Source of the DNA: Salinibacterium sp. ZJ70
GTDB lineage: Bacteria > Actinomycetota > Actinomycetes > Actinomycetales > Microbacteriaceae
Assembly (NCBI RefSeq): GCF_011751865.2
Contig: NZ_CP061770.1
Location: forward strand, 1,612,001-1,676,000
Length of the DNA stretch: 64,000 nt
Direction: 5' to 3'
A program made the position numbers and the translations under genes. Below the pieces are notes generated by a model that saw only the letters and a list, made by a program, of their open reading frames with translations, searched no databases and was not told the origin of the DNA. This document shows positions 1-64,000 of this stretch, one piece after another. The first letter of the stretch is position 1, and each line of letters starts with the position of its first letter.

Positions 1-600
1 CAGGTGCGATGCGCCGACGCCGTAGCGGGCGCGCTGCTTCTCATAGAGGTCGAGCAGAGCTGCGGGAACCTTGGCCGCGATCGTCTCGCGAGCCGCAACA
101 TTGTGCGCGCGGTCCTTCTCGAGCGCCACGAGGGCCTCGTCGCGCTCGGCCGTGGTCGCGCGGACACGCGCCTCGACGTCGTCGATCTGAGCGCGCACCT
201 CGGCGAGAGCAGCTTGATGCTCGTCGACGCGCTCCATGACGACGAGCTGGATCTCCTCGAGCTCGTCGCGGCGGCGTGCCAGAGCGGCGAGCTCCTGCTC
301 GAGCGCCTGAACATCCTTGACCGACGACGACGACTGCAGGCGATCCGCGTCGCGCGTGATGCGCGCTTCGACGACCGCGACATCCGACTCGACCCTCTTC
401 AGCTCCGCCTGAGCGTCTTCGAGCGCACCCACGCGCTCGGCATACGTGCGACGGTGCGCATCGAGCTCGGTCGCGAGGGCCGCGATCTGTGCGTTCTGGG
501 GAAGCGACTTCGCCTGGTGAGCCAGCTGCTGGAGTCGCGTGTCGAACTGCTGGAGGTCGAGCAGAAGTGCCTGGTCTTCGGGTGCGGCCTGGAGGCCCAT
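1..600 (-). CDS. C4-type zinc ribbon protein (partial, 3' end outside window)
   Basis: The 200 visible residues begin MGLQAAPEDQALLLDLQQFD at an ATG read from 600 and continue to the window edge with no stop. The visible part is almost entirely charged alpha-helical coiled coil, typical of the N-terminal arm of the CT398-like, zinc ribbon (DUF164) family of presumed nucleic-acid-binding proteins. The C-terminal zinc ribbon would lie beyond position 1 and cannot be confirmed. The gene follows the Nif3-like gene by 39 bp on the same strand; this pairing is common in actinobacteria, often ahead of an RNase H gene. The molecular role of the family is not established. Confidence 0.85.
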   Translation of the reverse strand, partial: MGLQAAPEDQALLLDLQQFDTRLQQLAHQAKSLPQNAQIAALATELDAHRRTYAERVGALEDAQAELKRVESDVAVVEARITRDADRLQSSSSVKDVQALEQELAALARRRDELEEIQLVVMERVDEHQAALAEVRAQIDDVEARVRATTAERDEALVALEKDRAHNVAARETIAAKVPAALLDLYEKQRARYGVGASHL

Positions 601-639
601 GGTGTTCCGTTCTGTCGGGGGGCCGAATCGGCCGGATGG

Positions 640-1461
640 TCAGACGAGGGCGAAGTCCCACGGATCGGTGCGCAGATCGCTCACCGTGACCGTGACTTCG
701 GGGAGGGCACGGCGCAGCTGCTCGGCAGCGACATCGAGCCACAGCCACTCCGCCGCCCAGTGCGAGATGTCCAGCAGTGCGAGCTCTCGCCCTGCAGCCC
801 GTGCGTTCTCGCGCGCTTCGGATGCCGGATGGTGTCGCAGGTCGCTCGTGATGTACACATCCGCGGCGAGCACCTCCGGATGGCTGAGCAGCGAATCGCC
901 CGCGCCCGCACACAGCGCCACCGTCTCGACGGGCGCGCGGTAGTCGCCGGCCCCGCGGATGCCCTGAGCGGTCGCCGGCAGCACGCTCTGCAGCCCACGG
1001 GCGAGCTCCCCGAGGGTGACGGGCGAGGTGAGCCGGCCGACGCGGCCGAGACCGAGCTGGGGATCGTCGGATGATGGGACCAGAGGCCGGGCGTCGCGAA
1101 GACCGAGTGCGCGGGCCAGGATCGCCGACGTGCCGTCGGCGACGACATCAGCATTCGTGTGAGCCGCCAGAAGGCCGCAGCCGCCGCGGATGAGGCGCGA
1201 GATGACCGCGCCCTTGTAGCGGTCCTCGGCGACCGACGTCACGCCGCGCATGAGAAGCGGATGATGCACGAGCAGCAGCTGGGCTCCCCCATCGAGTGCC
1301 TCGTCGGCAGTGTCGAGAACGGCGTCGACCGCGAGGTGGATGGCAGAGACCTCGGCTGCGGGGTCGCCCACGATGAGCCCTGGGGCGTCCCACTCCTCCG
1401 CACCCGCGAGCGGCCACAGCGAGTGGGCGACATCGACGACGTGTGCGAGCGAGGTGGGCAT
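640..1461 (-). CDS. Nif3-like dinuclear metal centre protein (YbgI/DUF34)
   Basis: The 273-residue protein starts MPTSLAHVVDVAHSLWPLAG. The motif LLLVHHPLLMRG and a later AHTNAD carry the histidine and aspartate residues that bind two metals in the Nif3/YbgI toroid hexamer. The length fits the short form of the family without the inserted PII-like domain. Biochemical function is uncertain; GTP cyclohydrolase I type 2 is a frequent but weakly supported database name. The gene begins 4 bp after the stop of the upstream permease, so it very probably shares the eamA-permease transcript. Confidence 0.9.
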   Translation of the reverse strand: MPTSLAHVVDVAHSLWPLAGAEEWDAPGLIVGDPAAEVSAIHLAVDAVLDTADEALDGGAQLLLVHHPLLMRGVTSVAEDRYKGAVISRLIRGGCGLLAAHTNADVVADGTSAILARALGLRDARPLVPSSDDPQLGLGRVGRLTSPVTLGELARGLQSVLPATAQGIRGAGDYRAPVETVALCAGAGDSLLSHPEVLAADVYITSDLRHHPASEARENARAAGRELALLDISHWAAEWLWLDVAAEQLRRALPEVTVTVSDLRTDPWDFALV

Positions 1462-1465
1462 TGCC

Positions 1466-4400
1466 TCAGTCTACGAGTGCATCGACCGCAGGCATCCCCG
1501 CCGTCGCGGTCGACTCCTCATGCTTCTCCTGTCGACGCACACCCGGAATGCCGGTGATGAGCGGCAGCAGGACGCCGAGCACGAGCGCCACGATCACGCC
1601 CACATCCGTCGCAGCCCACGGGCTCTGCGCCGAGACGCCGAGCACGCTCAGCAGATACCCCTGCCACTCGAGGCCCGGAAGCTCAGCGGTCGTCAGACCG
1701 TAGCCGAGTCCCGTGAGAGCGAGGAGACCGAGCAGATTCACCCACCGCACGCTCGCGTACGCACCGCCGCGGGCGAGCAGCGAGGGCGTGTGGAAACGTC
1801 GGCTGCGGATCATCATCTCGCCCCCGAAGATCCCCGCCCACGCCGCGATCGGCACGGCGAGGGTCGTCGCGAGATCGCGGATGATGTCGATCGCCCCCAC
1901 CTGCATCGCGAGCAGGACGAACGCCGCCGCGCCGATGAGCGTCGAGGCCAGAAGCGTCGCGATCGGGCGAGGCATCCGCACACCCGCGGAGATGATCGCG
2001 AGCCCCCCGGAGTACATGGTGAGGATCGCAGCCGAGATGAGGCCGAGGGCGGCTGACGCGAGCAGCGGGATGGCGAACCACCCCGGCACGATGTCCAGCA
2101 GAGCCGCGATGGGGTCGGCCGCGAGCTGCTCCGCCAGCGCACGATCGGAGGCCGCCAGGATCGCACCCCACGAGATGATCGTGAGCGTGGGGAGCACCAC
2201 TCCAATGATGGTCCACACCGAGGTCGCACCCGTCGAGCTGCCGGGACGCTGATAGCGCGCGAGATCCGAACTCGACTGCGCCCATGCGAGCCCCACGACG
2301 CTGAACACGAGCACCGCGCCTCCGAGGGCGAGCACCCACGACCCCTCGCTCGTCCGCAGAATCACGGCGGAATCGAACCGGTCGGCGGTGACGACGATCG
2401 TGGCGACCATGAGCAGCGCCGAGAGGATCGTGAGGACGCGCTGCAGGCGGTAGAGGAGACCGTACCCGACCACCGCGACGAGCGCGGCGAGCACGACGCC
2501 GCACGCGAGCACCACGACGGCCCACACGGTGAGGCCGGTGTCCGCACGCCCGAGGATCACCGGGGTGATCGCGAGGGTGAGCACCCAGAGGATGACGCCT
2601 CCCCAGAAGATGCGGCCGATGATCGCGAGGATCGCCGGGATCACGTTGCCGATGTGCCCGAACGTGGCGCGCGACACCACCATGGTCGGCTGGCCGCTCC
2701 ACTTGCCCGCTCGCGCGCCGAGCCCGAGCGGAATGGTGGAGAGCACGATGCCGAGCAGCGTCGCGACGAGTGCCTGACGAAGGCTCAGCCCCATGGCGAG
2801 CATCGTCGCGCCCGCGGCGATCGAGATGAAGGAGGAGTTCGCGGCGAACCAGAGCCAGAACATGCGCGCGGCGCGGCCCGCGCGCTGCTCGATCGGCGTC
2901 GGCATGACCGCCACCCGCTCGACGGCGAACGGGTGAGGGTCGGTGGGCTCGACAGCGGCCGCGCCGGCGGAGGTGCCGGTGACGGCTGCGACCCCGGTGG
3001 GCACCGCAGAGACCTCAGCGACACCGTCGGCACCCACCGGGATGAGCTGCGCGAGGTCGGCGCGGTCGGTGTCGTCGATGCCCTCGACATCGGGGTCGCC
3101 GATTCCCCCGGCGCCGGGGGCCTGGCCGGATGATGCGGCGAAGTAGTCGCTCGGGGCGAACCCGGCCGGGATCGAGACAGGCGAAGGCGGCGTCGCGCCC
3201 GGCGGGGGCAGCGTCGTCACGTCGATACCCGAATCGGAGCGCGGTGCGGGGGCCAGGTTCGGCGGAGGCGTCAGGACAGCGGCGTCGAACTCTCCCCCCT
3301 CCGGTGCGGGCGGCTCGACGAGAGGCGGAGGCCCGAATGCCGGAGGCGGTGCCGTCAGCCACGGCTGCGCGGTGGTGGGGGCCGATGCCGCGGGGGCCTC
3401 GCCCGTCGGGGTCGGCTCAGCCGACACGATCCCTTCCCGCTCCGGGTCGGGAGCGGGAGTCCAGCCCGGTGCCGCGACAGGAGGCGGCGCGAACGACGCC
3501 TCCCCCGCGACCGGGGGCGAGGCGGCGCGCAGACGCTCATCGAGGCTGGGCGCGGGCGTGGCCTCGAATTCCGGCGCGGGCGGGGCGGAAGCCGGAGTAT
3601 CGGAGGTGTCGACAGCAGCCGCGGGCGGGGTGTCGATGGAGGGCAGCGGAGTCTCGGCAGTCGCGAGCGTCGGCGGCAGCTCCTGTCGACGCCGGAGTTC
3701 GTCTTCGAGCATGAGGATCGCGTCGAGCGTCGAGCTGCTCGTCGACAGCGCGGGTTCGTCGGGCGCCGACTCAGGCGGCGGCGCAAGGCCGCCATCCACC
3801 TGCTCCACCTGGGGCGGCGGACCGTAGGGGTCGACGCCTGGAAGGGCGGACTCCACCGGCGGCATGCCGAAGATCTCGGCATCCGTGAGCGGCGGGGCGA
3901 CGGGATCCGGCGTCGACGGGACGGACGCGGTCGACGGCTCCTCGGCTGCGGGTGCCGGTTCAGGCGCCGGTTCGGGCGGGGTGGTCGCGAACGGCGGCAC
4001 CGCGGCGAACGGCGACTGGAAGACCGGGAGCGCGGCGTCGGAAGGGGCGGCGAACGTCGGGAATGCGGGAGGGGGCGTCTCCGACACGGGCTCCGACACG
4101 GGCTCGGGCTCCGCAGCGACCATATCCGGTGCTACGAAGTCCATGGGCACCGGTGCGGGAGGCACCGGAACCGGCAGAAGGTTCACGACGGGCGTCGCTG
4201 GCGGGACGTCCACAGGAGCGGCATCCTCGGGCGGCGGCACGGCGGAGTCGACCTCTGTCGGGTCGGGCCGGAAAGCCGGGTCGGAATTGATCACCGGGAT
4301 CGTGATCGGCCCCGTGTACATCGCCGTCTGAGCTGCGAGAGCTGCAGCGAGCTCGTCATCGCTGTGCGCGCGGGGGGTGTACGGCGGAGGATACGGCGCG

Positions 4401-4477
4401 GATCCGGGCGCGGCAGAGTCCGCACGAGCTTCCGGATCCGAATCCGCTCCTGAGCCGCGGTTCGGCACGTCGGTCAT
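1466..4477 (-). CDS. NCS1-family cytosine/purine permease with long Pro-rich N-terminal extension
   Basis: The 1003-residue protein has two halves. Residues 1 to about 515 are rich in Pro, Ala, Glu, Ser and Thr, with no predicted membrane span, and look disordered and cytoplasmic. From residue 539 (MFWLWFAANSSF) a 12-helix NCS1 (nucleobase:cation symporter) core follows, with the family opening helix and a QPTMVVSRATFG stretch in the next helices. Normal family members are 420-500 residues. The long form is favoured because its ATG overlaps the eamA stop as ATGA; an internal start such as MPTPIEQRAGRA just before the first helix is the alternative. Substrate cannot be told from sequence; cytosine, purines, allantoin or hydantoins are possible. 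Confidence 0.85.
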   Translation of the reverse strand: MTDVPNRGSGADSDPEARADSAAPGSAPYPPPYTPRAHSDDELAAALAAQTAMYTGPITIPVINSDPAFRPDPTEVDSAVPPPEDAAPVDVPPATPVVNLLPVPVPPAPVPMDFVAPDMVAAEPEPVSEPVSETPPPAFPTFAAPSDAALPVFQSPFAAVPPFATTPPEPAPEPAPAAEEPSTASVPSTPDPVAPPLTDAEIFGMPPVESALPGVDPYGPPPQVEQVDGGLAPPPESAPDEPALSTSSSTLDAILMLEDELRRRQELPPTLATAETPLPSIDTPPAAAVDTSDTPASAPPAPEFEATPAPSLDERLRAASPPVAGEASFAPPPVAAPGWTPAPDPEREGIVSAEPTPTGEAPAASAPTTAQPWLTAPPPAFGPPPLVEPPAPEGGEFDAAVLTPPPNLAPAPRSDSGIDVTTLPPPGATPPSPVSIPAGFAPSDYFAASSGQAPGAGGIGDPDVEGIDDTDRADLAQLIPVGADGVAEVSAVPTGVAAVTGTSAGAAAVEPTDPHPFAVERVAVMPTPIEQRAGRAARMFWLWFAANSSFISIAAGATMLAMGLSLRQALVATLLGIVLSTIPLGLGARAGKWSGQPTMVVSRATFGHIGNVIPAILAIIGRIFWGGVILWVLTLAITPVILGRADTGLTVWAVVVLACGVVLAALVAVVGYGLLYRLQRVLTILSALLMVATIVVTADRFDSAVILRTSEGSWVLALGGAVLVFSVVGLAWAQSSSDLARYQRPGSSTGATSVWTIIGVVLPTLTIISWGAILAASDRALAEQLAADPIAALLDIVPGWFAIPLLASAALGLISAAILTMYSGGLAIISAGVRMPRPIATLLASTLIGAAAFVLLAMQVGAIDIIRDLATTLAVPIAAWAGIFGGEMMIRSRRFHTPSLLARGGAYASVRWVNLLGLLALTGLGYGLTTAELPGLEWQGYLLSVLGVSAQSPWAATDVGVIVALVLGVLLPLITGIPGVRRQEKHEESTATAGMPAVDALVD

Positions 4478-5397
4478 ACCCGGAAGTCTAGGCGTGCTCG
4501 ACTACGGAGCGAAGGAGGAAGCGCCGCGACCAAGATCACGATCCCGACCAGAATCGCGGCCATGCCGGTCCATCCGAGCGCATCGAGCCGTTCGCCGACG
4601 ATCACGACGGCGAGTGTCGTCGCGACGACGGGTTCGAGCAGGGCGATCGTGGCGACCATCGACGACCGCAGGGTGCGCAGCGCCGCGCCGATCAGCAGGT
4701 ACGCGAGGAACATGGGGCCGAGCGCGAGATAGGCGAGCATGCCGAGCGAGCGAGCGTCGTCGACGAGGGGAGCCCCCGTCGCCACCAGGACGGGCACCAG
4801 CAGCAGCCCACCCACGCCGAACATGGCGCCCATGACGCCGCGCGACCCGTGCCCGGTGCTGATCCCGCGCGAGGAGGCATAGGTGAAGAGTCCGTAGGCG
4901 ATGCCGGCGAGCAGCCCCACGAGCACCCCCGCGACCACGCCACCTGAGCGGGCAGCCGGCCCGGCGTGCGTGCCGAGCGTCAGCAGCACCATGCCGCCGA
5001 GAGCGAGAGCGGTCGCGACGCCCCAGCGCACCGTGAGACGTCGGCGTTCGAACACCCACTCGAGCACCGCCGTGACGATCGGCCCCGAACCGAGCGCCAC
5101 CACATTGCCGATCGCGACGCCCGCGAGATCCATGCCGGTGTAGAACGCCAGCGGGTAGACCACGACGCCGACGGCCCCTGCGAGCACCCAGCGGCGCGCG
5201 CCGGGATCACGGAGCACACCGAGAGCGGGTCGGGCGGCGAAGGCGAACAGCAGAAGCCCGCCGATGCCCATCGTCGCGGCGCCGATCGCAAGAGGAGACA
5301 CCTCATCGGGCAGGAAGCTCGCGACCGTGCCGGTGGTGCCCCACAGCAGCGAGGCGCCCGCGACTGCCGCGACGGCGCGCGGGCGACCTGTCCCCAT
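4474..5397 (-). CDS. EamA/DMT-family exporter
   Basis: The 307-residue protein starts MGTGRPRAVAAVAGASLLWG and has about ten hydrophobic helices in two EamA repeats, as in drug/metabolite transporters of the RhaT/YdcZ type. The substrate is unknown. The start is chosen at 5397 because the first helix begins at residue 8, so no later start works, while upstream codons run through the tRNA-Val gene. Only one base separates the tRNA discriminator base from this ATG, so there is no room for a normal ribosome site. The stop overlaps the downstream permease start (ATGA), implying coupled translation. Confidence 0.85.
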   Translation of the reverse strand: MGTGRPRAVAAVAGASLLWGTTGTVASFLPDEVSPLAIGAATMGIGGLLLFAFAARPALGVLRDPGARRWVLAGAVGVVVYPLAFYTGMDLAGVAIGNVVALGSGPIVTAVLEWVFERRRLTVRWGVATALALGGMVLLTLGTHAGPAARSGGVVAGVLVGLLAGIAYGLFTYASSRGISTGHGSRGVMGAMFGVGGLLLVPVLVATGAPLVDDARSLGMLAYLALGPMFLAYLLIGAALRTLRSSMVATIALLEPVVATTLAVVIVGERLDALGWTGMAAILVGIVILVAALPPSLRSRARLDFRV

Positions 5398-5398
5398 G

Positions 5399-5472
5399 TG
5401 GGCCCTGAGGGACTCGAACCCCCGACATCCACGGTGTAAACGTGGCGCTCTAACCAACTGAGCTAAGAGCCC
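5399..5472 (-). tRNA. tRNA-Val (TAC anticodon)
   Basis: Read on the minus strand the 74 bases fold into a full cloverleaf: acceptor GGGCTCT/AGGGCCC with one G-U pair, D arm with GCTC/GAGC, anticodon stem CCACG/CGTGG enclosing TTTACAC (anticodon TAC), and a T arm with TTCGAGT. The discriminator is A at 5399. CCA is not encoded; the next bases are C then the ATG of the EamA gene. Confidence 0.96.
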
Positions 5473-5589
5473 TGACTCTCCGATGCTATCGCTGGCGGGC
5501 GTCGGCTCCGAACGTCGCTTGAGAGCGCTCGGATGCCCGAATCTGGTCAGAGCACCGCCTGCCCGAGCTGATCGCCGTGTCGGCGGCGC

Positions 5590-6063
5590 TCAGTCGGCGA
5601 GCTCGCGCACTTCCTCGATCGCCGCGCGGTATTCCTCGAGGTTGCGCGCCTGCCCGGGCGCGGTGATGAACGATGCACGGATGACTCCGGCGCGGTCGAT
5701 CACGAAGGTGGCGCGGTTCGCGAAGCCCTTCTCCTCCAGGAACACGCCGTACTCCTTTGCGACGGCGCCATGCGGCCAGAAGTCGGCGAGCAGGGTGAAG
5801 TCGTACCCCTCCTGCTCCGCCCACGCGCGCAAGCTCGCCTTCGAGTCGACCGAGATGCCGATCAGCTCGACGCCGTTCTCCTGGAAGAGCGAGAGGTTGT
5901 CGCGCAGCTCGCACAGCTCCCCCGTGCAGGTGCTCGAGAAGGCGAGAGGGAAGAAGACGAGCGCGACCGCCTTGCGTCCGCGGAAGTCGCTCAGCCGGAT
6001 GTGCTCGCCGAACTGGTTGGCGAGGTCGAAATCCGGGGCCTGCGTGTCGTTCTCCAATGCCAC
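5590..6063 (-). CDS. ahpE: Peroxiredoxin, AhpE type
   Basis: The 157-residue protein reduces hydroperoxides through a peroxidatic cysteine. The signature PLAFSSTCTGELCELRD places P39, S43 and the peroxidatic C46 in the order used by the AhpE subgroup (1-Cys peroxiredoxins related to Bcp) known from Mycobacterium. C51, five residues later, is an extra cysteine that could act in resolution. The mycoredoxin encoded at 17.6 kb is the kind of partner that regenerates AhpE in mycobacteria; that link is inference. The start is a GTG at 6063 with no ribosome site but a TATGAT box just upstream, suggesting a nearly leaderless message. Divergent from aceE. Confidence 0.9.
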   Translation of the reverse strand: MALENDTQAPDFDLANQFGEHIRLSDFRGRKAVALVFFPLAFSSTCTGELCELRDNLSLFQENGVELIGISVDSKASLRAWAEQEGYDFTLLADFWPHGAVAKEYGVFLEEKGFANRATFVIDRAGVIRASFITAPGQARNLEEYRAAIEEVRELAD

Positions 6064-6071
6064 GATGAGCG

Positions 6072-6077
6072 ATCATA
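6072..6077 (-). promoter_or_regulatory. -10 box of ahpE
   Basis: On the minus strand TATGAT lies 8 nt upstream of the GTG start of the peroxiredoxin, with no Shine-Dalgarno between. Transcription would begin at or within two bases of the start codon. No convincing -35 was seen. Confidence 0.55.
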
Positions 6078-6103
6078 CGCGCGATGGCCCGCGTCGGCTC
6101 GAC

Positions 6104-6133
6104 TGCGAGTTCGGGTGCGCGTGAGAACTCGCA
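6104..6133. promoter_or_regulatory. Inverted repeat in the ahpE-aceE divergent region (candidate operator)
   Basis: Perfect 9-bp arms TGCGAGTTC (6104-6112) and GAACTCGCA (6125-6133) flank a 12-nt spacer. The element lies between the two divergent promoters, about 17 bp upstream of a TAGACT box near 6150 that could be the aceE -10, so it sits where an activator or repressor of either gene would bind. The cognate regulator is unknown. Confidence 0.5.
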
Positions 6134-6188
6134 CGCCACTCCCAACTAGACTCGTCCACGGCCAGACACGATCAGGAAGAGGTCAGCG

Positions 6189-8915
6189 GTGACTGTGAAC
6201 GACCAGGACCCGTACTCGGTGCACAACATCGATCAGGATCCCGAAGAGACTGCCGAGTGGCAGGAGTCACTCGACGCACTCGTCGATGACAAGGGACGCG
6301 CGCGCGGGCGAGACGTGATGCTCAGCCTTCTCAAGCGCTCCAAGGAGCTCCACCTGGGCGTGCCCATGGTGCCGACGACGGACTACATCAACACCATCGC
6401 GACCGAGAACGAGCCCGAGTTCCCCGGTGACGAGGAGATCGAGCGTCAGTACCGTCGCTGGATCCGCTGGAACGCAGCTGTCACGGTTCACCGTGCGCAG
6501 CGCCCCGGCATCAGCGTGGGCGGACACATCTCGACCTACGCGTCGAGCGCCTCGCTCTACGAAGTCGGACACAACTGGTTCTTCCGCGGACAGAACCACG
6601 CCTCGGGCGGCGACCAGGTCTTCTACCAGGGTCACGCCTCGCCCGGCATGTACGCGCGCGCGTTCCTCGAGGGCCGACTCACCGAAGAGGACCTCGACGG
6701 CTTCCGTCAGGAGAAGTCGCGTGCGCCCCACGGGCTGAGCTCCTACCCCCACCCGCGTCTGATGCCGGACTTCTGGCAGTTCCCGACCGTGTCGATGGGC
6801 CTCGGCCCGATCAACGCCATCTACCAGGCGCAGAACAACAAGTACCTCACCAACCGCGGCATCGTGGATCGCTCCGACAGCCGTGTCTGGGCCTTCCTCG
6901 GCGACGGCGAGATGGATGAGGTCGAGAGCCGCGGAGCCCTGCAGTGGGCCGCGAACGAGAAGCTCGACAACCTGACCTTCGTCGTCAACTGCAACCTGCA
7001 GCGCCTCGACGGCCCTGTCCGCGGAAACGGCAAGATCATCCAGGAGCTCGAGAGCTTCTTCCGCGGTGCCGGCTGGAACGTCATCAAGGTCGTCTGGGGC
7101 CGCGAGTGGGACGACCTGCTCGCCCGCGACTCGACCGGCGCGCTCGTCAACCTCATGAACGCGACGCCTGACGGCGACTACCAGACCTACAAAACCGAGG
7201 ACGGCGGGTACGTCCGCGAGAACTTCTTCGGTCGCGACCCTGAGGCGCTCAAGCTCGTCGAGGGCTACACCGACGAGCAGGTCTGGAACCTCAAGCGCGG
7301 CGGTCACGACTACCGCAAGATCTACGCGGCGTTCAAGGCCGCGGTCGAGCACGAGGGTCAGCCGACCGTCATCCTCGCGAAGACCATCAAGGGCTACGGC
7401 CTCGGCAAGAGCTTCGAGGGCCGCAACGCGACCCACCAGATGAAGAAGCTCACGCTCGACAACCTCAAGCAGTTCCGCGACGAGCTCCGCATCCCGATCA
7501 CGGACGCGCAGCTCGAGGAGAACCCGTACCTGCCGCCGTACTACCACCCCGGCCAGGACGACGTCGCTGTGCAGTACCTGCAGGAGCGTCGCTTCGAGCT
7601 GGGCGGCTACCTGCCCGAGCGTCGCTCGAAGTACGTCGACATCTCGCTCCCCGAGCAGAAGTCGTTCGACGTGGTCAAGAAGGGCTCCGGCAAGCAGGAG
7701 GTCGCCACGACGATGGCGTTCGCCCGACTGCTGAAGGACCTGCTGCGCGACCCCAACATGGGTCCCCGCATCGTGCCGATCATCCCGGACGAGGCGCGCA
7801 CCTTCGGTATGGACGCGTACTTCCCGACCGCGAAGATCTACAACCCGAACGGCCAGCAGTACACCTCCGTCGACCGCGAGCTCCTGCTCGCGTACAAGGA
7901 GAGCCCGCAGGGTCAGATCGTCCACGTGGGCATCAACGAGGCGGGAGCCTTCGCCGCGTTCACAGCGGTCGGCACCTCGTACTCGACCCACGGCCAGCCG
8001 CTCATCCCGGTGTACGTCTTCTACTCGATGTTCGGGTTCCAGCGCACGGGCGACGCCATGTGGGCCGCCGGCGACCAGATGGCGCGCGGTTTCATCATCG
8101 GCGCGACCGCGGGACGCACCACGCTCACGGGTGAGGGCCTGCAGCACGCCGACGGCCACTCGCCGCTCCTCGCGTCGACCAACCCCGCCGTGATCACGTA
8201 CGACCCGGCCTACGGCTACGAGCTCGGGCACATCGTGAAGGCCGGTTTCGAGCGCATGTACGGCGGGTCCCACCCCGACCCCAACGTCATGTACTACATC
8301 ACCGTGTACAACGAGCCGATCGTCCAGCCGGCGGAGCCCGAGAACCTCGACATCGAAGGTCTGCTGAAGGGCATCTACAAGCTCAAGGATGCGACCATCC
8401 GGGGCCCCAAGGCTCAGCTGCTCGCGTCCGGTGTCTCGGTGCCGTGGGCGCTCGAGGCGCAGGAGCTGCTCGCGAAGGACTGGGGCGTCGCTGCGGATGT
8501 CTGGAGCGTCACCTCGTGGACGGAGCTGCGCCGCGACGGTCTCGCCGCCGACGAGCACAACTTCCTGAACCCCACCGCGCAGCCGCACGTTCCGTACGTG
8601 TGGCAGAAGCTCAGTGGCGCCGAGGGCCCGTTCCTCGCGGTCACCGACTACATGCACGCGGTGCCGGACCAGATCCGCGCCTGGGTCCCCGGTGAGTTCG
8701 CGACGCTCGGCGCCGACGGCTTCGGCTTCAGCGACACGCGTGCGGCCGCTCGCCGCTACTTCAAGATCGACGGTCCGTCGATCGTCGTGCGCACGCTTCA
8801 GTCGCTCGCGCGTCGTGGCCTGGTCGACCCGGCCTACGTCCTGCAGGCGATCGACAAGTACAAGCTGTACGACGTCACGGCCGGCACCACGGGAACGGCG
8901 GGCGGCGAGAGCTGA
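6189..8915 (+). CDS. aceE: Pyruvate dehydrogenase E1 component, homodimeric
   Basis: The 908-residue protein decarboxylates pyruvate with thiamine diphosphate and passes the acetyl group to the lipoyl E2 of the pyruvate dehydrogenase complex. Length matches the homodimeric AceE family (E. coli about 887). GDGEMDE near residue 238 begins the thiamine diphosphate/Mg binding motif, and [17 protein letters not shown] is a family hallmark. The GTG start at 6189 is preceded by AGGAAGAGG; GTG at 6195 is an alternative. E2 and E3 genes are not in the window. It is followed 7 bp later by a FasR-like regulator and the fab operon, a layout typical of Microbacteriaceae that couples acetyl-CoA formation to lipid synthesis. 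Confidence 0.97.
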
Positions 8916-8922
8916 ACCCTCC

Positions 8923-10101
8923 ATGGCGGAGATGACGAAAGCGCAGACGCTCGCCTGGCTGCGGACGCTGTCAGGCGAGCTGTCTACGACGACGCTCAGG
9001 CGGCTCGATGAGACGCTCCCGTGGTATCGGGAGATGCCTCCGGGCCGCCGGAGCGCCGTCGGCCTGGTCGCGCAGGCCGGAATCACGTCGTTCATCTCGT
9101 GGTTCGACAACCCCGAGTCGACACCGTGGATCGCCGCGGATGTCTTCGGCGCGGCTCCGCGGGAGCTCCTGCGGTCGGTGAGCCTGCAGCAGACGCTGCA
9201 GCTCATCCGCGTCACCGTCGAGGTGGTCGAGGAGCGCGTCAAGAACCACGGCGACAGCCTGCGCGAGTCGATCCTGCTGTACTCACGCGAGATCGCGTTT
9301 GCCGCAGCGGATGTGTATGCACGTGCTGCCGAGGCGCGCGGGCTCTGGGACGCGCGGCTCGAAGCGCTCGTGGTCGACTCGATCCTCACGGGCGAGTACG
9401 ACAGCGAGCTGCCGAGCCGCGTCGCTGCGCTCGGCTGGAACGGTCACGGCGCGGTCTCTGTGCTCGTCGGCACCTCGCCGCGGATGCTCGACGTCGACCA
9501 GCTGCGTCGCACGGCACGGCATCTCGACGCCGACGTGCTCATCGGCGTGCAGGGCAGTCGGCTCGTCGTGGTCATCGGCCGCGTGGAACGCGCGGACGAC
9601 GCGGACGCGCCCGAGCAGCTTCCCTTCATCGAGATCGCGCAGCAGCTCGAACCCGGGTTCGGCACCGGTCATCTCGTGCTCGGTCACGAGGTCCCATCGC
9701 TCGTGGAGGCAGCACGCAGCGCGCGGGCTGCTCTCGCGGGCTTCGCCGTCGCCAAGGCATGGCGCGGCGCTCCCCGGCCCGTCCTCGCCGACGACCTGCT
9801 CCCCGAGCGCGCCCTCGCGGGCGATCCACTCGCACGGGCGACGCTCATCGCGAAGATCTACAAGCCGCTGCAGGATCACTCCACCGAGCTCCTGCAGACC
9901 ATGTGGGCCTACCTCGACAACGGCCGTTCGCTCGAGGCGACAGCACGCGAGCTGTTCGTGCACCCCAACACGGTGCGCTACCGCCTCAAACGCATCAGCG
10001 AGGTCATCGGCTGGGATGCGACGGGCGCACGCGAGGCCCTCATCCTCCAGACTGCGCTCATCGTCGGCTCGATCGCCGACACCGGCAAGCGCACAGACTG
10101 A
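8923..10101 (+). CDS. fasR: PucR/CdaR-type transcriptional regulator, FasR-like
   Basis: The 392-residue protein ends in a PucR-type helix-turn-helix, with GRSLEATARELFVHPNTVRY near residues 330-350, preceded by a GGDEF-like CdaR middle region. In Streptomyces coelicolor the homologue in the same position, FasR, activates the fabD-fabH-acpP-fabF operon; the identical context here supports that name. The ATG at 8923 is 7 bp after the aceE stop; ATG at 8932 is possible. Longer readings that begin inside aceE are rejected. A candidate operator lies between this gene and fabD. The FasR of Corynebacterium/Mycobacterium is an unrelated TetR protein. Confidence 0.88.
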   Translation: MAEMTKAQTLAWLRTLSGELSTTTLRRLDETLPWYREMPPGRRSAVGLVAQAGITSFISWFDNPESTPWIAADVFGAAPRELLRSVSLQQTLQLIRVTVEVVEERVKNHGDSLRESILLYSREIAFAAADVYARAAEARGLWDARLEALVVDSILTGEYDSELPSRVAALGWNGHGAVSVLVGTSPRMLDVDQLRRTARHLDADVLIGVQGSRLVVVIGRVERADDADAPEQLPFIEIAQQLEPGFGTGHLVLGHEVPSLVEAARSARAALAGFAVAKAWRGAPRPVLADDLLPERALAGDPLARATLIAKIYKPLQDHSTELLQTMWAYLDNGRSLEATARELFVHPNTVRYRLKRISEVIGWDATGAREALILQTALIVGSIADTGKRTD

Positions 10102-10122
10102 CGTTCAGGCATCTGTCGACAT

Positions 10123-10151
10123 CCACCAAGCTCACCCCGATTTCTTGGTGG
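10123..10151. promoter_or_regulatory. Inverted repeat upstream of fabD (candidate FasR operator)
   Basis: Perfect 8-bp arms CCACCAAG (10123-10130) and CTTGGTGG (10144-10151) with a 13-nt spacer lie in the 93-bp gap between the regulator and fabD. A T tract does not follow, so a terminator is less likely than a protein site. Position matches where FasR acts in Streptomyces. Confidence 0.5.
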
Positions 10152-10194
10152 GCTGTATTCCGCTGACAGTTCGACCTGTTGGCAGGATGGTCGA

Positions 10195-11124
10195 GTGACA
10201 GTTGTGATCGTCGCCCCTGGACAGGGGTCGCAGACCCCCGGATTCCTCACCCCCTGGCTCGCCGAACCTCAGTTCGCCGAGCACCTCGACGCTCTCGCGG
10301 ACGCGGCAGGCGTCGACCTGCGAACGCACGGCACGGAGTCGGACACCGACACCATCCGCGACACCGCGATCGCGCAGCCCCTCATCGTGGCCGCGTCGCT
10401 CATGTCGCTCGCCGGTGTTCTCAGCGGTGACCGCCGCGACCGCATCGCCGGCATCGCCGGCCACTCGGTCGGCGAGCTCGCCGCCGCGGCAGGTGCCGGC
10501 ATCCTGAACGACGCCGACGCGATGCGTCTCGTCGCCGCCCGAGGCCGCGCGATGGCAGAGGCGGCAGCGCAGGTCGAGACCGGCATGAGCGCTGTCCTCG
10601 GAGGCGACGAAGCGGAACTGCTCGCGCGCCTCGCCGAGCTCGGTCTCGAGCCCGCCAACTTCAACGGCGGCGGCCAGATCGTCGTCGCAGGCGCACTCCC
10701 CGCGCTCGCAGAGCTGCAGGCCGCACCTCCCGCCGGCACTCGCGTCATCCCGCTTCAGGTGGCGGGTGCGTTCCACACGCGCTACATGCAGCCCGCCGTC
10801 GAGGCACTGCGTGCCGCCGCATCCGACGTCACCGTCTCCGACCCGACGCTGCGCATCTGGACGAACCGCGACGGCTCGGCTGTCGACTCCGGAAAGACGT
10901 TCGTCGACCTCCTCATCGGCCAGGTCGCGTCACCGGTGCGCTGGGACCGGAACATGCAGACGTTCGCCGACGAGGGCATCACGGGCATCATCGAGCTCGC
11001 CCCCGCCGGTGCGCTCGTCGGGCTCGCGAAGCGCGGCCTCAAGGGCGTGCCGACCGTCGCCGTCAAGACACCCGACGACATCGCCGCCGCCCAGGCGCTC
11101 ATCGATCAGGAGGCCGCCGCGTGA
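10195..11124 (+). CDS. fabD: Malonyl-CoA:ACP transacylase
   Basis: The 309-residue enzyme loads malonate onto acyl carrier protein for fatty-acid elongation. It shows GQGSQ near the N-terminus, the nucleophile elbow GHSVGE with S91, and H194 in GAFHTRYM as the catalytic partner. The GTG start at 10195 follows AGGATGG. It is the first structural gene of the fab operon, and its stop overlaps the fabH start (GTGA), so the two are translationally coupled. Confidence 0.96.
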   Translation: MTVVIVAPGQGSQTPGFLTPWLAEPQFAEHLDALADAAGVDLRTHGTESDTDTIRDTAIAQPLIVAASLMSLAGVLSGDRRDRIAGIAGHSVGELAAAAGAGILNDADAMRLVAARGRAMAEAAAQVETGMSAVLGGDEAELLARLAELGLEPANFNGGGQIVVAGALPALAELQAAPPAGTRVIPLQVAGAFHTRYMQPAVEALRAAASDVTVSDPTLRIWTNRDGSAVDSGKTFVDLLIGQVASPVRWDRNMQTFADEGITGIIELAPAGALVGLAKRGLKGVPTVAVKTPDDIAAAQALIDQEAAA

Positions 11125-12119
11125 CCGCGCTCCAGCAGTCCCAGGGTGTCCCGTTCACCCGCATCTACAGCTACGGTGCCGCACGCGGCGAGCACGCCGT
11201 CCCGAACGACGACCTCGTGGGTCCGATCGACTCGAGCGATGAGTGGATCCGCCAGCGCACCGGCATCATCACTCGGACGCGCGCGTCCGCCGAGGTTCTC
11301 GCTGTCGACCTCGCCGAGGCGGCCGCGCGTGAAGCCATCGAGAAGTCGGGCGTCGCACCCGAGCAGATCGATCTGGTGATCGTCGCGACCATCAGCAACG
11401 TGCAGCAGACCCCCTCGATGGCGGCCGTCGTCGCCGACCGCGTGGGCGCGAACCCGGCTGCCGCCTACGACACCAACGCGGCGTGCGCCGGCTTCAGCTA
11501 CGCCGTCACGCAGGCCGACGCGCTCATCCGCTCGGGTGCCGCACGCTACGCGGTCGTCATCGGCGCCGAGAAGCTCTCGGATGTCGTCGACGGCACCGAC
11601 CGCAGCATCTCGTTCCTGCTCGGCGATGGCGCGGGCGCCGTCGTCATCGGCCCTGCGGACGAGCCCGGCATCGCGGCGCCCGTGTGGGGCTCCGACGGGT
11701 CGAAGGCCGACGCGGTGGGCATGAACGCCACGCTCCTCGACTTCCGTGACGGCAAGGCCCCGTGGCCGACCCTCCGCCAGGAGGGCCAGACCGTGTTCCG
11801 CTGGGCCGTGTGGGAGATGGCGAAGGTCGCCAGACAAGCGCTCGAAGTCGCCGGCGTCGAGCCCGAAGATCTGGCACTCTTCGTGCCGCACCAGGCGAAC
11901 CTCCGCATCATCGACGAGTTCGCCAAGCAGCTGAAGCTCCCCGAGACCGTCGTCATCGCCCGCGACATCACCACCACCGGCAACACCTCGGCGGCATCCA
12001 TCCCCCTCGCGACGCACCGTGCGCTCGAGGAGCACCCCGAGATCAGCGGCGGTCTCGCCCTGCAGATCGGTTTCGGCGCGGGCCTCGTCTTCGGGGCCCA
12101 GGTAGTGCGCCTCCCCTAA
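11121..12119 (+). CDS. fabH: 3-oxoacyl-ACP synthase III (KAS III)
   Basis: The 332-residue condensing enzyme starts fatty-acid chains by joining an acyl-CoA primer to malonyl-ACP. The catalytic triad is visible: C122 in NAACAGFSYA, H257 in FVPHQANLR and N288 in TTGNTSAAS. In actinobacteria this enzyme usually prefers branched primers, giving iso/anteiso lipids; that preference is inferred. The GTG start overlaps the fabD stop by four bases. Confidence 0.96.
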   Translation: MTALQQSQGVPFTRIYSYGAARGEHAVPNDDLVGPIDSSDEWIRQRTGIITRTRASAEVLAVDLAEAAAREAIEKSGVAPEQIDLVIVATISNVQQTPSMAAVVADRVGANPAAAYDTNAACAGFSYAVTQADALIRSGAARYAVVIGAEKLSDVVDGTDRSISFLLGDGAGAVVIGPADEPGIAAPVWGSDGSKADAVGMNATLLDFRDGKAPWPTLRQEGQTVFRWAVWEMAKVARQALEVAGVEPEDLALFVPHQANLRIIDEFAKQLKLPETVVIARDITTTGNTSAASIPLATHRALEEHPEISGGLALQIGFGAGLVFGAQVVRLP

Positions 12120-12158
12120 ACTTGTCCCCGGTCATTCGACACCCCTAGGAGATATCAC

Positions 12159-12407
12159 ATGGCACTGTCCACCGAAGAAGTCCTCGCCGGCCTGGCGGAG
12201 CTCATCAACGACGAGACCGGCATCGCGGCGGACACCGTCGAGCTGGAGAAGTCGTTCACCGACGACCTCGACATCGACTCCATCTCGATGATGACCATCG
12301 TGGTCAACGCCGAAGAGAAGTTCGACGTCAAGATCCCCGACGAAGAGGTCAAGAACCTCAAGACGGTCGGCGACGCTGTGAGCTTCATCGTCAACGCCCA
12401 GGCGTAA
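12159..12407 (+). CDS. acpP: Acyl carrier protein
   Basis: The 82-residue acidic protein carries acyl chains on a 4'-phosphopantetheine attached to S41 in the DIDSISMM motif. Length and acidity match AcpP. A strong AGGAGA site precedes the ATG. It lies between fabH and fabF and is followed by a stable hairpin that may set its transcript level apart from fabF. Confidence 0.97.
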   Translation: MALSTEEVLAGLAELINDETGIAADTVELEKSFTDDLDIDSISMMTIVVNAEEKFDVKIPDEEVKNLKTVGDAVSFIVNAQA

Positions 12408-12417
12408 GACGATGCAC

Positions 12418-12444
12418 GAGCGGGGGCGTTGATCGTCCCCGCTC
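12418..12444 (+). terminator. Hairpin between acpP and fabF (attenuator or processing site)
   Basis: GAGCGGGGGCG (12418-12428) pairs with CGTCCCCGCTC (12434-12444) through 11 bp with one G-U, around the loop TTGAT. It lies 10 bp past the acpP stop and about 65 bp ahead of fabF and lacks a U tract. Partial termination or 3' stabilisation of acpP mRNA would explain the high acpP demand; this is inference. Confidence 0.5.
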
Positions 12445-12508
12445 GTCATCTTCGACGTCCCGGCCCATCACACGGGACGAATTCCATGAGACCACTCGGA
12501 GTATTCGA

Positions 12509-13744
12509 ATGACCAAGAAGATCGTGATCACCGGCATCGGTGCCACCTCCCCCATCGGAGGCACCGCCCCGGAAAGCTGGAACGCGCTTCTCGCCGGTGA
12601 GTCCGGCGCACGGCCCCTCACGCACGAGTGGGTGGCCCAGTACGACCTCCCTGTCACGTTCGCTGCCGAGGCGAAGGTGCGCCCCGAGGAGGTCCTCGAG
12701 CGCACCGAGGTCAAGCGCCTCGACCCCATGAGCCAGTTCGCGGTCATCGCCGCACGCGAGGCCTGGGAGGACGCGGGAGCGCCCGACATCGCCCCCGAGC
12801 GTCTGGGCGTCGACTTCGCGACCGGCATCGGCGGCATCTGGACGCTGCTGGACGCCTGGGACACTCTGCGGGAGCGCGGCCCGCGCCGCGTCCTGCCCAT
12901 GACCGTTCCGATGCTCATGCCGAACGCCGCCGCTGCGGCCGTGAGCATGCGCCTCAACGCCCGCGCGTTCGCCCGCACCGTCGTCTCGGCGTGCGCGTCG
13001 AGCACGGAGTCGATCGCCAACGCCTACAACCACCTTCAGGAGGGGCTCGCCGACATCATCGTCGCGGGCGGCACCGAGTCGGCGATCCACCCGATCACGA
13101 TCGCGTCGTTCGGCTCGATGCAGGCGCTCTCGAAGCGCAACGACTCCCCCGAGACCGCGTCGCGGCCGTACGATGCGTCGCGCGACGGCTTCGTGATGGG
13201 TGAAGGCGCTGCTGCACTCGTTCTCGAGACCGAGGAGCACGCTCTCGCTCGCGGTGCCCGCATCTACGCGGAGCTCGCCGGCGGCGGCGTGACCGCCGAC
13301 TCGTACCACATCACCGCTCCCGACCCCGAGGGCTGGGGCGCGTCGCGCGCCGTCCGCGCCGCGCTCGCCCAGGCTGGCGCCGAGCCCGATGACGTCACGC
13401 ACATCAACGCGCACGCGACCTCGACCCCCGTGGGTGATGTCGCCGAATACAACGCGCTGCTCGCCGTGTTCGGCGACCGCGCCCGCGAGATCCCCGTCTC
13501 GGCCACCAAGGCCTCCACGGGCCACCTGCTCGGTGGCACGGGCGCACTCGAAGCGGTCTTCACGGTGCTCGCGGTGCACAACCGCATCGCACCGCCGACG
13601 ATCAACCTCGTCGATCAGGATCCCGCGATCCCGCTCGACGTCGTGACGTCGCCGCGCGAGCTGGGCGAAGGCCCGCAGCTCGCGATCAGCAACTCCTTCG
13701 GATTCGGCGGCCACAACTCCGTGATCGCCATCCGCAGCGTCTAG
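12509..13744 (+). CDS. fabF: 3-oxoacyl-ACP synthase II (KAS II)
   Basis: The 411-residue enzyme elongates acyl-ACP with malonyl-ACP. The catalytic residues are C162 in VSACASSTES, H302 in NAHATSTPVGD, K334 in ATKASTGH and H339. A GGAG site lies 8 nt before the ATG. It is the last gene of the fab operon; its stop overlaps by four bases the stop of a convergent small gene. Confidence 0.96.
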   Translation: MTKKIVITGIGATSPIGGTAPESWNALLAGESGARPLTHEWVAQYDLPVTFAAEAKVRPEEVLERTEVKRLDPMSQFAVIAAREAWEDAGAPDIAPERLGVDFATGIGGIWTLLDAWDTLRERGPRRVLPMTVPMLMPNAAAAAVSMRLNARAFARTVVSACASSTESIANAYNHLQEGLADIIVAGGTESAIHPITIASFGSMQALSKRNDSPETASRPYDASRDGFVMGEGAAALVLETEEHALARGARIYAELAGGGVTADSYHITAPDPEGWGASRAVRAALAQAGAEPDDVTHINAHATSTPVGDVAEYNALLAVFGDRAREIPVSATKASTGHLLGGTGALEAVFTVLAVHNRIAPPTINLVDQDPAIPLDVVTSPRELGEGPQLAISNSFGFGGHNSVIAIRSV

Positions 13745-13893
13745 AGGATCGAGCGGCAGCCGTCGTGCTGCACGCAGACCCCGTCGAAGTAGTCGGCGGG
13801 GTCTTCCTCGTTCTCGAGGTTCTCGAACCCGAGGAGCGGCTCCTCAGCCTGTTCGATGATCGAGCGGATGTCGATCTCCTGCGTCTTCAGCAT
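13741..13893 (-). CDS. Unrecognised 50-residue acidic peptide with a C-terminal Cys pair
   Basis: The predicted product begins MLKTQEIDIRSIIEQAEEPL and ends in a short tail with C40 and C46 spaced CX5C. It is strongly acidic in the middle. GGAGG at 13899-13903 lies five bases before the ATG at 13893 (two before another ATG at 13896), an unusually good ribosome site for this genome, which is the main argument that the gene is real. It lies 28 bp after DUF3145 on the same strand and converges with fabF. The leader-like N-terminus and cysteine tail resemble a ribosomal-peptide precursor, but no modification enzyme is nearby, so no function is assigned. Confidence 0.6.
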   Translation of the reverse strand: MLKTQEIDIRSIIEQAEEPLLGFENLENEEDPADYFDGVCVQHDGCRSIL

Positions 13894-13924
13894 CATCGCC
13901 TCCGTGCGTCGGTGGGTCGGGGTC

Positions 13925-14428
13925 TCAGCCGACCTTGTGCAGCCAGATGACCGGCGAGTCCTCGCTGGCGTAGCGGAACGGCTCGAGCTCGTCGTCCCAC
14001 GACTGCCCGAGGGCGATGCGCAGCTGGCGGTGCAGCTCGAAGGCATCGGATCCAGCGGATTCCATGGCGGCGCGGATCCGGTCTTCGGGGACCACGACGT
14101 TGCCGGCGGTGTCGGTCTGCGCGAAGAAGATGCCGAGGTCGGGCGTGTGCATCCAGCGTCCGCCGTCGGTGCCGAGACCGGCATCCTCGGTGACCTCATA
14201 GCGCAGGTGCTCCCAGCCGCGCAGAGCGGACGCGAGGTCGGCTCCTGTGCCGCGCGGGCCCTCCCAGTAGTACTCGGTGCGCAGGGACCCCGGAAGAACG
14301 GGCTGCGCTCGCCAGTCGAAGTTGACGGCGCGTCCGAGTGCGCGCCCAGCTGCCCACTCGATGTGCGGGCAGAGAGCACGAGGAGCGGAGTGGACGTACA
14401 CCACTCCGCGTGAGATCGCAGCAGCCAC
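13925..14428 (-). CDS. DUF3145 domain protein
   Basis: The 167-residue protein starts with GTG at 14428 behind GGAGAG. It contains RGVVYVHSAPRALCPHIEWA at the N-terminus, then the WRAQPVLPG and FRYASEDSPVIWLHKVG segments characteristic of DUF3145, a family of unknown function restricted to actinobacteria and usually encoded beside the fab operon as here. No signal peptide or membrane segment. A well-formed promoter lies about 75 bp upstream. Confidence 0.88.
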   Translation of the reverse strand: MAAAISRGVVYVHSAPRALCPHIEWAAGRALGRAVNFDWRAQPVLPGSLRTEYYWEGPRGTGADLASALRGWEHLRYEVTEDAGLGTDGGRWMHTPDLGIFFAQTDTAGNVVVPEDRIRAAMESAGSDAFELHRQLRIALGQSWDDELEPFRYASEDSPVIWLHKVG

Positions 14429-14495
14429 TTTTCTCTCCGTTCGTCAGATCCGACTTCCCCATCGTTCTGACGTCCGTACGCTGTTGCTTGCTCAC

Positions 14496-14525
14496 ATTAT
14501 GCCCGGTGAGAACGCGAAATGACAA
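14496..14525 (-). promoter_or_regulatory. Promoter of the DUF3145 gene
   Basis: On the minus strand TTGTCA (14520-14525) and CATAAT (14496-14501) are separated by 18 bp, a close match to a housekeeping sigma promoter and among the best seen in this window. Transcription would give a leader of about 60 nt before the DUF3145 GTG. Confidence 0.65.
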
Positions 14526-14543
14526 GCGTGTGACTCGGCGCGC

Positions 14544-16202
14544 CTATTTCGCGTCGGAGTAGGCGTCGACCGTGCCCACCGAGAGGGAGAACTCGACGGG
14601 GGTCGCGCCGAAGAGCAGCCGCCCTGCCTCCGCCGCGGCGTCACGCATGATCTCGGCGACCGCATCCGCGAAGGGCTTGGGAGTGTGCACGATGAGCTCG
14701 TCATGCAGGAAGAACACGAGATGGGGGCGCTCTGCGAGCGGGTTCGGGGCGTCATCCCCTCCCCCGAGTGCCCAGAGCCGCTTGCGCACCTCGGCCATCC
14801 AGCAGAGTGCCCATTCGGCGGCTGTCCCCTGCACGACGAAGTTGCGGGTGAAACGCCCCCAGGCGCGCTGGACATTGCGAGAGCGGTCGCGATCCTCCGC
14901 GGTGCGGGTTTCGTCGTAGCCTGCCTCGTGGCCCGGTGGCGAACTGCGACCCAGCCGCGTGGAGACGGATTCGCCGCGCTCGCCTGCACGGGCCGCGTCC
15001 TCGACGTAGGCCATCGCGCGGGGGAAGGCACGCTCGATGCGGGGACGCATCCGCCCGGATTCGCCCGTCGTGCCGCCGTAGATCGCGCCGAGCATGCCGT
15101 ACTTCGCCTGCTCGCGCGACTCCACCGCGCCGGTCTCGACCATCCCCTCGTACATGTCGTGGGCCTGCCCGGCACGCGCCATCGCCCCGTCGCCCGACAT
15201 CGCCGCGAGCACCCGCGGTTCCAGCTGTGCGGCGTCCGCGACGACGAGCTTCCACCCCGGGTCGGCGCGCACGGCTCCGCGGACCTGTTTGGGCAGCTGC
15301 AGCGCGCCCCCACCGTCCGAGGCCCAGCGCCCCGTCACCACACCCGCCGGTACGTACACGGGCCGGAAACGGCCGTCCCGCACCCACTCGTCGAGCCACG
15401 CCCAGCCGTTGGCGGTGTAGAGCCGCGCCAGGCTCTTGTACGCCAGCAGCGGCTCGACCACCGGATGCTCGAGCCCGCGCAGCTCCCACTTGCTCGTGCT
15501 CGACACGCGCAGTCCGGCACGCTGCAGCGACTTCAGCAGGGCGGGCGGCGAATCAGGGTTGAGCTGCGGATCGTCGAGCGCCTCGCGGATCTCGCGCGCG
15601 AGCTGCTCCATGTGCGCAGGGCGTCCGCCCGGCATCCGCTCGCCGAGGATCTCGCGCAGGATCCGGTCGTGTACGCCGCGGTCCCAAGGAAGACCGGTGT
15701 GAGTCATCTCGGCGGCGATGAGCGCGCCGACGCTGTCGGCGGCGGTGAGCAGCACGAGCCGGCCCGAGCTCGTGCTCTGGGCGATCGCGTCGAGCTGGCG
15801 GCGCAGCTCCTCGGCGACATCGCCCTCGCGGTGCGGCTCGACGATCTCGAAGAGCGCATCGGGCGCGGTTCCGGGCGGGGTGCGGGGGGCATCCCAGCTG
15901 TCGAGCGGTGCACGCGCGAGCGCCGTCTCCGCCGCCGACACGGCACGACGCAGAACGGCGCGCGTCATCCGGAGGTCGAGACACCGTTCGATGCGCACGC
16001 CAGCCGCGAGCAACGGCGGATACCAGGTGGCCGTGTCACCCCACACCCAACGGGGGTGGGCACGCTCCTCTTCGGCCACCCACGCGGCGAACTGCGCGCG
16101 TGGGATCCGCTCGCGGCCCGCCTCAGCCGCCTCGGCGTCGAGACGCACCGCGTCGACGAACCCGGCTTCGGGGGCGCTGACGGCGATGAACACGGGTTCC
16201 AT
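14544..16202 (-). CDS. Family A DNA polymerase-like protein (bifunctional 3'-5' exonuclease/polymerase family)
   Basis: The 552-residue protein carries the three family A polymerase motifs: motif A VVADAAQLEPRVLAA, motif B with REQAKYGMLGAIYGG, and motif C FFLHDELIVHTPK. The N-terminal 190 residues resemble a 3'-5' exonuclease fold, but I could not place all its metal-binding acids. It lacks the 5' nuclease and is much shorter than PolA (about 900), so it is the accessory actinobacterial polymerase found beside normal polA. A role in repair is inferred. Start at 16202 is the ATG of MEPVFIAVSAPEAG; the frame extends upstream without a ribosome site. Confidence 0.85.
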   Translation of the reverse strand: MEPVFIAVSAPEAGFVDAVRLDAEAAEAGRERIPRAQFAAWVAEEERAHPRWVWGDTATWYPPLLAAGVRIERCLDLRMTRAVLRRAVSAAETALARAPLDSWDAPRTPPGTAPDALFEIVEPHREGDVAEELRRQLDAIAQSTSSGRLVLLTAADSVGALIAAEMTHTGLPWDRGVHDRILREILGERMPGGRPAHMEQLAREIREALDDPQLNPDSPPALLKSLQRAGLRVSSTSKWELRGLEHPVVEPLLAYKSLARLYTANGWAWLDEWVRDGRFRPVYVPAGVVTGRWASDGGGALQLPKQVRGAVRADPGWKLVVADAAQLEPRVLAAMSGDGAMARAGQAHDMYEGMVETGAVESREQAKYGMLGAIYGGTTGESGRMRPRIERAFPRAMAYVEDAARAGERGESVSTRLGRSSPPGHEAGYDETRTAEDRDRSRNVQRAWGRFTRNFVVQGTAAEWALCWMAEVRKRLWALGGGDDAPNPLAERPHLVFFLHDELIVHTPKPFADAVAEIMRDAAAEAGRLLFGATPVEFSLSVGTVDAYSDAK

Positions 16203-16283
16203 CCTGCCGCCTGTGGCCGACACCCACTCTCCGGCACCGGCGACCGACGCAGGCGCGGAGCGCCCCTCGCCTAGCCTGGACGG

Positions 16284-16709
16284 ATGCGCACCCTGCTTCT
16301 GCGGCTTCTGTTCGCCGTCTACCTCGTCACGGTCGGCTTCCTCGTCTGGTCGCCTGCACCCGACGACGTGCAGCAGACGGGGATCCTCGCGGCCGTCGCG
16401 CGCTGGGTCGCGCAATTCGGACTGCCGTTCGAGCCCACATGGACAGTGCTCGAGGTCGTCGGGAACGTCGTGCTCTTCGTGCCGTTCGGCGTGCTCGCGA
16501 TGACCGCCTTCCGCGAGATGCGGGTGTGGTCGACCGCCGCAGCAGGCCTCGCCACGAGCGCCATCATCGAAGGAGTGCAGATGCTCCTGCCGACGCGCTA
16601 CTCCACCGTGTCGGATCTGGTGGCGAACACGGCCGGCGCGCTCGTCGGGGCCCTCGCCGTCGCGCTCTGGCGCCGGCGGGTCAGTGCAGCGGGGCGCCGT
16701 CCTTCGTGA
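16284..16709 (+). CDS. VanZ family membrane protein
   Basis: The 141-residue protein has four hydrophobic helices and the VanZ pattern, including the NVVLFVPFGVLA segment and the later VSDLVANTAGALVGA. VanZ proteins give low-level teicoplanin resistance in enterococci, but the function of stand-alone members is unknown. A TAGCCT box ends 6 nt before the ATG, indicating a leaderless transcript. Its last 29 bp overlap the convergent DUF1684 gene. Confidence 0.8.
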   Translation: MRTLLLRLLFAVYLVTVGFLVWSPAPDDVQQTGILAAVARWVAQFGLPFEPTWTVLEVVGNVVLFVPFGVLAMTAFREMRVWSTAAAGLATSAIIEGVQMLLPTRYSTVSDLVANTAGALVGALAVALWRRRVSAAGRRPS

Positions 16710-17514
16710 CCGCGTTCTTCTCGCCCGCCTCGATCGGGAACGGGAAGCGGTTCTGCTTCGGCGGCATGGGGCAGTTGAACGCGTAGCTGAAGGCGCAGGG
16801 CGGCAGGATCGCACGGTTGAAGTCGAGCGTGATCGTGCCATCGGCGTTGGGGGCGAGGAACAGGAAGCGCCCGACGCTGTAGGTCGTGTCGCCGTTCGTC
16901 GCATCCGCGAACACGAGCTGCAGTGCGCGACCCGACTTGAACGCCGCGAGGTCGTAGTCGACGCCATCATGGACGAACAGGATGCGACCCGGCACGACCT
17001 CGTCGCGCGTCTGGCCGTCCGACTTGATGTGCTCGAACCCGACGGTCGTGCCCTCGGGGTTGAGCTCCCACTTCGCGGTGACGACCCAGTCCGGGTTGTA
17101 GGGGAATGCGTCGATGCCGCCGAAGGCCTGAATCGACTCCGACTGTGCGTCGAACACGCGCAGGGCGTAGAGACCACCCTCCTGGGCGATGACGAATCCG
17201 GTGACCGTGTCGCTGAAGCGGATGGACGACGGGCTCTCGTGGTTCTTGCCGCGCACGACGACGGAGCCGTCGACCAGTTCGCCGTCGACCTCGATGCCGT
17301 CAGCCGCCGACGCCGTGAGACGAACACCCGACTCACCCGCCGGCAGCGGCGCCCACGTGCCCGGCACACCCCAGATGGTCTGCTCGGTGTCGATCACCTG
17401 CGTCGTCGTGAGGGCGAGCGAGCCCTGCGGCTGGACGACCGCGAGCTCACGGCGCGAGTGGAAGTACTCGAACTGCTCTGCGGGCGTCTGGGGGGCTGTC
17501 GCGGTCTCGGTCAT
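16681..17514 (-). CDS. DUF1684 domain protein
   Basis: The 277-residue soluble protein starts MTETATAPQTPAEQFEYFHS and contains the DUF1684 hallmarks GRFLFLAPN and the C-terminal NCPMPPKQNRFPFPI segment. Function of the family is unknown. AAGGATGG precedes the ATG at 17514, which is preferred over a longer reading from 17631 because the extension is not family-like. Divergent from the mycoredoxin gene and convergent with vanZ. Confidence 0.85.
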   Translation of the reverse strand: MTETATAPQTPAEQFEYFHSRRELAVVQPQGSLALTTTQVIDTEQTIWGVPGTWAPLPAGESGVRLTASAADGIEVDGELVDGSVVVRGKNHESPSSIRFSDTVTGFVIAQEGGLYALRVFDAQSESIQAFGGIDAFPYNPDWVVTAKWELNPEGTTVGFEHIKSDGQTRDEVVPGRILFVHDGVDYDLAAFKSGRALQLVFADATNGDTTYSVGRFLFLAPNADGTITLDFNRAILPPCAFSYAFNCPMPPKQNRFPFPIEAGEKNAVTKDGAPLH

Positions 17515-17624
17515 GTGTCCATCCTTCCCGATACCAGGAGTGCAACCGTGCCGGACACCCGGACATTTCCCCGGATGGCATCGGAGCGCGTCCTCTGCCA
17601 GGCGAACGCCGTAGCGTGGATGCC

Positions 17625-17885
17625 ATGACAACTTCTTCGATGCTCACGGTGTTCGGCGCCGACTGGTGCCGCGACTGCCTGCGCACCAAGGCGCAGCTCG
17701 GCGAACTCGGCGTCGCGTTCGAGTACATCGACGTGCAGGCGAGCGCGGAGGCCGCAGAGGTTGCGCGTGCGATCTCCGGCCGCACCAACATCCCCGTCGT
17801 CGTCTACCCCGACGGCGCCCACCACGTCGAGCCGTCGAACGCCGACGTCGAGGCGAAGCTCCGCGCACTCAGCATCCTCGGCTGA
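17625..17885 (+). CDS. Mycoredoxin/glutaredoxin-like protein
   Basis: The 86-residue thioredoxin-fold protein has the redox motif WCRDC (C15 and C18) and the NIPVVVYPDG cis-proline segment. Length and motif fit the mycoredoxin (Mrx1) group that uses mycothiol in actinobacteria to reduce mixed disulfides. ATG at 17625 is favoured over an in-frame GTG at 17616. TAGCGT at 17612-17617 lies 7 nt before the ATG without a ribosome site, suggesting leaderless expression. AhpE at 6 kb is a plausible client. Confidence 0.85.
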   Translation: MTTSSMLTVFGADWCRDCLRTKAQLGELGVAFEYIDVQASAEAAEVARAISGRTNIPVVVYPDGAHHVEPSNADVEAKLRALSILG

Positions 17886-17908
17886 GGCGAGACCCCACAG
17901 TGCGTGCC

Positions 17909-17975
17909 ATTGGGCCACTCGAAGGAAGCAGACTTCAACATCAACCAAAGTCAGCACTCTCGAGTAGGACCCAAT
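17909..17975. repeat. Large imperfect inverted repeat after the mycoredoxin gene
   Basis: ATTGGGCCACTCGA (17909-17922) is matched by TCGAGTAGGACCCAAT (17960-17975), which reads as its complement with two extra bases. Inside, GACTT (17931-17935) pairs with AAGTC (17948-17952). The element lies at the boundary where base composition appears to fall, so it could be a terminator or the end of a mobile element. Confidence 0.4.
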
Positions 17976-18036
17976 CGCGCACCTGCTGGCCCGACCACAA
18001 GCTCTTGGCCCTAGCGCCACCGCTTCCACAGATTTG

Positions 18037-19650
18037 TCAACGTTTGGCCACGATTCCGGTTGCGCCAGCGATGAAGAGACCCAGGAAACTTGTCGCAGCG
18101 AGCTTGAGCCCTGCGAGCGACCACATCAGCCATGATGGGCTGCTCACGCGCCAAACATCCGCCTGCCCCAGGTCGACCGGCGCGAGGAGCACGTCGAGTG
18201 CATACAAGCCAGCATCGAAGACGGGGTACTCCGAGGGTTGCGGCGTCACCGTCGTATCCGCAACCAGAGTCTCCGTGCTCGTCCCGATCACTGCGACCTG
18301 GAGGCCGACCTCGACCTCTAGGCTGCCGGGGATGAACGACGCCTGATTCAGCAACACCAGCACCCAGATCGCGACCCAGACTCCGAACGTCCACAGCAAC
18401 GCGCGATGCGATCGATAGCCATGGCCGACCGTCCACTTCATGATCGGTCGATATATGGTTCGGCGGAACCAGTTTGGGTGGTCCTTCAATCGGCGGTCGG
18501 CGGCCTCGATCAGCAGTGTCCTGGCCGCCGCGTCGTCCCCTTCAGCACCAAGAGCATTCGCGAATGCAACCCAGGCCCCGGGGAGCGCACGACTTGAGGC
18601 GAGCCATTCCGACGCAACCCTCGACGAGTCCTTGCCGCGCGGCGACCACTCGATTCGGTCGACACTCAAGGAAGTCGTCGCACTCAAGTCCGGCCGAGCC
18701 GATAGCTCAGCGTTGCTGGAGAGGGTCAGTTCCCCGACGCGGGCGCCAGTCAGATTGAATGAGCCTCGAATCTGAGTGCAGTCGGCGATGCGGAACAGAT
18801 CGACACTCGCTCGTTGGGCATAGAGCACCGAGCGCGAGCCAAGTTCGGGAGGCCCCAGTTTCACGGATCCGTCTATGACAACGCTCTTGAGCCGTGCACC
18901 CTCGACATCGAAAAGTGACGTTTTCATTCCCCCGCAGAACAGGTCGTTCCGCACAGTTGTGCCCGTCAGGAAGACTCGGCGAGCTTCGAGTGAATCCAGC
19001 TTCATCTGGCCATCCACAACGGCCCCCCGGATAGCGATTTCCTTCGCAACCTCTGTCTCACGCATGTCGAGAATGCCGTGGACCCGAGCACTGTCTGCAT
19101 TGACGGCACCCTCGATAGTCGAATCGTGAATCTGGAGGGTCCCGCCGACGCCGACGTTGACGAGGGACAGCCCGGTGCGGACCTTCACGTCGATGATGTG
19201 AAGGTCACTTCCGATGTCGCAGTGATCGAATAGGGCGTCTCTCATCCAGGCATCCGGGACATCTCGGGGCGAGATTTCCCCTCCATGAATCCACAAGCGG
19301 AACATCCGCGCACCAACGAAACGGATGCCGCCCTGCATGCGACAGTGGAGGAAGAACGCACCATCGTCGGACTCGAACCCCGCGAAGTCGCAAAAACCAC
19401 TGAAGGTCACGTCGTCGAACCAAATCCCGCATGGGACCTTGACTCCTCGGAAGTCCAGCTCTCCGACAACATCGACGTGGAGCAGCCGGAAGCCTGCCGG
19501 GTCCGGGAGTCCATCGAACTCGAGGACGGCTCGGCGGAGAGCCTCCGCATCAATTATTCGCCGCGCCTCGGCTGATCCGACAACCGTTCCTTGTCGAATT
19601 GCCTCATGGATCTCACTTTCGGTAATCGGCGAGACTGAATTGGTTGCCAT
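18037..19650 (-). CDS. Pentapeptide-like beta-helix protein with C-terminal membrane domain
   Basis: The 537-residue protein has an N-terminal half (about residues 50-330) of repeated strands such as LDFRGVKV, FDDVTFSG and RVHGILDMRETEV, like pentapeptide-repeat right-handed beta-helices. The C-terminal third has at least two membrane helices, near WTFGVWVAIWVLVLLNQASF and the final WLMWSLAGLKLAATSFLGLF. Such proteins are sometimes labelled membrane-associated oxidoreductase in actinobacterial databases, with no biochemical support. Codon use looks less GC-rich than the neighbours, suggesting acquisition. ATG at 19650 has no obvious ribosome site. Function unknown. Confidence 0.7.
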   Translation of the reverse strand: MATNSVSPITESEIHEAIRQGTVVGSAEARRIIDAEALRRAVLEFDGLPDPAGFRLLHVDVVGELDFRGVKVPCGIWFDDVTFSGFCDFAGFESDDGAFFLHCRMQGGIRFVGARMFRLWIHGGEISPRDVPDAWMRDALFDHCDIGSDLHIIDVKVRTGLSLVNVGVGGTLQIHDSTIEGAVNADSARVHGILDMRETEVAKEIAIRGAVVDGQMKLDSLEARRVFLTGTTVRNDLFCGGMKTSLFDVEGARLKSVVIDGSVKLGPPELGSRSVLYAQRASVDLFRIADCTQIRGSFNLTGARVGELTLSSNAELSARPDLSATTSLSVDRIEWSPRGKDSSRVASEWLASSRALPGAWVAFANALGAEGDDAAARTLLIEAADRRLKDHPNWFRRTIYRPIMKWTVGHGYRSHRALLWTFGVWVAIWVLVLLNQASFIPGSLEVEVGLQVAVIGTSTETLVADTTVTPQPSEYPVFDAGLYALDVLLAPVDLGQADVWRVSSPSWLMWSLAGLKLAATSFLGLFIAGATGIVAKR

Positions 19651-19660
19651 GTCAGTGACA

Positions 19661-20071
19661 CTAGGAGTTCTCAGTAGTTGCGGTCATGCCCCTACTTAGG
19701 GGGCCTACCAACCGACTCGCTGGATGCAGAACACCGAGGGGCGCGCGATCATGAGCCTCGGATTCGCCCTCGAGCGTCGGCGAAGCCCTCGACCACGGAG
19801 CGCCGACTGCACGGACGGTTTCCCGCTCGGCGACCCCATGGCGAGCGTGGTTGACCGATACTCGCGTGTGTCCAGCGGGCAGGGTCAACCAGGCAGATGC
19901 GGTCGCCCAAAGATCTGTAGCTGTCCATCCCGTCCGGTCCGAGATGAACCAACCGAGATCAGTGGCGACTCCTTCGGATCCTGAGAACAAGAACACCTCG
20001 CGACCGAACCGGTAGCGAGCAATCACTTCGCCGTCGCGAAGTTCTGTACTCTCTGTGAACTCAGTCGTCAC
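19661..20071 (-). CDS. Doubtful hypothetical protein in island
   Basis: A 136-residue reading from GTG at 20071. The first 70 residues, such as EVIARYRFGREVFLFSGSEG and TDLGWFISDRTGWT, look protein-like with plausible strand patterns; the rest is compositionally random. It may be the remnant of a longer gene. No family recognised, and no ribosome site seen. Directly downstream on the same strand is the pentapeptide-like gene. Confidence 0.3.
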   Translation of the reverse strand: MTTEFTESTELRDGEVIARYRFGREVFLFSGSEGVATDLGWFISDRTGWTATDLWATASAWLTLPAGHTRVSVNHARHGVAERETVRAVGAPWSRASPTLEGESEAHDRAPLGVLHPASRLVGPLSRGMTATTENS

Positions 20072-20074
20072 CCC

Positions 20075-20130
20075 GGGCGTTCGACTTCGCTGTGAGGCAA
20101 CGGCTCACCGAGTCGAAACGAGAGACGCCC
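20075..20130. repeat. Nested stem-loop in island
   Basis: Arms GGGCGT (20075-20080) and ACGCCC (20125-20130), then TTCGACT (20080-20086) and AGTCGAA (20111-20117), then GTGAG (20092-20096) and CTCAC (20104-20108) nest around the loop GCAACGG, giving a 56-nt three-part hairpin. It lies in an area with no convincing gene. It could be a mobile-element end, a structured RNA or a terminator. Confidence 0.4.
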
Positions 20131-20333
20131 GTGTGTCGCCGGGAGCTGCTGGGGGAGGGGGGCGTCCTGCGCTTGTCCCCGATTTGCGCTCGCTCGAAAT
20201 CAGATAGCGGGCGACCTGCAGCATGAGCCGGGGTGAAGGGCTGCGACTGCTTCCAACGACCAAGCTCCTGTGGTGCCACCGTCGCCAGAGGCTTGGTGCG
20301 CGCGCTCCATTTCGCTGGATCGCTAACCACGGG

Positions 20334-20644
20334 TTAGTAGACGTCCCTGGGCTCCTCTATTGGAGCCCCGCTGGCCTCTGCGCGCTCGAACGCCAAGTTG
20401 TCCAAGCTCGAACTCTGTTGGTAGAGCGCCTCGCCCAGTTCATAGTAAAACGTCTCCGACCTCGGCCGAACGTTGAGACCTCATGCAGCGCCGCGGGGTC
20501 CTGCGTCACGACGTACGTAATCGCGATGTCGCCGCGCGCGGTCTACGCAACCAACTCGGCGAGAAGACCAGCGACCTTGGATACGGCGCGTTGCACCTTC
20601 AGTTCGGGCGATGGGCGGAAACTCGTTCCCGAGACGGGCTTCAC
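20334..20644 (-). pseudogene. Decayed small gene with in-frame stop and frameshift
   Basis: A GTG at 20644 sits six bases behind GGAGG (20651-20655 in plus coordinates). Translation gives VKPVSGTSFRPSPELKVQRA and more, then hits TAG at 20543-20545 after 33 codons. The same frame continues with TARGDIAITYVVTQDPAALH, then must shift frame to read SETFYYELGEALYQQSSSLD and on to a TAA at 20334-20336. The rejoined protein would be about 103 residues. The family is not recognised. Good ribosome site plus two disabling changes mark it as a recently lost gene. Confidence 0.5.
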
Positions 20645-20747
20645 GCCGAACCTCCGCGAATCGCGACATGAGCATTGCCCTGAGAGCTATTCGAGCATTT
20701 TCACTTCTGGATTATCCCGCGGGACACCCAAAACTCCCCGGAATCAG

Positions 20748-20824
20748 TGGTAGGGCGGACGGGACTTGAACCCGTGACCGACGGATTATGAGTCCGCTGC
20801 TCTAACCGGCTGAGCTACCGCCCC
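20748..20824 (-). tRNA. tRNA-Met (CAT anticodon), CCA encoded
   Basis: The minus strand from 20824 forms a cloverleaf: acceptor GGGGCGG with CCGCCCT (a G-U at the first pair), D arm GCTC, anticodon stem CGGAC with loop TCATAAT region giving CAT, T arm ACGGG-TTCAAGT-CCCGT. Discriminator A at 20751 and an encoded CCA at 20748-20750. The body resembles elongator tRNA-Met of actinobacteria; tRNA-Ile2 (lysidine) is the alternative for a CAT anticodon. Its 3' end faces the island at 17.9-20.7 kb. Confidence 0.93.
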
Positions 20825-20934
20825 GCGACAACGCTACCGGGAATCTGCTCGATGCGGAGGCGACACAGCGCTGCGCCCACAGGAACGGATTGGGCGGGGC
20901 CCAGCACTGAGCCATCCTGCGCGCGCAGTGTGGA

Positions 20935-21329
20935 TCACGGGATGTCGGCGATGGACTTCAGGTCGACAAGCTTCCCGGGGAAGGTGAACTCGGGGATGCC
21001 GATCGCCGACCACGCGTGCGGAACGTCGACCTTCGGGACGAAGGGGGTGCGCACCTCGAGGAAGAGCTCGAGGTGATCCTGGAGACCCACGGGGAAGGTC
21101 GTGATCTCGATGATGTGCTCGAAGTCGGATCCGCCGGCGCGCAGCACGGCCCCGAGGTGATCCCACACGGCCACGAAGTGGTCCTCGAGGCTCGAGTCGA
21201 TCACGTTCATGTTCGCGTCGCGGCCGACCTGGCCCGCGGCGTAGAGGAGGTTGCCGACCTTCACCGCGGGCGCGTAGTTGAAGCGCTCGACGAGGTGAAG
21301 TGTTTCTTCGCGTGACGGCGACCCGACAT
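20935..21329 (-). pseudogene. RidA/YjgF family gene with apparent frameshift near the start
   Basis: From about 21297 to the TGA at 20935-20937 the frame reads LVERFNYAPAVKVGNLLYAA and GQVGRD onward through a complete RidA (enamine/imine deaminase) domain of about 120 residues. This frame has no start codon between the stop of the upstream gene (21348) and the domain. The only good ATG, at 21329, reads MSGRRHAKKHFT in another frame; inserting one base after ACC (about 21296) would join it to the domain and give a RidA-like N-terminus. Either the gene is frameshifted or the sequence carries an indel. Product, if made, would remove reactive enamines. Confidence 0.6.
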
Positions 21330-21347
21330 GTGAGGGGCGCCACCGCG

Positions 21348-22625
21348 CTAACCCGCGTCGGGGCCCATGACCCGCTGTCCCGACACCTCGACGAGCCACG
21401 CGATGCGCCGCTCGGTGGCCGATGCGCGTGCACGCCAGGCGACAACCGCCGCCACCGTCAGCAACGATCCAGCCGCGAACACGATCCAGCCGATCCACGG
21501 CGGAAGCTCCTCCTCGAACGCCAGCACAGGCCCGGCGATGAGAGAGGCGAGGCACACGGTCGCGAGCACGTACAGTCCGAGCGTGGTGACCCGACCTCCC
21601 GGGTTCATCATCCACGGCCGCTGGAACACCTCAGGCAGCCCCCGGCGGCGCTCGGCGAGTGTCGCGGTCGCGAGCCATTCAGAGGATGCGCGGCGCAGCT
21701 GCGCGTCCACGAGGTCCGCGGCGACCGCCCATGCGACACCAGCCGCGAGCACCATGAGCAGAAGGACGAACATCACCGCGACGAGCGGCTCGTCATCGAC
21801 TGCGCCGAGGTCGCGCCCGCCCCACTCCATCACGACGAGAACGCCCATCATCACCGCCGCGACGGCGGCGGCGGCCAGAAACAGCCACGCGGTCACGCGA
21901 CGGGCGATGCGTCGCCCTTGCGGCAGGGTTCGAACTCGCTCCCGCGCCGCCGCATCATCGCGCTCGAACTCCTGGATGAGATCCGTGTACGCATCGGCGT
22001 GGACCATCGGGCGCGCAGAGCCGGCGGAGGCTGCTCGCCCGTCGACCGGGTCGAGCACGGGAGCGAGAGCGTCCAGCTCCGTGAGGAGAAGAGAGCGGTC
22101 GACGGTCACCTTGCGACCCGAGGCGAGGATGTTCGCCGCCACGACCTGGGTGGTCGACGAGCCGGTCGCGGGAATCGCGGAGGCCGCGACCACATCCCGC
22201 AGGAGACGTATCTGGCCGGGGCGCAGTCCGCGCACAGGCGAGCCCGCGACGAGAATGCGGACCCGTCGACCGTCCGCCGTCGCCAGCACGTACGTGAGGT
22301 AGGCGGCGCCCCCGGAGCTCAGGCTCCGGGTCGCGCTCGTGAACTCGGCGGGCTCGATGCGGCGACCGCGCACGATCATCGCCCCTCGCGCGTCGACGAA
22401 AGCACGCGGGAACGCGAGCGCGAGACCGCCGCCGATGATGAGCGCGACGCCTGCCGCCACCACCACGAACGGCAGCACGGGCCGCGTCACCTCGGGAAGC
22501 ATCAGACCGACCGGAACCTGCAGCAGCAGTCCCAGCGCGAGCGACGCGAACGTCAGCGGCACGGCCGCTCGTCGCCAGGCGCTCGATTGGAGCTCCGTCT
22601 GCGCTGAGCTGGCCGCATCCGTCAT
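21348..22625 (-). CDS. Hypothetical multi-pass membrane protein
   Basis: The 425-residue protein has two N-terminal helices (about residues 20-70), a soluble region of about 150 residues with a strand-rich stretch (AMIVRGRRIEPAEFTSATRS) reminiscent of a PH-like fold, then two helices around 250-320 and two near the C-terminus. No family was recognised with confidence. Its ATG overlaps the stop of the upstream GT4 gene (ATGA), so it is made with that enzyme and may act in the same envelope process. Confidence 0.7.
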   Translation of the reverse strand: MTDAASSAQTELQSSAWRRAAVPLTFASLALGLLLQVPVGLMLPEVTRPVLPFVVVAAGVALIIGGGLALAFPRAFVDARGAMIVRGRRIEPAEFTSATRSLSSGGAAYLTYVLATADGRRVRILVAGSPVRGLRPGQIRLLRDVVAASAIPATGSSTTQVVAANILASGRKVTVDRSLLLTELDALAPVLDPVDGRAASAGSARPMVHADAYTDLIQEFERDDAAARERVRTLPQGRRIARRVTAWLFLAAAAVAAVMMGVLVVMEWGGRDLGAVDDEPLVAVMFVLLLMVLAAGVAWAVAADLVDAQLRRASSEWLATATLAERRRGLPEVFQRPWMMNPGGRVTTLGLYVLATVCLASLIAGPVLAFEEELPPWIGWIVFAAGSLLTVAAVVAWRARASATERRIAWLVEVSGQRVMGPDAG

Positions 22626-23845
22626 CGGCGGTGCTCGCCCTCCGTCACCGGGTCGATCACGTCTTCACCGCGGTACAGCGCCTCGAAGATGTCGAGGGTG
22701 CGCTGGATGTCGTGCGCCTCGACCGTGTGCAGGGCGCCGCGCTTGAGACGCTCGAGCTCGGCGGGCTCAGCCGTGAGGATGTTGCGCAGATGACCCGCGA
22801 GCTCGTCGATGTCGCCCGGCTGGTACAGGTATCCGTTCTCACCCGAGTGCACGAGGTGCGGAAGCGCCATCGCATCGGCGGCGACGACCGGAAGGCCGGA
22901 CGCGAGAGCCTCCATGGTGGCGATCGACTGCAATTCGGCGCGCGACGGCATCACGAACACCGTCGACTCGGTCAGAGTGCGGCGCAGCTCCTCGTCGGAG
23001 ACGCGACCACGGAAGCGCACGATATCCGAGACACCGAGCTCACGTGCGCGGGCCTCCAGCTTCGGGCGCATCTCGCCATCGCCGATGATCTCCATGCGGG
23101 CTTCGAGGTCGCGGATCCGCGCGAGCGCTTCGATGGCCTCGTGGATGTACTTCTCCTCGTCGAGGCGACCGAGGAAGGTGATGACGTTCTCGGTGCGGGG
23201 CGAGAAATCGGGTGTGTAGAAGCTCGTGTCGATACCGCACGAGATCGCGTGCACGCCCGTGAGGCCGGTGCCCTTCTCGAAGAAGGCCGCGGCACGACGA
23301 GTGGGCGTGGTGACGGCGTCGGCCATCGTGAACCAGTTGTAGGCGGCGCGCCACTGGATGTCGGCGATCCACTGGTGTGTGAACCTCGGCAGGATCGCGA
23401 CGTGCTGGAGGATGTTCTCCGGCATGGTGTGGTTGGTGCCGACGAGCTGGATACCGTGCTTCTTCGCCGAGGTGGCGAGACCGCGTCCCACCACGATGTG
23501 CGACTGGAAGTGGATCGCGTCGGGCTTGATCGCCTGCACGATCTTCTCGGCGTTCGCCTTGACACGCCACGGAAGCATGAACCGCAGCCAGGGGTGCGGA
23601 TACCAGCGCCACGAGTAGATGCGGTGCACGGTGAGATCGACACCCTCGTGCTTCTCGGTGAAGGTGCCTACCTTGCCGTGCGCCGGAGCCATCACGTGCA
23701 CGTCATGACCACGGCGCGCGAGCCCGGCGGCGAGGTTGCGCGCGAACGTGGCGGCACCATTCACGTCGGGATCGAAGGTGTCAGCTCCGATGAGAATCGT
23801 GAGTCGCGGCTGGGAGGTCGGGGTCGACGACTGATCGTCGGTCAC
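22622..23845 (-). CDS. GT4 glycosyltransferase
   Basis: The 407-residue protein has a GT-B fold. The N-terminus ILIGADTFDPDVNGAATFAR has the acceptor-side glycine-rich loop, and the C-terminal PSRAELQSIATMEALASGLP holds the EX7E-type nucleotide-sugar motif of family GT4. Close relatives transfer mannose or other hexoses to lipid or phosphatidylinositol acceptors in actinobacteria; the exact donor and acceptor are not readable. GTG start at 23845 with AGAGGAT upstream. Coupled to the downstream membrane protein. Confidence 0.88.
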   Translation of the reverse strand: MTDDQSSTPTSQPRLTILIGADTFDPDVNGAATFARNLAAGLARRGHDVHVMAPAHGKVGTFTEKHEGVDLTVHRIYSWRWYPHPWLRFMLPWRVKANAEKIVQAIKPDAIHFQSHIVVGRGLATSAKKHGIQLVGTNHTMPENILQHVAILPRFTHQWIADIQWRAAYNWFTMADAVTTPTRRAAAFFEKGTGLTGVHAISCGIDTSFYTPDFSPRTENVITFLGRLDEEKYIHEAIEALARIRDLEARMEIIGDGEMRPKLEARARELGVSDIVRFRGRVSDEELRRTLTESTVFVMPSRAELQSIATMEALASGLPVVAADAMALPHLVHSGENGYLYQPGDIDELAGHLRNILTAEPAELERLKRGALHTVEAHDIQRTLDIFEALYRGEDVIDPVTEGEHRR

Positions 23846-23884
23846 TCAGATCATCCTCTGCTCGGTGTGCGGGAAGACCCCAGG

Positions 23885-24838
23885 CTACCGCAGTGGGGCG
23901 GTCTCTTCGGGCTCATCCCGCCGGTGGGTCTGTGGATGGTGCTTCGCCAGCCGGAAGACACCGAGAATCGCCACAACTCCGGCGACGACCCACACCGCCA
24001 TGGCCCACAGGGGCGCGGCGGAGGCCTCACCGAGCACGAAGATCGCGATCGCAACGGCCACGAGCGGGTCGATGACGGTGAGCCCGGCGATGACGAGATC
24101 CGGTGCGCCCACGGAGTACGCGGTCTGCACGAAGTAGAAGCCGACCACGAGGGCGAGCAGGAGGCCCACGCCGCCCACGATCGTCAGCCAGTCGACATTG
24201 CCGGTGACGACGCGGTTGATGATGACCTTGGCGATCGAGGCCACGAAGCCGTAGAGGATGCCGCCCGCGGCGACATAGAACATCGCGGTCACCCGGCGGC
24301 GGAAGAATACGAATGCGGCGGCGAGGACGAGCAGCACAACGCCCAGGATGGCGAGCACGATGATCAGCTGTCGCTCGCTGAGTGCGTGCTCCTTCGCGAA
24401 CACGGCAGCGATGGTGACGAAGACGGCGATGCCGATGACGCACATGGCGATGGCGCTGATCGCGGCTTGCCCCAGCTTCACCCGGGAGACGCGCGCGTTG
24501 ATCACGGATGTGAGCACGAGGGCGACGATGCCGAGCGGCTGCACGACGATGAGCGGCGCGAAGCCGAGCGCGACGAGCTGAAGCGCGACCGCGAGGCCGA
24601 GCATGATGGTTCCGAACAGCCAGCTGGGTCGCCCCAGCAGCTGCACGAACTGGCCACCTGAGAGGCCGGCCTTCTCGCCCGAGCCATGCCCTGCTTCGAC
24701 CTTCTCGACACCGCGGTGCTGCAGCTGGGCGCCGAGGGCGAGGAACACCGCCCCGACCACCGCGATGAGGATGCCGAGCCAGGGGACCGAGCCGACGAAC
24801 GCCTCGACCTCGTCGTTTGTGGGTATCGCGTCGAGCAC
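23885..24838 (-). CDS. NIPA/DMT-type transporter
   Basis: The 317-residue protein has nine or ten helices and starts MLDAIPTNDEVEAFVGSVPW. The pattern ALGAQLQHRGVEK after helix 1 and the APLIVVQPLGIVALVLTSV helix pair match the DMT branch that includes NIPA-type magnesium transporters. Substrate is not proven. The start is GTG at 24838; TAGATT at 24845-24850 (minus strand) lies 6 nt upstream, so the message is probably leaderless. Divergent from peptide deformylase, whose promoter lies in the same 40 bp. Confidence 0.8.
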   Translation of the reverse strand: MLDAIPTNDEVEAFVGSVPWLGILIAVVGAVFLALGAQLQHRGVEKVEAGHGSGEKAGLSGGQFVQLLGRPSWLFGTIMLGLAVALQLVALGFAPLIVVQPLGIVALVLTSVINARVSRVKLGQAAISAIAMCVIGIAVFVTIAAVFAKEHALSERQLIIVLAILGVVLLVLAAAFVFFRRRVTAMFYVAAGGILYGFVASIAKVIINRVVTGNVDWLTIVGGVGLLLALVVGFYFVQTAYSVGAPDLVIAGLTVIDPLVAVAIAIFVLGEASAAPLWAMAVWVVAGVVAILGVFRLAKHHPQTHRRDEPEETAPLR

Positions 24839-24844
24839 CAGACG

Positions 24845-24872
24845 AATCTACCGCCAGAGACGCCGATATCCT
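24845..24872. promoter_or_regulatory. Back-to-back leaderless -10 boxes for the DMT transporter and def
   Basis: TAGATT on the minus strand (24845-24850) ends 6 nt before the GTG at 24838, and TATCCT on the plus strand (24867-24872) ends 6 nt before the ATG at 24879. Neither start has a ribosome site. The two promoters share 40 bp. Confidence 0.55.
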
Positions 24873-24878
24873 GAACCA

Positions 24879-25445
24879 ATGGCTGTTCGATCCATCCGAA
24901 TCTCGGGAGACCCCGTTCTGCACGCTCCGGCTCGCGAGGTCGAGGTGATCGACGACGAGATCCGCGAACTCGTGCGCGACATGATCGAGACGATGCATGA
25001 GGCGCCCGGCGTCGGCCTCGCCGCGCCCCAGATTGGGGTGCCGCTGCGCCTCTTCGTGTACAGCTGGACCGACGACGATGGCGTGGACCACAGCGGCACG
25101 GCGATCAATCCGACGCTCCTCATCTCCCCCACGCCCGTGGGCGACGCGGACCCGGATGAGGAGTCCGAGGGCTGCCTCTCGCTGCCGGGCGAGCGCTTCC
25201 CGCTCAAGCGATCAGAGACGGCTCTGCTGCGCGCGACCGACCTCGACGGCAACGCCTTCGAGGTCGAGGCGACGGGATGGCTCGCGCGCATCTTCCAGCA
25301 CGAGTTCGACCACCTCGACGGTGTCCTCTACGCCGACCGCCTTCCGCTGCCCTACTCGCGCGCCGCGCAGAAGGCGGTTCGCCGCAACCGGTGGGGCGTT
25401 CCCGGGCTGTCCTGGATGCCCGGCGTCGACAACCTCGAGGACTGA
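24879..25445 (+). CDS. def: Peptide deformylase
   Basis: The 188-residue metalloenzyme removes the N-formyl group from new proteins. All three motifs are present: GVGLAAPQIG (residues 44-53), EGCLS with the metal ligand C99, and HEFDH with ligands H141 and H145 and catalytic E142. The ATG at 24879 is chosen because a conventional deformylase N-terminus starts there; the frame runs further upstream through the divergent gene. A leaderless promoter precedes it. Confidence 0.96.
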   Translation: MAVRSIRISGDPVLHAPAREVEVIDDEIRELVRDMIETMHEAPGVGLAAPQIGVPLRLFVYSWTDDDGVDHSGTAINPTLLISPTPVGDADPDEESEGCLSLPGERFPLKRSETALLRATDLDGNAFEVEATGWLARIFQHEFDHLDGVLYADRLPLPYSRAAQKAVRRNRWGVPGLSWMPGVDNLED

Positions 25446-25481
25446 CCTGCGGCTGCGGCTGCCGCCGCGGCTGCGGTCAGC

Positions 25482-25796
25482 TCAGGCCATCCACCCGAGC
25501 ATCCGGATGACGGCCGCGAGCACCGCTGCGCCGACGACCACGATGATGAACGGCGCCTTCAGCCACAGCAGCACGCCAGCGAAGACCACGGCGGGCAGTC
25601 GTGCATCGAGCTCGATGCCCGCGGAACGCTCGAGCGTCTGCGTTGCCGTGAGCGCCGCGAGCAGCGCGACCGTGAGCAGGTTCGACACCCGCGCGGGAGC
25701 CGGGCGCTCGAGGATGCTCGCGGGGATCGCGTAGCCCACGAGTTTGATCGCATAGATCGCGATCGCCGAGAGCAGCACGACGTGCCAGATGGTCAT
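25482..25796 (-). CDS. azlD: AzlD-type branched-chain amino acid exporter subunit
   Basis: The 104-residue protein has four helices and begins MTIWHVVLLSAIAIYAIKLV, matching AzlD (BrnE), the small partner of AzlC. Its ATG overlaps the azlC stop (ATGA). Together they export branched-chain or related amino acids; the substrate is inferred from the family. Confidence 0.87.
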   Translation of the reverse strand: MTIWHVVLLSAIAIYAIKLVGYAIPASILERPAPARVSNLLTVALLAALTATQTLERSAGIELDARLPAVVFAGVLLWLKAPFIIVVVGAAVLAAVIRMLGWMA

Positions 25797-26500
25797 ACGG
25801 GCTTCCTCCCCATCCAGTCGGTGACGCCCACGGCCACTGCCACCGCAGCCGCCGCGAGGACAGGCAGACCGGCGGGCAGGACGGGCACCAGGATGGTGGC
25901 GACGACTCCCGCGGCCACCGCCACCGCGATCGGCTGAAGCGCCGTCAGCCGCGGCCACAGGAGCCCCAGGAACGCGGCGGCCGCGGCGGCGTCGAGACCG
26001 TACATCCGCACGTCTCCCATGAGGTCGCCGAGGAGTGCGCCGACGAGGGTCGCGACGTTCCAGCCCGCGTAGATCACAAGACCCGTGGCCCAGAATCCGA
26101 TGCGCTGCCCCCGCAGCGTCGGCTGCGCGGTCGACACGGCTGTCGTCTCGTCGATCGTCCAGTGCGCCGCCGCGAGACGCTTCCACCACGGTCCGCCGAC
26201 GATCGGCGACATGCGCATCGCATAGATGCCGTTGCGCACCCCCAGCAGCGTCGCGCTCGCGATCGCCGCGGGCCCCGCAGCGACGCCGCCGCTCGCGAGC
26301 ACGCCGATGAGGGCGAACTGCGACCCGCCCGTGAACATGAGGAGGCTCAGCGCACATGCCTGCCAGACATCGAGGCCCGCGGCGACTGCAAGCGCGCCGA
26401 ACGAGACGCCGTAGGCCGAGACGGCAAGGCCGACGCTGAGGGCGGCACGCCACGCAGGCCCTGCATCGCCCTGCGCTGCCGGAAGGTCAGGAGTCGACAC
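25793..26500 (-). CDS. azlC: AzlC-type branched-chain amino acid exporter subunit
   Basis: The 235-residue protein has about six helices with the AzlC signatures YGVSFGALAVAAGL and LMFTGGSQFA. The start is GTG at 26500, which lies inside the last codons of the upstream response regulator (14-bp overlap); an in-frame extension to 26605 has no family similarity. The overlap places the exporter under the same transcript as the regulator and kinase. Confidence 0.87.
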   Translation of the reverse strand: MSTPDLPAAQGDAGPAWRAALSVGLAVSAYGVSFGALAVAAGLDVWQACALSLLMFTGGSQFALIGVLASGGVAAGPAAIASATLLGVRNGIYAMRMSPIVGGPWWKRLAAAHWTIDETTAVSTAQPTLRGQRIGFWATGLVIYAGWNVATLVGALLGDLMGDVRMYGLDAAAAAAFLGLLWPRLTALQPIAVAVAAGVVATILVPVLPAGLPVLAAAAVAVAVGVTDWMGRKPV

Positions 26501-26894
26501 GGGCTTCGGCGGCCTCGCGCACGACGGTGAACAGCAGCTCGGGATCGACGTCCTTGTAGACGATCGCGTACGCACCCGCGACCGCGGCGGCCGGCACGTG
26601 ATCATCGAGATCGATAGCGGTCAGCAGCACGATGCGCGGAGGCCCACCGGCTGCGCGCACGTCGGCGTCGCCCAGGATCCGTTCCGTGGCGACGAAGCCG
26701 TTGACGCGCGGCATCTGCACATCCATGAGCACGACATCCGCGCCCGTGCGACGCAGGATGCCGAGCGCCTGCGCGCCGTTGCCCGCCTGCCCGATGACCG
26801 CGATGTCGGGCTGGGATCCGAGGAGGGTGCGGTATCCGTCGCGCTGGCTCGAGGAGTCGTCGACGAGCAGCACCCGGATGGGCGCCCCTGTCAC
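26487..26894 (-). CDS. Single-domain response regulator
   Basis: The 135-residue protein is only a receiver domain: acidic pair D12-D13, phosphoacceptor D58 in LMDVQMP, T in LLTAID and K in VYKDVD. It ends where a NarL-type helix-turn-helix would normally begin, so it cannot bind DNA in the usual way. Output may be through protein contacts. Its ATG overlaps the kinase stop (ATGA) and its end overlaps azlC. Confidence 0.85.
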   Translation of the reverse strand: MTGAPIRVLLVDDSSSQRDGYRTLLGSQPDIAVIGQAGNGAQALGILRRTGADVVLMDVQMPRVNGFVATERILGDADVRAAGGPPRIVLLTAIDLDDHVPAAAVAGAYAIVYKDVDPELLFTVVREAAEARVDS

Positions 26895-27805
26895 CGCTGC
26901 TCCAGCTGAACCCCGTGCACGCCGTTGTGGTGGCGGATCGAGGGGAACACGACCGAGACCGTGAAGCCGACGCCGGGTACGGTGTGCGCCTCGAACACAC
27001 CTCCGTAGAGCTCAGCGCGCTCGCGCATCTCGGTGATGCCGCGCCCGTGGGGCGTGGTCGTGAGAGCGGCGACGTCGTCGTCGACGTCGTAGTGCTGGCG
27101 GGTCGCCTCCGCGTAGGGGTCGAGGCCGTTGCGGATCGCCTCCCTGCGGATGCCGTCGTCTTCGACGCGCAGCTGGAGCCCGTCGTCCGTCCACGTGAAG
27201 ATGACCTTGACGTGCGTGCCCTCGCCGCCGTGCTCCAGGGCGTTGCTGAGCGACTCCTGCAGGATGCGGAAGATCGCAAGCTCGGCGCCGTGCTTGAGCT
27301 GAAGGCGGTCGCCGTTCTCCTCGAACGTCACGTCGAGCCCGGCATCCCGCATGACCTTGAACAGCTCGCGCGCCGAGGAGAGCCCCGGCTGCGGGCCAGC
27401 TTCCGCCTCGCCGTCGCGGACGACCGTCATGACGCGGCGCAGGTCGGCGAGCGTCGCGCGGCCCGCCTCGGCGATCGCCGTCGCGCTGCGGGCGGCGACC
27501 GCGGGATCCTGACTCGCGGCATAGCGGGCGCCATCGGCTTGCGAGATGATGACCGACACCGAGTGCACGGCGATCTCGTGCAGCTCGCGGATCATCCGCA
27601 GTCTGCTGCCCTGCTCGGCGAGCAGGAGCTCGAGCTCGATGCGGTCGCGCTCGGCGCGGGCTCGCTCTCGCCCCGCGACACGCGCAGCTCGACGCGCACG
27701 GAGCCACAGGATGAGAAGCACCAGCGCCACCACGAGCACCACAGCCGATACCGCGGCGAGCGTCATGAGAACCGTCGTCGAGTTCTCCACCAGCCAGGCG
27801 TCCAC
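26891..27805 (-). CDS. NarL-type sensor histidine kinase
   Basis: The 304-residue protein has one N-terminal helix (VLMTLAAVSAVVLVVALVLL), a coiled linker, an H-box with ELHEIAVHSVSVIISQADGA, and a HATPase domain with SNALEHGGEG and a closing GRGITEMRERAELYGG. There is no extracellular sensor domain. Its H-box lacks the common HDxxxH spacing but the family (HisKA_3-like/DUF4118-free) is clear. It is coupled to the single-domain response regulator. Confidence 0.85.
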   Translation of the reverse strand: MDAWLVENSTTVLMTLAAVSAVVLVVALVLLILWLRARRAARVAGRERARAERDRIELELLLAEQGSRLRMIRELHEIAVHSVSVIISQADGARYAASQDPAVAARSATAIAEAGRATLADLRRVMTVVRDGEAEAGPQPGLSSARELFKVMRDAGLDVTFEENGDRLQLKHGAELAIFRILQESLSNALEHGGEGTHVKVIFTWTDDGLQLRVEDDGIRREAIRNGLDPYAEATRQHYDVDDDVAALTTTPHGRGITEMRERAELYGGVFEAHTVPGVGFTVSVVFPSIRHHNGVHGVQLEQR

Positions 27806-27884
27806 GTGTCTCCTCGCTGCGGCGCGCTCTCGCGCCGCGACAGGTCAAAACTACAGGCACGCCTGGCTGGTGAGGAGAATGCGC

Positions 27885-28187
27885 TCAGCGGGGAGGCTGC
27901 TGGGGGCGCAGAACCTCGAGGCGCGCCCGGTACTCGGTCTCGTCGATCTCCCCTCGAGCGAACCGCTCGGCGAGTACCGACTCGGCGCTGCGGCTGGCGT
28001 CGCCGTAACCCCACGGTCCCATTCCCGGGCCGACGGGCGGCCACCCACGGCGGCGGCGGATGAGGGCGAGCGCCACGATCGTGGCGAGCAGCAGCACCCA
28101 GAAGATGAGAGGCACGAACCAGAGCCCTGGCCCCCACCCGGGACCGTGGGCGATGACGGCGGGAGCCGCGGTGAGTGTCGACAGCAT
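27885..28187 (-). CDS. Small SHOCT-domain membrane protein
   Basis: The 100-residue protein has one helix (FVPLIFWVLLLATIVALALI), a Gly/Pro linker, and a C-terminal SHOCT motif (SVLAERFARGEIDETEYRAR). SHOCT domains occur at the ends of small membrane proteins and are thought to mediate oligomerisation. AAGGAG precedes the ATG but part of it is locked in a large hairpin. It lies between two two-component systems on the same strand. Confidence 0.8.
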   Translation of the reverse strand: MLSTLTAAPAVIAHGPGWGPGLWFVPLIFWVLLLATIVALALIRRRRGWPPVGPGMGPWGYGDASRSAESVLAERFARGEIDETEYRARLEVLRPQQPPR

Positions 28188-28195
28188 GATGTTCT

Positions 28196-28232
28196 CCTTC
28201 TCCGGCGGCCACCTCAGGCCGCCACGAGAAGG
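28196..28232 (-). terminator. Hairpin overlapping the SHOCT gene ribosome site
   Basis: CCTTCTC (28196-28202) and GGCGGCC (28204-28210) pair with GGCCGCC (28217-28223) and GAGAAGG (28226-28232), 14 bp in all with a small bulge and the loop ACCTCA. It lies after the upstream two-component operon, so it can end that transcript, and on the message for the SHOCT gene it covers part of the AAGGAG (28194-28199). Confidence 0.5.
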
Positions 28233-28279
28233 CTCCGCCCCGGGGCGTCGGCGCGGATCCGCCTGCAGGAGCTGAGCTG

Positions 28280-28951
28280 CTACTCCCCCGGGATGCCGCC
28301 TGGGCGCACGAGACCGGCGTCGTACGCGGTGATGACGAGCTGCACTCGGTCGCGCGCGGCGAGCTTGCCCATGATGCGCGACACGTGCGTCTTCGCGGTG
28401 AGCGGGCTGAGGAACAGGCGCGCACCGATCTCCTCGTTGGTGAGCCCGTGTCCCACGAGTGCGAGCACGCCGCGTTCGCGCTCGGTGAGACCCGCGATGA
28501 GGCTCGCGTCGGGCGGCGCCGCGAGACCCGCCGACACCTGCGCCAACAGGCGCCGCGTGGCACCCGGGCTCAGCAGCGCATCCCCCTCGGAGACGACGCG
28601 CACCGCGCGGATGAACTCGACCGGCTCCGCATCCTTGACGAGGAATCCGCTCGCGCCGGCGCGAATGGCCTGCGCCACATACTCATCGAGTTCGAACGTC
28701 GTCACGATCACGACGCGGACGCGCCCGAGGGCTGCATCGCCGACGATCTGCTCGGTGGCCCAGAGGCCGTCGCCGTCGGGCATGCGGATGTCCATGAGCA
28801 CGACATCGGGTTTCTCGCGTCGGGCGAGCGCGACCGCCTCGCGACCGGTCGACGCCTCGCCCACGACGAGGATGTCGGGCTCGGACTCGAGCAGGCTGCG
28901 GAAGCCCGCGCGAATGAGGTTCTGATCGTCGACGATCGCGACGCGGATCAT
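28280..28951 (-). CDS. NarL/LuxR-type response regulator
   Basis: The 223-residue protein has a receiver domain (D8-D9, phosphoacceptor D54 in LMDIRMP, K in LVKDAE) and a LuxR helix-turn-helix (LTERERGVLALVGHGLTNEE, then TAKTHVSRIMGKL). The ATG at 28951 overlaps the stop of its kinase (ATGA). A reading from 29011 merely extends into the kinase gene. Targets unknown. Confidence 0.93.
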   Translation of the reverse strand: MIRVAIVDDQNLIRAGFRSLLESEPDILVVGEASTGREAVALARREKPDVVLMDIRMPDGDGLWATEQIVGDAALGRVRVVIVTTFELDEYVAQAIRAGASGFLVKDAEPVEFIRAVRVVSEGDALLSPGATRRLLAQVSAGLAAPPDASLIAGLTERERGVLALVGHGLTNEEIGARLFLSPLTAKTHVSRIMGKLAARDRVQLVITAYDAGLVRPGGIPGE

Positions 28952-30084
28952 GCGGGTGCCTCCCAGGGGATCTCGGCGCGGATCGTGAAGCCGTCGGAGT
29001 TGCGATGCCACGCGACGTCGCCGCCGAGCTGTTCGCAGCGCTCGCGCATCCCGGTGAGCCCTCGACCGGGTTCCGGGGGGCCCGCGACCGGCACGCCATC
29101 ATCATGGACGCTGATCCGCAGCCGTCCCGGTTCACCCTCGATGAGGACATCCGCCGAGGTGGCGCCGTGCGCGTGGCGCGCGACGTTCGTGAGCGCCTCC
29201 TGCACGATCCGGTAGGTGGCGGCTCCCACCGGCCCGGGCACCTCGAGGTCCGGGGCGCGATGATCGAGCGTGACGACCACGTCCGGGAGCTGCACGGCAT
29301 CGACGAGCGCACGCACATCGCCGATTCCGGGCTGCGGGGTGAGGGGCGCGTCCGCGTCGTCACGGAGGATGCCGAGCACGCCGCGCACATCATCGAGCGC
29401 CTGCTTGCTGACCACCCTGATCGAGGCGAGCGCCTCCGCCGCCTTCTCAGGGCGCGCGTCCGCGAGATGCAGGCCGACTCCGGCCTGCACGTTGATCTGG
29501 CTGAGCGAGTGCGCGAGCACGTCGTGCAGCTCCCGGGCGATACGAGCCCTCTCCTCATCGGCGGCTGTCGCGCGGCGACGCGCGAGCTCGGCCTCGTCCT
29601 CGCGCTGATGCTCGCGGCGCGTGCGGATGAACTCCCCCATACCCAGCAGCACCAGCAGACCGAACGTCGTTGCGACGATGCGCGGCGGCGACCAGCCGAC
29701 GGGCGGCGCATTCACGACGATGAGGAGCGCGAGCAGCCAGCCGAACGCAAGCGAGACCCACGCCCACACCCGCGCCCCGCGCACGACAGCGCCGACCACG
29801 GCGAATGCGAGCGCGGCAGGCGGCGGCCCGCCGTTGATCCCGACGAGAAGCATCGCAACCGCCGCTGCGGTCACGATCGCCACAACCGGCCCCGGCCACC
29901 GGCGCGCCCCCACGAGGGCGAGCGGGCCGACCGCCGCCAAGGCGAATGTCGTGATCGTCGATGCGGGGCCCGGATCCAGAACTCGCACGAGCCATGCCGT
30001 CGCCGACAGCTGCACGATGGCGCTCACCACGACCGGCACCCACAGCGTCACTCGCCTGCGAGGACTCCCGGGCGCGTGCGGCAT
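28948..30084 (-). CDS. Sensor histidine kinase, HisKA_3 family
   Basis: The 378-residue protein has four to five N-terminal helices with short loops (about residues 10-145), a coiled linker, the HisKA_3 H-box RIARELHDVLAHSLSQINVQ, and a HATPase domain with EALTNVARHAHGA and GRGLTGMRERCEQLGG. Likely senses a membrane signal. ATG at 30084 chosen because the extension to 30327 is arginine-rich and not family-like. Partner of the downstream NarL-type regulator. Confidence 0.92.
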   Translation of the reverse strand: MPHAPGSPRRRVTLWVPVVVSAIVQLSATAWLVRVLDPGPASTITTFALAAVGPLALVGARRWPGPVVAIVTAAAVAMLLVGINGGPPPAALAFAVVGAVVRGARVWAWVSLAFGWLLALLIVVNAPPVGWSPPRIVATTFGLLVLLGMGEFIRTRREHQREDEAELARRRATAADEERARIARELHDVLAHSLSQINVQAGVGLHLADARPEKAAEALASIRVVSKQALDDVRGVLGILRDDADAPLTPQPGIGDVRALVDAVQLPDVVVTLDHRAPDLEVPGPVGAATYRIVQEALTNVARHAHGATSADVLIEGEPGRLRISVHDDGVPVAGPPEPGRGLTGMRERCEQLGGDVAWHRNSDGFTIRAEIPWEAPA

Positions 30085-30131
30085 GCCCCGATGGTACGCG
30101 TGCTCGTACGCGCGGTCGTGCTCCGCGGGGT

Positions 30132-30167
30132 GACTGGTTCCTGCTCCCGTCGGAGCAGGAACCAGTC
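30132..30167. terminator. 16-bp perfect hairpin between kinase and SHOCT/PLDc_N gene
   Basis: GACTGGTTCCTGCTCC (30132-30147) and its exact complement (30152-30167) flank the loop CGTC. It lies immediately after the stop of the upstream minus-strand gene. No U tract follows, which is usual for actinobacterial terminators. Confidence 0.7.
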
Positions 30168-30169
30168 GG

Positions 30170-30559
30170 TCACGAGACGACTGCGCGCTGCTTGATCGAC
30201 GCGAACTCCTCGGGGGTGATCGTCCCGTCATCGAGGAGCGTCTTCGCCTTCGCGATCTCATCCGACGGCGACGAACGTGCGACCGAGCGGATGTAGTCCT
30301 CCGTCGCCGTCTTGCTCTCCTGGGCACGCTCCCGGTAGCGCTCGGCCATGCCGCGCCCGCGCACGATCAGATAGACGAGAGCCGTGATGAACGGCAGCCA
30401 CACCAGGAAGATGATCCACAGTGCCTTGAGCCAGCCGTTCAGCTCATGGTCGCGGAAGATGTCGGCGATGATCGACACGAGGGCGATCAGATAGGCGAAG
30501 AAGACGTAGGCCCAGAAGAAGAGCCAGATGATGTTCCAGAAGTCGGCCCAGAAGTCCAT
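30170..30559 (-). CDS. PLDc_N/SHOCT membrane protein
   Basis: The 129-residue protein has two helices: an aromatic first one (FWNIIWLFFWAYVFFAYLIA) and a second (LWIIFLVWLPFITALVYLIV) with the PLDc_N pattern, followed by RGRGMAERYRERA and a C-terminal SHOCT motif (KTLLDDGTITPEEFASIKQR). No phospholipase catalytic domain is attached. Such proteins are common in actinobacteria and of unknown role, possibly envelope stress. Confidence 0.8.
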   Translation of the reverse strand: MDFWADFWNIIWLFFWAYVFFAYLIALVSIIADIFRDHELNGWLKALWIIFLVWLPFITALVYLIVRGRGMAERYRERAQESKTATEDYIRSVARSSPSDEIAKAKTLLDDGTITPEEFASIKQRAVVS

Positions 30560-30680
30560 GAGAGACCCCGATCTGCTCGCACCACGTGGATCGCAGCGGA
30601 TATCCCTGTTCTACACCTGAGGGATTCGAATGTGAACGCTCATCACGATATGACCGCACCCCCTTGCGCGAGCGCGATGG

Positions 30681-31289
30681 CTAGCTGAGAATCCGCAGAT
30701 CCTCCGGAATCCCGCGCCCAAGAAGCTTCGCCTCGGCACGCGCCCGGTGCCACCAGCTGCGGCGCCGTGCCCCGTTCACGATCACCCATGCGCCCACGAA
30801 GACCAGGGTGGCGATGAGGATGCACAGCATCCCCACGATGAGCGGCTGATCGAGGAGCCGCACGAGCTGCGTGACCAGCCATCCCGCGAAGCCGTACATG
30901 GCGACGCCGACACCCATGAGCGTGTACGGATTCGTGGTGCGCGGCGAGCTGACGCTGTAGACGCCCAGCTGCGGCTGGCGGTAAACCTCCGGCTCCCCCA
31001 GACGCTCCGTGATCTCGAGGGTGCGCACGGCGTCGTCGAGCTCCGCCAGCGCGATACGGTGGGAACCCACGATCTCGAGCCACCCGATTCCGCGGTCACT
31101 GCGGTACCAGTACGCACCCGAGCGCCCCGTCTCCCTCGGCGCGAACGGCCGGATGATGTCGAGGATCGCCTCGCTCGATGCCTGCATCGACGGAACCGAG
31201 ACGTCGATGACGTGCAGGACGGGTGCAGGCGCACCCGCGAGGTCGTGCGTCTGGTGCAGGACGATCCGGATGCTCACGCGGTACATCAT
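30681..31289 (-). CDS. Hypothetical membrane protein
   Basis: The 202-residue protein starts MMYRVSIRIVLHQTHDLAGA. Residues 1-110 are soluble with mixed alpha/beta pattern; two helices follow near 125-175 (VGVAMYGFAGWLVTQLV and IVGMLCILIATLVFVGAWVI), then a basic tail. No family recognised. It is a single gene bounded downstream by the PLDc_N/SHOCT gene. Confidence 0.65.
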   Translation of the reverse strand: MMYRVSIRIVLHQTHDLAGAPAPVLHVIDVSVPSMQASSEAILDIIRPFAPRETGRSGAYWYRSDRGIGWLEIVGSHRIALAELDDAVRTLEITERLGEPEVYRQPQLGVYSVSSPRTTNPYTLMGVGVAMYGFAGWLVTQLVRLLDQPLIVGMLCILIATLVFVGAWVIVNGARRRSWWHRARAEAKLLGRGIPEDLRILS

Positions 31290-31347
31290 GGCGGGAGGGT
31301 GCGCGGATGGGAAGCACAGAGCGCCAGATCGCAGCGCCTGGAAAAGC

Positions 31348-31375
31348 GAAAAGGCCCTGAGATCAGGGCCTTTTC
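31348..31375. terminator. Bidirectional terminator after tRNA-Asn
   Basis: GAAAAGGCCCTGA (31348-31360) and TCAGGGCCTTTTC (31363-31375) are perfect complements with a 2-nt loop. Read on the minus strand the hairpin lies a few bases after the tRNA-Asn 3' end and is followed by T-rich sequence, a classical intrinsic terminator. Confidence 0.8.
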
Positions 31376-31378
31376 TTC

Positions 31379-31454
31379 TGGCTCCCCGGCTTGGACTCGA
31401 ACCAAGAACCTATCGGTTAACAGCCGATTGCTCTGCCAATTGAGCTACCGAGGA
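31379..31454 (-). tRNA. tRNA-Asn (GTT anticodon), CCA encoded
   Basis: The minus strand from 31454 gives acceptor TCCTCGG/CCGGGGA (one G-U), D arm GCTC/GAGC, anticodon stem ATCGG/CCGAT around CTGTTAA (anticodon GTT), T arm CTTGG-TTCGAGT-CCAAG, discriminator G at 31382 and encoded CCA at 31379-31381. Confidence 0.96.
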
Positions 31455-31473
31455 TCGCTGTGAAACAGCTCCG

Positions 31474-32460
31474 CTAGCTTAGCAAACTCTCGGGGGTGGT
31501 CATGACCACGCAGGTCGGCGCGGGGGTCGCGAGACGGGAGACCTCCTTCGGGATCCCGCTGGCGGGGATGCGGAACGTGACCACCTCATCCGAACGCTGA
31601 TTCGCGACGCGCAGGAACTCGCCGTCGACGATCATGTGGCGGGGCCAGTCGCCGCCGGACGGCACCGAGTCGAGGGGGCGCACATCCGCGCCGTCGAGGG
31701 CGAACACCGCGATCCGGTTCGCCCCGCGGATGCTGGCGTACAGGAAGCGACCGTCCTGCGAGACGGCGAGGGCGGAGGCCTGGTCGTCACCCCGGGTCGC
31801 GCCGGGCAGCGGATGCGCCTCGCGCACCTCGAGCGTCTCGGCGTCGAGCAGAAGCAGTTCGCAGCTCCATTCGCCGAGCAGCGCGATCGCACCGGAGGGC
31901 AGCATGTGGAGGTCGCGCGGGCCCGTTCCGGCAGGCAGGGCGATGGAGCTCACGCGTTCGAGCAGCCCGCTCTCGTCGCGGGTGTGCACGTGCAGCCGAT
32001 CGGCGCCCAGATCGAGGGTGAGGATGCGGCCGTCAGCGAGCACGAGCACGTGGTGCGCGTGCGGGCCCTCCTGCGCCGGGAGCGGACCGGATCCTGAACC
32101 CGCGAGCCGCTGGCGCGGAGACTCCTCGCCCGCGCGCACCACGACGACGGCCCCATCGCCATAGCAGGCGACCGCGACCGTGTCGTCATCGAGAAAGGCA
32201 AGGTGGCACGGATTCGCACCGCCGAGTTCGACGATTCCGTCCGCACCCCATCCCTCACCCGAGCGACGGAACCACGCGAGCTCGCCCGTGCCTTCGAGCG
32301 TCGCCGCCATCCGGTCGCCGCGCACGCTCACCCACGACGGCGACGCGGCCTTGAGCACGTCGCCGGTGAGAGCGAGCGCGTCACCCCGCTCGCGGGCGAG
32401 CGACACGCCCTGCGCCGCACCGCCCATATCCGGGCCGTACGCGCCGATGACAAGCGTCAC
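31474..32460 (-). CDS. Lactonase-type seven-bladed beta-propeller protein
   Basis: The 328-residue protein starts MTLVIGAYGPDMGGAAQGVS and has propeller-blade repeats of the 6-phosphogluconolactonase (Pgl)/lactonase family, such as GPHAHHVLVLADGRILTLDL, GTGPRDLHMLPSG and SQDGRFLYASIRGANRIAVF. No signal peptide, so it is cytoplasmic. The substrate could be a sugar lactone, but many members are uncharacterised. Its ATG overlaps the stop of the ABC ATPase gene, which ties it to the transporter operon and suggests it acts on the imported compound. Confidence 0.8.
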   Translation of the reverse strand: MTLVIGAYGPDMGGAAQGVSLARERGDALALTGDVLKAASPSWVSVRGDRMAATLEGTGELAWFRRSGEGWGADGIVELGGANPCHLAFLDDDTVAVACYGDGAVVVVRAGEESPRQRLAGSGSGPLPAQEGPHAHHVLVLADGRILTLDLGADRLHVHTRDESGLLERVSSIALPAGTGPRDLHMLPSGAIALLGEWSCELLLLDAETLEVREAHPLPGATRGDDQASALAVSQDGRFLYASIRGANRIAVFALDGADVRPLDSVPSGGDWPRHMIVDGEFLRVANQRSDEVVTFRIPASGIPKEVSRLATPAPTCVVMTTPESLLS

Positions 32461-33257
32461 GTGTGCAGCTCCGCGAGACGACGCGTGTAGGCGTGCAAGG
32501 GCTTCGCGAGCACATCGTCGACCGTTCCGTACCCGACGATGAGCCCGGCGTGGAGCACGGCGATGCGATCGACGATCGTGCGCAGCTCACGCAGGTCGTG
32601 ACCCACGATGAGCGCGCTGAATCCGAGCTCCTTCTGCAGCTCGGCGACGACCTGCAGAATGGGGCCGCGCACGAGCACGTCGACGCCCATCGTCGGGTCG
32701 TCGGCGACCAGCAGAGACGGCTCGAGCACCAGGGCGCGCGCGAGCGCCACGCGCTGACGCTGCCCGCGACTCAGCTCGTGGGGGAACTTCTCCATGACCG
32801 ACAGCGGCAGGCGCACCGCATCGATGAGCTTCGCGACCGCCCCGCCCGCCACGAGCCGGTCGAAGCGCCGGTCGCGGCGGTAGATCGGCTCGGCGACGTT
32901 CTCACCCACGGTGAGATGCGGCTCGAGCGACGACCCGCCGTCCTGCGGCAGGTACCCGATCCGCAGCGCGAGGGCGTCGAGGCGTCGCGAGGATGCGCCA
33001 CGCACCTCCGTGCCGAGGACAGCCAAGCGGCCGCCCGCGATCGAGGGCGCGAGCCGCTCACCGGGCACCGTCTGCGACGCGATCGCACGCGCGAGCGTCG
33101 ACTTGCCGGAGCCCGCCTCGCCGATGAGGCCGAGCGTCTCCCCCGCCCCCACCTGGAACGACACCCCGTTGATCGCGGGGGTCGCGTCCTTTCCGAAGAC
33201 GAGAGTCAGGTCGTCGGCCAGGACGACGATGTCGTCGGGCACGGTGGTCCGTGTCAT
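32457..33257 (-). CDS. ABC transporter ATP-binding protein with Asp in place of the catalytic Glu
   Basis: The 266-residue protein has Walker A GEAGSGKST (residues 46-54), Q-loop LPQDGG, signature LSRGQ (162-166) and H-loop VGHDL. Walker B reads SLLVADDPT, so residue 187 is Asp where active ATPases have Glu, and the signature has Arg for Gly. Reduced hydrolysis is expected by analogy with other degenerate sites. It is an extra third nucleotide-binding domain beside a fused double ATPase. Its start overlaps the previous stop by one base (TGATG). Confidence 0.88.
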   Translation of the reverse strand: MTRTTVPDDIVVLADDLTLVFGKDATPAINGVSFQVGAGETLGLIGEAGSGKSTLARAIASQTVPGERLAPSIAGGRLAVLGTEVRGASSRRLDALALRIGYLPQDGGSSLEPHLTVGENVAEPIYRRDRRFDRLVAGGAVAKLIDAVRLPLSVMEKFPHELSRGQRQRVALARALVLEPSLLVADDPTMGVDVLVRGPILQVVAELQKELGFSALIVGHDLRELRTIVDRIAVLHAGLIVGYGTVDDVLAKPLHAYTRRLAELHT

Positions 33258-34912
33258 CAGGTGCGGTGGTTCCCCTCTGCGAATGCCCGGCGGCGCTCTG
33301 CCTGCTCGACCGGATCGGGAACCGGGAGGGAGGCAAGCAGACGGCGCGTGTACGGATCCTGCGGATCCCCGAGCACGTCGCGAGTCTGTCCCGATTCGAC
33401 GACCACTCCATGATGCAGGACGACGACGCGATGAGCGACTCGATCGACCACCGCAAGGTCGTGAGTGATGAACAGCGAGGCGAACCCGAACCGCTCCTGC
33501 AGCTCATCGAACAGGTCGAGAACGCGCGCCTGCACCGAGACGTCGAGGGCGCTCGTCGGCTCATCGGCGATGAGCAGCTTCGGGTCGAGCGCGAGGGCGC
33601 GCGCGAGACTGGCGCGCTGACGCTGACCACCCGAGAGCTCGTGCGGGAATCGGTCCCCGAATGCCTTCGGGAGCTGCACGGCTTCGAGAAGCTCATCGAC
33701 CTTGTCGCGCGCGTCGGCTGCCGAAGAGGCCATCCCGTGCACGACGAGCGGCTCGGCGACGCAATCGGCGATCGTGAGCAGCGGGTTGAAGCTCGTCGCG
33801 GGATCCTGGAACACGAAGCCGAGCTCGCGGCGACGTGGCCGGAAGGAGCGTTCGCGCACGCCGTTCATCTCGGTGCCGAGCACACGGAGCGAACCGCCCG
33901 TGACCTGCGTGAGGCCGGCGATCGCACGGCCGATCGTCGTCTTGCCGGAGCCCGACTCGCCCACGAGACCCACGACCTCGCGCGGGGCGATGGCGAAGTC
34001 GACGCCCTTGACGGCGAGGAACGCCTTGCTGCCGAGACGGCCGGGGTACTCGATCTCGAGGCCGGAGGCTCGCACGAGCGGCTCTGACGTGTCCACGTCG
34101 AGAGGCTCCCGCTCCGTGAGCTCGATGCGCGGCACCGCCGCGAGGAGCTTGCGGGTGTACTCATGCTGCGGCGCCGCGAACAGTTCGCGCGCGGTCGCGG
34201 TCTCGACCAGCTCGCCGTCGTACATCACGGCCACGCGGTCGGCGAGGTCGGCCACCACGCCCATGTTGTGGGTGATGAGCACGATCGCCGTGCCGAGCTC
34301 GTCGCGAAGTCGACGGAGCAGGTCGAGGATCTCGGCCTGCACGGTCACATCGAGCGCCGTGGTCGGCTCATCGGCGATGAGCACCTTCGCATCGAGCGCG
34401 AGCGCCATCGCGATGACGATGCGCTGCTTCTGCCCACCCGAGAACTGGTGCGGATAGTGATCCACCCGCACCTGCGGGTCGGGGATGCCCACTCGATCCA
34501 GCACCTCGACGGCGCGGGCGCGCGCCTGCTTCTTCGAGAACTCCCCGTGCGCGCGCAGGCCCTCCGCGATCTGCCAGCCCACGGTGAAGACCGGGTTGAG
34601 AGCGGTCGAGGGCTCCTGGAAGATCATCGCCCCGCCCGTGCCGCGGATCTCGCGCAGCCGCTTGGTGCTCAGGGTGAGCACGTCCTCGCCCCGCAGCAGA
34701 ACCACGCCGTCGACGACCGCTGTCTCCGGGAGGAGGCGCAGGATGCTGCGCGCCGTGACCGTCTTCCCGGAGCCGGACTCGCCGACGACGGCGAGCACCT
34801 CCCCCGGCGCGACGGCGAGGCTCACACCGCGGACAGCCTCCACACGACCGGCGTCCGTGTCGAACGCGATGCGCAGATCGCGGATGTCGACTGCGGGATC
34901 CTGATTCGTCAT
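33257..34912 (-). CDS. Dipeptide/oligopeptide ABC transporter, fused double ATPase (DppD-DppF type)
   Basis: The 551-residue protein has two complete nucleotide-binding domains. Domain 1 has GESGSGKT, FSGGQKQR and LIADEPTTALD; domain 2 has GESGSGKTT, LSGGQRQR and LIADEPTSALD. Both Walker B Glu are intact. Each domain ends with the peptide-transporter tail (EYTRKLLAAVP and PYTRRLLASLP). It energises the two permeases encoded just upstream. ATG at 34912 overlaps the permease stop by one base; a reading from 35101 lies in the permease gene. Confidence 0.94.
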   Translation of the reverse strand: MTNQDPAVDIRDLRIAFDTDAGRVEAVRGVSLAVAPGEVLAVVGESGSGKTVTARSILRLLPETAVVDGVVLLRGEDVLTLSTKRLREIRGTGGAMIFQEPSTALNPVFTVGWQIAEGLRAHGEFSKKQARARAVEVLDRVGIPDPQVRVDHYPHQFSGGQKQRIVIAMALALDAKVLIADEPTTALDVTVQAEILDLLRRLRDELGTAIVLITHNMGVVADLADRVAVMYDGELVETATARELFAAPQHEYTRKLLAAVPRIELTEREPLDVDTSEPLVRASGLEIEYPGRLGSKAFLAVKGVDFAIAPREVVGLVGESGSGKTTIGRAIAGLTQVTGGSLRVLGTEMNGVRERSFRPRRRELGFVFQDPATSFNPLLTIADCVAEPLVVHGMASSAADARDKVDELLEAVQLPKAFGDRFPHELSGGQRQRASLARALALDPKLLIADEPTSALDVSVQARVLDLFDELQERFGFASLFITHDLAVVDRVAHRVVVLHHGVVVESGQTRDVLGDPQDPYTRRLLASLPVPDPVEQAERRRAFAEGNHRT

Positions 34913-35916
34913 CACGGCACCTCTCCCATCATCTCGCGAGCGGCCGGCTGCGTCGCCGCCACGGCGTCGGCGGGTGTCGCGGCCACCGCGCGTCGGCGAG
35001 CGCGAAGGCGCGGGTCCGCGAGGTCGTTGAGGCTCTCGCCGATGAGAGTGACGCCCAGCACGACGAGCACGATGGCGAGGCCGGGCGGGATCGCCGTCCA
35101 CCAGATGCCGCTCGTGACATCCGAGAGCGACTTGTTGAGGTCATAGCCCCATTCCGCCGCCGACGTCGGCTGGATGCCGAAGCCGAGGAAGCCGAGGCCG
35201 GCGAGCGTCAGGATCGCCTCGGAGCTGTTGAGGGTGAAGATGAGCGGCAGTGTGCGTATGGCGTTGCGGAGCACGTGGCGGAACATGATGCGCGGCGTCG
35301 AGGCGCCGATCACCCGCGCCGATTCGACGAACGCCTCCGATTTCACCCGCACGGTCTCGGCGCGCACCACGCGGTAGTACTGCGGAATGAAGACGACGGT
35401 GATCGAGATCGCCGCGGCGAGGATGCCGCCCCAGAGGCTCGACTGCCCGCCCGAGATGACGATCGCGGCGACGATCGCGAGCAGCAGCGTCGGGAACGCG
35501 TACACCGCATCCGCGATCACGACGAGCACCCGGTCGATCCAGCCGCCGATGTAGCCGGAGACGACACCGAGCAGAACGCCGACGAAGATCGAGAGCGCGA
35601 CGGCGACGATGACGACCAGCGCCGCGGTCTGGCTTCCCCAGATCACACGCGAGAGCACGTCGTAGCCGCCGACGGTCGTGCCGAGGAGGTGCTTGCTGTC
35701 GGGCGGAACCTGCGCGCCGAAGAGGCCGTCGGCGTCGCGCAGCTGGGCGAAGCCGTAGGGGGCGATCAGCGGCGCGAAGATCGCCGTCAGCACGAAGATG
35801 CCCGTGATCACGAGACCGACGATGAGCATGCCCCGCTGCAGGCCCACGGCCTGCCGCAGCTGGTGGACGACAGGCAGTCGCAGCAGCAGGGACCGGACCG
35901 TGCGCTTCTCGGCCAT
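34912..35916 (-). CDS. Dipeptide/oligopeptide ABC permease, DppC/OppC type
   Basis: The 334-residue protein has six helices, the N-terminal OppC_N segment (GLVITGIFVLTAIFAPLIAP), and the EAA loop AFVESARVIGASTPRIMFRH which docks to the ATPase. ATG at 35916 overlaps the upstream permease stop (TGATG). Pairs with the DppB-type permease. Confidence 0.94.
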   Translation of the reverse strand: MAEKRTVRSLLLRLPVVHQLRQAVGLQRGMLIVGLVITGIFVLTAIFAPLIAPYGFAQLRDADGLFGAQVPPDSKHLLGTTVGGYDVLSRVIWGSQTAALVVIVAVALSIFVGVLLGVVSGYIGGWIDRVLVVIADAVYAFPTLLLAIVAAIVISGGQSSLWGGILAAAISITVVFIPQYYRVVRAETVRVKSEAFVESARVIGASTPRIMFRHVLRNAIRTLPLIFTLNSSEAILTLAGLGFLGFGIQPTSAAEWGYDLNKSLSDVTSGIWWTAIPPGLAIVLVVLGVTLIGESLNDLADPRLRARRRAVAATPADAVAATQPAAREMMGEVP

Positions 35917-37007
35917 CAGTACCTCACTCGGGGGTCGATGAGCGCCGCGATGATGTCGACGACGAAGTTGCTGAGCGCCACGATCACGGCGAGGAGCATG
36001 ACGATGCCCTGCACGGCGACGAAGTCGCGCGCCGCAAGGTACTTCACCAGCAGGAAGCCGAGGCCCTGCCACTCGAACGTGGTCTCGGTGAGCACCGCAC
36101 CGCCGAGAAGCAGAGCGATCTGCAGGCCGATGACCGTGACGATGGGGATGAGCGCGGGCTTGTAGGCGTGACGTCGCACGAGTCGGAACTCGCTCACCCC
36201 GCGACTGCGCGCCGCGTCGATGTACGGCATCGAATACGTGCCGATGACGTTGGTGCGCACCAGACGCAGGAACACGCCGCCCGTCAGAAGCCCGAGCGTG
36301 ATCGCGGGAAGAGCGGCGTGCTGGAGGACATCCGAGATGTAGGCGGCGTTCCCGGAGCGGATCGCGTCGATCAGATAGATGCCGGTGCCGCCGTCGAGGC
36401 GACTGAGCGAGAGCTCGGTGCGCACACTCGCGCGGCCGGAGACCGGAAGCCAGCCGAGCCCGACCGAGAAGATGAGCTTGAGCACCAGGCCCGCGAAGAA
36501 CACGGGGGTGGCGTAGCAGAGGATCCCGAAGATGCGCAGCACGGCGTCTCCCCAGCGATCCCGCACCGCGGCGGCGAGCATGCCGAGCGGGATGCCCACG
36601 ACGAAGGCGATGATGAGCGCGTAGAACGCGAGCTCGAGCGTCGCCCCTCCGAAGCGGAAGAGCAGATCGACCACGGGTTGGTTGTCGGTGAGCGTGGTGC
36701 CGAAGTCACCCGTGAACACCTGCCCCAGGTACTCGAAGTACTGCACGATGATCGGACGGTCGTAGCCCGCTTCGGCCCGCCGTTCGGCGAGTTCGGCAGG
36801 GCTCAGCCGGCCGCCGAGCGCCGCGGTGATCGGGTCGCCGATGAGCCGCAGGAAGATGAACACCATCGTCACGAGGATGAAGACCGTGGGGAAGATCAGC
36901 AGGAAGCGCACGAGGATGTAGCGCCAGAGCGACCCGCCGGGTCGGCGGGTCCTCTGCACCGCGGCGGCGGGGGTCGCCGCGGGTGCGGGGGGTGTGACCG
37001 TGGTCAT
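35916..37007 (-). CDS. Dipeptide/oligopeptide ABC permease, DppB/OppB type
   Basis: The 363-residue protein opens with a Pro/Ala-rich tail, then helix 1 (ILVRFLLIFPTVFILVTMVF) and five further helices. The EAA loop is YIDAARSRGVSEFRLVRRHA. An insert of about 35 residues between helices carries the long DppB extracellular region. It lies 91 bp after the binding-protein gene, the usual order in these operons. Confidence 0.94.
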   Translation of the reverse strand: MTTVTPPAPAATPAAAVQRTRRPGGSLWRYILVRFLLIFPTVFILVTMVFIFLRLIGDPITAALGGRLSPAELAERRAEAGYDRPIIVQYFEYLGQVFTGDFGTTLTDNQPVVDLLFRFGGATLELAFYALIIAFVVGIPLGMLAAAVRDRWGDAVLRIFGILCYATPVFFAGLVLKLIFSVGLGWLPVSGRASVRTELSLSRLDGGTGIYLIDAIRSGNAAYISDVLQHAALPAITLGLLTGGVFLRLVRTNVIGTYSMPYIDAARSRGVSEFRLVRRHAYKPALIPIVTVIGLQIALLLGGAVLTETTFEWQGLGFLLVKYLAARDFVAVQGIVMLLAVIVALSNFVVDIIAALIDPRVRY

Positions 37008-37098
37008 TCGGGGCCTGTCTCTCAGCCGAGCGCGAGGCGGAACCGCTCACCGCGGTCCCACCTCGCACTGGGCCTCATCGGTGCGGGGTCGGATCCGG

Positions 37099-38721
37099 TC
37101 AGCGGGTGATCGGAGCGAAGCGGAGCTTGAACGAGGTGTCGAGGATGACGCCCTCCACATCGGTGCCGGTCACCGCGACCTGCGCACCCTGAAGCAGCGG
37201 CAGCGTCGACAGCTGCTGCGCGACGAGCTCCTGGATCTGCTCGATCATCCCCGTGCGCTTCGCGACATCCGGCTCGACCGCCTGGCTCAGGATGAGCTGC
37301 TCCACCTGCGCGTCCGAGAAGTGGTTGCCGAGGAAGTTGTCGGTGAGGAAGAACGGCGCCAGATAGTTGTCCGCATCCGAGTAATCGGGGAACCATCCGA
37401 GCTGGTACGCGGGGTACGCGTCGGCCGTCCGGTCCTTCGAATACTGCACCCACTCGGTGGACTGCAGATCCACCGCGAAGAGACCATCCGCTTCGAGCTG
37501 GTCCTTGATCATCGCGTACTCGTCTCCCGACGAGGGGCCGTAGTGATCGGGGCTGTACTGCAGACTCAGCGCGACCGGTGTCTCCACGCCGGCGGCCGTG
37601 AGGATCTCCGTCGCCTTCGCGACATCGGGACCGCCGTCGCCGTCGCCGTAGAGCCCCTTGAGCGACTGGGTCGCGCCCGCGAAGCCGTCCGGCACGTAGG
37701 AGTAGAGCGGCGTGTAGGTCTCCTTGTAGACCTGCTGCGAGATGGCGTCGCGGTCGACGAGCGACGCCATCGCCTGCCGCACGGCGAGAGCCTTCGCCGG
37801 GTCGGCCTCGGCGGTCGTGGCCCCGTAGGGCTGGGTGTCGAAGTTGAACACGATGTAGCGGATCTCACCGCCGGGGCCTTCGACCACGCTGACGTCGTCG
37901 CTGCCGCGCAGATCCTCGACGTCCGTCGCCGACAGGCTGCGGTGCGCGACATCGATCTGACCCTTCTCGACCTCGAGCTTGAGGTTGGAGGAATCGGCGT
38001 AGTAGTTGAGGATCACGCCGTCGTTGGCGGGCGCATCGAGCAGGCCCGTGTAGTCGGGGTTCGGCTCGAACTGCACCACATTGTTGAAGTCGTAGTCGGT
38101 GATGACGTACGCGCCGCCGAACGCGTTCGCCTCGACGATGTCGGCGTCGGGCGTGACCTCATCGGCCGAGAACACCTCCTCGTCGACGATCGCACCGGGG
38201 AAGCTCGTGAGGATGAACGGGAAGACCTGATCATTCTCGGTCTTGAGCGTGAACACCACCGTGGTGTCGTCCAGCGCTTCGACCTTCTCGAGGTTGTAGA
38301 GCAGGCTGGACGCCCCGTTGGGGTCGGCGATCGCGACATTGCGCTCGAAGGAGAACACCACATCGGATGCGGTGAGCTCGTTGCCGTTGGCCCAGGTGAG
38401 GCCCTCGGGGAGGGTGACCGTGTACTCGGTCGGCGAGGTGAACTCCGCTGTCTCAGCGAGGTCCGGAACGACCTCCGACGAGTTGTAGTCCGTCGTGACG
38501 AGGTACGGGAAGACCTGAATCTGAACCGCAAGCGAGCCGTTGTCGTACGAGCCGGCCGGGTCGAGCGTGGTGACCTTGTCCGTGGTGCCGACGACGATGA
38601 GATTGTCACCACCGCCAGCTCCGCCAGAGCCCGACGTGCACCCGGCGAGCACGAGGGCCGCACCGAGGGGAAGGGCTGCAGCTGCGAGAAGGCGTGACTT
38701 CCGGGAGACGGATGACATCAT
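37099..38721 (-). CDS. Peptide-type ABC substrate-binding lipoprotein (SBP_bac_5)
   Basis: The 540-residue protein has a signal peptide with lipobox LAGC (C28), so it is anchored to the outer face of the membrane. The mature part matches cluster C/SBP_bac_5 proteins such as DppA, OppA and NikA, with the motif YTVTLPEGLTWANGNELTAS. The ligand is not readable; di/oligopeptides, nickel chelates or oligosaccharides are all known for this family. AGAGG precedes the ATG. First gene of the ABC operon. Confidence 0.93.
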   Translation of the reverse strand: MMSSVSRKSRLLAAAALPLGAALVLAGCTSGSGGAGGGDNLIVVGTTDKVTTLDPAGSYDNGSLAVQIQVFPYLVTTDYNSSEVVPDLAETAEFTSPTEYTVTLPEGLTWANGNELTASDVVFSFERNVAIADPNGASSLLYNLEKVEALDDTTVVFTLKTENDQVFPFILTSFPGAIVDEEVFSADEVTPDADIVEANAFGGAYVITDYDFNNVVQFEPNPDYTGLLDAPANDGVILNYYADSSNLKLEVEKGQIDVAHRSLSATDVEDLRGSDDVSVVEGPGGEIRYIVFNFDTQPYGATTAEADPAKALAVRQAMASLVDRDAISQQVYKETYTPLYSYVPDGFAGATQSLKGLYGDGDGGPDVAKATEILTAAGVETPVALSLQYSPDHYGPSSGDEYAMIKDQLEADGLFAVDLQSTEWVQYSKDRTADAYPAYQLGWFPDYSDADNYLAPFFLTDNFLGNHFSDAQVEQLILSQAVEPDVAKRTGMIEQIQELVAQQLSTLPLLQGAQVAVTGTDVEGVILDTSFKLRFAPITR

Positions 38722-38864
38722 CCGGACCTCTTTTCTGCTCAGACTGGGGGGAATGCCGCAGCCCGACTGTCCGGGGGGCGACAGATGTTCAGGTCTAGCA
38801 CAGCAGCCTTCGCGATTCTCAGGTATCCGAGACCGACGCGGATGATCGTCGATTCGGCGCGTCA

Positions 38865-38883
38865 GACGCAGCGAATCTGCGTC
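38865..38883 (-). terminator. Hairpin downstream of dnaG
   Basis: GACGCAG (38865-38871) pairs with CTGCGTC (38877-38883) around CGAAT, 60 bp past the dnaG stop and upstream of the ABC operon promoter region (38722-38860), where no clear -35/-10 pair was identified. Confidence 0.45.
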
Positions 38884-38943
38884 CTCGCCGAGCCGGACGC
38901 CCAGCAGCGTGACGCTACACGCGGCACATCGGCGCGGGGCGCG

Positions 38944-40833
38944 TCACTCCCCGCGCAGCTCCCGACGCTCGCTTTCGAGCGCGACCGACTGCCGACCGAG
39001 TTCGGCCTCGCGTTCGCGATCGCCGTCGGCGCGGGCGCGCTGCATCGCACCCAGCAGCTCGCTCTTGCGGCGCAGCAGGTCACGGTCGACGAGCGACGTC
39101 GCGACGCTGCGGCAGTACGCAGGAAGCTGCTCCTTGCGCTCGGGAAGCGGAGCGACGCCGAGCTGCATCACGAGCTTTCCGAAACCCGGAGGCACCTCCT
39201 CGGAGATCCGCTGGAGCCAGTTCTGCCCCGTCGCGTGATCGAGATTCGCGCGAACGGCATCCCGCACGATCGCGAGCGTCTGGTTCGCGAATCGCGCCTC
39301 GGTGGCCTTCGCGATAAGAGCCTGCCCCACCGACTGGGGATACTGCAGGATCGCCATGAGCGCATCGCGTTCCATACGCGTCACGGGATCTGTGGGCAGC
39401 TCGGTGAGGCTCGCCTCCTGCTGTGCAGGCGTCTGCTGAGCCTCGTCCGCCGAACGACGGGCGCCCGCCTCCTGCCGGGCGTCACCGCGCTCGGAGCGCT
39501 TCGCCGCGCTCGCCACCGCGCGCCCCACCTCGTCGGGGTTCATGCCGAGCCACCCCGCGAGGTTGCGCACGTAGCCGATCGACAGCGATCGATCGCGAAT
39601 GCCGGCGACGACAGGGGCGGCCGCCCGCAGCGCCGCGACACGGCCCTCGACCGTCTCCAGGTCGTGGCCGGCGAGACGGCGTCGGATCATGAACTCGAAC
39701 ATCGGCTTGCGCGTGCGGATCAGCTCGCGCACCGCGCCGTCTCCTCGCGCCAGGCGCAGGTCGCACGGGTCGAGGTTGTCGGGCGCGACCGCCACGAAGG
39801 TCTGCGCGGCGAACCGCTGCTCCTCCGCGAAGGCGCGGCTCGCTGCCCGCTGGCCCGCCTCATCCGGGTCGAACGTGAAGACGACCTCGCCCGTCGAGGT
39901 CGAATCGGCGTTGTCGACGTCTCCCAGCACCCGCCGGACCACCTTGATGTGGTCGACGCCGAACGCCGTGCCGCACGTCGCGACAGCCGTGGTGATGCCC
40001 GCGAGGTGGCATGCCATGACGTCGGTGTAGCCCTCGACGATCACGACCTGCTTGGTCTTGGCGATGTCGCGGCGCGCGAGATCAAGCCCGTAGAGCACCT
40101 GCGACTTGTGGAAGACGAGCGTCTCGGGAGTGTTGAGGTACTTGGGGCCCTGGTCGTCGTCGAACAGCTTGCGGGCGCCGAAGCCGACCGTCTGACCGGT
40201 GACGTCGCGGATCGGCCAGATCACGCGTCCGCGGAACCGGTCGTAGGAGTTGCCGCGCTCCCCCGTCGACAGCAGGCCCGCGGCGATGAGCTCATCTTGC
40301 GTGAACCCCTGCTTCATGAGCGCGTTCTTCAGGGCGTCGAACGACTTCGGCGCGAAGCCGACGCCGAAGCGATCAGCGGCCGCCTGATCGAAGCCTCGCC
40401 CGCCGAGGAAATCACGGCCAGGCTGCGCTGCCGGCTCCGCGAGCTGCGCGCGGAAGAACTGCTCTGCTGCTGCGTTCGCGGCAAGCAGGCGCGCGCGGTT
40501 GCCATGATCGGCCGCGGGGCCAGAGCCATCTTCGTAGTGCAGCTCGATGCCGACCCGCGCCGCCATGCGCTCGACGGCCTCCTGGAAGCTGACGTGATCC
40601 ATCTTCTGCAGGAAGGTGAAGACGTCGCCGCCCTCACCGCATCCGAAGCAGTGGTAGAAGCCCACCTGCGGGCGCACATGGAAGCTCGGGCTGCGCTCCT
40701 CGTGGAACGGGCAGAGACCCTTGAGCGAGCCGACGCCGGCGGACTTCAGCGTGACGTAGTCGCCCACGATGTCGGCGATGTTGACCCTCGACCGGACCTC
40801 GTCGATGTCACTGCGACGAATGAGACCGGCCAT
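38944..40833 (-). CDS. dnaG: DNA primase
   Basis: The 629-residue enzyme makes RNA primers at the replication fork. It has the CHC2 zinc finger (C41, H44, C62, C65), the TOPRIM catalytic core with VEGYTDVMACH and the FDPDEAGQ acid motif, and a C-terminal helicase-binding region. On the minus strand TAGAAT (40840-40845) ends 6 nt before the ATG, with no ribosome site, suggesting a leaderless message. It follows dgt and dus on the same strand. Confidence 0.97.
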   Translation of the reverse strand: MAGLIRRSDIDEVRSRVNIADIVGDYVTLKSAGVGSLKGLCPFHEERSPSFHVRPQVGFYHCFGCGEGGDVFTFLQKMDHVSFQEAVERMAARVGIELHYEDGSGPAADHGNRARLLAANAAAEQFFRAQLAEPAAQPGRDFLGGRGFDQAAADRFGVGFAPKSFDALKNALMKQGFTQDELIAAGLLSTGERGNSYDRFRGRVIWPIRDVTGQTVGFGARKLFDDDQGPKYLNTPETLVFHKSQVLYGLDLARRDIAKTKQVVIVEGYTDVMACHLAGITTAVATCGTAFGVDHIKVVRRVLGDVDNADSTSTGEVVFTFDPDEAGQRAASRAFAEEQRFAAQTFVAVAPDNLDPCDLRLARGDGAVRELIRTRKPMFEFMIRRRLAGHDLETVEGRVAALRAAAPVVAGIRDRSLSIGYVRNLAGWLGMNPDEVGRAVASAAKRSERGDARQEAGARRSADEAQQTPAQQEASLTELPTDPVTRMERDALMAILQYPQSVGQALIAKATEARFANQTLAIVRDAVRANLDHATGQNWLQRISEEVPPGFGKLVMQLGVAPLPERKEQLPAYCRSVATSLVDRDLLRRKSELLGAMQRARADGDREREAELGRQSVALESERRELRGE

Positions 40834-40876
40834 GCCCTGATTCTAGTGAGCCAGAGAGACGCGCCGCCCGCTCAGT

Positions 40877-42124
40877 TCACGGCACCAGGCGCTCGTGCCA
40901 GGTGTTCGCCGACGGATCGGTGAGCGAGGCCACCTGGTCGACGATGACCCGCTTGCGCGCGGCGTCGTCGGCGGCCTCCGCGAAGTCGGCAGCGAACCCG
41001 ATCTCCAGCTGCGAAGGATCCGCCCACAGGGCATCCGCGAGCTCGGTGAGCACCTCGCGCTGGCGCGCGTAGATCGGCTTGCGGGAGTTCGTCGACATGA
41101 CGTTCGCGGCGACGATGCCCTTGAGCACTGCGATCTCCGCCTGCGTGTCGACGGGCACCACGACATCCGCGCTGAACCGCGCGAGCGAGCGCTGCGGGTA
41201 GGCCTCGCGCGTCGCGCGGACCGCATCGCCGGCGAAGCGGCCGATCAGCTGCGAGGTGAGGTTCTTGAGACGCGCGTGATCGCGACGCGAGCCGTCCCAC
41301 GAGTCGACCCACGCGTCGAGGCTGTCGAGGCGGTCGAACGCCGCGATGAGGGTGTCGTGGTCATGTTCGCCGCCGATCCACGCGAACATGCTCTCGACGA
41401 GCTCGTCGTGGTCGGCGCGCGCGGACAGCGCGCGCACGTCGAGGTAGCCCGTGATGATCGCATCCTCGAAATCGTGCACCGAGTAGCCGATGTCGTCAGC
41501 GAGGTCCATCGCCTGGGCCTCGATGCAGCGCACCCGCTCGGGTGCGCCCGCACGCAGCCAGGTGAACACGGGAGTGTCATCCGAGTAGAAGCCGAACTTG
41601 CTGCGCCCCGACGGATCGGGGATGCCCTGCGCTTCGGGCCACGGATACTTGCAGCTCGCGTCGAGGCTCGCGCGCGTGAGGTTGAGGCCGTAGGCGCGAT
41701 CGTCGGGACCGAAGACCTTCGGCTCGAGCCGGGTGAGCAGGCGCAGCGTCTGCGCGTTGCCTTCGAAGCCGCCGATGTCGCGCGACCAGTCATTGAGCGC
41801 GCGCTCGCCGTTGTGCCCGTACGGCGGATGCCCGAGGTCGTGCGCGAGGCACGCCGTGTCGACGACATCCGGATCGAGCCCGAGGTTGACCGCGAGCTCA
41901 CGGCCCACCTGCGCGACCTCGAGCGAGTGGGTGAGGCGGTTGCGGGCGAAATCGAAGCCTGCCGTGGGCGAGAGCACCTGCGTCTTGACCGCGAGGCGTC
42001 GCAGGGCACTCGAGTGCAGCACGCGAGCGCGATCGCGCGCGTAGTCGCTGCGGCGCGTCGAATGCTCCTCGGGGAGCATCCGCTCGGCGTCCGCCTCGCT
42101 GTAGCCAGGCGTCCGCTCAGCCAC
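40877..42124 (-). CDS. dgt: Deoxyguanosinetriphosphate triphosphohydrolase (dGTPase)
   Basis: The 415-residue HD-domain protein hydrolyses dNTPs to nucleosides and triphosphate. The metal-binding motifs are NRLTHSLEVAQVGREL and AHDLGHPPYGHNGERAL. In actinobacteria dgt is usually just upstream of dnaG, as here, suggesting a link between dNTP pools and replication. GTG at 42124 (VAERTPGYSEADAERM) overlaps the end of dus by 8 bp; an in-frame extension to 42280 is not family-like. Confidence 0.93.
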   Translation of the reverse strand: MAERTPGYSEADAERMLPEEHSTRRSDYARDRARVLHSSALRRLAVKTQVLSPTAGFDFARNRLTHSLEVAQVGRELAVNLGLDPDVVDTACLAHDLGHPPYGHNGERALNDWSRDIGGFEGNAQTLRLLTRLEPKVFGPDDRAYGLNLTRASLDASCKYPWPEAQGIPDPSGRSKFGFYSDDTPVFTWLRAGAPERVRCIEAQAMDLADDIGYSVHDFEDAIITGYLDVRALSARADHDELVESMFAWIGGEHDHDTLIAAFDRLDSLDAWVDSWDGSRRDHARLKNLTSQLIGRFAGDAVRATREAYPQRSLARFSADVVVPVDTQAEIAVLKGIVAANVMSTNSRKPIYARQREVLTELADALWADPSQLEIGFAADFAEAADDAARKRVIVDQVASLTDPSANTWHERLVP

Positions 42125-43277
42125 CCGTGGTGTCCGCTTCGCCCTCGGTGAGCTGCGCGCGATGCGTCTCCTGCAGCTCACGGGAATCCAGCCACTTATC
42201 CGGCAGGGCGGTGCGCTTGGGGCGCCCCGCGCGACCCCGCTGGCCCTCGGCGTCCTCGCCGGGATACGGGAGCGAGCCATCGAGTGTGCCGATCAGGTCG
42301 TCGATCTCGGCGAGGCTCGAGACGCGCGCGAGACCCGAACGCACCTCGCCGCCCACCGGGTAGCCCTTGAAGTACCAGGCGACGTGCTTGCGGATGTCGC
42401 GGCAGGCGCGGTCCTCCTCGCCGTCGTAGAAGTCGATGAGCAGCTCCGCGTGGCGACGGAACGCCTGCGCGACCTCGCCGAGGGTGGGCTCGGCCTTGAG
42501 CTCCTGACCCATGAACGCGGCGGCGAGATCGCCGAAGAGCCACGGGCGACCGAGGCAGCCGCGGCCCACGACGACGCCGTCGCATCCCGACTCCGCGACC
42601 ATCCGCAGCGCATCCTGCGCGCTCCAGATGTCGCCGTTGCCGAGGATCGGCACGCTCGTGATGGTCTCCTTGAGCGTCGCGATGGCCGACCAGTCGGCGG
42701 TGCCGGAATAGAACTCGGAGGCCGTGCGGGCGTGCAGCGCGATCGCCGACACCCCCGCGCCTTCGGCGATGCGACCCGCCTCGAGGTAGGTGAGGTGCTC
42801 CGAGTCGATGCCCTTGCGCATCTTGATCGTGAGCGGGCGGTCGCCTGCGGCCTTCACCGCACCTTCGACGATCGCGCGGAACAGGTCGAGCTTCCACGGG
42901 AGGGCGGCGCCGCCGCCCTTGCGAGTGACCTTGGGAACGGGGCAGCCGAAGTTGAGGTCGATGTGATCCGCGCGGTCCTCGGCGACGAGCATCGTGACGG
43001 CCTCGGAGACCGTCTTCGGGTCGACCCCGTAGAGCTGGATCGAGCGCGGAACCTCGCTGGGATGGTGGCGGATGAGGCGCATCGACTCGGGGGTGCGTTC
43101 GACGAGCGCACGGCTCGTGATCATCTCGGAGACGTAGAGCCCCGCGCCGTACTCGCGGCACAGCCGCCGGAATGCCGTGTTGGTGATCCCGGCCATGGGC
43201 GCGAGGACGACCGGCACGTCGAGAGCGAGCGGACCGATCGAGAGCGCGGGTACGGGAGGCGCGGTTAGGGTGGACAT
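42117..43277 (-). CDS. dus: tRNA-dihydrouridine synthase (DusB family)
   Basis: The 386-residue flavoenzyme reduces uridines in tRNA D loops. It shows VLAPMAGITNTAFR, the catalytic cysteine in LNFGCPVPKV, KMRKG for substrate/flavin contact and NGDIWSAQDA. ATG at 43277 behind GAGGGG is preferred to a long extension from 43562. Divergent from the YbaK gene over 40 bp. Confidence 0.94.
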   Translation of the reverse strand: MSTLTAPPVPALSIGPLALDVPVVLAPMAGITNTAFRRLCREYGAGLYVSEMITSRALVERTPESMRLIRHHPSEVPRSIQLYGVDPKTVSEAVTMLVAEDRADHIDLNFGCPVPKVTRKGGGAALPWKLDLFRAIVEGAVKAAGDRPLTIKMRKGIDSEHLTYLEAGRIAEGAGVSAIALHARTASEFYSGTADWSAIATLKETITSVPILGNGDIWSAQDALRMVAESGCDGVVVGRGCLGRPWLFGDLAAAFMGQELKAEPTLGEVAQAFRRHAELLIDFYDGEEDRACRDIRKHVAWYFKGYPVGGEVRSGLARVSSLAEIDDLIGTLDGSLPYPGEDAEGQRGRAGRPKRTALPDKWLDSRELQETHRAQLTEGEADTTGG

Positions 43278-43317
43278 CCCCTCGATTCTTCCAGATCGAG
43301 CCGAGAGGAGCCCGGAC

Positions 43318-43800
43318 GTGGAGTCAGGACGCGATCGCGTCGCCGCGGACGCCGCCGCGCGCGGCATCGATGTGGAGTTCGTGGAGCGCTCGCGCCCCGT
43401 CTCGTCGCTCGAGGAGGCGGCCGAGGTGCTCGGCATCACGCCCGCGGACATCGTGAAGTCGCTCGTCGTCAAGCGCAGCGACGGCACGTTCCTCTTCGCC
43501 GAGATCCCCGGCGACCGCGTCATCTCGTGGCCGAAGCTGCGTGCCCTCGTGGGCGTCAACAAGCTGCAGCTTCCGGATCCCGCGGTGGCACTCGAGGCGA
43601 CCGGCTACGAGCGCGGCACGATCACGCCGCTCGGCTCGACGCATCCGTGGCCCGTGTACGTGGACGAGCGGATCGCGCACCGTCGCGTGTCGATGGGCGC
43701 GGGAGAGCGCGGCACGTCGCTGTTCGTCGATGCGGACGCGCTCATCGCCGGGCTCGAGGCGACGGTGGCGGATATCAGCGAGCCTGCTCCGGAACGCTGA
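43318..43800 (+). CDS. YbaK/EbsC-type aminoacyl-tRNA deacylase
   Basis: The 160-residue protein has the YbaK core: PADIVKSLVVKRSDGTFLFA with the conserved lysine, then the GYERGTITPLG segment. Members clear mischarged tRNA such as Cys-tRNA-Pro. GTG at 43318 lies 7 nt behind GAGAGGAG, a strong site; the frame opens earlier at 43177 but inside dus. Its last 26 bp overlap a convergent small gene. Confidence 0.9.
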   Translation: MESGRDRVAADAAARGIDVEFVERSRPVSSLEEAAEVLGITPADIVKSLVVKRSDGTFLFAEIPGDRVISWPKLRALVGVNKLQLPDPAVALEATGYERGTITPLGSTHPWPVYVDERIAHRRVSMGAGERGTSLFVDADALIAGLEATVADISEPAPER

Positions 43801-43894
43801 CATCGGCCGACGCTGCGTCGAGTCCGGGAACCGCGCACACGTCGCCCTCGCACGCGGTGGCGTTCGGGTCGCCGAGCGGGATGAGCCCGCTCAT
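43775..43894 (-). CDS. Unrecognised 39-residue peptide coupled to a DsbA-like gene
   Basis: The product begins MSGLIPLGDPNATACEGDVC and runs to 39 residues, with C15 and C20 spaced CX4C. Its ATG overlaps the DsbA-like stop (ATGA) and GAAGG lies directly upstream, so it would be translated by the same ribosomes. No signal peptide. The pairing of a cysteine peptide with a thiol oxidoreductase hints at a redox partnership, but this is inference. It converges with the YbaK gene. Confidence 0.55.
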   Translation of the reverse strand: MSGLIPLGDPNATACEGDVCAVPGLDAASADVSVPEQAR

Positions 43895-44541
43895 CCTTCG
43901 GCCCGCCCCGCGGCGACCTCGGTGAGGATCTGGGCGAACGTCGCCGAGTCCTGTGCGCCCGAGACGCCGTACTTGCGGTCGATGACGAAGAACGGCACGC
44001 CCTGGATGCCGAAGTCGCGGGCGACCTTCTGGTCCTCGTGCACATCGGCGAGGTGCTCGTCGCTCTCGAGCGAGCGCACGACCTCGTCCCGGTCGAGTCC
44101 GATCTCGGCGGCGAGATCCGCGAGATCCTGAACACGGCCCACGTGGCGTCCCTCTTCGAAGTACGCCTTCAGCAGGCGCTCCTTCATCTCGAGCTGGAGC
44201 CCACGGAGCTTCGCGAAGTGCAGCAGCTGGTGCGCCTTGACGGTGTTGGTGTGCTGCAGCGCGTCGAAGTCGTAGTTCAGCCCGACGGTCGCGGCGATGC
44301 CGGTGACGCGGTCGAGCATGTCGTTCACACGCTCGGCGGGGATGCCCTTGTGCTGAGCGAGGAAGTCGACTTCCGAGCCCTCGAAGTCGACGGGAGTGTC
44401 GGGCGAGAGCTCGAACGAGTGGTACTCGATCTTCACGTCGACTCCGGACTGCTCGACGGCCGTCTCGAACTTGCGCTTTCCGATGTAGCACCAGGGGCAG
44501 GCGATGTCGGACCAGATGTCGATCTTGATGGGTTCGCTCAC
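43891..44541 (-). CDS. FrnE-type DsbA family oxidoreductase
   Basis: The 216-residue protein has a thioredoxin fold with the CPWC motif (C15 and C18) in IDIWSDIACPWCYIGKRKFE, a helical insert, and the GVPFFVIDRKYGVSGAQ cis-proline segment. No signal peptide, so it is cytosolic like FrnE and 2-hydroxychromene-2-carboxylate isomerase relatives. GTG at 44541 chosen; an extension to 45069 lies in the upstream gene. Coupled to the 39-residue peptide. Confidence 0.92.
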   Translation of the reverse strand: MSEPIKIDIWSDIACPWCYIGKRKFETAVEQSGVDVKIEYHSFELSPDTPVDFEGSEVDFLAQHKGIPAERVNDMLDRVTGIAATVGLNYDFDALQHTNTVKAHQLLHFAKLRGLQLEMKERLLKAYFEEGRHVGRVQDLADLAAEIGLDRDEVVRSLESDEHLADVHEDQKVARDFGIQGVPFFVIDRKYGVSGAQDSATFAQILTEVAAGRAEG

Positions 44542-44583
44542 GTGAGGAGTCAACCAGCAACTCGCGCGACGTATTCCCAGGTG

Positions 44584-44627
44584 TCTGCCGGAGCCGGAGC
44601 CCCCGATCGGCCCACGGCCCCGGCAGA
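44584..44627 (-). terminator. Inverted repeat after the nucleotide-sugar dehydrogenase
   Basis: TCTGCCGG (44584-44591) and CCGGCAGA (44620-44627) are exact complements around 28 GC-rich bases that can fold further. It lies 11 bp past the dehydrogenase stop and separates the polysaccharide cluster from the DsbA-like gene. Confidence 0.45.
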
Positions 44628-44638
44628 ACTCTTCGGCA

Positions 44639-46042
44639 TCAGGCGACGGAGTCTTCCAGGTTCTCCCGGTGAGACATCCCCATCCCGACCGCAGGCCGGC
44701 CGAGTGCCCGGTAGTCCCAGCCGGCTGCCTGATAGCGGGACGCGTCGAGCACATTGCGCGCGTCGAGGATCCGACGGCTCGCGACGAGCGCGCCCATATC
44801 GGCGGGGTCGGCGAACCGGAACTCATCCCACTCCGTGAGAAGGGCCACGACATCGGCACCCGTGACGGCTTCCGCGAACGACGACACGTAGTCGAGATCC
44901 GGGTAGACGCGGTGCGCATTCGCCGTCGCCTCGGGGTCGTAGACGACGACCTCGGCTCCTTCGAGATAGAGCAGCCGGGCGACGTCGAGAGCCGGGGCGT
45001 CGCGCACATCGTCGGAATTGGGCTTGAACGCCGCACCGAGCGCTGCCACGCGGCACCCAGCGAGGTCACCGCCCGCGAGCTCGCGGATCACGTCGACGGC
45101 ACGCACCCGGCGGCGCAGGTTGATCTGGTCGATCTCGTCGAGGAAGCGCACCGCCTGCCCCGCACCCAGCTCCTCCGCCCGCGCTCGGAAGGCACGGATG
45201 TCCTTCGGCAGGCATCCGCCGCCGAACCCGAGTCCGGGCTTCAGGAAGCGGGATCCGATGCGGTCATCGAGTCCGAGCGCGCACGCGAGCGTCGTGACAT
45301 CCGCGCCCACGGTCTCGCACACCTCGGCCATCGCGTTGATGAACGAGATCTTGGTGGCGAGGAACGAGTTCGCGGCGACCTTCACGAGCTCCGCCGTCGC
45401 CATGTCGGCGACGACGAGCGGCGTGCCCGTGTCGAGGATCGGCGCATATACCTGACGCAGCATATGCTCGGCCCACGGGGTCTCCACCCCGAACACAAGT
45501 CGGTCCGGGTTGAGGGTGTCCTCGACCGCGAAGCCCTCGCGAAGGAACTCGGGGTTCCACGCGAGTTCGACCTCGTCACCCGCCGGCGAGAGCTCGCGCA
45601 CGAGCCCGGCGAGGCGGCTGGCCGTGCCGACAGGCACGGTCGATTTGCCGACGATGAGCGCGCGACGATCGATGCGCGCCGCGAGTCCGGTCGCCGCCGC
45701 ATCGACGAAGCGCATGTCGGCGCGGTTCGAGCCCGTCTGCTGCGGCGTGCCGACGCAGATGAAGTGGACATCCCCGAACGCGGCGACCGCATCGAGGTCG
45801 GTCGTGAATCTCAGCCGGCCAGACGCGAGCGCCGCCTCGAGCTGCTCCGGAAGCCCGGGCTCGAAGAACGGAACGCGCCCGGCCGAGAGGGACGCGATCT
45901 TGTCGGGGTCGACATCGAAGCCGAGCACCTCGAATCCGAGTGCGGCCATACAGACGGCATGGGTGGCGCCGAGGTACCCCGTCCCGATCACAGTGATCCG
46001 GGGTGCTTCGGAGGTGGAGCCTTGCTGATCCTGGTACGACAC
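44639..46042 (-). CDS. UDP-glucose/GDP-mannose-type 6-dehydrogenase
   Basis: The 467-residue enzyme oxidises a nucleotide-sugar to the uronate using NAD. It has the Rossmann motif VIGTGYLGATHAVCMAALG, and the central AELVKVAANSFLATKISFIN. The catalytic cysteine is C277 in GFGGGCLPKDIRAF. Sequence alone does not separate UDP-glucose from GDP-mannose specificity. GTG at 46042 lies six bases behind GGAGG, which fixes the start. It follows the GT2 and beta-helix genes and would supply their uronic-acid donor. Confidence 0.93.
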   Translation of the reverse strand: MSYQDQQGSTSEAPRITVIGTGYLGATHAVCMAALGFEVLGFDVDPDKIASLSAGRVPFFEPGLPEQLEAALASGRLRFTTDLDAVAAFGDVHFICVGTPQQTGSNRADMRFVDAAATGLAARIDRRALIVGKSTVPVGTASRLAGLVRELSPAGDEVELAWNPEFLREGFAVEDTLNPDRLVFGVETPWAEHMLRQVYAPILDTGTPLVVADMATAELVKVAANSFLATKISFINAMAEVCETVGADVTTLACALGLDDRIGSRFLKPGLGFGGGCLPKDIRAFRARAEELGAGQAVRFLDEIDQINLRRRVRAVDVIRELAGGDLAGCRVAALGAAFKPNSDDVRDAPALDVARLLYLEGAEVVVYDPEATANAHRVYPDLDYVSSFAEAVTGADVVALLTEWDEFRFADPADMGALVASRRILDARNVLDASRYQAAGWDYRALGRPAVGMGMSHRENLEDSVA

Positions 46043-46134
46043 CGGGAACCTCCAGAGTGTGCGTTGATGGTGGGGGGATGGTGCGGTTTCTTCTGGTGCA
46101 GCGGGACGCGTGATCGGGAGCGCGCCCTGCCTCC

Positions 46135-47238
46135 TCAGCCTCGACAGCTCACATTGCTGAACCCTTCGCCGGCGTCGGAGACCTGGTTGTCGCACGCGAC
46201 GACGTTGTCGTTGACCGGCGTGAGAGAGAACCCGAATCCGGGTCCGCCCACGACGGCGATGTTCGACCGGAACGTGTTTCCGGTCCCCCATCCGCCGTCG
46301 CCGATCTCATGCGTCTGGAAGCCATCGAGAGGCGAGTTCTCGCCCGTGTTGCCCTCGATGATCCAGTCGTTTCCCTTCACATCCACCCAGCTGTCGGCTG
46401 CGACGATGCGGGAGCCGTCGAATGTGTTGCCGCGGATGACACCCCCTGTCGTGCCCTCCTTGACGTCGATCGCCTCAGAGGTCGTGCCGTGGATGTAGTT
46501 GCCTTCGACGAGATTGCGATCCGAGCGATCCGGCTCGCAGTCGGTGATCGTGCACCAGTTGCTGTCGGCTGAGCCGATGTAGACCCCTTCGCCGAACTTC
46601 TCGCGGCGCAGACCCGTGTCGCTGATGTCGTTGCCCACGACCCGGTTGTCGGTGGAGTGTCCGCGGAGGTGGATCGCCTCGTCGCCGATGCTGAACACGG
46701 TGAGGCCCTGGATCGTGGAGCCGACAGTGCCATCCGCCATCACGCCCTTCTGCCCGTTGGTGACGGTGAAGCCCGCCAGGTGCCAGTACTGCGCCCCATC
46801 GAGGTGGAAGACATACCCGCCTTTCACTCCCCCGCCGTCGAGCACGGCTTCCCTGGGGCCGCACAGCGTGACGAGTTCGTCGGACGTGCCGGAGGTCGAG
46901 GCGACGAACTCGCCTTCGTACACTCCCGGCTGCATCACGATGACATCTCCGGGCGCTGCGGAGGCGAGCGCGGATGCGAGCTCGTCGGCGCCCGACACTG
47001 TCTGAGTGGCGTCCGGACAGCCCTCGACATCGACCGCCGACTCGGGCGCGTCCGCTTGCTGGGTCGCGGTCGGACTCGGCGTGTCGGTGCGCCCGGGAAT
47101 GCTGGTGGGAGCGCTCTGCGGGTTCGCGGGCGAGGCGAGCAGCGCGGCGCCTGTCCAGATGAGCGCCACGAACACACCTCCCGCGACGAACGAGAGCGCC
47201 GCGAGAAGCCACGGACGGGCGAGAAGCTCGGCGATCAT
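46135..47238 (-). CDS. Membrane-anchored right-handed beta-helix protein (short)
   Basis: The 367-residue protein has one N-terminal anchor (WLLAALSFVAGGVFVALIWT), a Pro/Thr/Ser linker (about residues 38-70) and a right-handed beta-helix from about 75 onward. Strand turns such as EAVLDGGGVKGGYVFHLDGA and GDEAIHLRGHSTDNRVVGND fit the parallel beta-helix (pectate lyase/epimerase-like) superfamily. Six cysteines may form disulfides. Catalysis on a polysaccharide (lyase or C5-epimerase) is possible but no catalytic set could be assigned. ATG overlaps the stop of the larger beta-helix gene (ATGA). Confidence 0.82.
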   Translation of the reverse strand: MIAELLARPWLLAALSFVAGGVFVALIWTGAALLASPANPQSAPTSIPGRTDTPSPTATQQADAPESAVDVEGCPDATQTVSGADELASALASAAPGDVIVMQPGVYEGEFVASTSGTSDELVTLCGPREAVLDGGGVKGGYVFHLDGAQYWHLAGFTVTNGQKGVMADGTVGSTIQGLTVFSIGDEAIHLRGHSTDNRVVGNDISDTGLRREKFGEGVYIGSADSNWCTITDCEPDRSDRNLVEGNYIHGTTSEAIDVKEGTTGGVIRGNTFDGSRIVAADSWVDVKGNDWIIEGNTGENSPLDGFQTHEIGDGGWGTGNTFRSNIAVVGGPGFGFSLTPVNDNVVACDNQVSDAGEGFSNVSCRG

Positions 47239-49175
47239 GCCGCCCGCCCCGATTCTGCGGTCGAGACCTGCTGCACTGTCGACACCGGCTCGCTCGACGT
47301 GATCTCCGCCGTCGACGCGCTCGTCGGCTCCAGAGGCGTCACGGGCTCACGACCGTAGTCGCGCGGATCCGCGATCCCTGCGGTGAGCGACGACAGCGGC
47401 GCATGCGAGCTGTAGGGGTGGGTCAGCGCCCGCCGCGGCTCACGTCGACGCAGCCCCGTGACGGCGGTGACCACGACGATCAGTCCGAGAACGATCCACA
47501 CGAGCGTGAGCGGCTGGAAGATGCCGCGCAGGATGACATCGAGCGGCTTGGTGCCCTGCCACGCCGTGATGTCGTTGCCCCGGATGACGGCATCGGACTC
47601 CGAACGAGCAGCATCGATCGCACTCGGGCCGCGCCCGGAGACTGTGTTGTTGCTGATCGTGACGGTTGCGAGATCCCGGATGATCGTCACTCCGTGGTTG
47701 CTGACATCGGTCACCGTGTTCCGGTCGATCGTTCCTGTGGCGTCGCGCAGGTAGATGCCGATCTCGCCTCCCGCGATGGAGTTCCCCTGCACGAGAGCGT
47801 CGCGGACGCCGTCGCGAAGCGCGATTCCCTGCTCCGCCGAGTTCTCCACGATGTTGTCGGTGATCGTGACGCCTTCGACGACGTCCGCAACGACGATGCC
47901 CATCGTGTGACCGTCCACCGTGTTGCCGTCGAGCACGAGATGTCGGCCCCCCACGGCCTCGATCCCGTAGCGACCGTTGCCGCGGACGAGGGAATCGTTC
48001 ACGGCGTTGTTGCCGTAGCTGCCGATCGGGGTGCCTGTGGCACTGGGGCCGCCCGCGAGCGGTCCCCCTTCGAGGGTGACGCCGTTGCGTCCGTTCGCCT
48101 CTGCCGTCAGTCGATCGACGATGACCCCCGTCGTGGCGCGCGCGAGTCGCAGACCGTCGACCCCGTTGCCGGAGGCGGTGCTGTTGTGCACCACGGTGTC
48201 CGTCACCCCGCGATGCAGCACAAGGCCATCCACGAGGTTGTCGGCGAAAGTGGAGTCGCGGATGTCGACGCCGGCCGCGCTCGTGATGAACATCCCGAAC
48301 GCATTCGCTCGGCTCTCGACATCGTCGATGTCGGCGGACACGAAGCTGTAGGCCCCGAGGTTCGGCGCGAGGTTGAGGGCCTCGGCCCCGCCCACGGGGA
48401 GGAGCTCCTGGCCGTAGACGGACGGCGCGGCGGGTTCAGCCGCCGCTGACTCGTCCCCGTCCTCGCTGAAGGTCTCAGGCGGCGCCGTTCCGGTCAGGGC
48501 GATGCCGCCTGTCGCGCCGGACCAGAATCCCAGGTCGTGGAAGCGCGCGTGGGAGATGGTCGCGTGGCCGCCTGTCACCCTCAGATAAGCCCGTCCGTCG
48601 GAGGTCTCCACATCGGGGGCGTTCGCGCCCGGGTCCCACCCGGACACCTCGACGGGCCGGTCGGCGGTGCCGATGATCTCAAGCCCGCCCCCGATGGTGA
48701 CGATCGACACGAAAGCGGAGGGGGAGCTCGCCAGCCGCAGCACGAGTCCGTCCTCCGAGGACAGGTTCAGGGTGGCCCCCTGCTCGACGACGATGTTCTC
48801 GCTGAGCAGGTAGGAGCCATCCGGCTGACGCACGAAGGTGCTGGGCGCGTACTCGAGCAGGTCGCCGAGCGTGTAGGGCGCGTCGCGCCGGATGAGGACG
48901 AGGGTGTACGTGCTGCCGGTCACGAGCCGATAGGGACGCCCCTGATTCGCGTTCGTCCACCCCGCTGCATTCGAGATCGACCGGACGTCGATGAGACGCC
49001 GGTCCTCGGCGGCCACGAGCAGCGACTCGAGAGCGGGATCCCCGGGATACGGCTCCCCCACGACGGGCACGTTCTCGGCCGGTTCGGCCGAGTGCGCCGC
49101 CTGGGGAAGCACGAGCGCTGCCGCGACGCCGGCGACGACAGCCGCACGCAGCACGATCCAACGGCGCGACATCAT
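47235..49175 (-). CDS. Secreted right-handed beta-helix protein with C-terminal anchor (long)
   Basis: The 646-residue protein has a signal peptide (cleavage likely after AAHSA near residue 28), a first domain of about 200 residues, and a long run of NosD/CASH-type beta-helix repeats from about residue 280 to 545 (for example GRHLVLDGNTVDGHTMGIVV and EGVTITDNIVENSAEQGIAL). A membrane helix follows (LTLVWIVLGLIVVVTAVTGL), then a Ser/Thr/Pro-rich cytoplasmic tail of about 70 residues. The repeat type occurs in AlgG mannuronan C5-epimerases. ATG at 49175 overlaps the GT2 stop (ATGA), so both are co-translated. Confidence 0.85.
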   Translation of the reverse strand: MMSRRWIVLRAAVVAGVAAALVLPQAAHSAEPAENVPVVGEPYPGDPALESLLVAAEDRRLIDVRSISNAAGWTNANQGRPYRLVTGSTYTLVLIRRDAPYTLGDLLEYAPSTFVRQPDGSYLLSENIVVEQGATLNLSSEDGLVLRLASSPSAFVSIVTIGGGLEIIGTADRPVEVSGWDPGANAPDVETSDGRAYLRVTGGHATISHARFHDLGFWSGATGGIALTGTAPPETFSEDGDESAAAEPAAPSVYGQELLPVGGAEALNLAPNLGAYSFVSADIDDVESRANAFGMFITSAAGVDIRDSTFADNLVDGLVLHRGVTDTVVHNSTASGNGVDGLRLARATTGVIVDRLTAEANGRNGVTLEGGPLAGGPSATGTPIGSYGNNAVNDSLVRGNGRYGIEAVGGRHLVLDGNTVDGHTMGIVVADVVEGVTITDNIVENSAEQGIALRDGVRDALVQGNSIAGGEIGIYLRDATGTIDRNTVTDVSNHGVTIIRDLATVTISNNTVSGRGPSAIDAARSESDAVIRGNDITAWQGTKPLDVILRGIFQPLTLVWIVLGLIVVVTAVTGLRRREPRRALTHPYSSHAPLSSLTAGIADPRDYGREPVTPLEPTSASTAEITSSEPVSTVQQVSTAESGRAA

Positions 49176-50455
49176 GCCACCTCGGCGACGAGGGTGCGGG
49201 CGGTCTGCCCGTCCCCCCCGACGCGATCGGCGTGCCGTGTGAGCCATCCCTGCTTGTTCATGGTGACGAACGCGTAGGCCTTGAGCGGAAGCGCGATCAG
49301 GATGACCGTGAGGGTGACGACCGGCAGGATGACGATGTCGAGCGGTCGTCGCCGCAGATGCGAGATGCCTCGGATCCCGCGCCCGATGAAGAGCCACGCC
49401 ACGACGGCCCAGATTCCGACCGTCGTGAGCTCCAGCCGACTGAAGATGATGTATCCGACCGTGAGACCCATCGTGACGGGGGTGAGCAGGATCTGGAGAA
49501 CGGTGATCTTGGTCACGAACGGCACCCGCCACAGCCAGCCCTTGGCGATCGCCGTGAGGTAGGTGCGGTACGAGTTCCGGCTCCAGCGCACACGCTGCTT
49601 CACGAAGGCGCGGAAGCCCGACGGGAACATCGACAGGGCCCGCGCGGAGCGCTGGTGCACCGTCTGGTAGCCGGAGGCGAGCACGAGCCACGTGAGGCGA
49701 CCGTCATCGCCGGAGATGCACCGTCGACCGAGGAAGAACTCGTTCTCGAGGTTGTCGAGCACCGGCAGCACCGCGTCACGCCGGTAGACGGCCGTGCGAC
49801 CGGAGATGCAGGCCACGGCGCCTTTGCTGCCCATCGCGGGCACGTAGTCGTAGTAGCGCAGGTCGACGAGCCAGTCGGCAACCATGCGCCAGATGCTCGT
49901 GTGCCGCTGGTACACGTTCTGCTGTGTGCTCACCCCGCCGACGCGGGGGTCCGCGAACGGCATCTGGACGTTCTCGAGCAGCCCGGGGGTCCATGAGGTG
50001 TCCGAGTCGGTGAGCACGAGGATCTCACTCGTCGCAAGCCGGATGCCCGCCCCGAGCGCCGAGCGCTTGCCCGCGTGGTGGAAGAGGATCGGCCGGATTC
50101 GGTCGTCGCCGAGCGCCACGATCCGGTCGTACGCGTCGAGGTCGGCGACGTCGAGCACGATGATGATCTCCGTCGGATTCTGCTCGCGCCACGTCTCCAG
50201 GCATCGCATGAGGATGTCCGGATCCTCATGGAAGGACGGCACCACGACCGAGGTCGTGGTCTGGAACTCGCTCACGATGGCCGTCGTTCGCGCCGAGAGG
50301 ATCACGCGGTACAGCCAGAGCGCCCACACGATCGTGCCCGCGATCGCGAGCGGGAAGTACGGAGCGAGCGTGGCGACGAGGTCGCCCAGATACGACCAGC
50401 TGAACTGGATCTCATCGGTCCAGGCGGCGGGTGCGGAGACGGGGAGATGGAGCAT
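49172..50455 (-). CDS. Processive GT2 glycosyltransferase (polysaccharide synthase type)
   Basis: The 427-residue membrane enzyme has one or two N-terminal helices, a GT-A catalytic domain and at least three C-terminal helices. Key residues are the D150-S-D152 (DxD) motif and Q287-R-V-R-W291, the QxxRW that marks processive synthases such as cellulose, hyaluronan and alginate (Alg8) synthases. There is no PilZ domain. GAGGAG lies five bases before the ATG. First gene of a four-gene cluster with two beta-helix proteins and a sugar dehydrogenase; it would polymerise and export a uronate-containing glycan. Polymer identity is unknown. Confidence 0.9.
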   Translation of the reverse strand: MLHLPVSAPAAWTDEIQFSWSYLGDLVATLAPYFPLAIAGTIVWALWLYRVILSARTTAIVSEFQTTTSVVVPSFHEDPDILMRCLETWREQNPTEIIIVLDVADLDAYDRIVALGDDRIRPILFHHAGKRSALGAGIRLATSEILVLTDSDTSWTPGLLENVQMPFADPRVGGVSTQQNVYQRHTSIWRMVADWLVDLRYYDYVPAMGSKGAVACISGRTAVYRRDAVLPVLDNLENEFFLGRRCISGDDGRLTWLVLASGYQTVHQRSARALSMFPSGFRAFVKQRVRWSRNSYRTYLTAIAKGWLWRVPFVTKITVLQILLTPVTMGLTVGYIIFSRLELTTVGIWAVVAWLFIGRGIRGISHLRRRPLDIVILPVVTLTVILIALPLKAYAFVTMNKQGWLTRHADRVGGDGQTARTLVAEVA

Positions 50456-50478
50456 CGGAACTCCTCGGGGGGAAGGGG

Positions 50479-50501
50479 TGTCGGTTGACCGTCAACCGAC
50501 A
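50479..50501. promoter_or_regulatory. Palindromic operator candidate ahead of the polysaccharide cluster
   Basis: TGTCGGTTGA (50479-50488) and TCAACCGACA (50492-50501) are perfect 10-bp arms around CCG. The element ends 23 bp upstream of the GT2 start. The symmetry is that of a dimeric repressor site (TetR, GntR or LacI type); as RNA it would form a hairpin just above the ribosome site. Confidence 0.6.
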
Positions 50502-50752
50502 TCGCGGCCGCGCAGGTTCACGCGGATCCGAGGAGGGGTCTTCGTCGACCGCTGGCGAGGTGTTGCCGGCTCCGCGATTTCGGTGTGCGGAGGCGAGAAC
50601 GCCATCGGCTGATCGTGCGACTGTGTCACCCGGACGTTCGCACGTCAACGCATTTCGACCCCGTCACGACCGAACGTCACGCGCTGTTCACATCGATCCC
50701 CGCGCCGAAACGCGTTGGACATCTGTCAGGTAAGAGGTCGGCCTCAGCTGCG
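50502..50752. other. Non-coding region upstream of the polysaccharide cluster
   Basis: About 250 bp between the palindrome and the CPBP protease stop. No convincing reading frame. On the minus strand TTGACG near 50650 could be a -35 but no clear -10 follows at standard spacing. The cluster promoter is presumably here. Confidence 0.5.
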
Positions 50753-51877
50753 TCAGCGGACGGGCTCGAGCGCGAGGTCGCGGCGACGCGCGATGCCCTG
50801 CTTCGACGCCAGCCGATCGACCCACAGCACATACGCCACGGTCAGAACGAGCTGCGTGAGCGGCGCGAGCGGCCCGCTGCCCTCGGAACTCATCTGCGTG
50901 GTGCCCTGGATGCCGCTCGTGAGCACGAGGAACGCCGCCACGTTGTTGATGACGTGCAGAGCGATCGCGGCTTCGAGTCCTCCGGTGCGCAACGTGACGA
51001 TGGCGAAGCCGAGACCCATGACGGCGACGCTCAGCATGCCCCAGATCTCGTACTGGGTGTGCCCGATCGTGAACAGGATGGTCGCGATGACGACGGCGAG
51101 CGGCCATGCCTTCACCCAGGCCCCGACCACCTGCAGCAGCAGACCGCGGAAGATGTACTCCTCGGCGGTGGCCTGCAGCGGAACGAGCAGCACGATGATG
51201 ACCGCGAGCAGCGCGAAGAGCGCCGGATCGACCTCGACAGGTGTGATCGTCTCGCCCGTGAACGGCGCGATGATCCACGGGAGACCGATCGACACGGCCG
51301 TGACGACGAGCGCGGGAACCGCGCACCGCAGCATCCAGCGCCAGCGCAGACGGAAGGCGACCGAGCTCGTCACGCCCACCGGGCGGATCCCTGCGCACAG
51401 CAGAGCGAGGGGAACCAGCGGCAGCAGAACCGCGAGCGAGCCGAGCAGCATCACGAGACTCAGCGGGTTGGTGATGTCGCTCAGCAGAGCGACGAGCCAG
51501 TCGGCGAAGTCGGGCCGAGCGAGGTCGTCGAGGGTGACCTGACCCACGGCCATCGCGACGACGAACCAGATGATGTTGAGCGCGAGAAGCGCGGTGAGGG
51601 CGAACACGCCGAAGAGCAGCACCGCAACCAGCGGACGCCACCACCGGTAGCGAGGGTTGGTGCGATACAGGCGGTGATACGCGGTGGGCGACTCGACGGG
51701 GGGCGGAGGCGGCGGCAGCTGCGTCCATCCCGCGGGGACCATGACCGGGCCGCCCGGCACGTTCGCGGAGTACGGCAGCGGGGCTCCCGCGACCGGCTGC
51801 GGCGCATTCGCCTCGACAGGGGCGAACGGCGGCGTGGGTGTACCGCGATCGTCGGGCGGGGGAACCGAGTCTGTCAT
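50753..51877 (-). CDS. CPBP family intramembrane metalloprotease
   Basis: The 374-residue protein has a Pro-rich cytoplasmic tail of about 75 residues, then eight or so helices. The CPBP (Abi) motifs are EEYIFRG with the paired glutamates and arginine, a histidine in FTIGHTQYE, and HVINN. These bind the catalytic metal in Rce1-type proteases. Substrate unknown. ATG at 51877 preferred over GTG 51880 or TTG 51889, all in frame. Confidence 0.88.
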   Translation of the reverse strand: MTDSVPPPDDRGTPTPPFAPVEANAPQPVAGAPLPYSANVPGGPVMVPAGWTQLPPPPPPVESPTAYHRLYRTNPRYRWWRPLVAVLLFGVFALTALLALNIIWFVVAMAVGQVTLDDLARPDFADWLVALLSDITNPLSLVMLLGSLAVLLPLVPLALLCAGIRPVGVTSSVAFRLRWRWMLRCAVPALVVTAVSIGLPWIIAPFTGETITPVEVDPALFALLAVIIVLLVPLQATAEEYIFRGLLLQVVGAWVKAWPLAVVIATILFTIGHTQYEIWGMLSVAVMGLGFAIVTLRTGGLEAAIALHVINNVAAFLVLTSGIQGTTQMSSEGSGPLAPLTQLVLTVAYVLWVDRLASKQGIARRRDLALEPVR

Positions 51878-51944
51878 CACACCAGTCAATCAGCAGCGGG
51901 GCGACCCCGCCTCCGTCATACGGCGGAGGCGGGATCGAATGGGG

Positions 51945-53330
51945 TCAGGCGCCGCGCAGGCGCTCGGCGAGGTAGCCGTGCAGGCGGTCGAGCGAGACAC
52001 GCTCCTGCGACATGGTGTCGCGCTCGCGCACGGTGACGGCCTTGTCGTCGAGGGTGTCGAAGTCCACCGTGACGGCGAACGGCGTGCCGATCTCGTCCTG
52101 GCGGCGGTAGCGGCGGCCGATGGCGCCCGCGTCGTCGAACTCGATCGCCCAGTCCTCGCGCAGATCTGCGGCGAGCTCGCGCGCGACGGGCGAGAGCTGC
52201 TCGTTGCGCGACAGCGGGAGCACCGCGACCTTGACGGGTGCGAGGCGACGGTCGAGGCGCAGCACGGTGCGCACATCCGTTCCGCCCTTGGCGTTGGGCG
52301 CCTCGTCTTCGCTGTAGGCGTCGATGAGGAACGCCATGAGCGCACGGGTGAGACCGAACGCGGGCTCGATCACATACGGGATCCAGCGCTCGTTCGTGGT
52401 CTGGTCGAAGTACGACAGATCCTTGCCCGACTTCTCGGAATGGGTCTTCAGGTCGAAGTCGGTGCGGTTCGCGATGCCCATGAGCTCGCCCCACTCGCCC
52501 GAGGCGAAGTTGAAGCGGTACTCGACGTCGACCGTGCGCTTCGAGTAGTGGCTGAGCTTCTCCTGCGGGTGCTCGTAGAGGCGCAGGTTGTCGGGCTTGA
52601 TGCCGAGCCCCGTGTACCAGTCGTGCGACGCATCGATCCAGTACTGGTGCCATTCCTCGTCGGTGCCGGGCTTGACGAAGAACTCCATCTCCATCTGCTC
52701 GAACTCGCGCGTGCGGAAGATGAAGTTGCCGGGCGTGATCTCGTTGCGGAAGCTCTTGCCGATCTGGGCGATGCCGAACGGAGGCTTCATGCGCGAGCTC
52801 GAGAGCACGTTCGCGAAGTTCACGAAGATGCCCTGTGCCGTCTCGGGGCGCAGGTAGTGCATGCCCTCTTCGTCGTCGACCGGTCCGAGGAAGGTCTTGA
52901 GGAGCCCGGAGAACGCACGCGGCTCGGTCCACTGACCGCGCGTGCCGCAGTTCTCGCAGACGATCTCGGCGAGGCCGCCCTCGGGGGCGCGCCCCTTCTT
53001 CTCCTCGAAGGACTCGATGAGGTGGTCTTCGCGGTAGCGCTTGTGGCACTGCGTGCACTCGACGAGCGGGTCGGAGAAGACGTCGACGTGGCCGGAGGCC
53101 TCCCACACCTGACGCGGGAGGATCACAGAGGAGTCGATGCCGACGATGTCGTCACGGCGCTGGACCATGAACTTCCACCACTCGCGCTTGATGTTCTCCT
53201 TGAGCGCGGTGCCGAGGGGACCGTAGTCCCACGCGGAACGCGACCCGCCGTAGATCTCACCCGCCTGGTACACGAATCCGCGACGCTTTGCGAGCGAGAT
53301 GACCTGGTCGAGCGGGTTGGACGATGCCAC
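51945..53330 (-). CDS. glyS: Glycyl-tRNA synthetase, dimeric type
   Basis: The 461-residue class II enzyme charges tRNA-Gly. Motif 1-3 features include [20 protein letters not shown] at the N-terminus, [13 protein letters not shown], and [22 protein letters not shown] and CENCGTRG form a zinc-binding insert. Length is that of the bacterial homodimeric enzyme. Start is GTG at 53330 ([11 protein letters not shown]) behind GGAGT. TAGGCT at about 53391-53396 on the minus strand is a likely -10, giving a leader of about 55 nt. Confidence 0.96.
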
Positions 53331-53447
53331 GAGTGACTCCAAGATCGGTCGGGCCGCGCTGGCTTGCGCGGTCTGAGGGGTGTGAATACCCCAGCCTATC
53401 GAGCGGATGCGGGTGCCCCGCACAGCCGGGCTGCTGGCGCGGCGCGC

Positions 53448-54509
53448 TCAGCCGCGAACGGCGCGCACGATCGCCGTGACATCCTCTTCGGTGTTCCAGA
53501 TGTGGAATGAGGCGCGCGCACGGCCAGCGCGCCCGGAGATGCGGATGCCCGCGTCGATCATGGTCGCGAGCTGGGTGCCGTCGGGGTCGGGCCAGGAGAT
53601 GATCGCCTGCCGCTGAACGGGCAGGTCGAGTTCGTGGCAGAGCAGCTCGCCGAGCCCCGCTGTGTGGTCCCACACCTCTCGGATGTCGAGGTCGGCGAAG
53701 AGACCGATCGACTGCTCGGCGCCCACCCACGCCTGCCACGCGGGCGAGACATCGAATCGGCGAGCGTCGGATGCGAGCGTGATGTCGGGGCCGTAGCAGC
53801 TCTGCCATACGTGCTCCCCCGCGTACCAGCCGGCCTGCAGGGGCCGGATGATCCGCTGCAGCTCCTCCGTGACGGTGAGGAAGCACACGCCACGCGGCGA
53901 ACAGAGCCACTTGTAGGTGTGGCACACCGTGAGGTCGAAGAGCGAGGCATCGACCGGGTGCACGCCCGCCGCCTGGGTGACGTCGCAGAATGTGTAGGCG
54001 CCGTGCGCCGTTGCGGCCTCGCGGATGGCGTCCACGTCGGCAACGACACCTGTCGCCGACTGCACGAGCGAGAAGACGACCATCCAGGTGTCGTCGGTGA
54101 TGGATGCCGCCAGGTCTTCGAGCGGCACGCTGCGCACGCGAACTCCTCCGCGCTCCTGGAAGGGCGTGATGATCGATGAGAAGTCGCGCGCGACGGTGAG
54201 CACCTCCGCCCCGTCCGGCACGGCTGCCGCCACGAGGGATGCCTGCACCGAGGTCTGAGATCCGGCGGCGACCCGCGATGCCGGCACTCCGACGAGTCGC
54301 GCATAGGCCGCGCGCGTGGCCTCGGCGATCGCGTCGTAGCCCTGGGGGTCGCGGTCTGCCCGCGCCCAGGCATCCAGATCCGCCCGGAGCGCCTCGACGG
54401 CGCGGCGCGGCGGGATGCCGATCGAGGCGGCGGCCACATAGCCACGCGGACCGCCGAATTCGGAGATCGCCGCCGCGAGCGAGGCAGAGGGAACGAGCGC
54501 AGTCGTCAT
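53448..54509 (-). CDS. Class V aminotransferase-fold PLP enzyme
   Basis: The 353-residue protein has the class V fold: FCDVTQAAGVHPVDAS with the PLP-binding aspartate, then HTYKWLCSPRG with the Schiff-base lysine. These place it with cysteine desulfurase/isopenicillin epimerase-like proteins, but it lacks the desulfurase cysteine loop, so substrate is open. ATG at 54509 chosen. It diverges from a LysR regulator over 75 bp with shared operator repeats, so it is the probable regulatory target. Confidence 0.85.
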   Translation of the reverse strand: MTTALVPSASLAAAISEFGGPRGYVAAASIGIPPRRAVEALRADLDAWARADRDPQGYDAIAEATRAAYARLVGVPASRVAAGSQTSVQASLVAAAVPDGAEVLTVARDFSSIITPFQERGGVRVRSVPLEDLAASITDDTWMVVFSLVQSATGVVADVDAIREAATAHGAYTFCDVTQAAGVHPVDASLFDLTVCHTYKWLCSPRGVCFLTVTEELQRIIRPLQAGWYAGEHVWQSCYGPDITLASDARRFDVSPAWQAWVGAEQSIGLFADLDIREVWDHTAGLGELLCHELDLPVQRQAIISWPDPDGTQLATMIDAGIRISGRAGRARASFHIWNTEEDVTAIVRAVRG

Positions 54510-54532
54510 GCGTCCAGGGTCAGCCCCGACCA

Positions 54533-54571
54533 TTCATTCCACAAGGGCATATGCGGAATGAAATGCATTCC
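54533..54571. promoter_or_regulatory. Repeated half-sites in the aminotransferase-lysR gap
   Basis: CATTCC (54535-54540), GGAATG (54555-54560) and CATTCC (54566-54571) form two nested inverted repeats; TTCATTCC (54533-54540) with GGAATGAA (54555-54562) is 8 bp perfect. This is the arrangement expected for a LysR tetramer. The last half-site abuts TAGTGT (54573-54578), the likely lysR -10. Confidence 0.6.
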
Positions 54572-54584
54572 GTAGTGTTATGTG

Positions 54585-55568
54585 ATGGATCTCGATCTGC
54601 AGTCGGTGCGCATCGTGCGTGCGATCGCCGAGCATGGCAGCATCTCGGGCGCCGCGCGTGCGCTCGGCTACAGCCAGCCCGCCATCAGCCAGCATCTGCG
54701 GCGCGCGGAACAGCGATTGGGCGCGCCGCTCGTGATGCGCGCCGGTCGCGGCGTGCGGCTGACCGAACCCGGCGCCGTGCTCGCGCGCCACGCGGTCGCG
54801 ATCACCCGCGCACTCGATGCGGCGCGCGGCGACCTGTCCGATCTCGTCGGCCTGCGCACCGGCACGGTGCGCATCGCGGCGTTCCCCACGGCGTCGTCGA
54901 CGATCATCCCCCGACTTCTGCGCGACCTCCACGACGAGCTTCCGGGGCTGACGGTCACCTACATCGAGGCAGAACCGCCCGAAGCGCTCACGATGCTCCG
55001 CGACGCGAGCGTCGACCTGGCGATCACCTTCGCCTATCCGGGCGACCGCGCCGACCCGCATCGCGAATCCGAGGGCCCGCTCGAGACGATCCCCCTCTTC
55101 ACGGAGCCCGTGGTCATCGCGCTCCCCGAGCACCACCCGCTCGCCTCCGACGGAGCGCCGGTGGAGCTCGCGAAGCTCGGCACGGAGCGATGGATCGCCG
55201 GCTGTCCGCTCTGTCGCGGCCATCTGCTCGCCGCCTGCGAGGCCGTCGGGGTCGATCCGCAGATCGAGCTCGAGACCGACAACGCGGTCGCCGTGCTCAA
55301 CCTCGTGGCCGCGGATCTCGGCGTCGCCCTGCTCCCGCGTCTCGCACTCGCGACGGCGGCACCGCCGCCTGGAGCCGTCGTGCGGGCGACCGCGCCGTCG
55401 AGCGACCGGTCGATCCAGGTCGTCGCGCAGCTCGGAGCCAGACGGGTTCCGAGCATCGCCGCGGTTCTGGCGAGAATCGAGCAGTTCTCGGGGGACGATT
55501 GGGGCCTCTCGAGCGAGATGGACCCCGTTGCTTCGGCGAGCGTCACCCCAGGCGTGAGACGCGCCTGA
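54585..55568 (+). CDS. LysR family transcriptional regulator
   Basis: The 327-residue protein has an N-terminal winged helix (SISGAARALGYSQPAISQHL, then RRAEQRLGAPLVMRAGRGV) and a C-terminal periplasmic-binding-type effector domain. The ATG at 54585 follows TAGTGT by 6 nt without a ribosome site, so it is probably leaderless. The effector is unknown; the divergent aminotransferase is the likely target. Its end overlaps the convergent nadS by 26 bp. Confidence 0.92.
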   Translation: MDLDLQSVRIVRAIAEHGSISGAARALGYSQPAISQHLRRAEQRLGAPLVMRAGRGVRLTEPGAVLARHAVAITRALDAARGDLSDLVGLRTGTVRIAAFPTASSTIIPRLLRDLHDELPGLTVTYIEAEPPEALTMLRDASVDLAITFAYPGDRADPHRESEGPLETIPLFTEPVVIALPEHHPLASDGAPVELAKLGTERWIAGCPLCRGHLLAACEAVGVDPQIELETDNAVAVLNLVAADLGVALLPRLALATAAPPPGAVVRATAPSSDRSIQVVAQLGARRVPSIAAVLARIEQFSGDDWGLSSEMDPVASASVTPGVRRA

Positions 55569-56700
55569 CGGCCTCCCCCACCTCGCGCGCGATCGCGCGC
55601 GCCCCATCGGGGTCGACCTCCGAGGGCAAGGTGAGGCGCACAGCCGTCTGGGCGACCTCGGGTGCGAGACCGATCGCGAGGAGTGCCCGGGAGGGCTCGT
55701 CGTCCTCGGCCGAGCATGCGGAGCCCGACGAGCACGCGATCCCCCGCGACTCGAGCTCCAGAAGAACGGCCTCCCCCGCCGTCCCGGGGAAGCAGAACGA
55801 GGCGTGAGACGCGAGGCGCTCCCGGCGCGACCCGGTCAGGAGAGCACCAGGTACCAGAGCCAGAACTCCATCGATGAGCGCATCGCGCGCGTCGATCCGG
55901 GCGGCCGTCTTGCGCTCCGCAGCGGCGAGCTGCAGGGCGGTCGCAAGTCCCACCGCACCCGCGACGTTCTCGGTGCCCGAGCGCCGACCGCGCTCCTGCC
56001 CTCCCCCGTGCACGAGCGGCTCGATGGGCAGCGCAGCGCGCAGCGCGACGGCGCCGATTCCCCGGGGCGCACCGATCTTGTGGCCCGCGATGCTCACCGC
56101 GTCGGTGCCGAGCGCTGCGAGCCCCACCGGGAGGGAAGCCGCCGACTGCACGGCATCCGTATGGAACGGCACGCCAGCGCCGCGCGCGACTGCGGCGAGC
56201 GCCTCGATGGGCTGGATCGTCCCGATCTCGTTGCTCGCGTGCTGGATGGTGACGAGGCTCGAATCGACGCGGATCGCCTGCGACAGCTCCTCCGGGTCGA
56301 CGCGACCGTCTGCGTCGACCGCGACCTCCGTCACCGAGAACCCGTGACGACGCACGAGGTAGTCGATCGACGCGTGCACCGCCTCGTGCTCGAGCGGGCT
56401 CGTGACGATGTGCCGACCACGCGGGGCGCCGAGCGCGACCCCCTTGATGGCGAGATTCGCACCCTCGGTTCCCCCCGATGTGAACACGACCTCGCTTGCG
56501 CGGCATCCGAGATGCTCGGCGACGACAGCACGCGCCTCGGCGAGCGCGTCGGCCGCCCTCCGCCCCACCTCGTGCCGGCTCGACGGGTTGCCGAAGATGC
56601 CGTGCACCCCACCGGTGAGGAACGGCAGCATCGCCTCCAGCACCTCACGGCGCACGGGCGTCGTCGCGGCCGTGTCGAGATAGAGGAGTCCGGCGCTCAC
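55543..56700 (-). CDS. nadS: Cysteine desulfurase of the nad operon
   Basis: The 385-residue NifS/IscS-type PLP enzyme has SIAGHKIGAPRG with the Schiff-base lysine and the flexible loop ACSSGSACSAED with the persulfide cysteine. As the last gene of nadA-nadB-nadC it most likely supplies sulfur for the NadA Fe-S cluster, the role called NadS. GTG at 56700 overlaps the nadC stop (GTGA). General Fe-S or tRNA thiolation use cannot be excluded. Confidence 0.9.
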   Translation of the reverse strand: MSAGLLYLDTAATTPVRREVLEAMLPFLTGGVHGIFGNPSSRHEVGRRAADALAEARAVVAEHLGCRASEVVFTSGGTEGANLAIKGVALGAPRGRHIVTSPLEHEAVHASIDYLVRRHGFSVTEVAVDADGRVDPEELSQAIRVDSSLVTIQHASNEIGTIQPIEALAAVARGAGVPFHTDAVQSAASLPVGLAALGTDAVSIAGHKIGAPRGIGAVALRAALPIEPLVHGGGQERGRRSGTENVAGAVGLATALQLAAAERKTAARIDARDALIDGVLALVPGALLTGSRRERLASHASFCFPGTAGEAVLLELESRGIACSSGSACSAEDDEPSRALLAIGLAPEVAQTAVRLTLPSEVDPDGARAIAREVGEAVRRVSRLG

Positions 56701-57548
56701 GCCGCGCTCACGCCGATGTCGAGCCCGAGGTCGAGGGCACGCGCGCTGTGCGTGAGAGCGCCCACCGAGATGACGTCGACCCCCGTCTCCGCGATCGCGC
56801 GCACCGTGTCGAGCGAGACGCCGCCTGACGCCTCGACGACGGCGCGACCCGCGACGAGTCGCACGCCCGCACGGAGGTCGTCGAGGGTGAAGTTGTCGAG
56901 CATGATCGTGTCGACTCCCGCGTCCACGACCTCCTCGACCTGATCGAGCCGGTCGACCTCGACCTCCAGGTGCACGGTGTGGCCGAGCTGTGCGCGGGCA
57001 CCCCGGATCGCCTCGCCGAGAGGCACGCCCGCCGCGGCGAGGACGGCGAGGTGGTTGTCCTTGGCCATCACGGCATCCGAGAGCGAGAAGCGATGGTTGC
57101 GCCCTCCGCCGTCGCGCACCGCCTGCCGTTCGAGCACGCGCAGTCCCGGGGTCGTCTTGCGGGTGTCGACGATGCGGGCACGTGTGCCGTCGACGGCTGC
57201 GACGTAGTGCGCAGTGAGTGTCGCGATGCCGCTCATGCGCTGCACGAGATTGAGCGCGATCCGCTCCCCCCGCAGCACTCCGCGAGCCGAACCGGTGATG
57301 TTCGCGAGCACGGTACCCGCGTCGAACGCATCCCCGTCGCGCGCGAGCGTCTCGACCCGGATGTCGGGATCCACCAGCTGGAAGACCCGACGAACCACCT
57401 CGACACCCGAGAGCACCCCGGGCTCGCGCGCCACCAGCTGGGCTGTCGCCATCGCATCCGCGGGCACGAACACCTCGCTCGTGAGGTCGCCCCACGGGGC
57501 GTCCTCGGCGAGCGCTCGGGCGATGATGTCGTCGATCTGCGCGCTCAT
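56697..57548 (-). CDS. nadC: Nicotinate-nucleotide pyrophosphorylase (carboxylating)
   Basis: The 283-residue enzyme converts quinolinate and PRPP to nicotinate mononucleotide. It has ALNLVQRMSGIATLTA, the RIVDTRKTTPGLR PRPP/quinolinate site and EVEVDRLDQVEE with GVDTIMLDN. ATG overlaps the nadB stop (ATGA) and its stop overlaps nadS. Confidence 0.96.
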   Translation of the reverse strand: MSAQIDDIIARALAEDAPWGDLTSEVFVPADAMATAQLVAREPGVLSGVEVVRRVFQLVDPDIRVETLARDGDAFDAGTVLANITGSARGVLRGERIALNLVQRMSGIATLTAHYVAAVDGTRARIVDTRKTTPGLRVLERQAVRDGGGRNHRFSLSDAVMAKDNHLAVLAAAGVPLGEAIRGARAQLGHTVHLEVEVDRLDQVEEVVDAGVDTIMLDNFTLDDLRAGVRLVAGRAVVEASGGVSLDTVRAIAETGVDVISVGALTHSARALDLGLDIGVSAA

Positions 57549-59107
57549 CGCACAGCTCCTTCCAGGGTGCGGGCGGGGTGCAGCCAGGCGCGGGCCAGCC
57601 GTTCGTCGTTCTCAGGATCCGGGTGATCGACGCGGTGGTGCGCCCCTCGGGACTCCTCGCGCGCGAGGGCGGCGTGGGCGGTGAGCCGAGCCAGGTCGAG
57701 CAGGTTGCGGTCCTCGATCGCGGCGATGTCGTCGCCGACGACCTCCCATGCGTCGAGGGTGCGGATCGCAGCGACGAGCCCCGCGGCATCGCGCGAGAGT
57801 CCCACCGCCTGCCACATGAGGTCCTGGATCTCCGCACGCCGCGGTCGTCGTGCCTCGCCGGGTCGGCGGCCGGGGATCGCCTCGACACGGACGCCGCGCT
57901 CCGTCACCAGCGCGCCCGGGTGCGGAGCGTCGAGCGCATCGACGACCCGCCACGCGAAGACGAGCGACTCGAGGAGCGAGTTCGATGCGAGACGATTCGC
58001 GCCGTGCACGCCCGTGCAGGCCGCCTCCCCGATCGCGAAGAGCCCCGGCACGCTCGTGCGACCCTCCAGATCAGTGCGGATGCCGCCCATCTCGTAGTGC
58101 GCCGCCGGCGTCACGGGGATCGCCTCGCGCGTCCAGTCGAAGCCGTGCGCGCGGGTCATCCGGGTGAGGGTCGGGAAGCGCCCTGCGAGATAACCTGCGC
58201 CGCGAGCGCTCTCGACGCCTGTCGCGTCGAGGAGCACAGGACGTCCGCCCTGGCGCGCCATCGCCTCCGCGATTCCTCGCGCGACGACGTCGCGGGGCGC
58301 GAGCTCGGCATCCGGATGCACGGCGAGCATGAAGCGGTCACCCCGCTCATCGACCAGCACGGCACCCTCACCGCGGACGGCCTCCGAGATGAGGGGACTG
58401 CCGTCTGCCGCGAGTGCCGTCGGGTGGAACTGGACGAATTCCGCATCCGCGATCTCCGCGCCCGCTCGCCACGCGGCGGCGATGCCGTCACCCGTCGCCA
58501 CACGCGGGTTCGTGGTGTGCCGGTACAGCTGTCCCGCACCCCCCGACGCGATGATGACGGCGTCGGCCAGCAGGCGCACGGCCGCCCCGTCGACGCGCAT
58601 CGCGTCGATGCCGATCACGCGTGGTTGCCCCTGCGTCTCCTCGAGCACCAGATCGCTCATCACGGTGTGCTCGTGCACCTCGACCGCGGTCGCGCGCACG
58701 GCACGCAGCAGTGCGACTTCGATCGCGAGTCCCGTCGCGTCGCCGCCCGCGTGGAGCACCCGCCGCTGCGAATGCGCTGCCTCGTGCCCTCGAGCGAGTG
58801 CGCCGTCTCGGTCGCGGTCGAACTCCACCCCGAGCGCGATGAGATCGCGCACGCGCGCAGGGCCCTCCGTGCACAGCACCTCGACCGCCCGCGGATCGCA
58901 GAGGCCCGCGCCCGCCGCGAGCGTGTCGGCGATGTGCCGCTCGGGCGAGTCACCAGGCGCGAGGGCCGCGGCGATCCCGCCCTGCGCGTACTTCGTGTTC
59001 GATTCGGCGAGTTCGGCCTTCGTCACGAGCACGACGTCGTGGTGCGCGCTCGCCCGGTACGCGGCGATGAGCCCGGCGATTCCGGTGCCCACCACGATCA
59101 CCCGCAC
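57545..59107 (-). CDS. nadB: L-aspartate oxidase
   Basis: The 520-residue FAD enzyme makes iminoaspartate for NadA. It shows the FAD motif VIVVGTGIAGLIAAYRA, SNTKYAQGGIAAAL, the active-site HPTAL segment and the C-terminal GEAACTGVHGANRLASNSLL. GTG at 59107 follows the nadA stop by two bases; GTG at 59101 is possible. Coupled to nadC. Confidence 0.95.
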   Translation of the reverse strand: MRVIVVGTGIAGLIAAYRASAHHDVVLVTKAELAESNTKYAQGGIAAALAPGDSPERHIADTLAAGAGLCDPRAVEVLCTEGPARVRDLIALGVEFDRDRDGALARGHEAAHSQRRVLHAGGDATGLAIEVALLRAVRATAVEVHEHTVMSDLVLEETQGQPRVIGIDAMRVDGAAVRLLADAVIIASGGAGQLYRHTTNPRVATGDGIAAAWRAGAEIADAEFVQFHPTALAADGSPLISEAVRGEGAVLVDERGDRFMLAVHPDAELAPRDVVARGIAEAMARQGGRPVLLDATGVESARGAGYLAGRFPTLTRMTRAHGFDWTREAIPVTPAAHYEMGGIRTDLEGRTSVPGLFAIGEAACTGVHGANRLASNSLLESLVFAWRVVDALDAPHPGALVTERGVRVEAIPGRRPGEARRPRRAEIQDLMWQAVGLSRDAAGLVAAIRTLDAWEVVGDDIAAIEDRNLLDLARLTAHAALAREESRGAHHRVDHPDPENDERLARAWLHPARTLEGAVR

Positions 59108-59109
59108 CC

Positions 59110-60399
59110 TCAGCTCCGCGGCTTCGCGGCGAGCATGCGCTCGAGAGCGATGCCGGCATCCGCCGCGACGTCGTCCCCGACGCGGATCCGGTTGACGCTC
59201 TTCCCCGCCACGAGCGACTCGAGGACCCACGCGAGGTAGCCGGGGTGGATGCGGTACATCGTCGAGCACGGGCACACCACCGGGTCGAGGCAGAAGATCG
59301 TGTGCTGCGGGAACTCGGCGGAGAGGCGGTTCACCATGTTGATCTCGGTGCCGATCGCGAAGGTCGTGGGCTCGGTCGCGGCGGCGACCGCCTTGCGGAT
59401 GTGGTCGGTCGAGCCCGCCTCGTCGGCCGCATCGACGACGGCCATCGGGCACTCGGGGTGCACGATCACGCGCACGCCCGGGTGCTCGGCACGGGCGTTC
59501 TCGATCTGGGCGACCGTGAAGCGCTTGTGCACCGAGCAGAATCCATGCCACAGCACGACCTGCGCGTCGAGCAGCTCCTCGCGAGTGCTGCCGCCCAGGG
59601 GCTTCCGCGGGTTCCACATCGGCATCCGCTCGAGCGGCACACCCATCTTCTTCGCGGTGTTGCGGCCGAGGTGCTGGTCGGGGAAGAAGAGCACACGCTG
59701 GCCTCGGGCGAACGCCCACTCCAGCACCGTCTCTGCGTTCGAGCTCGTGCACACGATGCCGCCGTGGCGTCCGCAGAATGCCTTGAGGGCGGCCGAGGAG
59801 TTCATGTAGGTGACGGGGATGACGGGCACGCGGCCATGCGCATCCGGCTCGGTGCCGTACAGCGCTTCGAGCTGCTCCCAGCATTCCTCGACCGAGTCGA
59901 TGTCGGCCATGTCGGCCATCGAGCATCCGGCGGCGAGGTTCGGCAGGATCACCTCCTGGTGGGGCTGCGCGAGGATGTCGGCCGTCTCGGCCATGAAGTG
60001 CACACCGCAGAAGACGATCGCCTCCGCAGTCGGCACGGTCTGCGCGGCATTGGCGAGCTGGAACGAGTCACCCAGGAAATCGGCGTGCTGCACGATCTCG
60101 TCGCGCTGATAGAAGTGCCCCAGCACGACCACGCGGTCGCCGAGCGCGGCCTTCGCGGCGCGGATCCGCTCGTGCAGCTCTTCGGCCGCGGCATGGCGGT
60201 ATTCCTCGGGCAGCTCACCCTGGCGCGGTGATCCGGTGGGGATGATGTCGCCCATCGAGGCGCCCGGGCCGTACTGCAGGATGCCGTCGAACTCCCACGG
60301 GGCTGAGGCGAGCGCGGGACTGCAGGCTTCCGCTGGCTGCCCTGCGGCGTCGCGGCCCGTGGTGCGGATGAGCTGGATGGCGGTCTCGACCGATGTCAT
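59110..60399 (-). CDS. nadA: Quinolinate synthase A
   Basis: The 429-residue enzyme condenses iminoaspartate with dihydroxyacetone phosphate to quinolinate at a 4Fe-4S cluster. Candidate cluster cysteines are in AIVFCGVHFMAET, GGIVCTSSNAET and DPVVCPCSTMYR. Length fits the longer actinobacterial form. AAGGA precedes the ATG. Second gene of the nrtR-nadABC-nadS operon, 36 bp after nrtR. Confidence 0.96.
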   Translation of the reverse strand: MTSVETAIQLIRTTGRDAAGQPAEACSPALASAPWEFDGILQYGPGASMGDIIPTGSPRQGELPEEYRHAAAEELHERIRAAKAALGDRVVVLGHFYQRDEIVQHADFLGDSFQLANAAQTVPTAEAIVFCGVHFMAETADILAQPHQEVILPNLAAGCSMADMADIDSVEECWEQLEALYGTEPDAHGRVPVIPVTYMNSSAALKAFCGRHGGIVCTSSNAETVLEWAFARGQRVLFFPDQHLGRNTAKKMGVPLERMPMWNPRKPLGGSTREELLDAQVVLWHGFCSVHKRFTVAQIENARAEHPGVRVIVHPECPMAVVDAADEAGSTDHIRKAVAAATEPTTFAIGTEINMVNRLSAEFPQHTIFCLDPVVCPCSTMYRIHPGYLAWVLESLVAGKSVNRIRVGDDVAADAGIALERMLAAKPRS

Positions 60400-60435
60400 G
60401 GCGTGTCCTTGGGGGGTGGTGGTGTGACGTGCGGA

Positions 60436-61122
60436 TCAGAGGGTTTCGGCGGAGGTGAGGGGTCCGTTGTCGGCGAGAGGCGCGCTCGTGTCGTAGCGGT
60501 AGAGCTTCGGCGGTCGATGGCGCCCGCCCGTGGCGAGCTCCCCCGTCGCGACGACGGATCCGGAGGACTCCATCTGCCGACGGAAGTTCGCCGGGTCGAG
60601 GGGGCGCTGCAGCACGATCTCGTGCACGCGGCGCAGCTCGGCGAGGGTGAAGGTGGGGCCGAGGAACGCATGGGCGATGCGGGCGTATTCGAGCTTGTTG
60701 CGCAGTCGCCAGAGCGCGTAGTCGACGATGAGGTTGTGGTCGAAGGCGAGCTCGGGGAGCTCGTCGGCCGAGAACCAGGCGACGTTCTCGTCGTCGACCG
60801 TGCGTTCGGCTTCGTCACCGCGGACGAGCGCCCAGTACGCGATCGAGACGACGCGGCCCGTGGGCGAGCGATCCGGCTCGCCGAATGCGTAGAGCTGCTC
60901 GAGGTAGCGGGGCGCGAGCCCTGTCGTCTCGGCGAGCTTGCGTGCCGCAGTGCTCGCGAGGCTCTCGCGGGCGTCGGCCGCGCCGCCGGGCAGCGTCCAA
61001 CGCCCGAGGTACGGCTCGCGCGTGCGGCGCACGAGCGGCACCTGCAGCATGACCTCGCCGTGCGCGTCGGGGCGCAGAGCGAAGATCACGGTCGAGACCG
61101 CGAGATCGATGCCGTCCGTCAT
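60436..61122 (-). CDS. nrtR: NrtR-type Nudix-related NAD biosynthesis repressor
   Basis: The 228-residue protein joins a Nudix domain (LPGGAADARESLASTAARKL) to a C-terminal winged helix (FTLAELRRVHEIVLQRPLDP, then NFRRQMESSG). The Nudix box lacks the full REXXEE of active hydrolases, as in NrtR, which senses ADP-ribose and represses NAD genes. Position at the head of nadABC supports the name. ATG at 61122 behind AGGAG. A candidate operator overlaps the likely transcription start. Confidence 0.9.
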   Translation of the reverse strand: MTDGIDLAVSTVIFALRPDAHGEVMLQVPLVRRTREPYLGRWTLPGGAADARESLASTAARKLAETTGLAPRYLEQLYAFGEPDRSPTGRVVSIAYWALVRGDEAERTVDDENVAWFSADELPELAFDHNLIVDYALWRLRNKLEYARIAHAFLGPTFTLAELRRVHEIVLQRPLDPANFRRQMESSGSVVATGELATGGRHRPPKLYRYDTSAPLADNGPLTSAETL

Positions 61123-61139
61123 GCCGTCTCCTGTTCGGG

Positions 61140-61163
61140 TCAAACTGACTTGAACTGAGGCTA
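61140..61163 (-). promoter_or_regulatory. nrtR-nad promoter and candidate NrtR site
   Basis: On the minus strand TAGCCT (61158-61163) is a plausible -10. The start point would fall inside TCAAGTCAGTTTGA (61140-61153), whose ends TCAA and TTGA are complementary. A repressor there would block transcription, giving autoregulation of the whole operon. Match to a published NrtR consensus was not checked. Confidence 0.4.
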
Positions 61164-61202
61164 GCACTAAAGGTCAGAGCGACTGCAACTCACCCGAACG
61201 CA

Positions 61203-61229
61203 GAGCGACCCGTATCGGGCGAGTCGCTC
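61203..61229 (-). terminator. Hairpin at the end of the SDR gene
   Basis: GAGCGAC (61203-61209) and GTCGCTC (61223-61229) pair, with an inner CCG/CGG, just past and partly overlapping the SDR stop codon. No U tract. Confidence 0.45.
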
Positions 61230-62049
61230 AGCGGGTCAGCAGACCGGCGTCGAGCGTGAACTGCGCGCCCGTGGCGTAGCGGGCGCGATCGCTCACGAGG
61301 TAACGCACGAGCTCGGCGACATCCGACGTCTCGATCCACGGAACACCCGGCAGCAGATTGCCGGCGCTGCGCTCGGCGATCTCCTGCGCCGTCGCCCCCT
61401 CGAGCGCCGCGAGCCCGTCGTTCATGGGAGTGTCGACGCCCGTCGGATGGATCGACACGACGCGCACGCCGAACGGCGCCAGCTCGATCGCCCACGCCTT
61501 GGTGAGGCCCGTGAGGCCGTGCTTCGACGCGACATAGTGCGAGAGGCGATTGCCCCCGCGCAGGCCCATGACGCTCGAGTTGTTGACGATCACCCCGTGC
61601 GCCGAGCGCTTCAGATGCGGCACGGCGGCACGCGCCACCACGAACGGTCCCGTGAGATTGATGCCGATCATCGACTCCCACTCCGCGTCCGTCATCGACT
61701 CGAGCTCGGCGTACGCCACGATGCCCGCATTGTTGATGAGGATGTCGATCCCGCCGAACTCCGCGACGGCGGCATCCACCGCACGTTGCACTGCCTCCGC
61801 GTCGCGCACATCCGCGAGCGCCGGGATCGCTCGCCCACCCGCGGCGACGATCTCATCGACGAGCTCCTCGAGTTCGGCCGTGGAGCCCTGGGGGTAGGCG
61901 GGGTACTCGAGCTTCGCGCCCACATCGAGGGCGACGATCGCGGCACCGTCGGCGGCGAGCGCACGCGCGATCGCTCGCCCCTGGCCGTGCGCGGCCCCCG
62001 TCACGAAGGCGACACGACCCGCGAGGGGTGCGTCACTCGGTGCGGTCAT
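61228..62049 (-). CDS. SDR-family oxidoreductase
   Basis: The 273-residue protein has the classical SDR motifs: TGAAHGQGRAIARALAADGA (TGXXXGXG), NNAG in LINNAGIVAYAE, the serine in NNSSVMGLRGG and YVASKHG for the YXXXK pair. The insert LEYPAYPQGSTAELEELVDE after strand 2 resembles SDRs associated with mycofactocin, but no mycofactocin genes are here. ATG at 62049 overlaps the AhpD-like gene by 17 bp. Substrate unknown. Confidence 0.9.
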   Translation of the reverse strand: MTAPSDAPLAGRVAFVTGAAHGQGRAIARALAADGAAIVALDVGAKLEYPAYPQGSTAELEELVDEIVAAGGRAIPALADVRDAEAVQRAVDAAVAEFGGIDILINNAGIVAYAELESMTDAEWESMIGINLTGPFVVARAAVPHLKRSAHGVIVNNSSVMGLRGGNRLSHYVASKHGLTGLTKAWAIELAPFGVRVVSIHPTGVDTPMNDGLAALEGATAQEIAERSAGNLLPGVPWIETSDVAELVRYLVSDRARYATGAQFTLDAGLLTR

Positions 62050-62578
62050 CGCCGGGCTTGCGGAAGTCGTACAGCACCTCGTCGAGCGGCACGCGCCCGA
62101 CCGAGTTGAAGAGGTTGGTCGCAACCATGAGCCCCGCGAACGCCACGAGCATGAGACGCAGCTTCGGCTGGAACGCCTGCTCGACGCGCGCACGGAAGGC
62201 ATCCGGGATGTCGTTCGGCGCCGTCGCGATGAGCTTGCCCCACTCGAGCAGCAGCTGCTCGGTCTCGGTGACCTCCGGGTTGTCGGGGTCGTCGCCGTTC
62301 TCGATGAGGATGCGACGGAAGAACACCGAGCAGACGAGGCAGTCGTTCGCGTCCGAGATCGCATATGAGAACAGCGAGACGGCCCGCTCCCCGATGTACG
62401 GCTCGAGCTCGTCCTTGAGGGTGTACCACTCCATGTACGCGTTGAAGCTCGGCACGTGACCGAGCAGCGTCCGCTTCATGTTGGTGATGCGACCGCCGTG
62501 CGTCTCGATCTGGCGTTCGGCGGCGGTGAGAGCCTCGGACGAGAGCTCCGCATCCGAGGAGATGGGGAGGAAGGTCAT
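62033..62578 (-). CDS. Carboxymuconolactone decarboxylase/AhpD-like protein
   Basis: The 181-residue helical protein has the CMD fold with DCLVCSVFFRR holding a CXXC pair; the histidine usual three residues after the AhpD CXXC is missing. A peroxidase-reductase role is possible but unproven. TAGGCT (62585-62590, minus strand) ends 6 nt before the ATG, so leaderless expression is likely. It overlaps and precedes the SDR gene. Confidence 0.78.
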   Translation of the reverse strand: MTFLPISSDAELSSEALTAAERQIETHGGRITNMKRTLLGHVPSFNAYMEWYTLKDELEPYIGERAVSLFSYAISDANDCLVCSVFFRRILIENGDDPDNPEVTETEQLLLEWGKLIATAPNDIPDAFRARVEQAFQPKLRLMLVAFAGLMVATNLFNSVGRVPLDEVLYDFRKPGDDRTE

Positions 62579-62584
62579 GCTCTC

Positions 62585-62590
62585 AGCCTA
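62585..62590 (-). promoter_or_regulatory. Leaderless -10 box of the AhpD-like/SDR pair
   Basis: TAGGCT on the minus strand with six bases to the ATG at 62578; no ribosome site. Confidence 0.5.
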
Positions 62591-62613
62591 GAGCGATAAG
62601 GGGCGCTCTCTCC

Positions 62614-63171
62614 CTAGGCGGCGACACGCGACGTCGCAGGGGCCACGGGCTCCACGCTGTCGAAGACACCCCGACGGATGGCCTGGAACACCTCGACTGC
62701 CCCTTCGGCCAGCCGACCGTGTCCGGCGACGACGGCGCGACGCGAGCGCAGATCGTCGCGGATCGCGAGATCGGCCTTCGTGTCGACGACGCGCGCGCCG
62801 AGCGAGCGGGCCCAGGCTGCCGTCATCTCGGCGACGAGCGGGTCGGATGATTCCACGCGGACATCGTCTCCGCGTCCGAACGGGCGCGTGCGCACGAGAG
62901 CCCGGGCGATGAGGCCGGGGCCGAGGTAGCTCACGACCTGCTCGTCGGTGACCCAGTGGGGAACGCCGAGCACGTCACGCTGTTCGCGCAGCACGAGCTC
63001 GCCGATCTGCTCGCCTCCGGCGCGCCAGGCGACGCGGTCCTTGGGGGCGAATCCGTTGGTGTCGGGGCCTGCCGCATCCACGACACCGACGACGAAACCG
63101 CGTCCGCGCATCGTCGGACGCAGGCGCAGGACGCCCAGAGTCGGGCGAGGAACAGTACGGGTGCTAGTCAT
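62614..63171 (-). CDS. Short MDR/quinone oxidoreductase-like protein
   Basis: The 185-residue protein resembles the GroES-like part of zinc-free medium-chain dehydrogenases (GRGFVVGVVDAAGPDTNGFA, KDRVAWRAGG), followed by a shortened region (SSDPLVAEMTAAWARSLGAR) and a DDLRSRRAVVAGHGRLAEGA end. Full MDR enzymes have about 320 residues with a NAD-binding GXGXXG fold, which is absent. It may be a structural or regulatory relative. TATATC (63179-63184, minus) lies 7 nt before the ATG, suggesting a leaderless gene. Confidence 0.6.
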   Translation of the reverse strand: MTSTRTVPRPTLGVLRLRPTMRGRGFVVGVVDAAGPDTNGFAPKDRVAWRAGGEQIGELVLREQRDVLGVPHWVTDEQVVSYLGPGLIARALVRTRPFGRGDDVRVESSDPLVAEMTAAWARSLGARVVDTKADLAIRDDLRSRRAVVAGHGRLAEGAVEVFQAIRRGVFDSVEPVAPATSRVAA

Positions 63172-63292
63172 CGTGATGGATATAACTCAAGGGATCGGGT
63201 ATTCATTCCCGCACATGGATCCCAGAGTTCGCTGTGACACTCGTGTCCGATTCCCGCTGGTCGCGTCCGGTGTCCGGTGCGAGAGTGGGTGC

Positions 63293-64000
63293 GTGACGGA
63301 CGACGACCGGCTCTTCCACGCGCGCTACGGCGCGCTCGCCTCGCGCGACACCCGCTTCGACGGGCAGTTCATCGCAGGCGTGCACTCGACGGGCATCTAC
63401 TGTCGCCCCAGCTGCCCCGCGGTCACCCCGAAACCCGGCAATGTGAGCTTCTACCTCACCGCGGCGGCCGCGCACGAGGCCGGACTGCGCGCATGCAAAC
63501 GCTGCCAGCCGGATGCCGTTCCCGGCTCCCCCGCCTGGAACCTGCGCGACGACCTCGCGGCCCGTGCCATGCGCCTCATCCAGGATGGCGTCGTGGAACG
63601 CGAGGGCGTGCCCGGCCTCGCGCAGCGCCTCGGCTACACCACACGGCACCTCACCCGCGTGCTCACCACGGAGCTCGGGGCCGGCCCGCTCGCACTCGCA
63701 CGCGCCCATCGCGCGCAGACGGCTCGCACCCTGCTCGCCACGACGGAGCTGCCCGCCTCGGACATCGCGTACGCGGCGGGTTTCGGCAGCGTGCGCCAGT
63801 TCAACGACACGATCACCGCCGTGTATCGGGCGACGCCGACCGAGCTGCGCGCACTCGCACGCAGGGGCGGCCGGCGCGAGACGGCACAGGGCACGCACCC
63901 GGGCACCCTCAGCCTGCGCCTTCCCGCCCGCCCGCCGTTCGACCGCGAAGGCGTCTTCCGCTTCCTCGCCGACCACGCCGTGCCGGGGCTCGAGGACGGC
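63293..64000 (+). CDS. Ada/AraC/AlkA-type DNA repair protein (partial, 3' end outside window)
   Basis: The 236 visible residues hold an Ada zinc domain with cysteines in GIYCRPSCPAVTP and ACKRCQPDA, an AraC-type helix-turn-helix (PGLAQRLGYTTRHLTRVLTT and ASDIAYAAGFGSVRQFNDT), and the beginning of an AlkA-type N-terminal domain (LSLRLPARPPFDREGVFRFL). The full protein would couple methyl-phosphotriester sensing to a 3-methyladenine glycosylase. GTG at 63293 chosen. A GACAC-TC-GTGTC palindrome near 63238 lies upstream. Confidence 0.88.
   Translation, partial: MTDDDRLFHARYGALASRDTRFDGQFIAGVHSTGIYCRPSCPAVTPKPGNVSFYLTAAAAHEAGLRACKRCQPDAVPGSPAWNLRDDLAARAMRLIQDGVVEREGVPGLAQRLGYTTRHLTRVLTTELGAGPLALARAHRAQTARTLLATTELPASDIAYAAGFGSVRQFNDTITAVYRATPTELRALARRGGRRETAQGTHPGTLSLRLPARPPFDREGVFRFLADHAVPGLEDG

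Follow-up and report, generated by a model that had tools for sequence, protein, structure and literature searches.

A conserved synthase, double beta-helix and dehydrogenase cluster of Microbacteriaceae with an alginate-like design

Does an actinobacterium carry a small alginate system, or does a cluster of similar design serve another polymer? The question is raised by a stretch of 64,000 nucleotides (the window) from the 2.84-Mb, single-contig genome of Salinibacterium sp. ZJ70. From its letters alone, an earlier note had recognised a GT2 polysaccharide synthase, two beta-helix proteins (here BH1 and BH2) and a nucleotide-sugar 6-dehydrogenase, and had read them as a minimal alginate-like cluster whose polyuronate is modified outside the membrane. 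That interpretation is partly supported, a uronate polymer with outside processing being still the favoured reading. The alginate identity is not supported: hyaluronan synthases and NodC are the closest relatives of the synthase, and by its matches the dehydrogenase is of the UDP-glucose type.

Layout of the locus

All four genes lie on the minus strand within positions 44639-50501, as had been described, and are transcribed in the order GT2, BH1, BH2, dehydrogenase (Table 1). The translational coupling proposed earlier is borne out by ATGA overlaps at the GT2/BH1 and BH1/BH2 junctions, and a gap of 92 bases separates BH2 from the start of the dehydrogenase. Two borders were corrected: an 818-residue open reading frame begins too early for BH1, and a 550-residue frame is too long for the dehydrogenase, whose GTG start stands behind GGAGG. 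A scan for sigma-70 promoters returned 0 sites. The palindrome upstream of GT2 occurs once in the window, with 0 occurrences expected (100 shuffles); because none of 10 relatives showed it ahead of their GT2 gene, its tie to the cluster is a guess. Elsewhere in the window, positions 18037-20753 adjoin a tRNA-Met gene and have a lower G+C content (0.61 for 18001-20000). This region holds two open reading frames without a Pfam match and one of 537 residues with only a weak, below cut-off match to pentapeptide repeats.

Table 1. Positions of the features discussed (in the window, or in the locus named)
Feature	Position	Strand	Description
GT2 polysaccharide synthase, predicted hyaluronan-synthase/NodC class	49172..50455	-	427 aa; Pfam PF13641; DSD and QRVRW
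BH1, candidate uronan C5-epimerase	47235..49175	-	646 aa; right-handed beta-helix related to AlgG
BH2, PsAly-related beta-helix lyase domain that keeps the PsAly active-site residues	46135..47238	-	367 aa; N-terminal membrane helix
Nucleotide-sugar 6-dehydrogenase, predicted UDP-glucose type	44639..46042	-	467 aa; TIGR03026; nearest structure 4a7p
Perfect palindrome TGTCGGTTGAC-G-GTCAACCGACA, possible operator	50479..50501	.	23 bases; 23 nt before GT2 start codon
Short dehydrogenases beside AlgG-like genes	L096:9770-10690; L099:1165-2100; L100:5349-6209; L101:10464-11483		287-340 aa

Predicted functions of the four gene products

The DxD (here DSD) and QRVRW motifs on which the synthase had been recognised were confirmed, both being invariant in 11 of 11 aligned synthases. 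Compared with solved structures, the protein alone finds hyaluronan synthases best (E value 2.5e-20), while a profile of 11 orthologues finds hyaluronan synthase with an E value of 3.7e-27 and cellulose synthase with only 0.07. The NodC model of NCBIfam scores 137 bits against a cut-off of 550, which places the protein outside the NodC equivalog. By its nearest relatives and motifs the product is predicted to belong to the NodC/hyaluronan synthase class. No second GT2 was found in the genome at an E value of 1e-40.

The dehydrogenase scores 410.5 bits with TIGR03026 (cut-off 189.8), and the TuaD equivalog model gives 367 against a cut-off of 700. Its nearest structure is a UDP-glucose dehydrogenase (PDB: 4a7p; 337 bits, E value 1.7e-99) as against 179.5 bits for a GDP-mannose dehydrogenase (PDB: 1mfz), a difference on which its identification with AlgD was rejected; we assign it, by sequence, to the UDP-glucose type. 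The genome encodes two other PF03721 proteins above the cut-off (126 and 110 bits) and one weak match below it. Where the cluster dehydrogenase has GGGCLPKD, these two carry GGHCIP, a motif that presumably goes with N-acetyl-sugar enzymes.

The membrane anchoring claimed for both beta-helix proteins agrees with hydrophobic stretches at both ends of BH1, the C-terminal one a helix, and with an N-terminal hydrophobic helix in BH2. As to their likeness to AlgG and to lyases, the two diverge: BH1 is AlgG-like, and BH2 is of the PsAly type, so that the reading of both as AlgG homologues was rejected. BH1 shares the fold of AlgG and keeps its proton-abstracting His, and in the best profile alignment its His321 falls on the His of AlgG. 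The motif HR.V is present in 120 of 120 BH1 homologues among the matches listed, and a row of invariant charged residues is kept along the groove. Of the DPHD motif, D, P and the second D are missing and a lone His is left; DPH is found in 0 of 44 aligned homologues and in 0 of 120 among the matches listed, and the AlgG model NF038177 gives 23 bits against a curated cut-off of 700. The column of AlgG Arg345 is variable. In a mixed alignment the divergent BH1 of L050, together with L101, L099_AlgG2 and L102, has no His in the column of the catalytic His, and an alignment with few AlgG sequences favoured a register one coil off, leaving the His unpaired. The NosD-type adhesin, which had been named as an outcome that would refute the earlier reading of the beta-helix proteins, was dropped as the best explanation because for BH1 AlgG scores far above NosD; in the fold lists, a fold that is missing is not thereby excluded. 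BH1 is probably to be regarded as a candidate uronan C5-epimerase.

BH2 matches, in sequence and in fold, PsAly (PDB: 6kfn), the polymannuronate endolyase of Paenibacillus sp. FPU-7, which we take to be the founder of family PL31. The catalytic Tyr184 and Lys221 of PsAly and its other five completely conserved residues are present in the BH2 alignment (7 of 7), and their columns are invariant in 35 aligned rows. Asp188 and Lys191, both needed for full PsAly activity, are invariantly replaced by Ala and Asn. BH2 further differs from PsAly in having an N-terminal membrane anchor and a place in a synthesis operon. Several BH2-like copies can occur in one genome (8 in G163, 7 in G215, 5 matches in G101). 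In L052 (G029) a BH2-type lyase gene lies beside a different polysaccharide cluster, with an export-type protein, a pyruvyl transferase and two glycosyltransferases, and in L061 (Cryobacterium sp. PH29-G1) such a gene accompanies proteins related to that cluster.

Distribution of the cluster and its deeper relatives

Orthologues were sought in 199 Microbacteriaceae genomes, requiring more than 580 bits for the synthase (the cut was placed at the gap, since the next match has only 236 bits), an E value of at most 1e-12 for BH1 and at most 1e-15 for BH2. The synthase and BH1 occur in identical sets of 20 genomes, and BH2 occurs in all of these and in 7 more. The chance that two random sets of 20 out of 199 are identical is 7e-28, a figure that ignores the relatedness of the genomes. 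Among 60 relatives, the 7 genomes that have GT2 orthologues (at least 58% identity) are also those that have BH1 (E value 1e-24 or better), and all 7 have BH2, which occurs in 2 others as well; weak BH1 matches (E value 9e-7 and weaker) were not counted, 12 of the 60 genomes matching in all at 0.001. The neighbourhood comparison suggested earlier finds the synthase, BH1 and BH2 co-occurring within the family, and the cluster is real and conserved.

In 22 mapped clusters, that of the window included, BH2 is present in 20, the dehydrogenase (UGD) within the fetched stretch in 15, and the exact order in 12. This set omits L052, L053, L056, L058, L059 and L061, where BH2 or remnants occur but GT2 and BH1 are not both present, and the AlgG-type loci L096 and L099-L102, which were told apart; of the 20-genome family set, G101, G123, G184, G197, G202, G215 and G226 lie outside it. 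The hosts include Microbacterium saccharophilum, Cryobacterium levicorallinum, Naasia sp. and a Blastococcus MAG, and L068 carries two clusters in tandem. Apparent remnants were seen in Cryobacterium sp. Y57 (L058; a 53-residue GT2 match beside a BH2 of intact length) and Cryobacterium sp. Y82 (L059; short BH1 matches beside BH2).

A search of 346 genomes from the phylum gave 4 with a GT2 profile match at an E value of 1e-100, the window's own included. The AlgG model matched 12 genomes at 0.001, all of them below its cut-off; the window's genome is not one of the 12. The full gene order is repeated in L097, and L098 has GT2-BH1-BH2. Other loci encode AlgG-like proteins. L096 joins AlgG-like and GT2 domains in one frame of 814 residues, with DPH. 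In L099 an AlgG-like protein with DPH adjoins GT2; because the GT2 matches there are split over two frames, the label of a fusion was dropped for L099 and kept for L096 only. L100 has an AlgG-like protein with DPH, with no GT2 match beside it in the 16-kb stretch, and in L101 GT2 is accompanied by an AlgG-like protein that lacks DPH. The short dehydrogenases of these loci match the NAD-binding and central Pfam domains in 4 of 4 cases, the C-terminal UDP-binding domain being unmatched. That of L100 alone is nearest to GDP-mannose dehydrogenase (134 versus 103 bits), and a pooled profile of the four is tied between GDP-mannose and UDP-glucose dehydrogenases (203.1 versus 200.6). In the GT2 tree a branch (98/95) sets the 16 window-type synthases apart from L096 and L101, whose own branches are long and of unsure placement.

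The proposed polymer, rival readings and known systems

On balance, and by a slim measure, we favour a compact synthase-dependent exopolysaccharide system in which an AlgG-like epimerase and a PsAly-like lyase would act outside the membrane on a glucuronate-containing polymer. The dehydrogenase would provide UDP-glucuronate, and GT2 would polymerise this precursor, either by itself or in alternation with a second UDP-sugar, and pass the chain through the membrane. Outside, the membrane-tethered BH1 would hold the emerging chain and would probably epimerise some of its uronate residues at C5, the reaction that AlgG carries out on mannuronan. With its N-terminal helix as a tether, BH2 would cleave beta-1,4 linkages of the uronate chain in a beta-elimination, and this cutting would set the chain length or release the chain. 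The computation itself yields the fold predictions, the enzyme classes and the conservation of both the gene set and the catalytic residues; we infer glucuronate, which appears to be the best-supported monomer, the epimerase activity of BH1, the lyase substrate of BH2, the order of steps, the product and its cleavage. Against this explanation stand the residues of DPHD that BH1 lacks and its low score with the AlgG model, the variable Arg345 column, the missing His in L050, L101, L099_AlgG2 and L102, the alignment register one coil off, the preference of the deposited relative PsAly for polymannuronate and not glucuronan, the 7 of 22 clusters with no UGD seen in the fetched stretch, and the 7 genomes with BH2 without the rest.

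The same glucuronate polymer might be modified by BH2 only, with BH1 a non-enzymatic, membrane-tethered chain guide or synthase partner of AlgG fold. We find this possible though doubtful: the loss of DPH, the variable Arg345 column and the divergent relatives without the His would suit it, as would the place of AlgG itself in the export complex described in passages of PMC4444821, but the alignment of His321 with the AlgG His, the HR.V motif and the charged row along the groove speak against it. A true alginate-like polymer, made from GDP-mannuronate or an unusual precursor into mannuronan, with BH1 as mannuronan C5-epimerase and BH2 as mannuronan lyase, strikes us as improbable. Mannuronan enzymes are the nearest characterised relatives of both beta-helix proteins, and the L100 dehydrogenase leans to GDP-mannose; yet the cluster dehydrogenase is of UDP-glucose type and differs in motif from the two other clear PF03721 members of the genome, the synthase is hyaluronan-synthase-like, two residues required for full PsAly activity are changed in BH2, and the deeper dehydrogenases give, when pooled, a tie. 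That the genes merely lie side by side and share no polymer, with GT2 making a surface glycan, the lyases scavenging polyuronates from algae or plants and the UDP-glucose dehydrogenase serving the cell in general, is very hard to credit. Although BH2-like genes without GT2 and BH1 in 7 of 27 genomes, their up to 8 copies per genome and the clusters without UGD would fit, the identical GT2 and BH1 genome sets, the ATGA overlaps, the conserved order, the tandem clusters of L068 and the fusion in L096 speak against this reading.

In Pseudomonas, alginate is made by AlgD, Alg8/Alg44 and AlgG, with AlgL as the lyase. The cluster shares this design, with a sugar-acid supplier, a membrane GT2, an AlgG-fold protein outside the membrane and a lyase of the same polymer. 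Of the earlier equation with three alginate enzyme types, the AlgG-like fold is retained and AlgD is not, and in place of Alg8 the nearest solved structures are hyaluronan synthases; in keeping with the reported absence of Alg44/PilZ, no PilZ domain was matched in the four proteins or in those neighbours that were scanned. Differences lie in the UDP-glucose type dehydrogenase, the hyaluronan-synthase-class GT2, the beta-helix lyase of PsAly type and the missing DPHD of BH1. As judged from sequence, the cluster is alginate-like in design but falls outside alginate systems on its dehydrogenase and on the AlgG model. The hyaluronan synthase operon is hasA-hasB, and the cluster resembles hasA-hasB and NodC in its GT2 class and in having a UDP-glucose dehydrogenase side by side with the synthase, to which it adds two beta-helix enzyme-like proteins.

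AlgG and lyases of the Pseudomonas system are treated in passages of PMC4444821, and alginate operons lie largely in Pseudomonas according to part of a survey (PMC7112194). The brown-algal pathway, as passages of PMC8307928 and PMC11468063 describe it, employs GT2s, AlgG-related epimerases and lyases, and an actinobacterial donor has been proposed for it, but doubted for the dehydrogenase. According to passages of PMC11468063 the algal GT2s lack homology to Alg8, there is no strong support for actinobacteria as the source of the algal GDP-mannose dehydrogenase, and alginate synthesis is not known in Streptomyces with PL41 homologues. Our likening to this pathway (non-Alg8 GT2s, AlgG-related epimerases, lyases) uses published descriptions, not algal sequences; the algal pathway differs in being eukaryotic and in its GDP-mannose dehydrogenase and PL41 lyases. 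We found no published description of the cluster in the literature searched, most subscription journals lying outside it.

Tentatively, and as an unlikely but consequential combination, we speculate on two things together. One is that actinobacteria adapted an enzyme of AlgG descent to the epimerisation of a polymer of glucuronate, so that the secreted polysaccharide would contain iduronate and would be trimmed by a PsAly-like lyase. The other is that the deeper loci, with synthase, AlgG-like protein with intact DPH and short, partly GDP-mannose-dehydrogenase-like dehydrogenase, are present-day relatives of the actinobacterial gene set that was once put forward as the source of alginate synthesis in brown algae. 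If the favoured reading of the cluster holds, the synthase-epimerase-lyase design of alginate would extend to bacteria that lack an outer membrane, and would there use a different precursor and a synthase of a different class. The actinobacterial loci with synthase, AlgG-like protein and dehydrogenase offer concrete sequences for testing the origin of the algal pathway and could show what a non-Alg8 uronan synthase looks like, and their enzymes are candidates for making epimerised glucuronate polymers.

A second synthase cluster of Microbacteriaceae, GT2-GH26-UGD, was seen in L062, L063 and L064 (G002, G001 and G031). Pfam GH26 was matched in 2 of 2 middle proteins scanned, and the GH26 protein looks membrane-anchored. 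As in the window, GT2 (about 33% identity to the window's) and UGD flank an extracytoplasmic-type carbohydrate enzyme, two beta-helix proteins standing in the window's cluster in place of the GH26 hydrolase.
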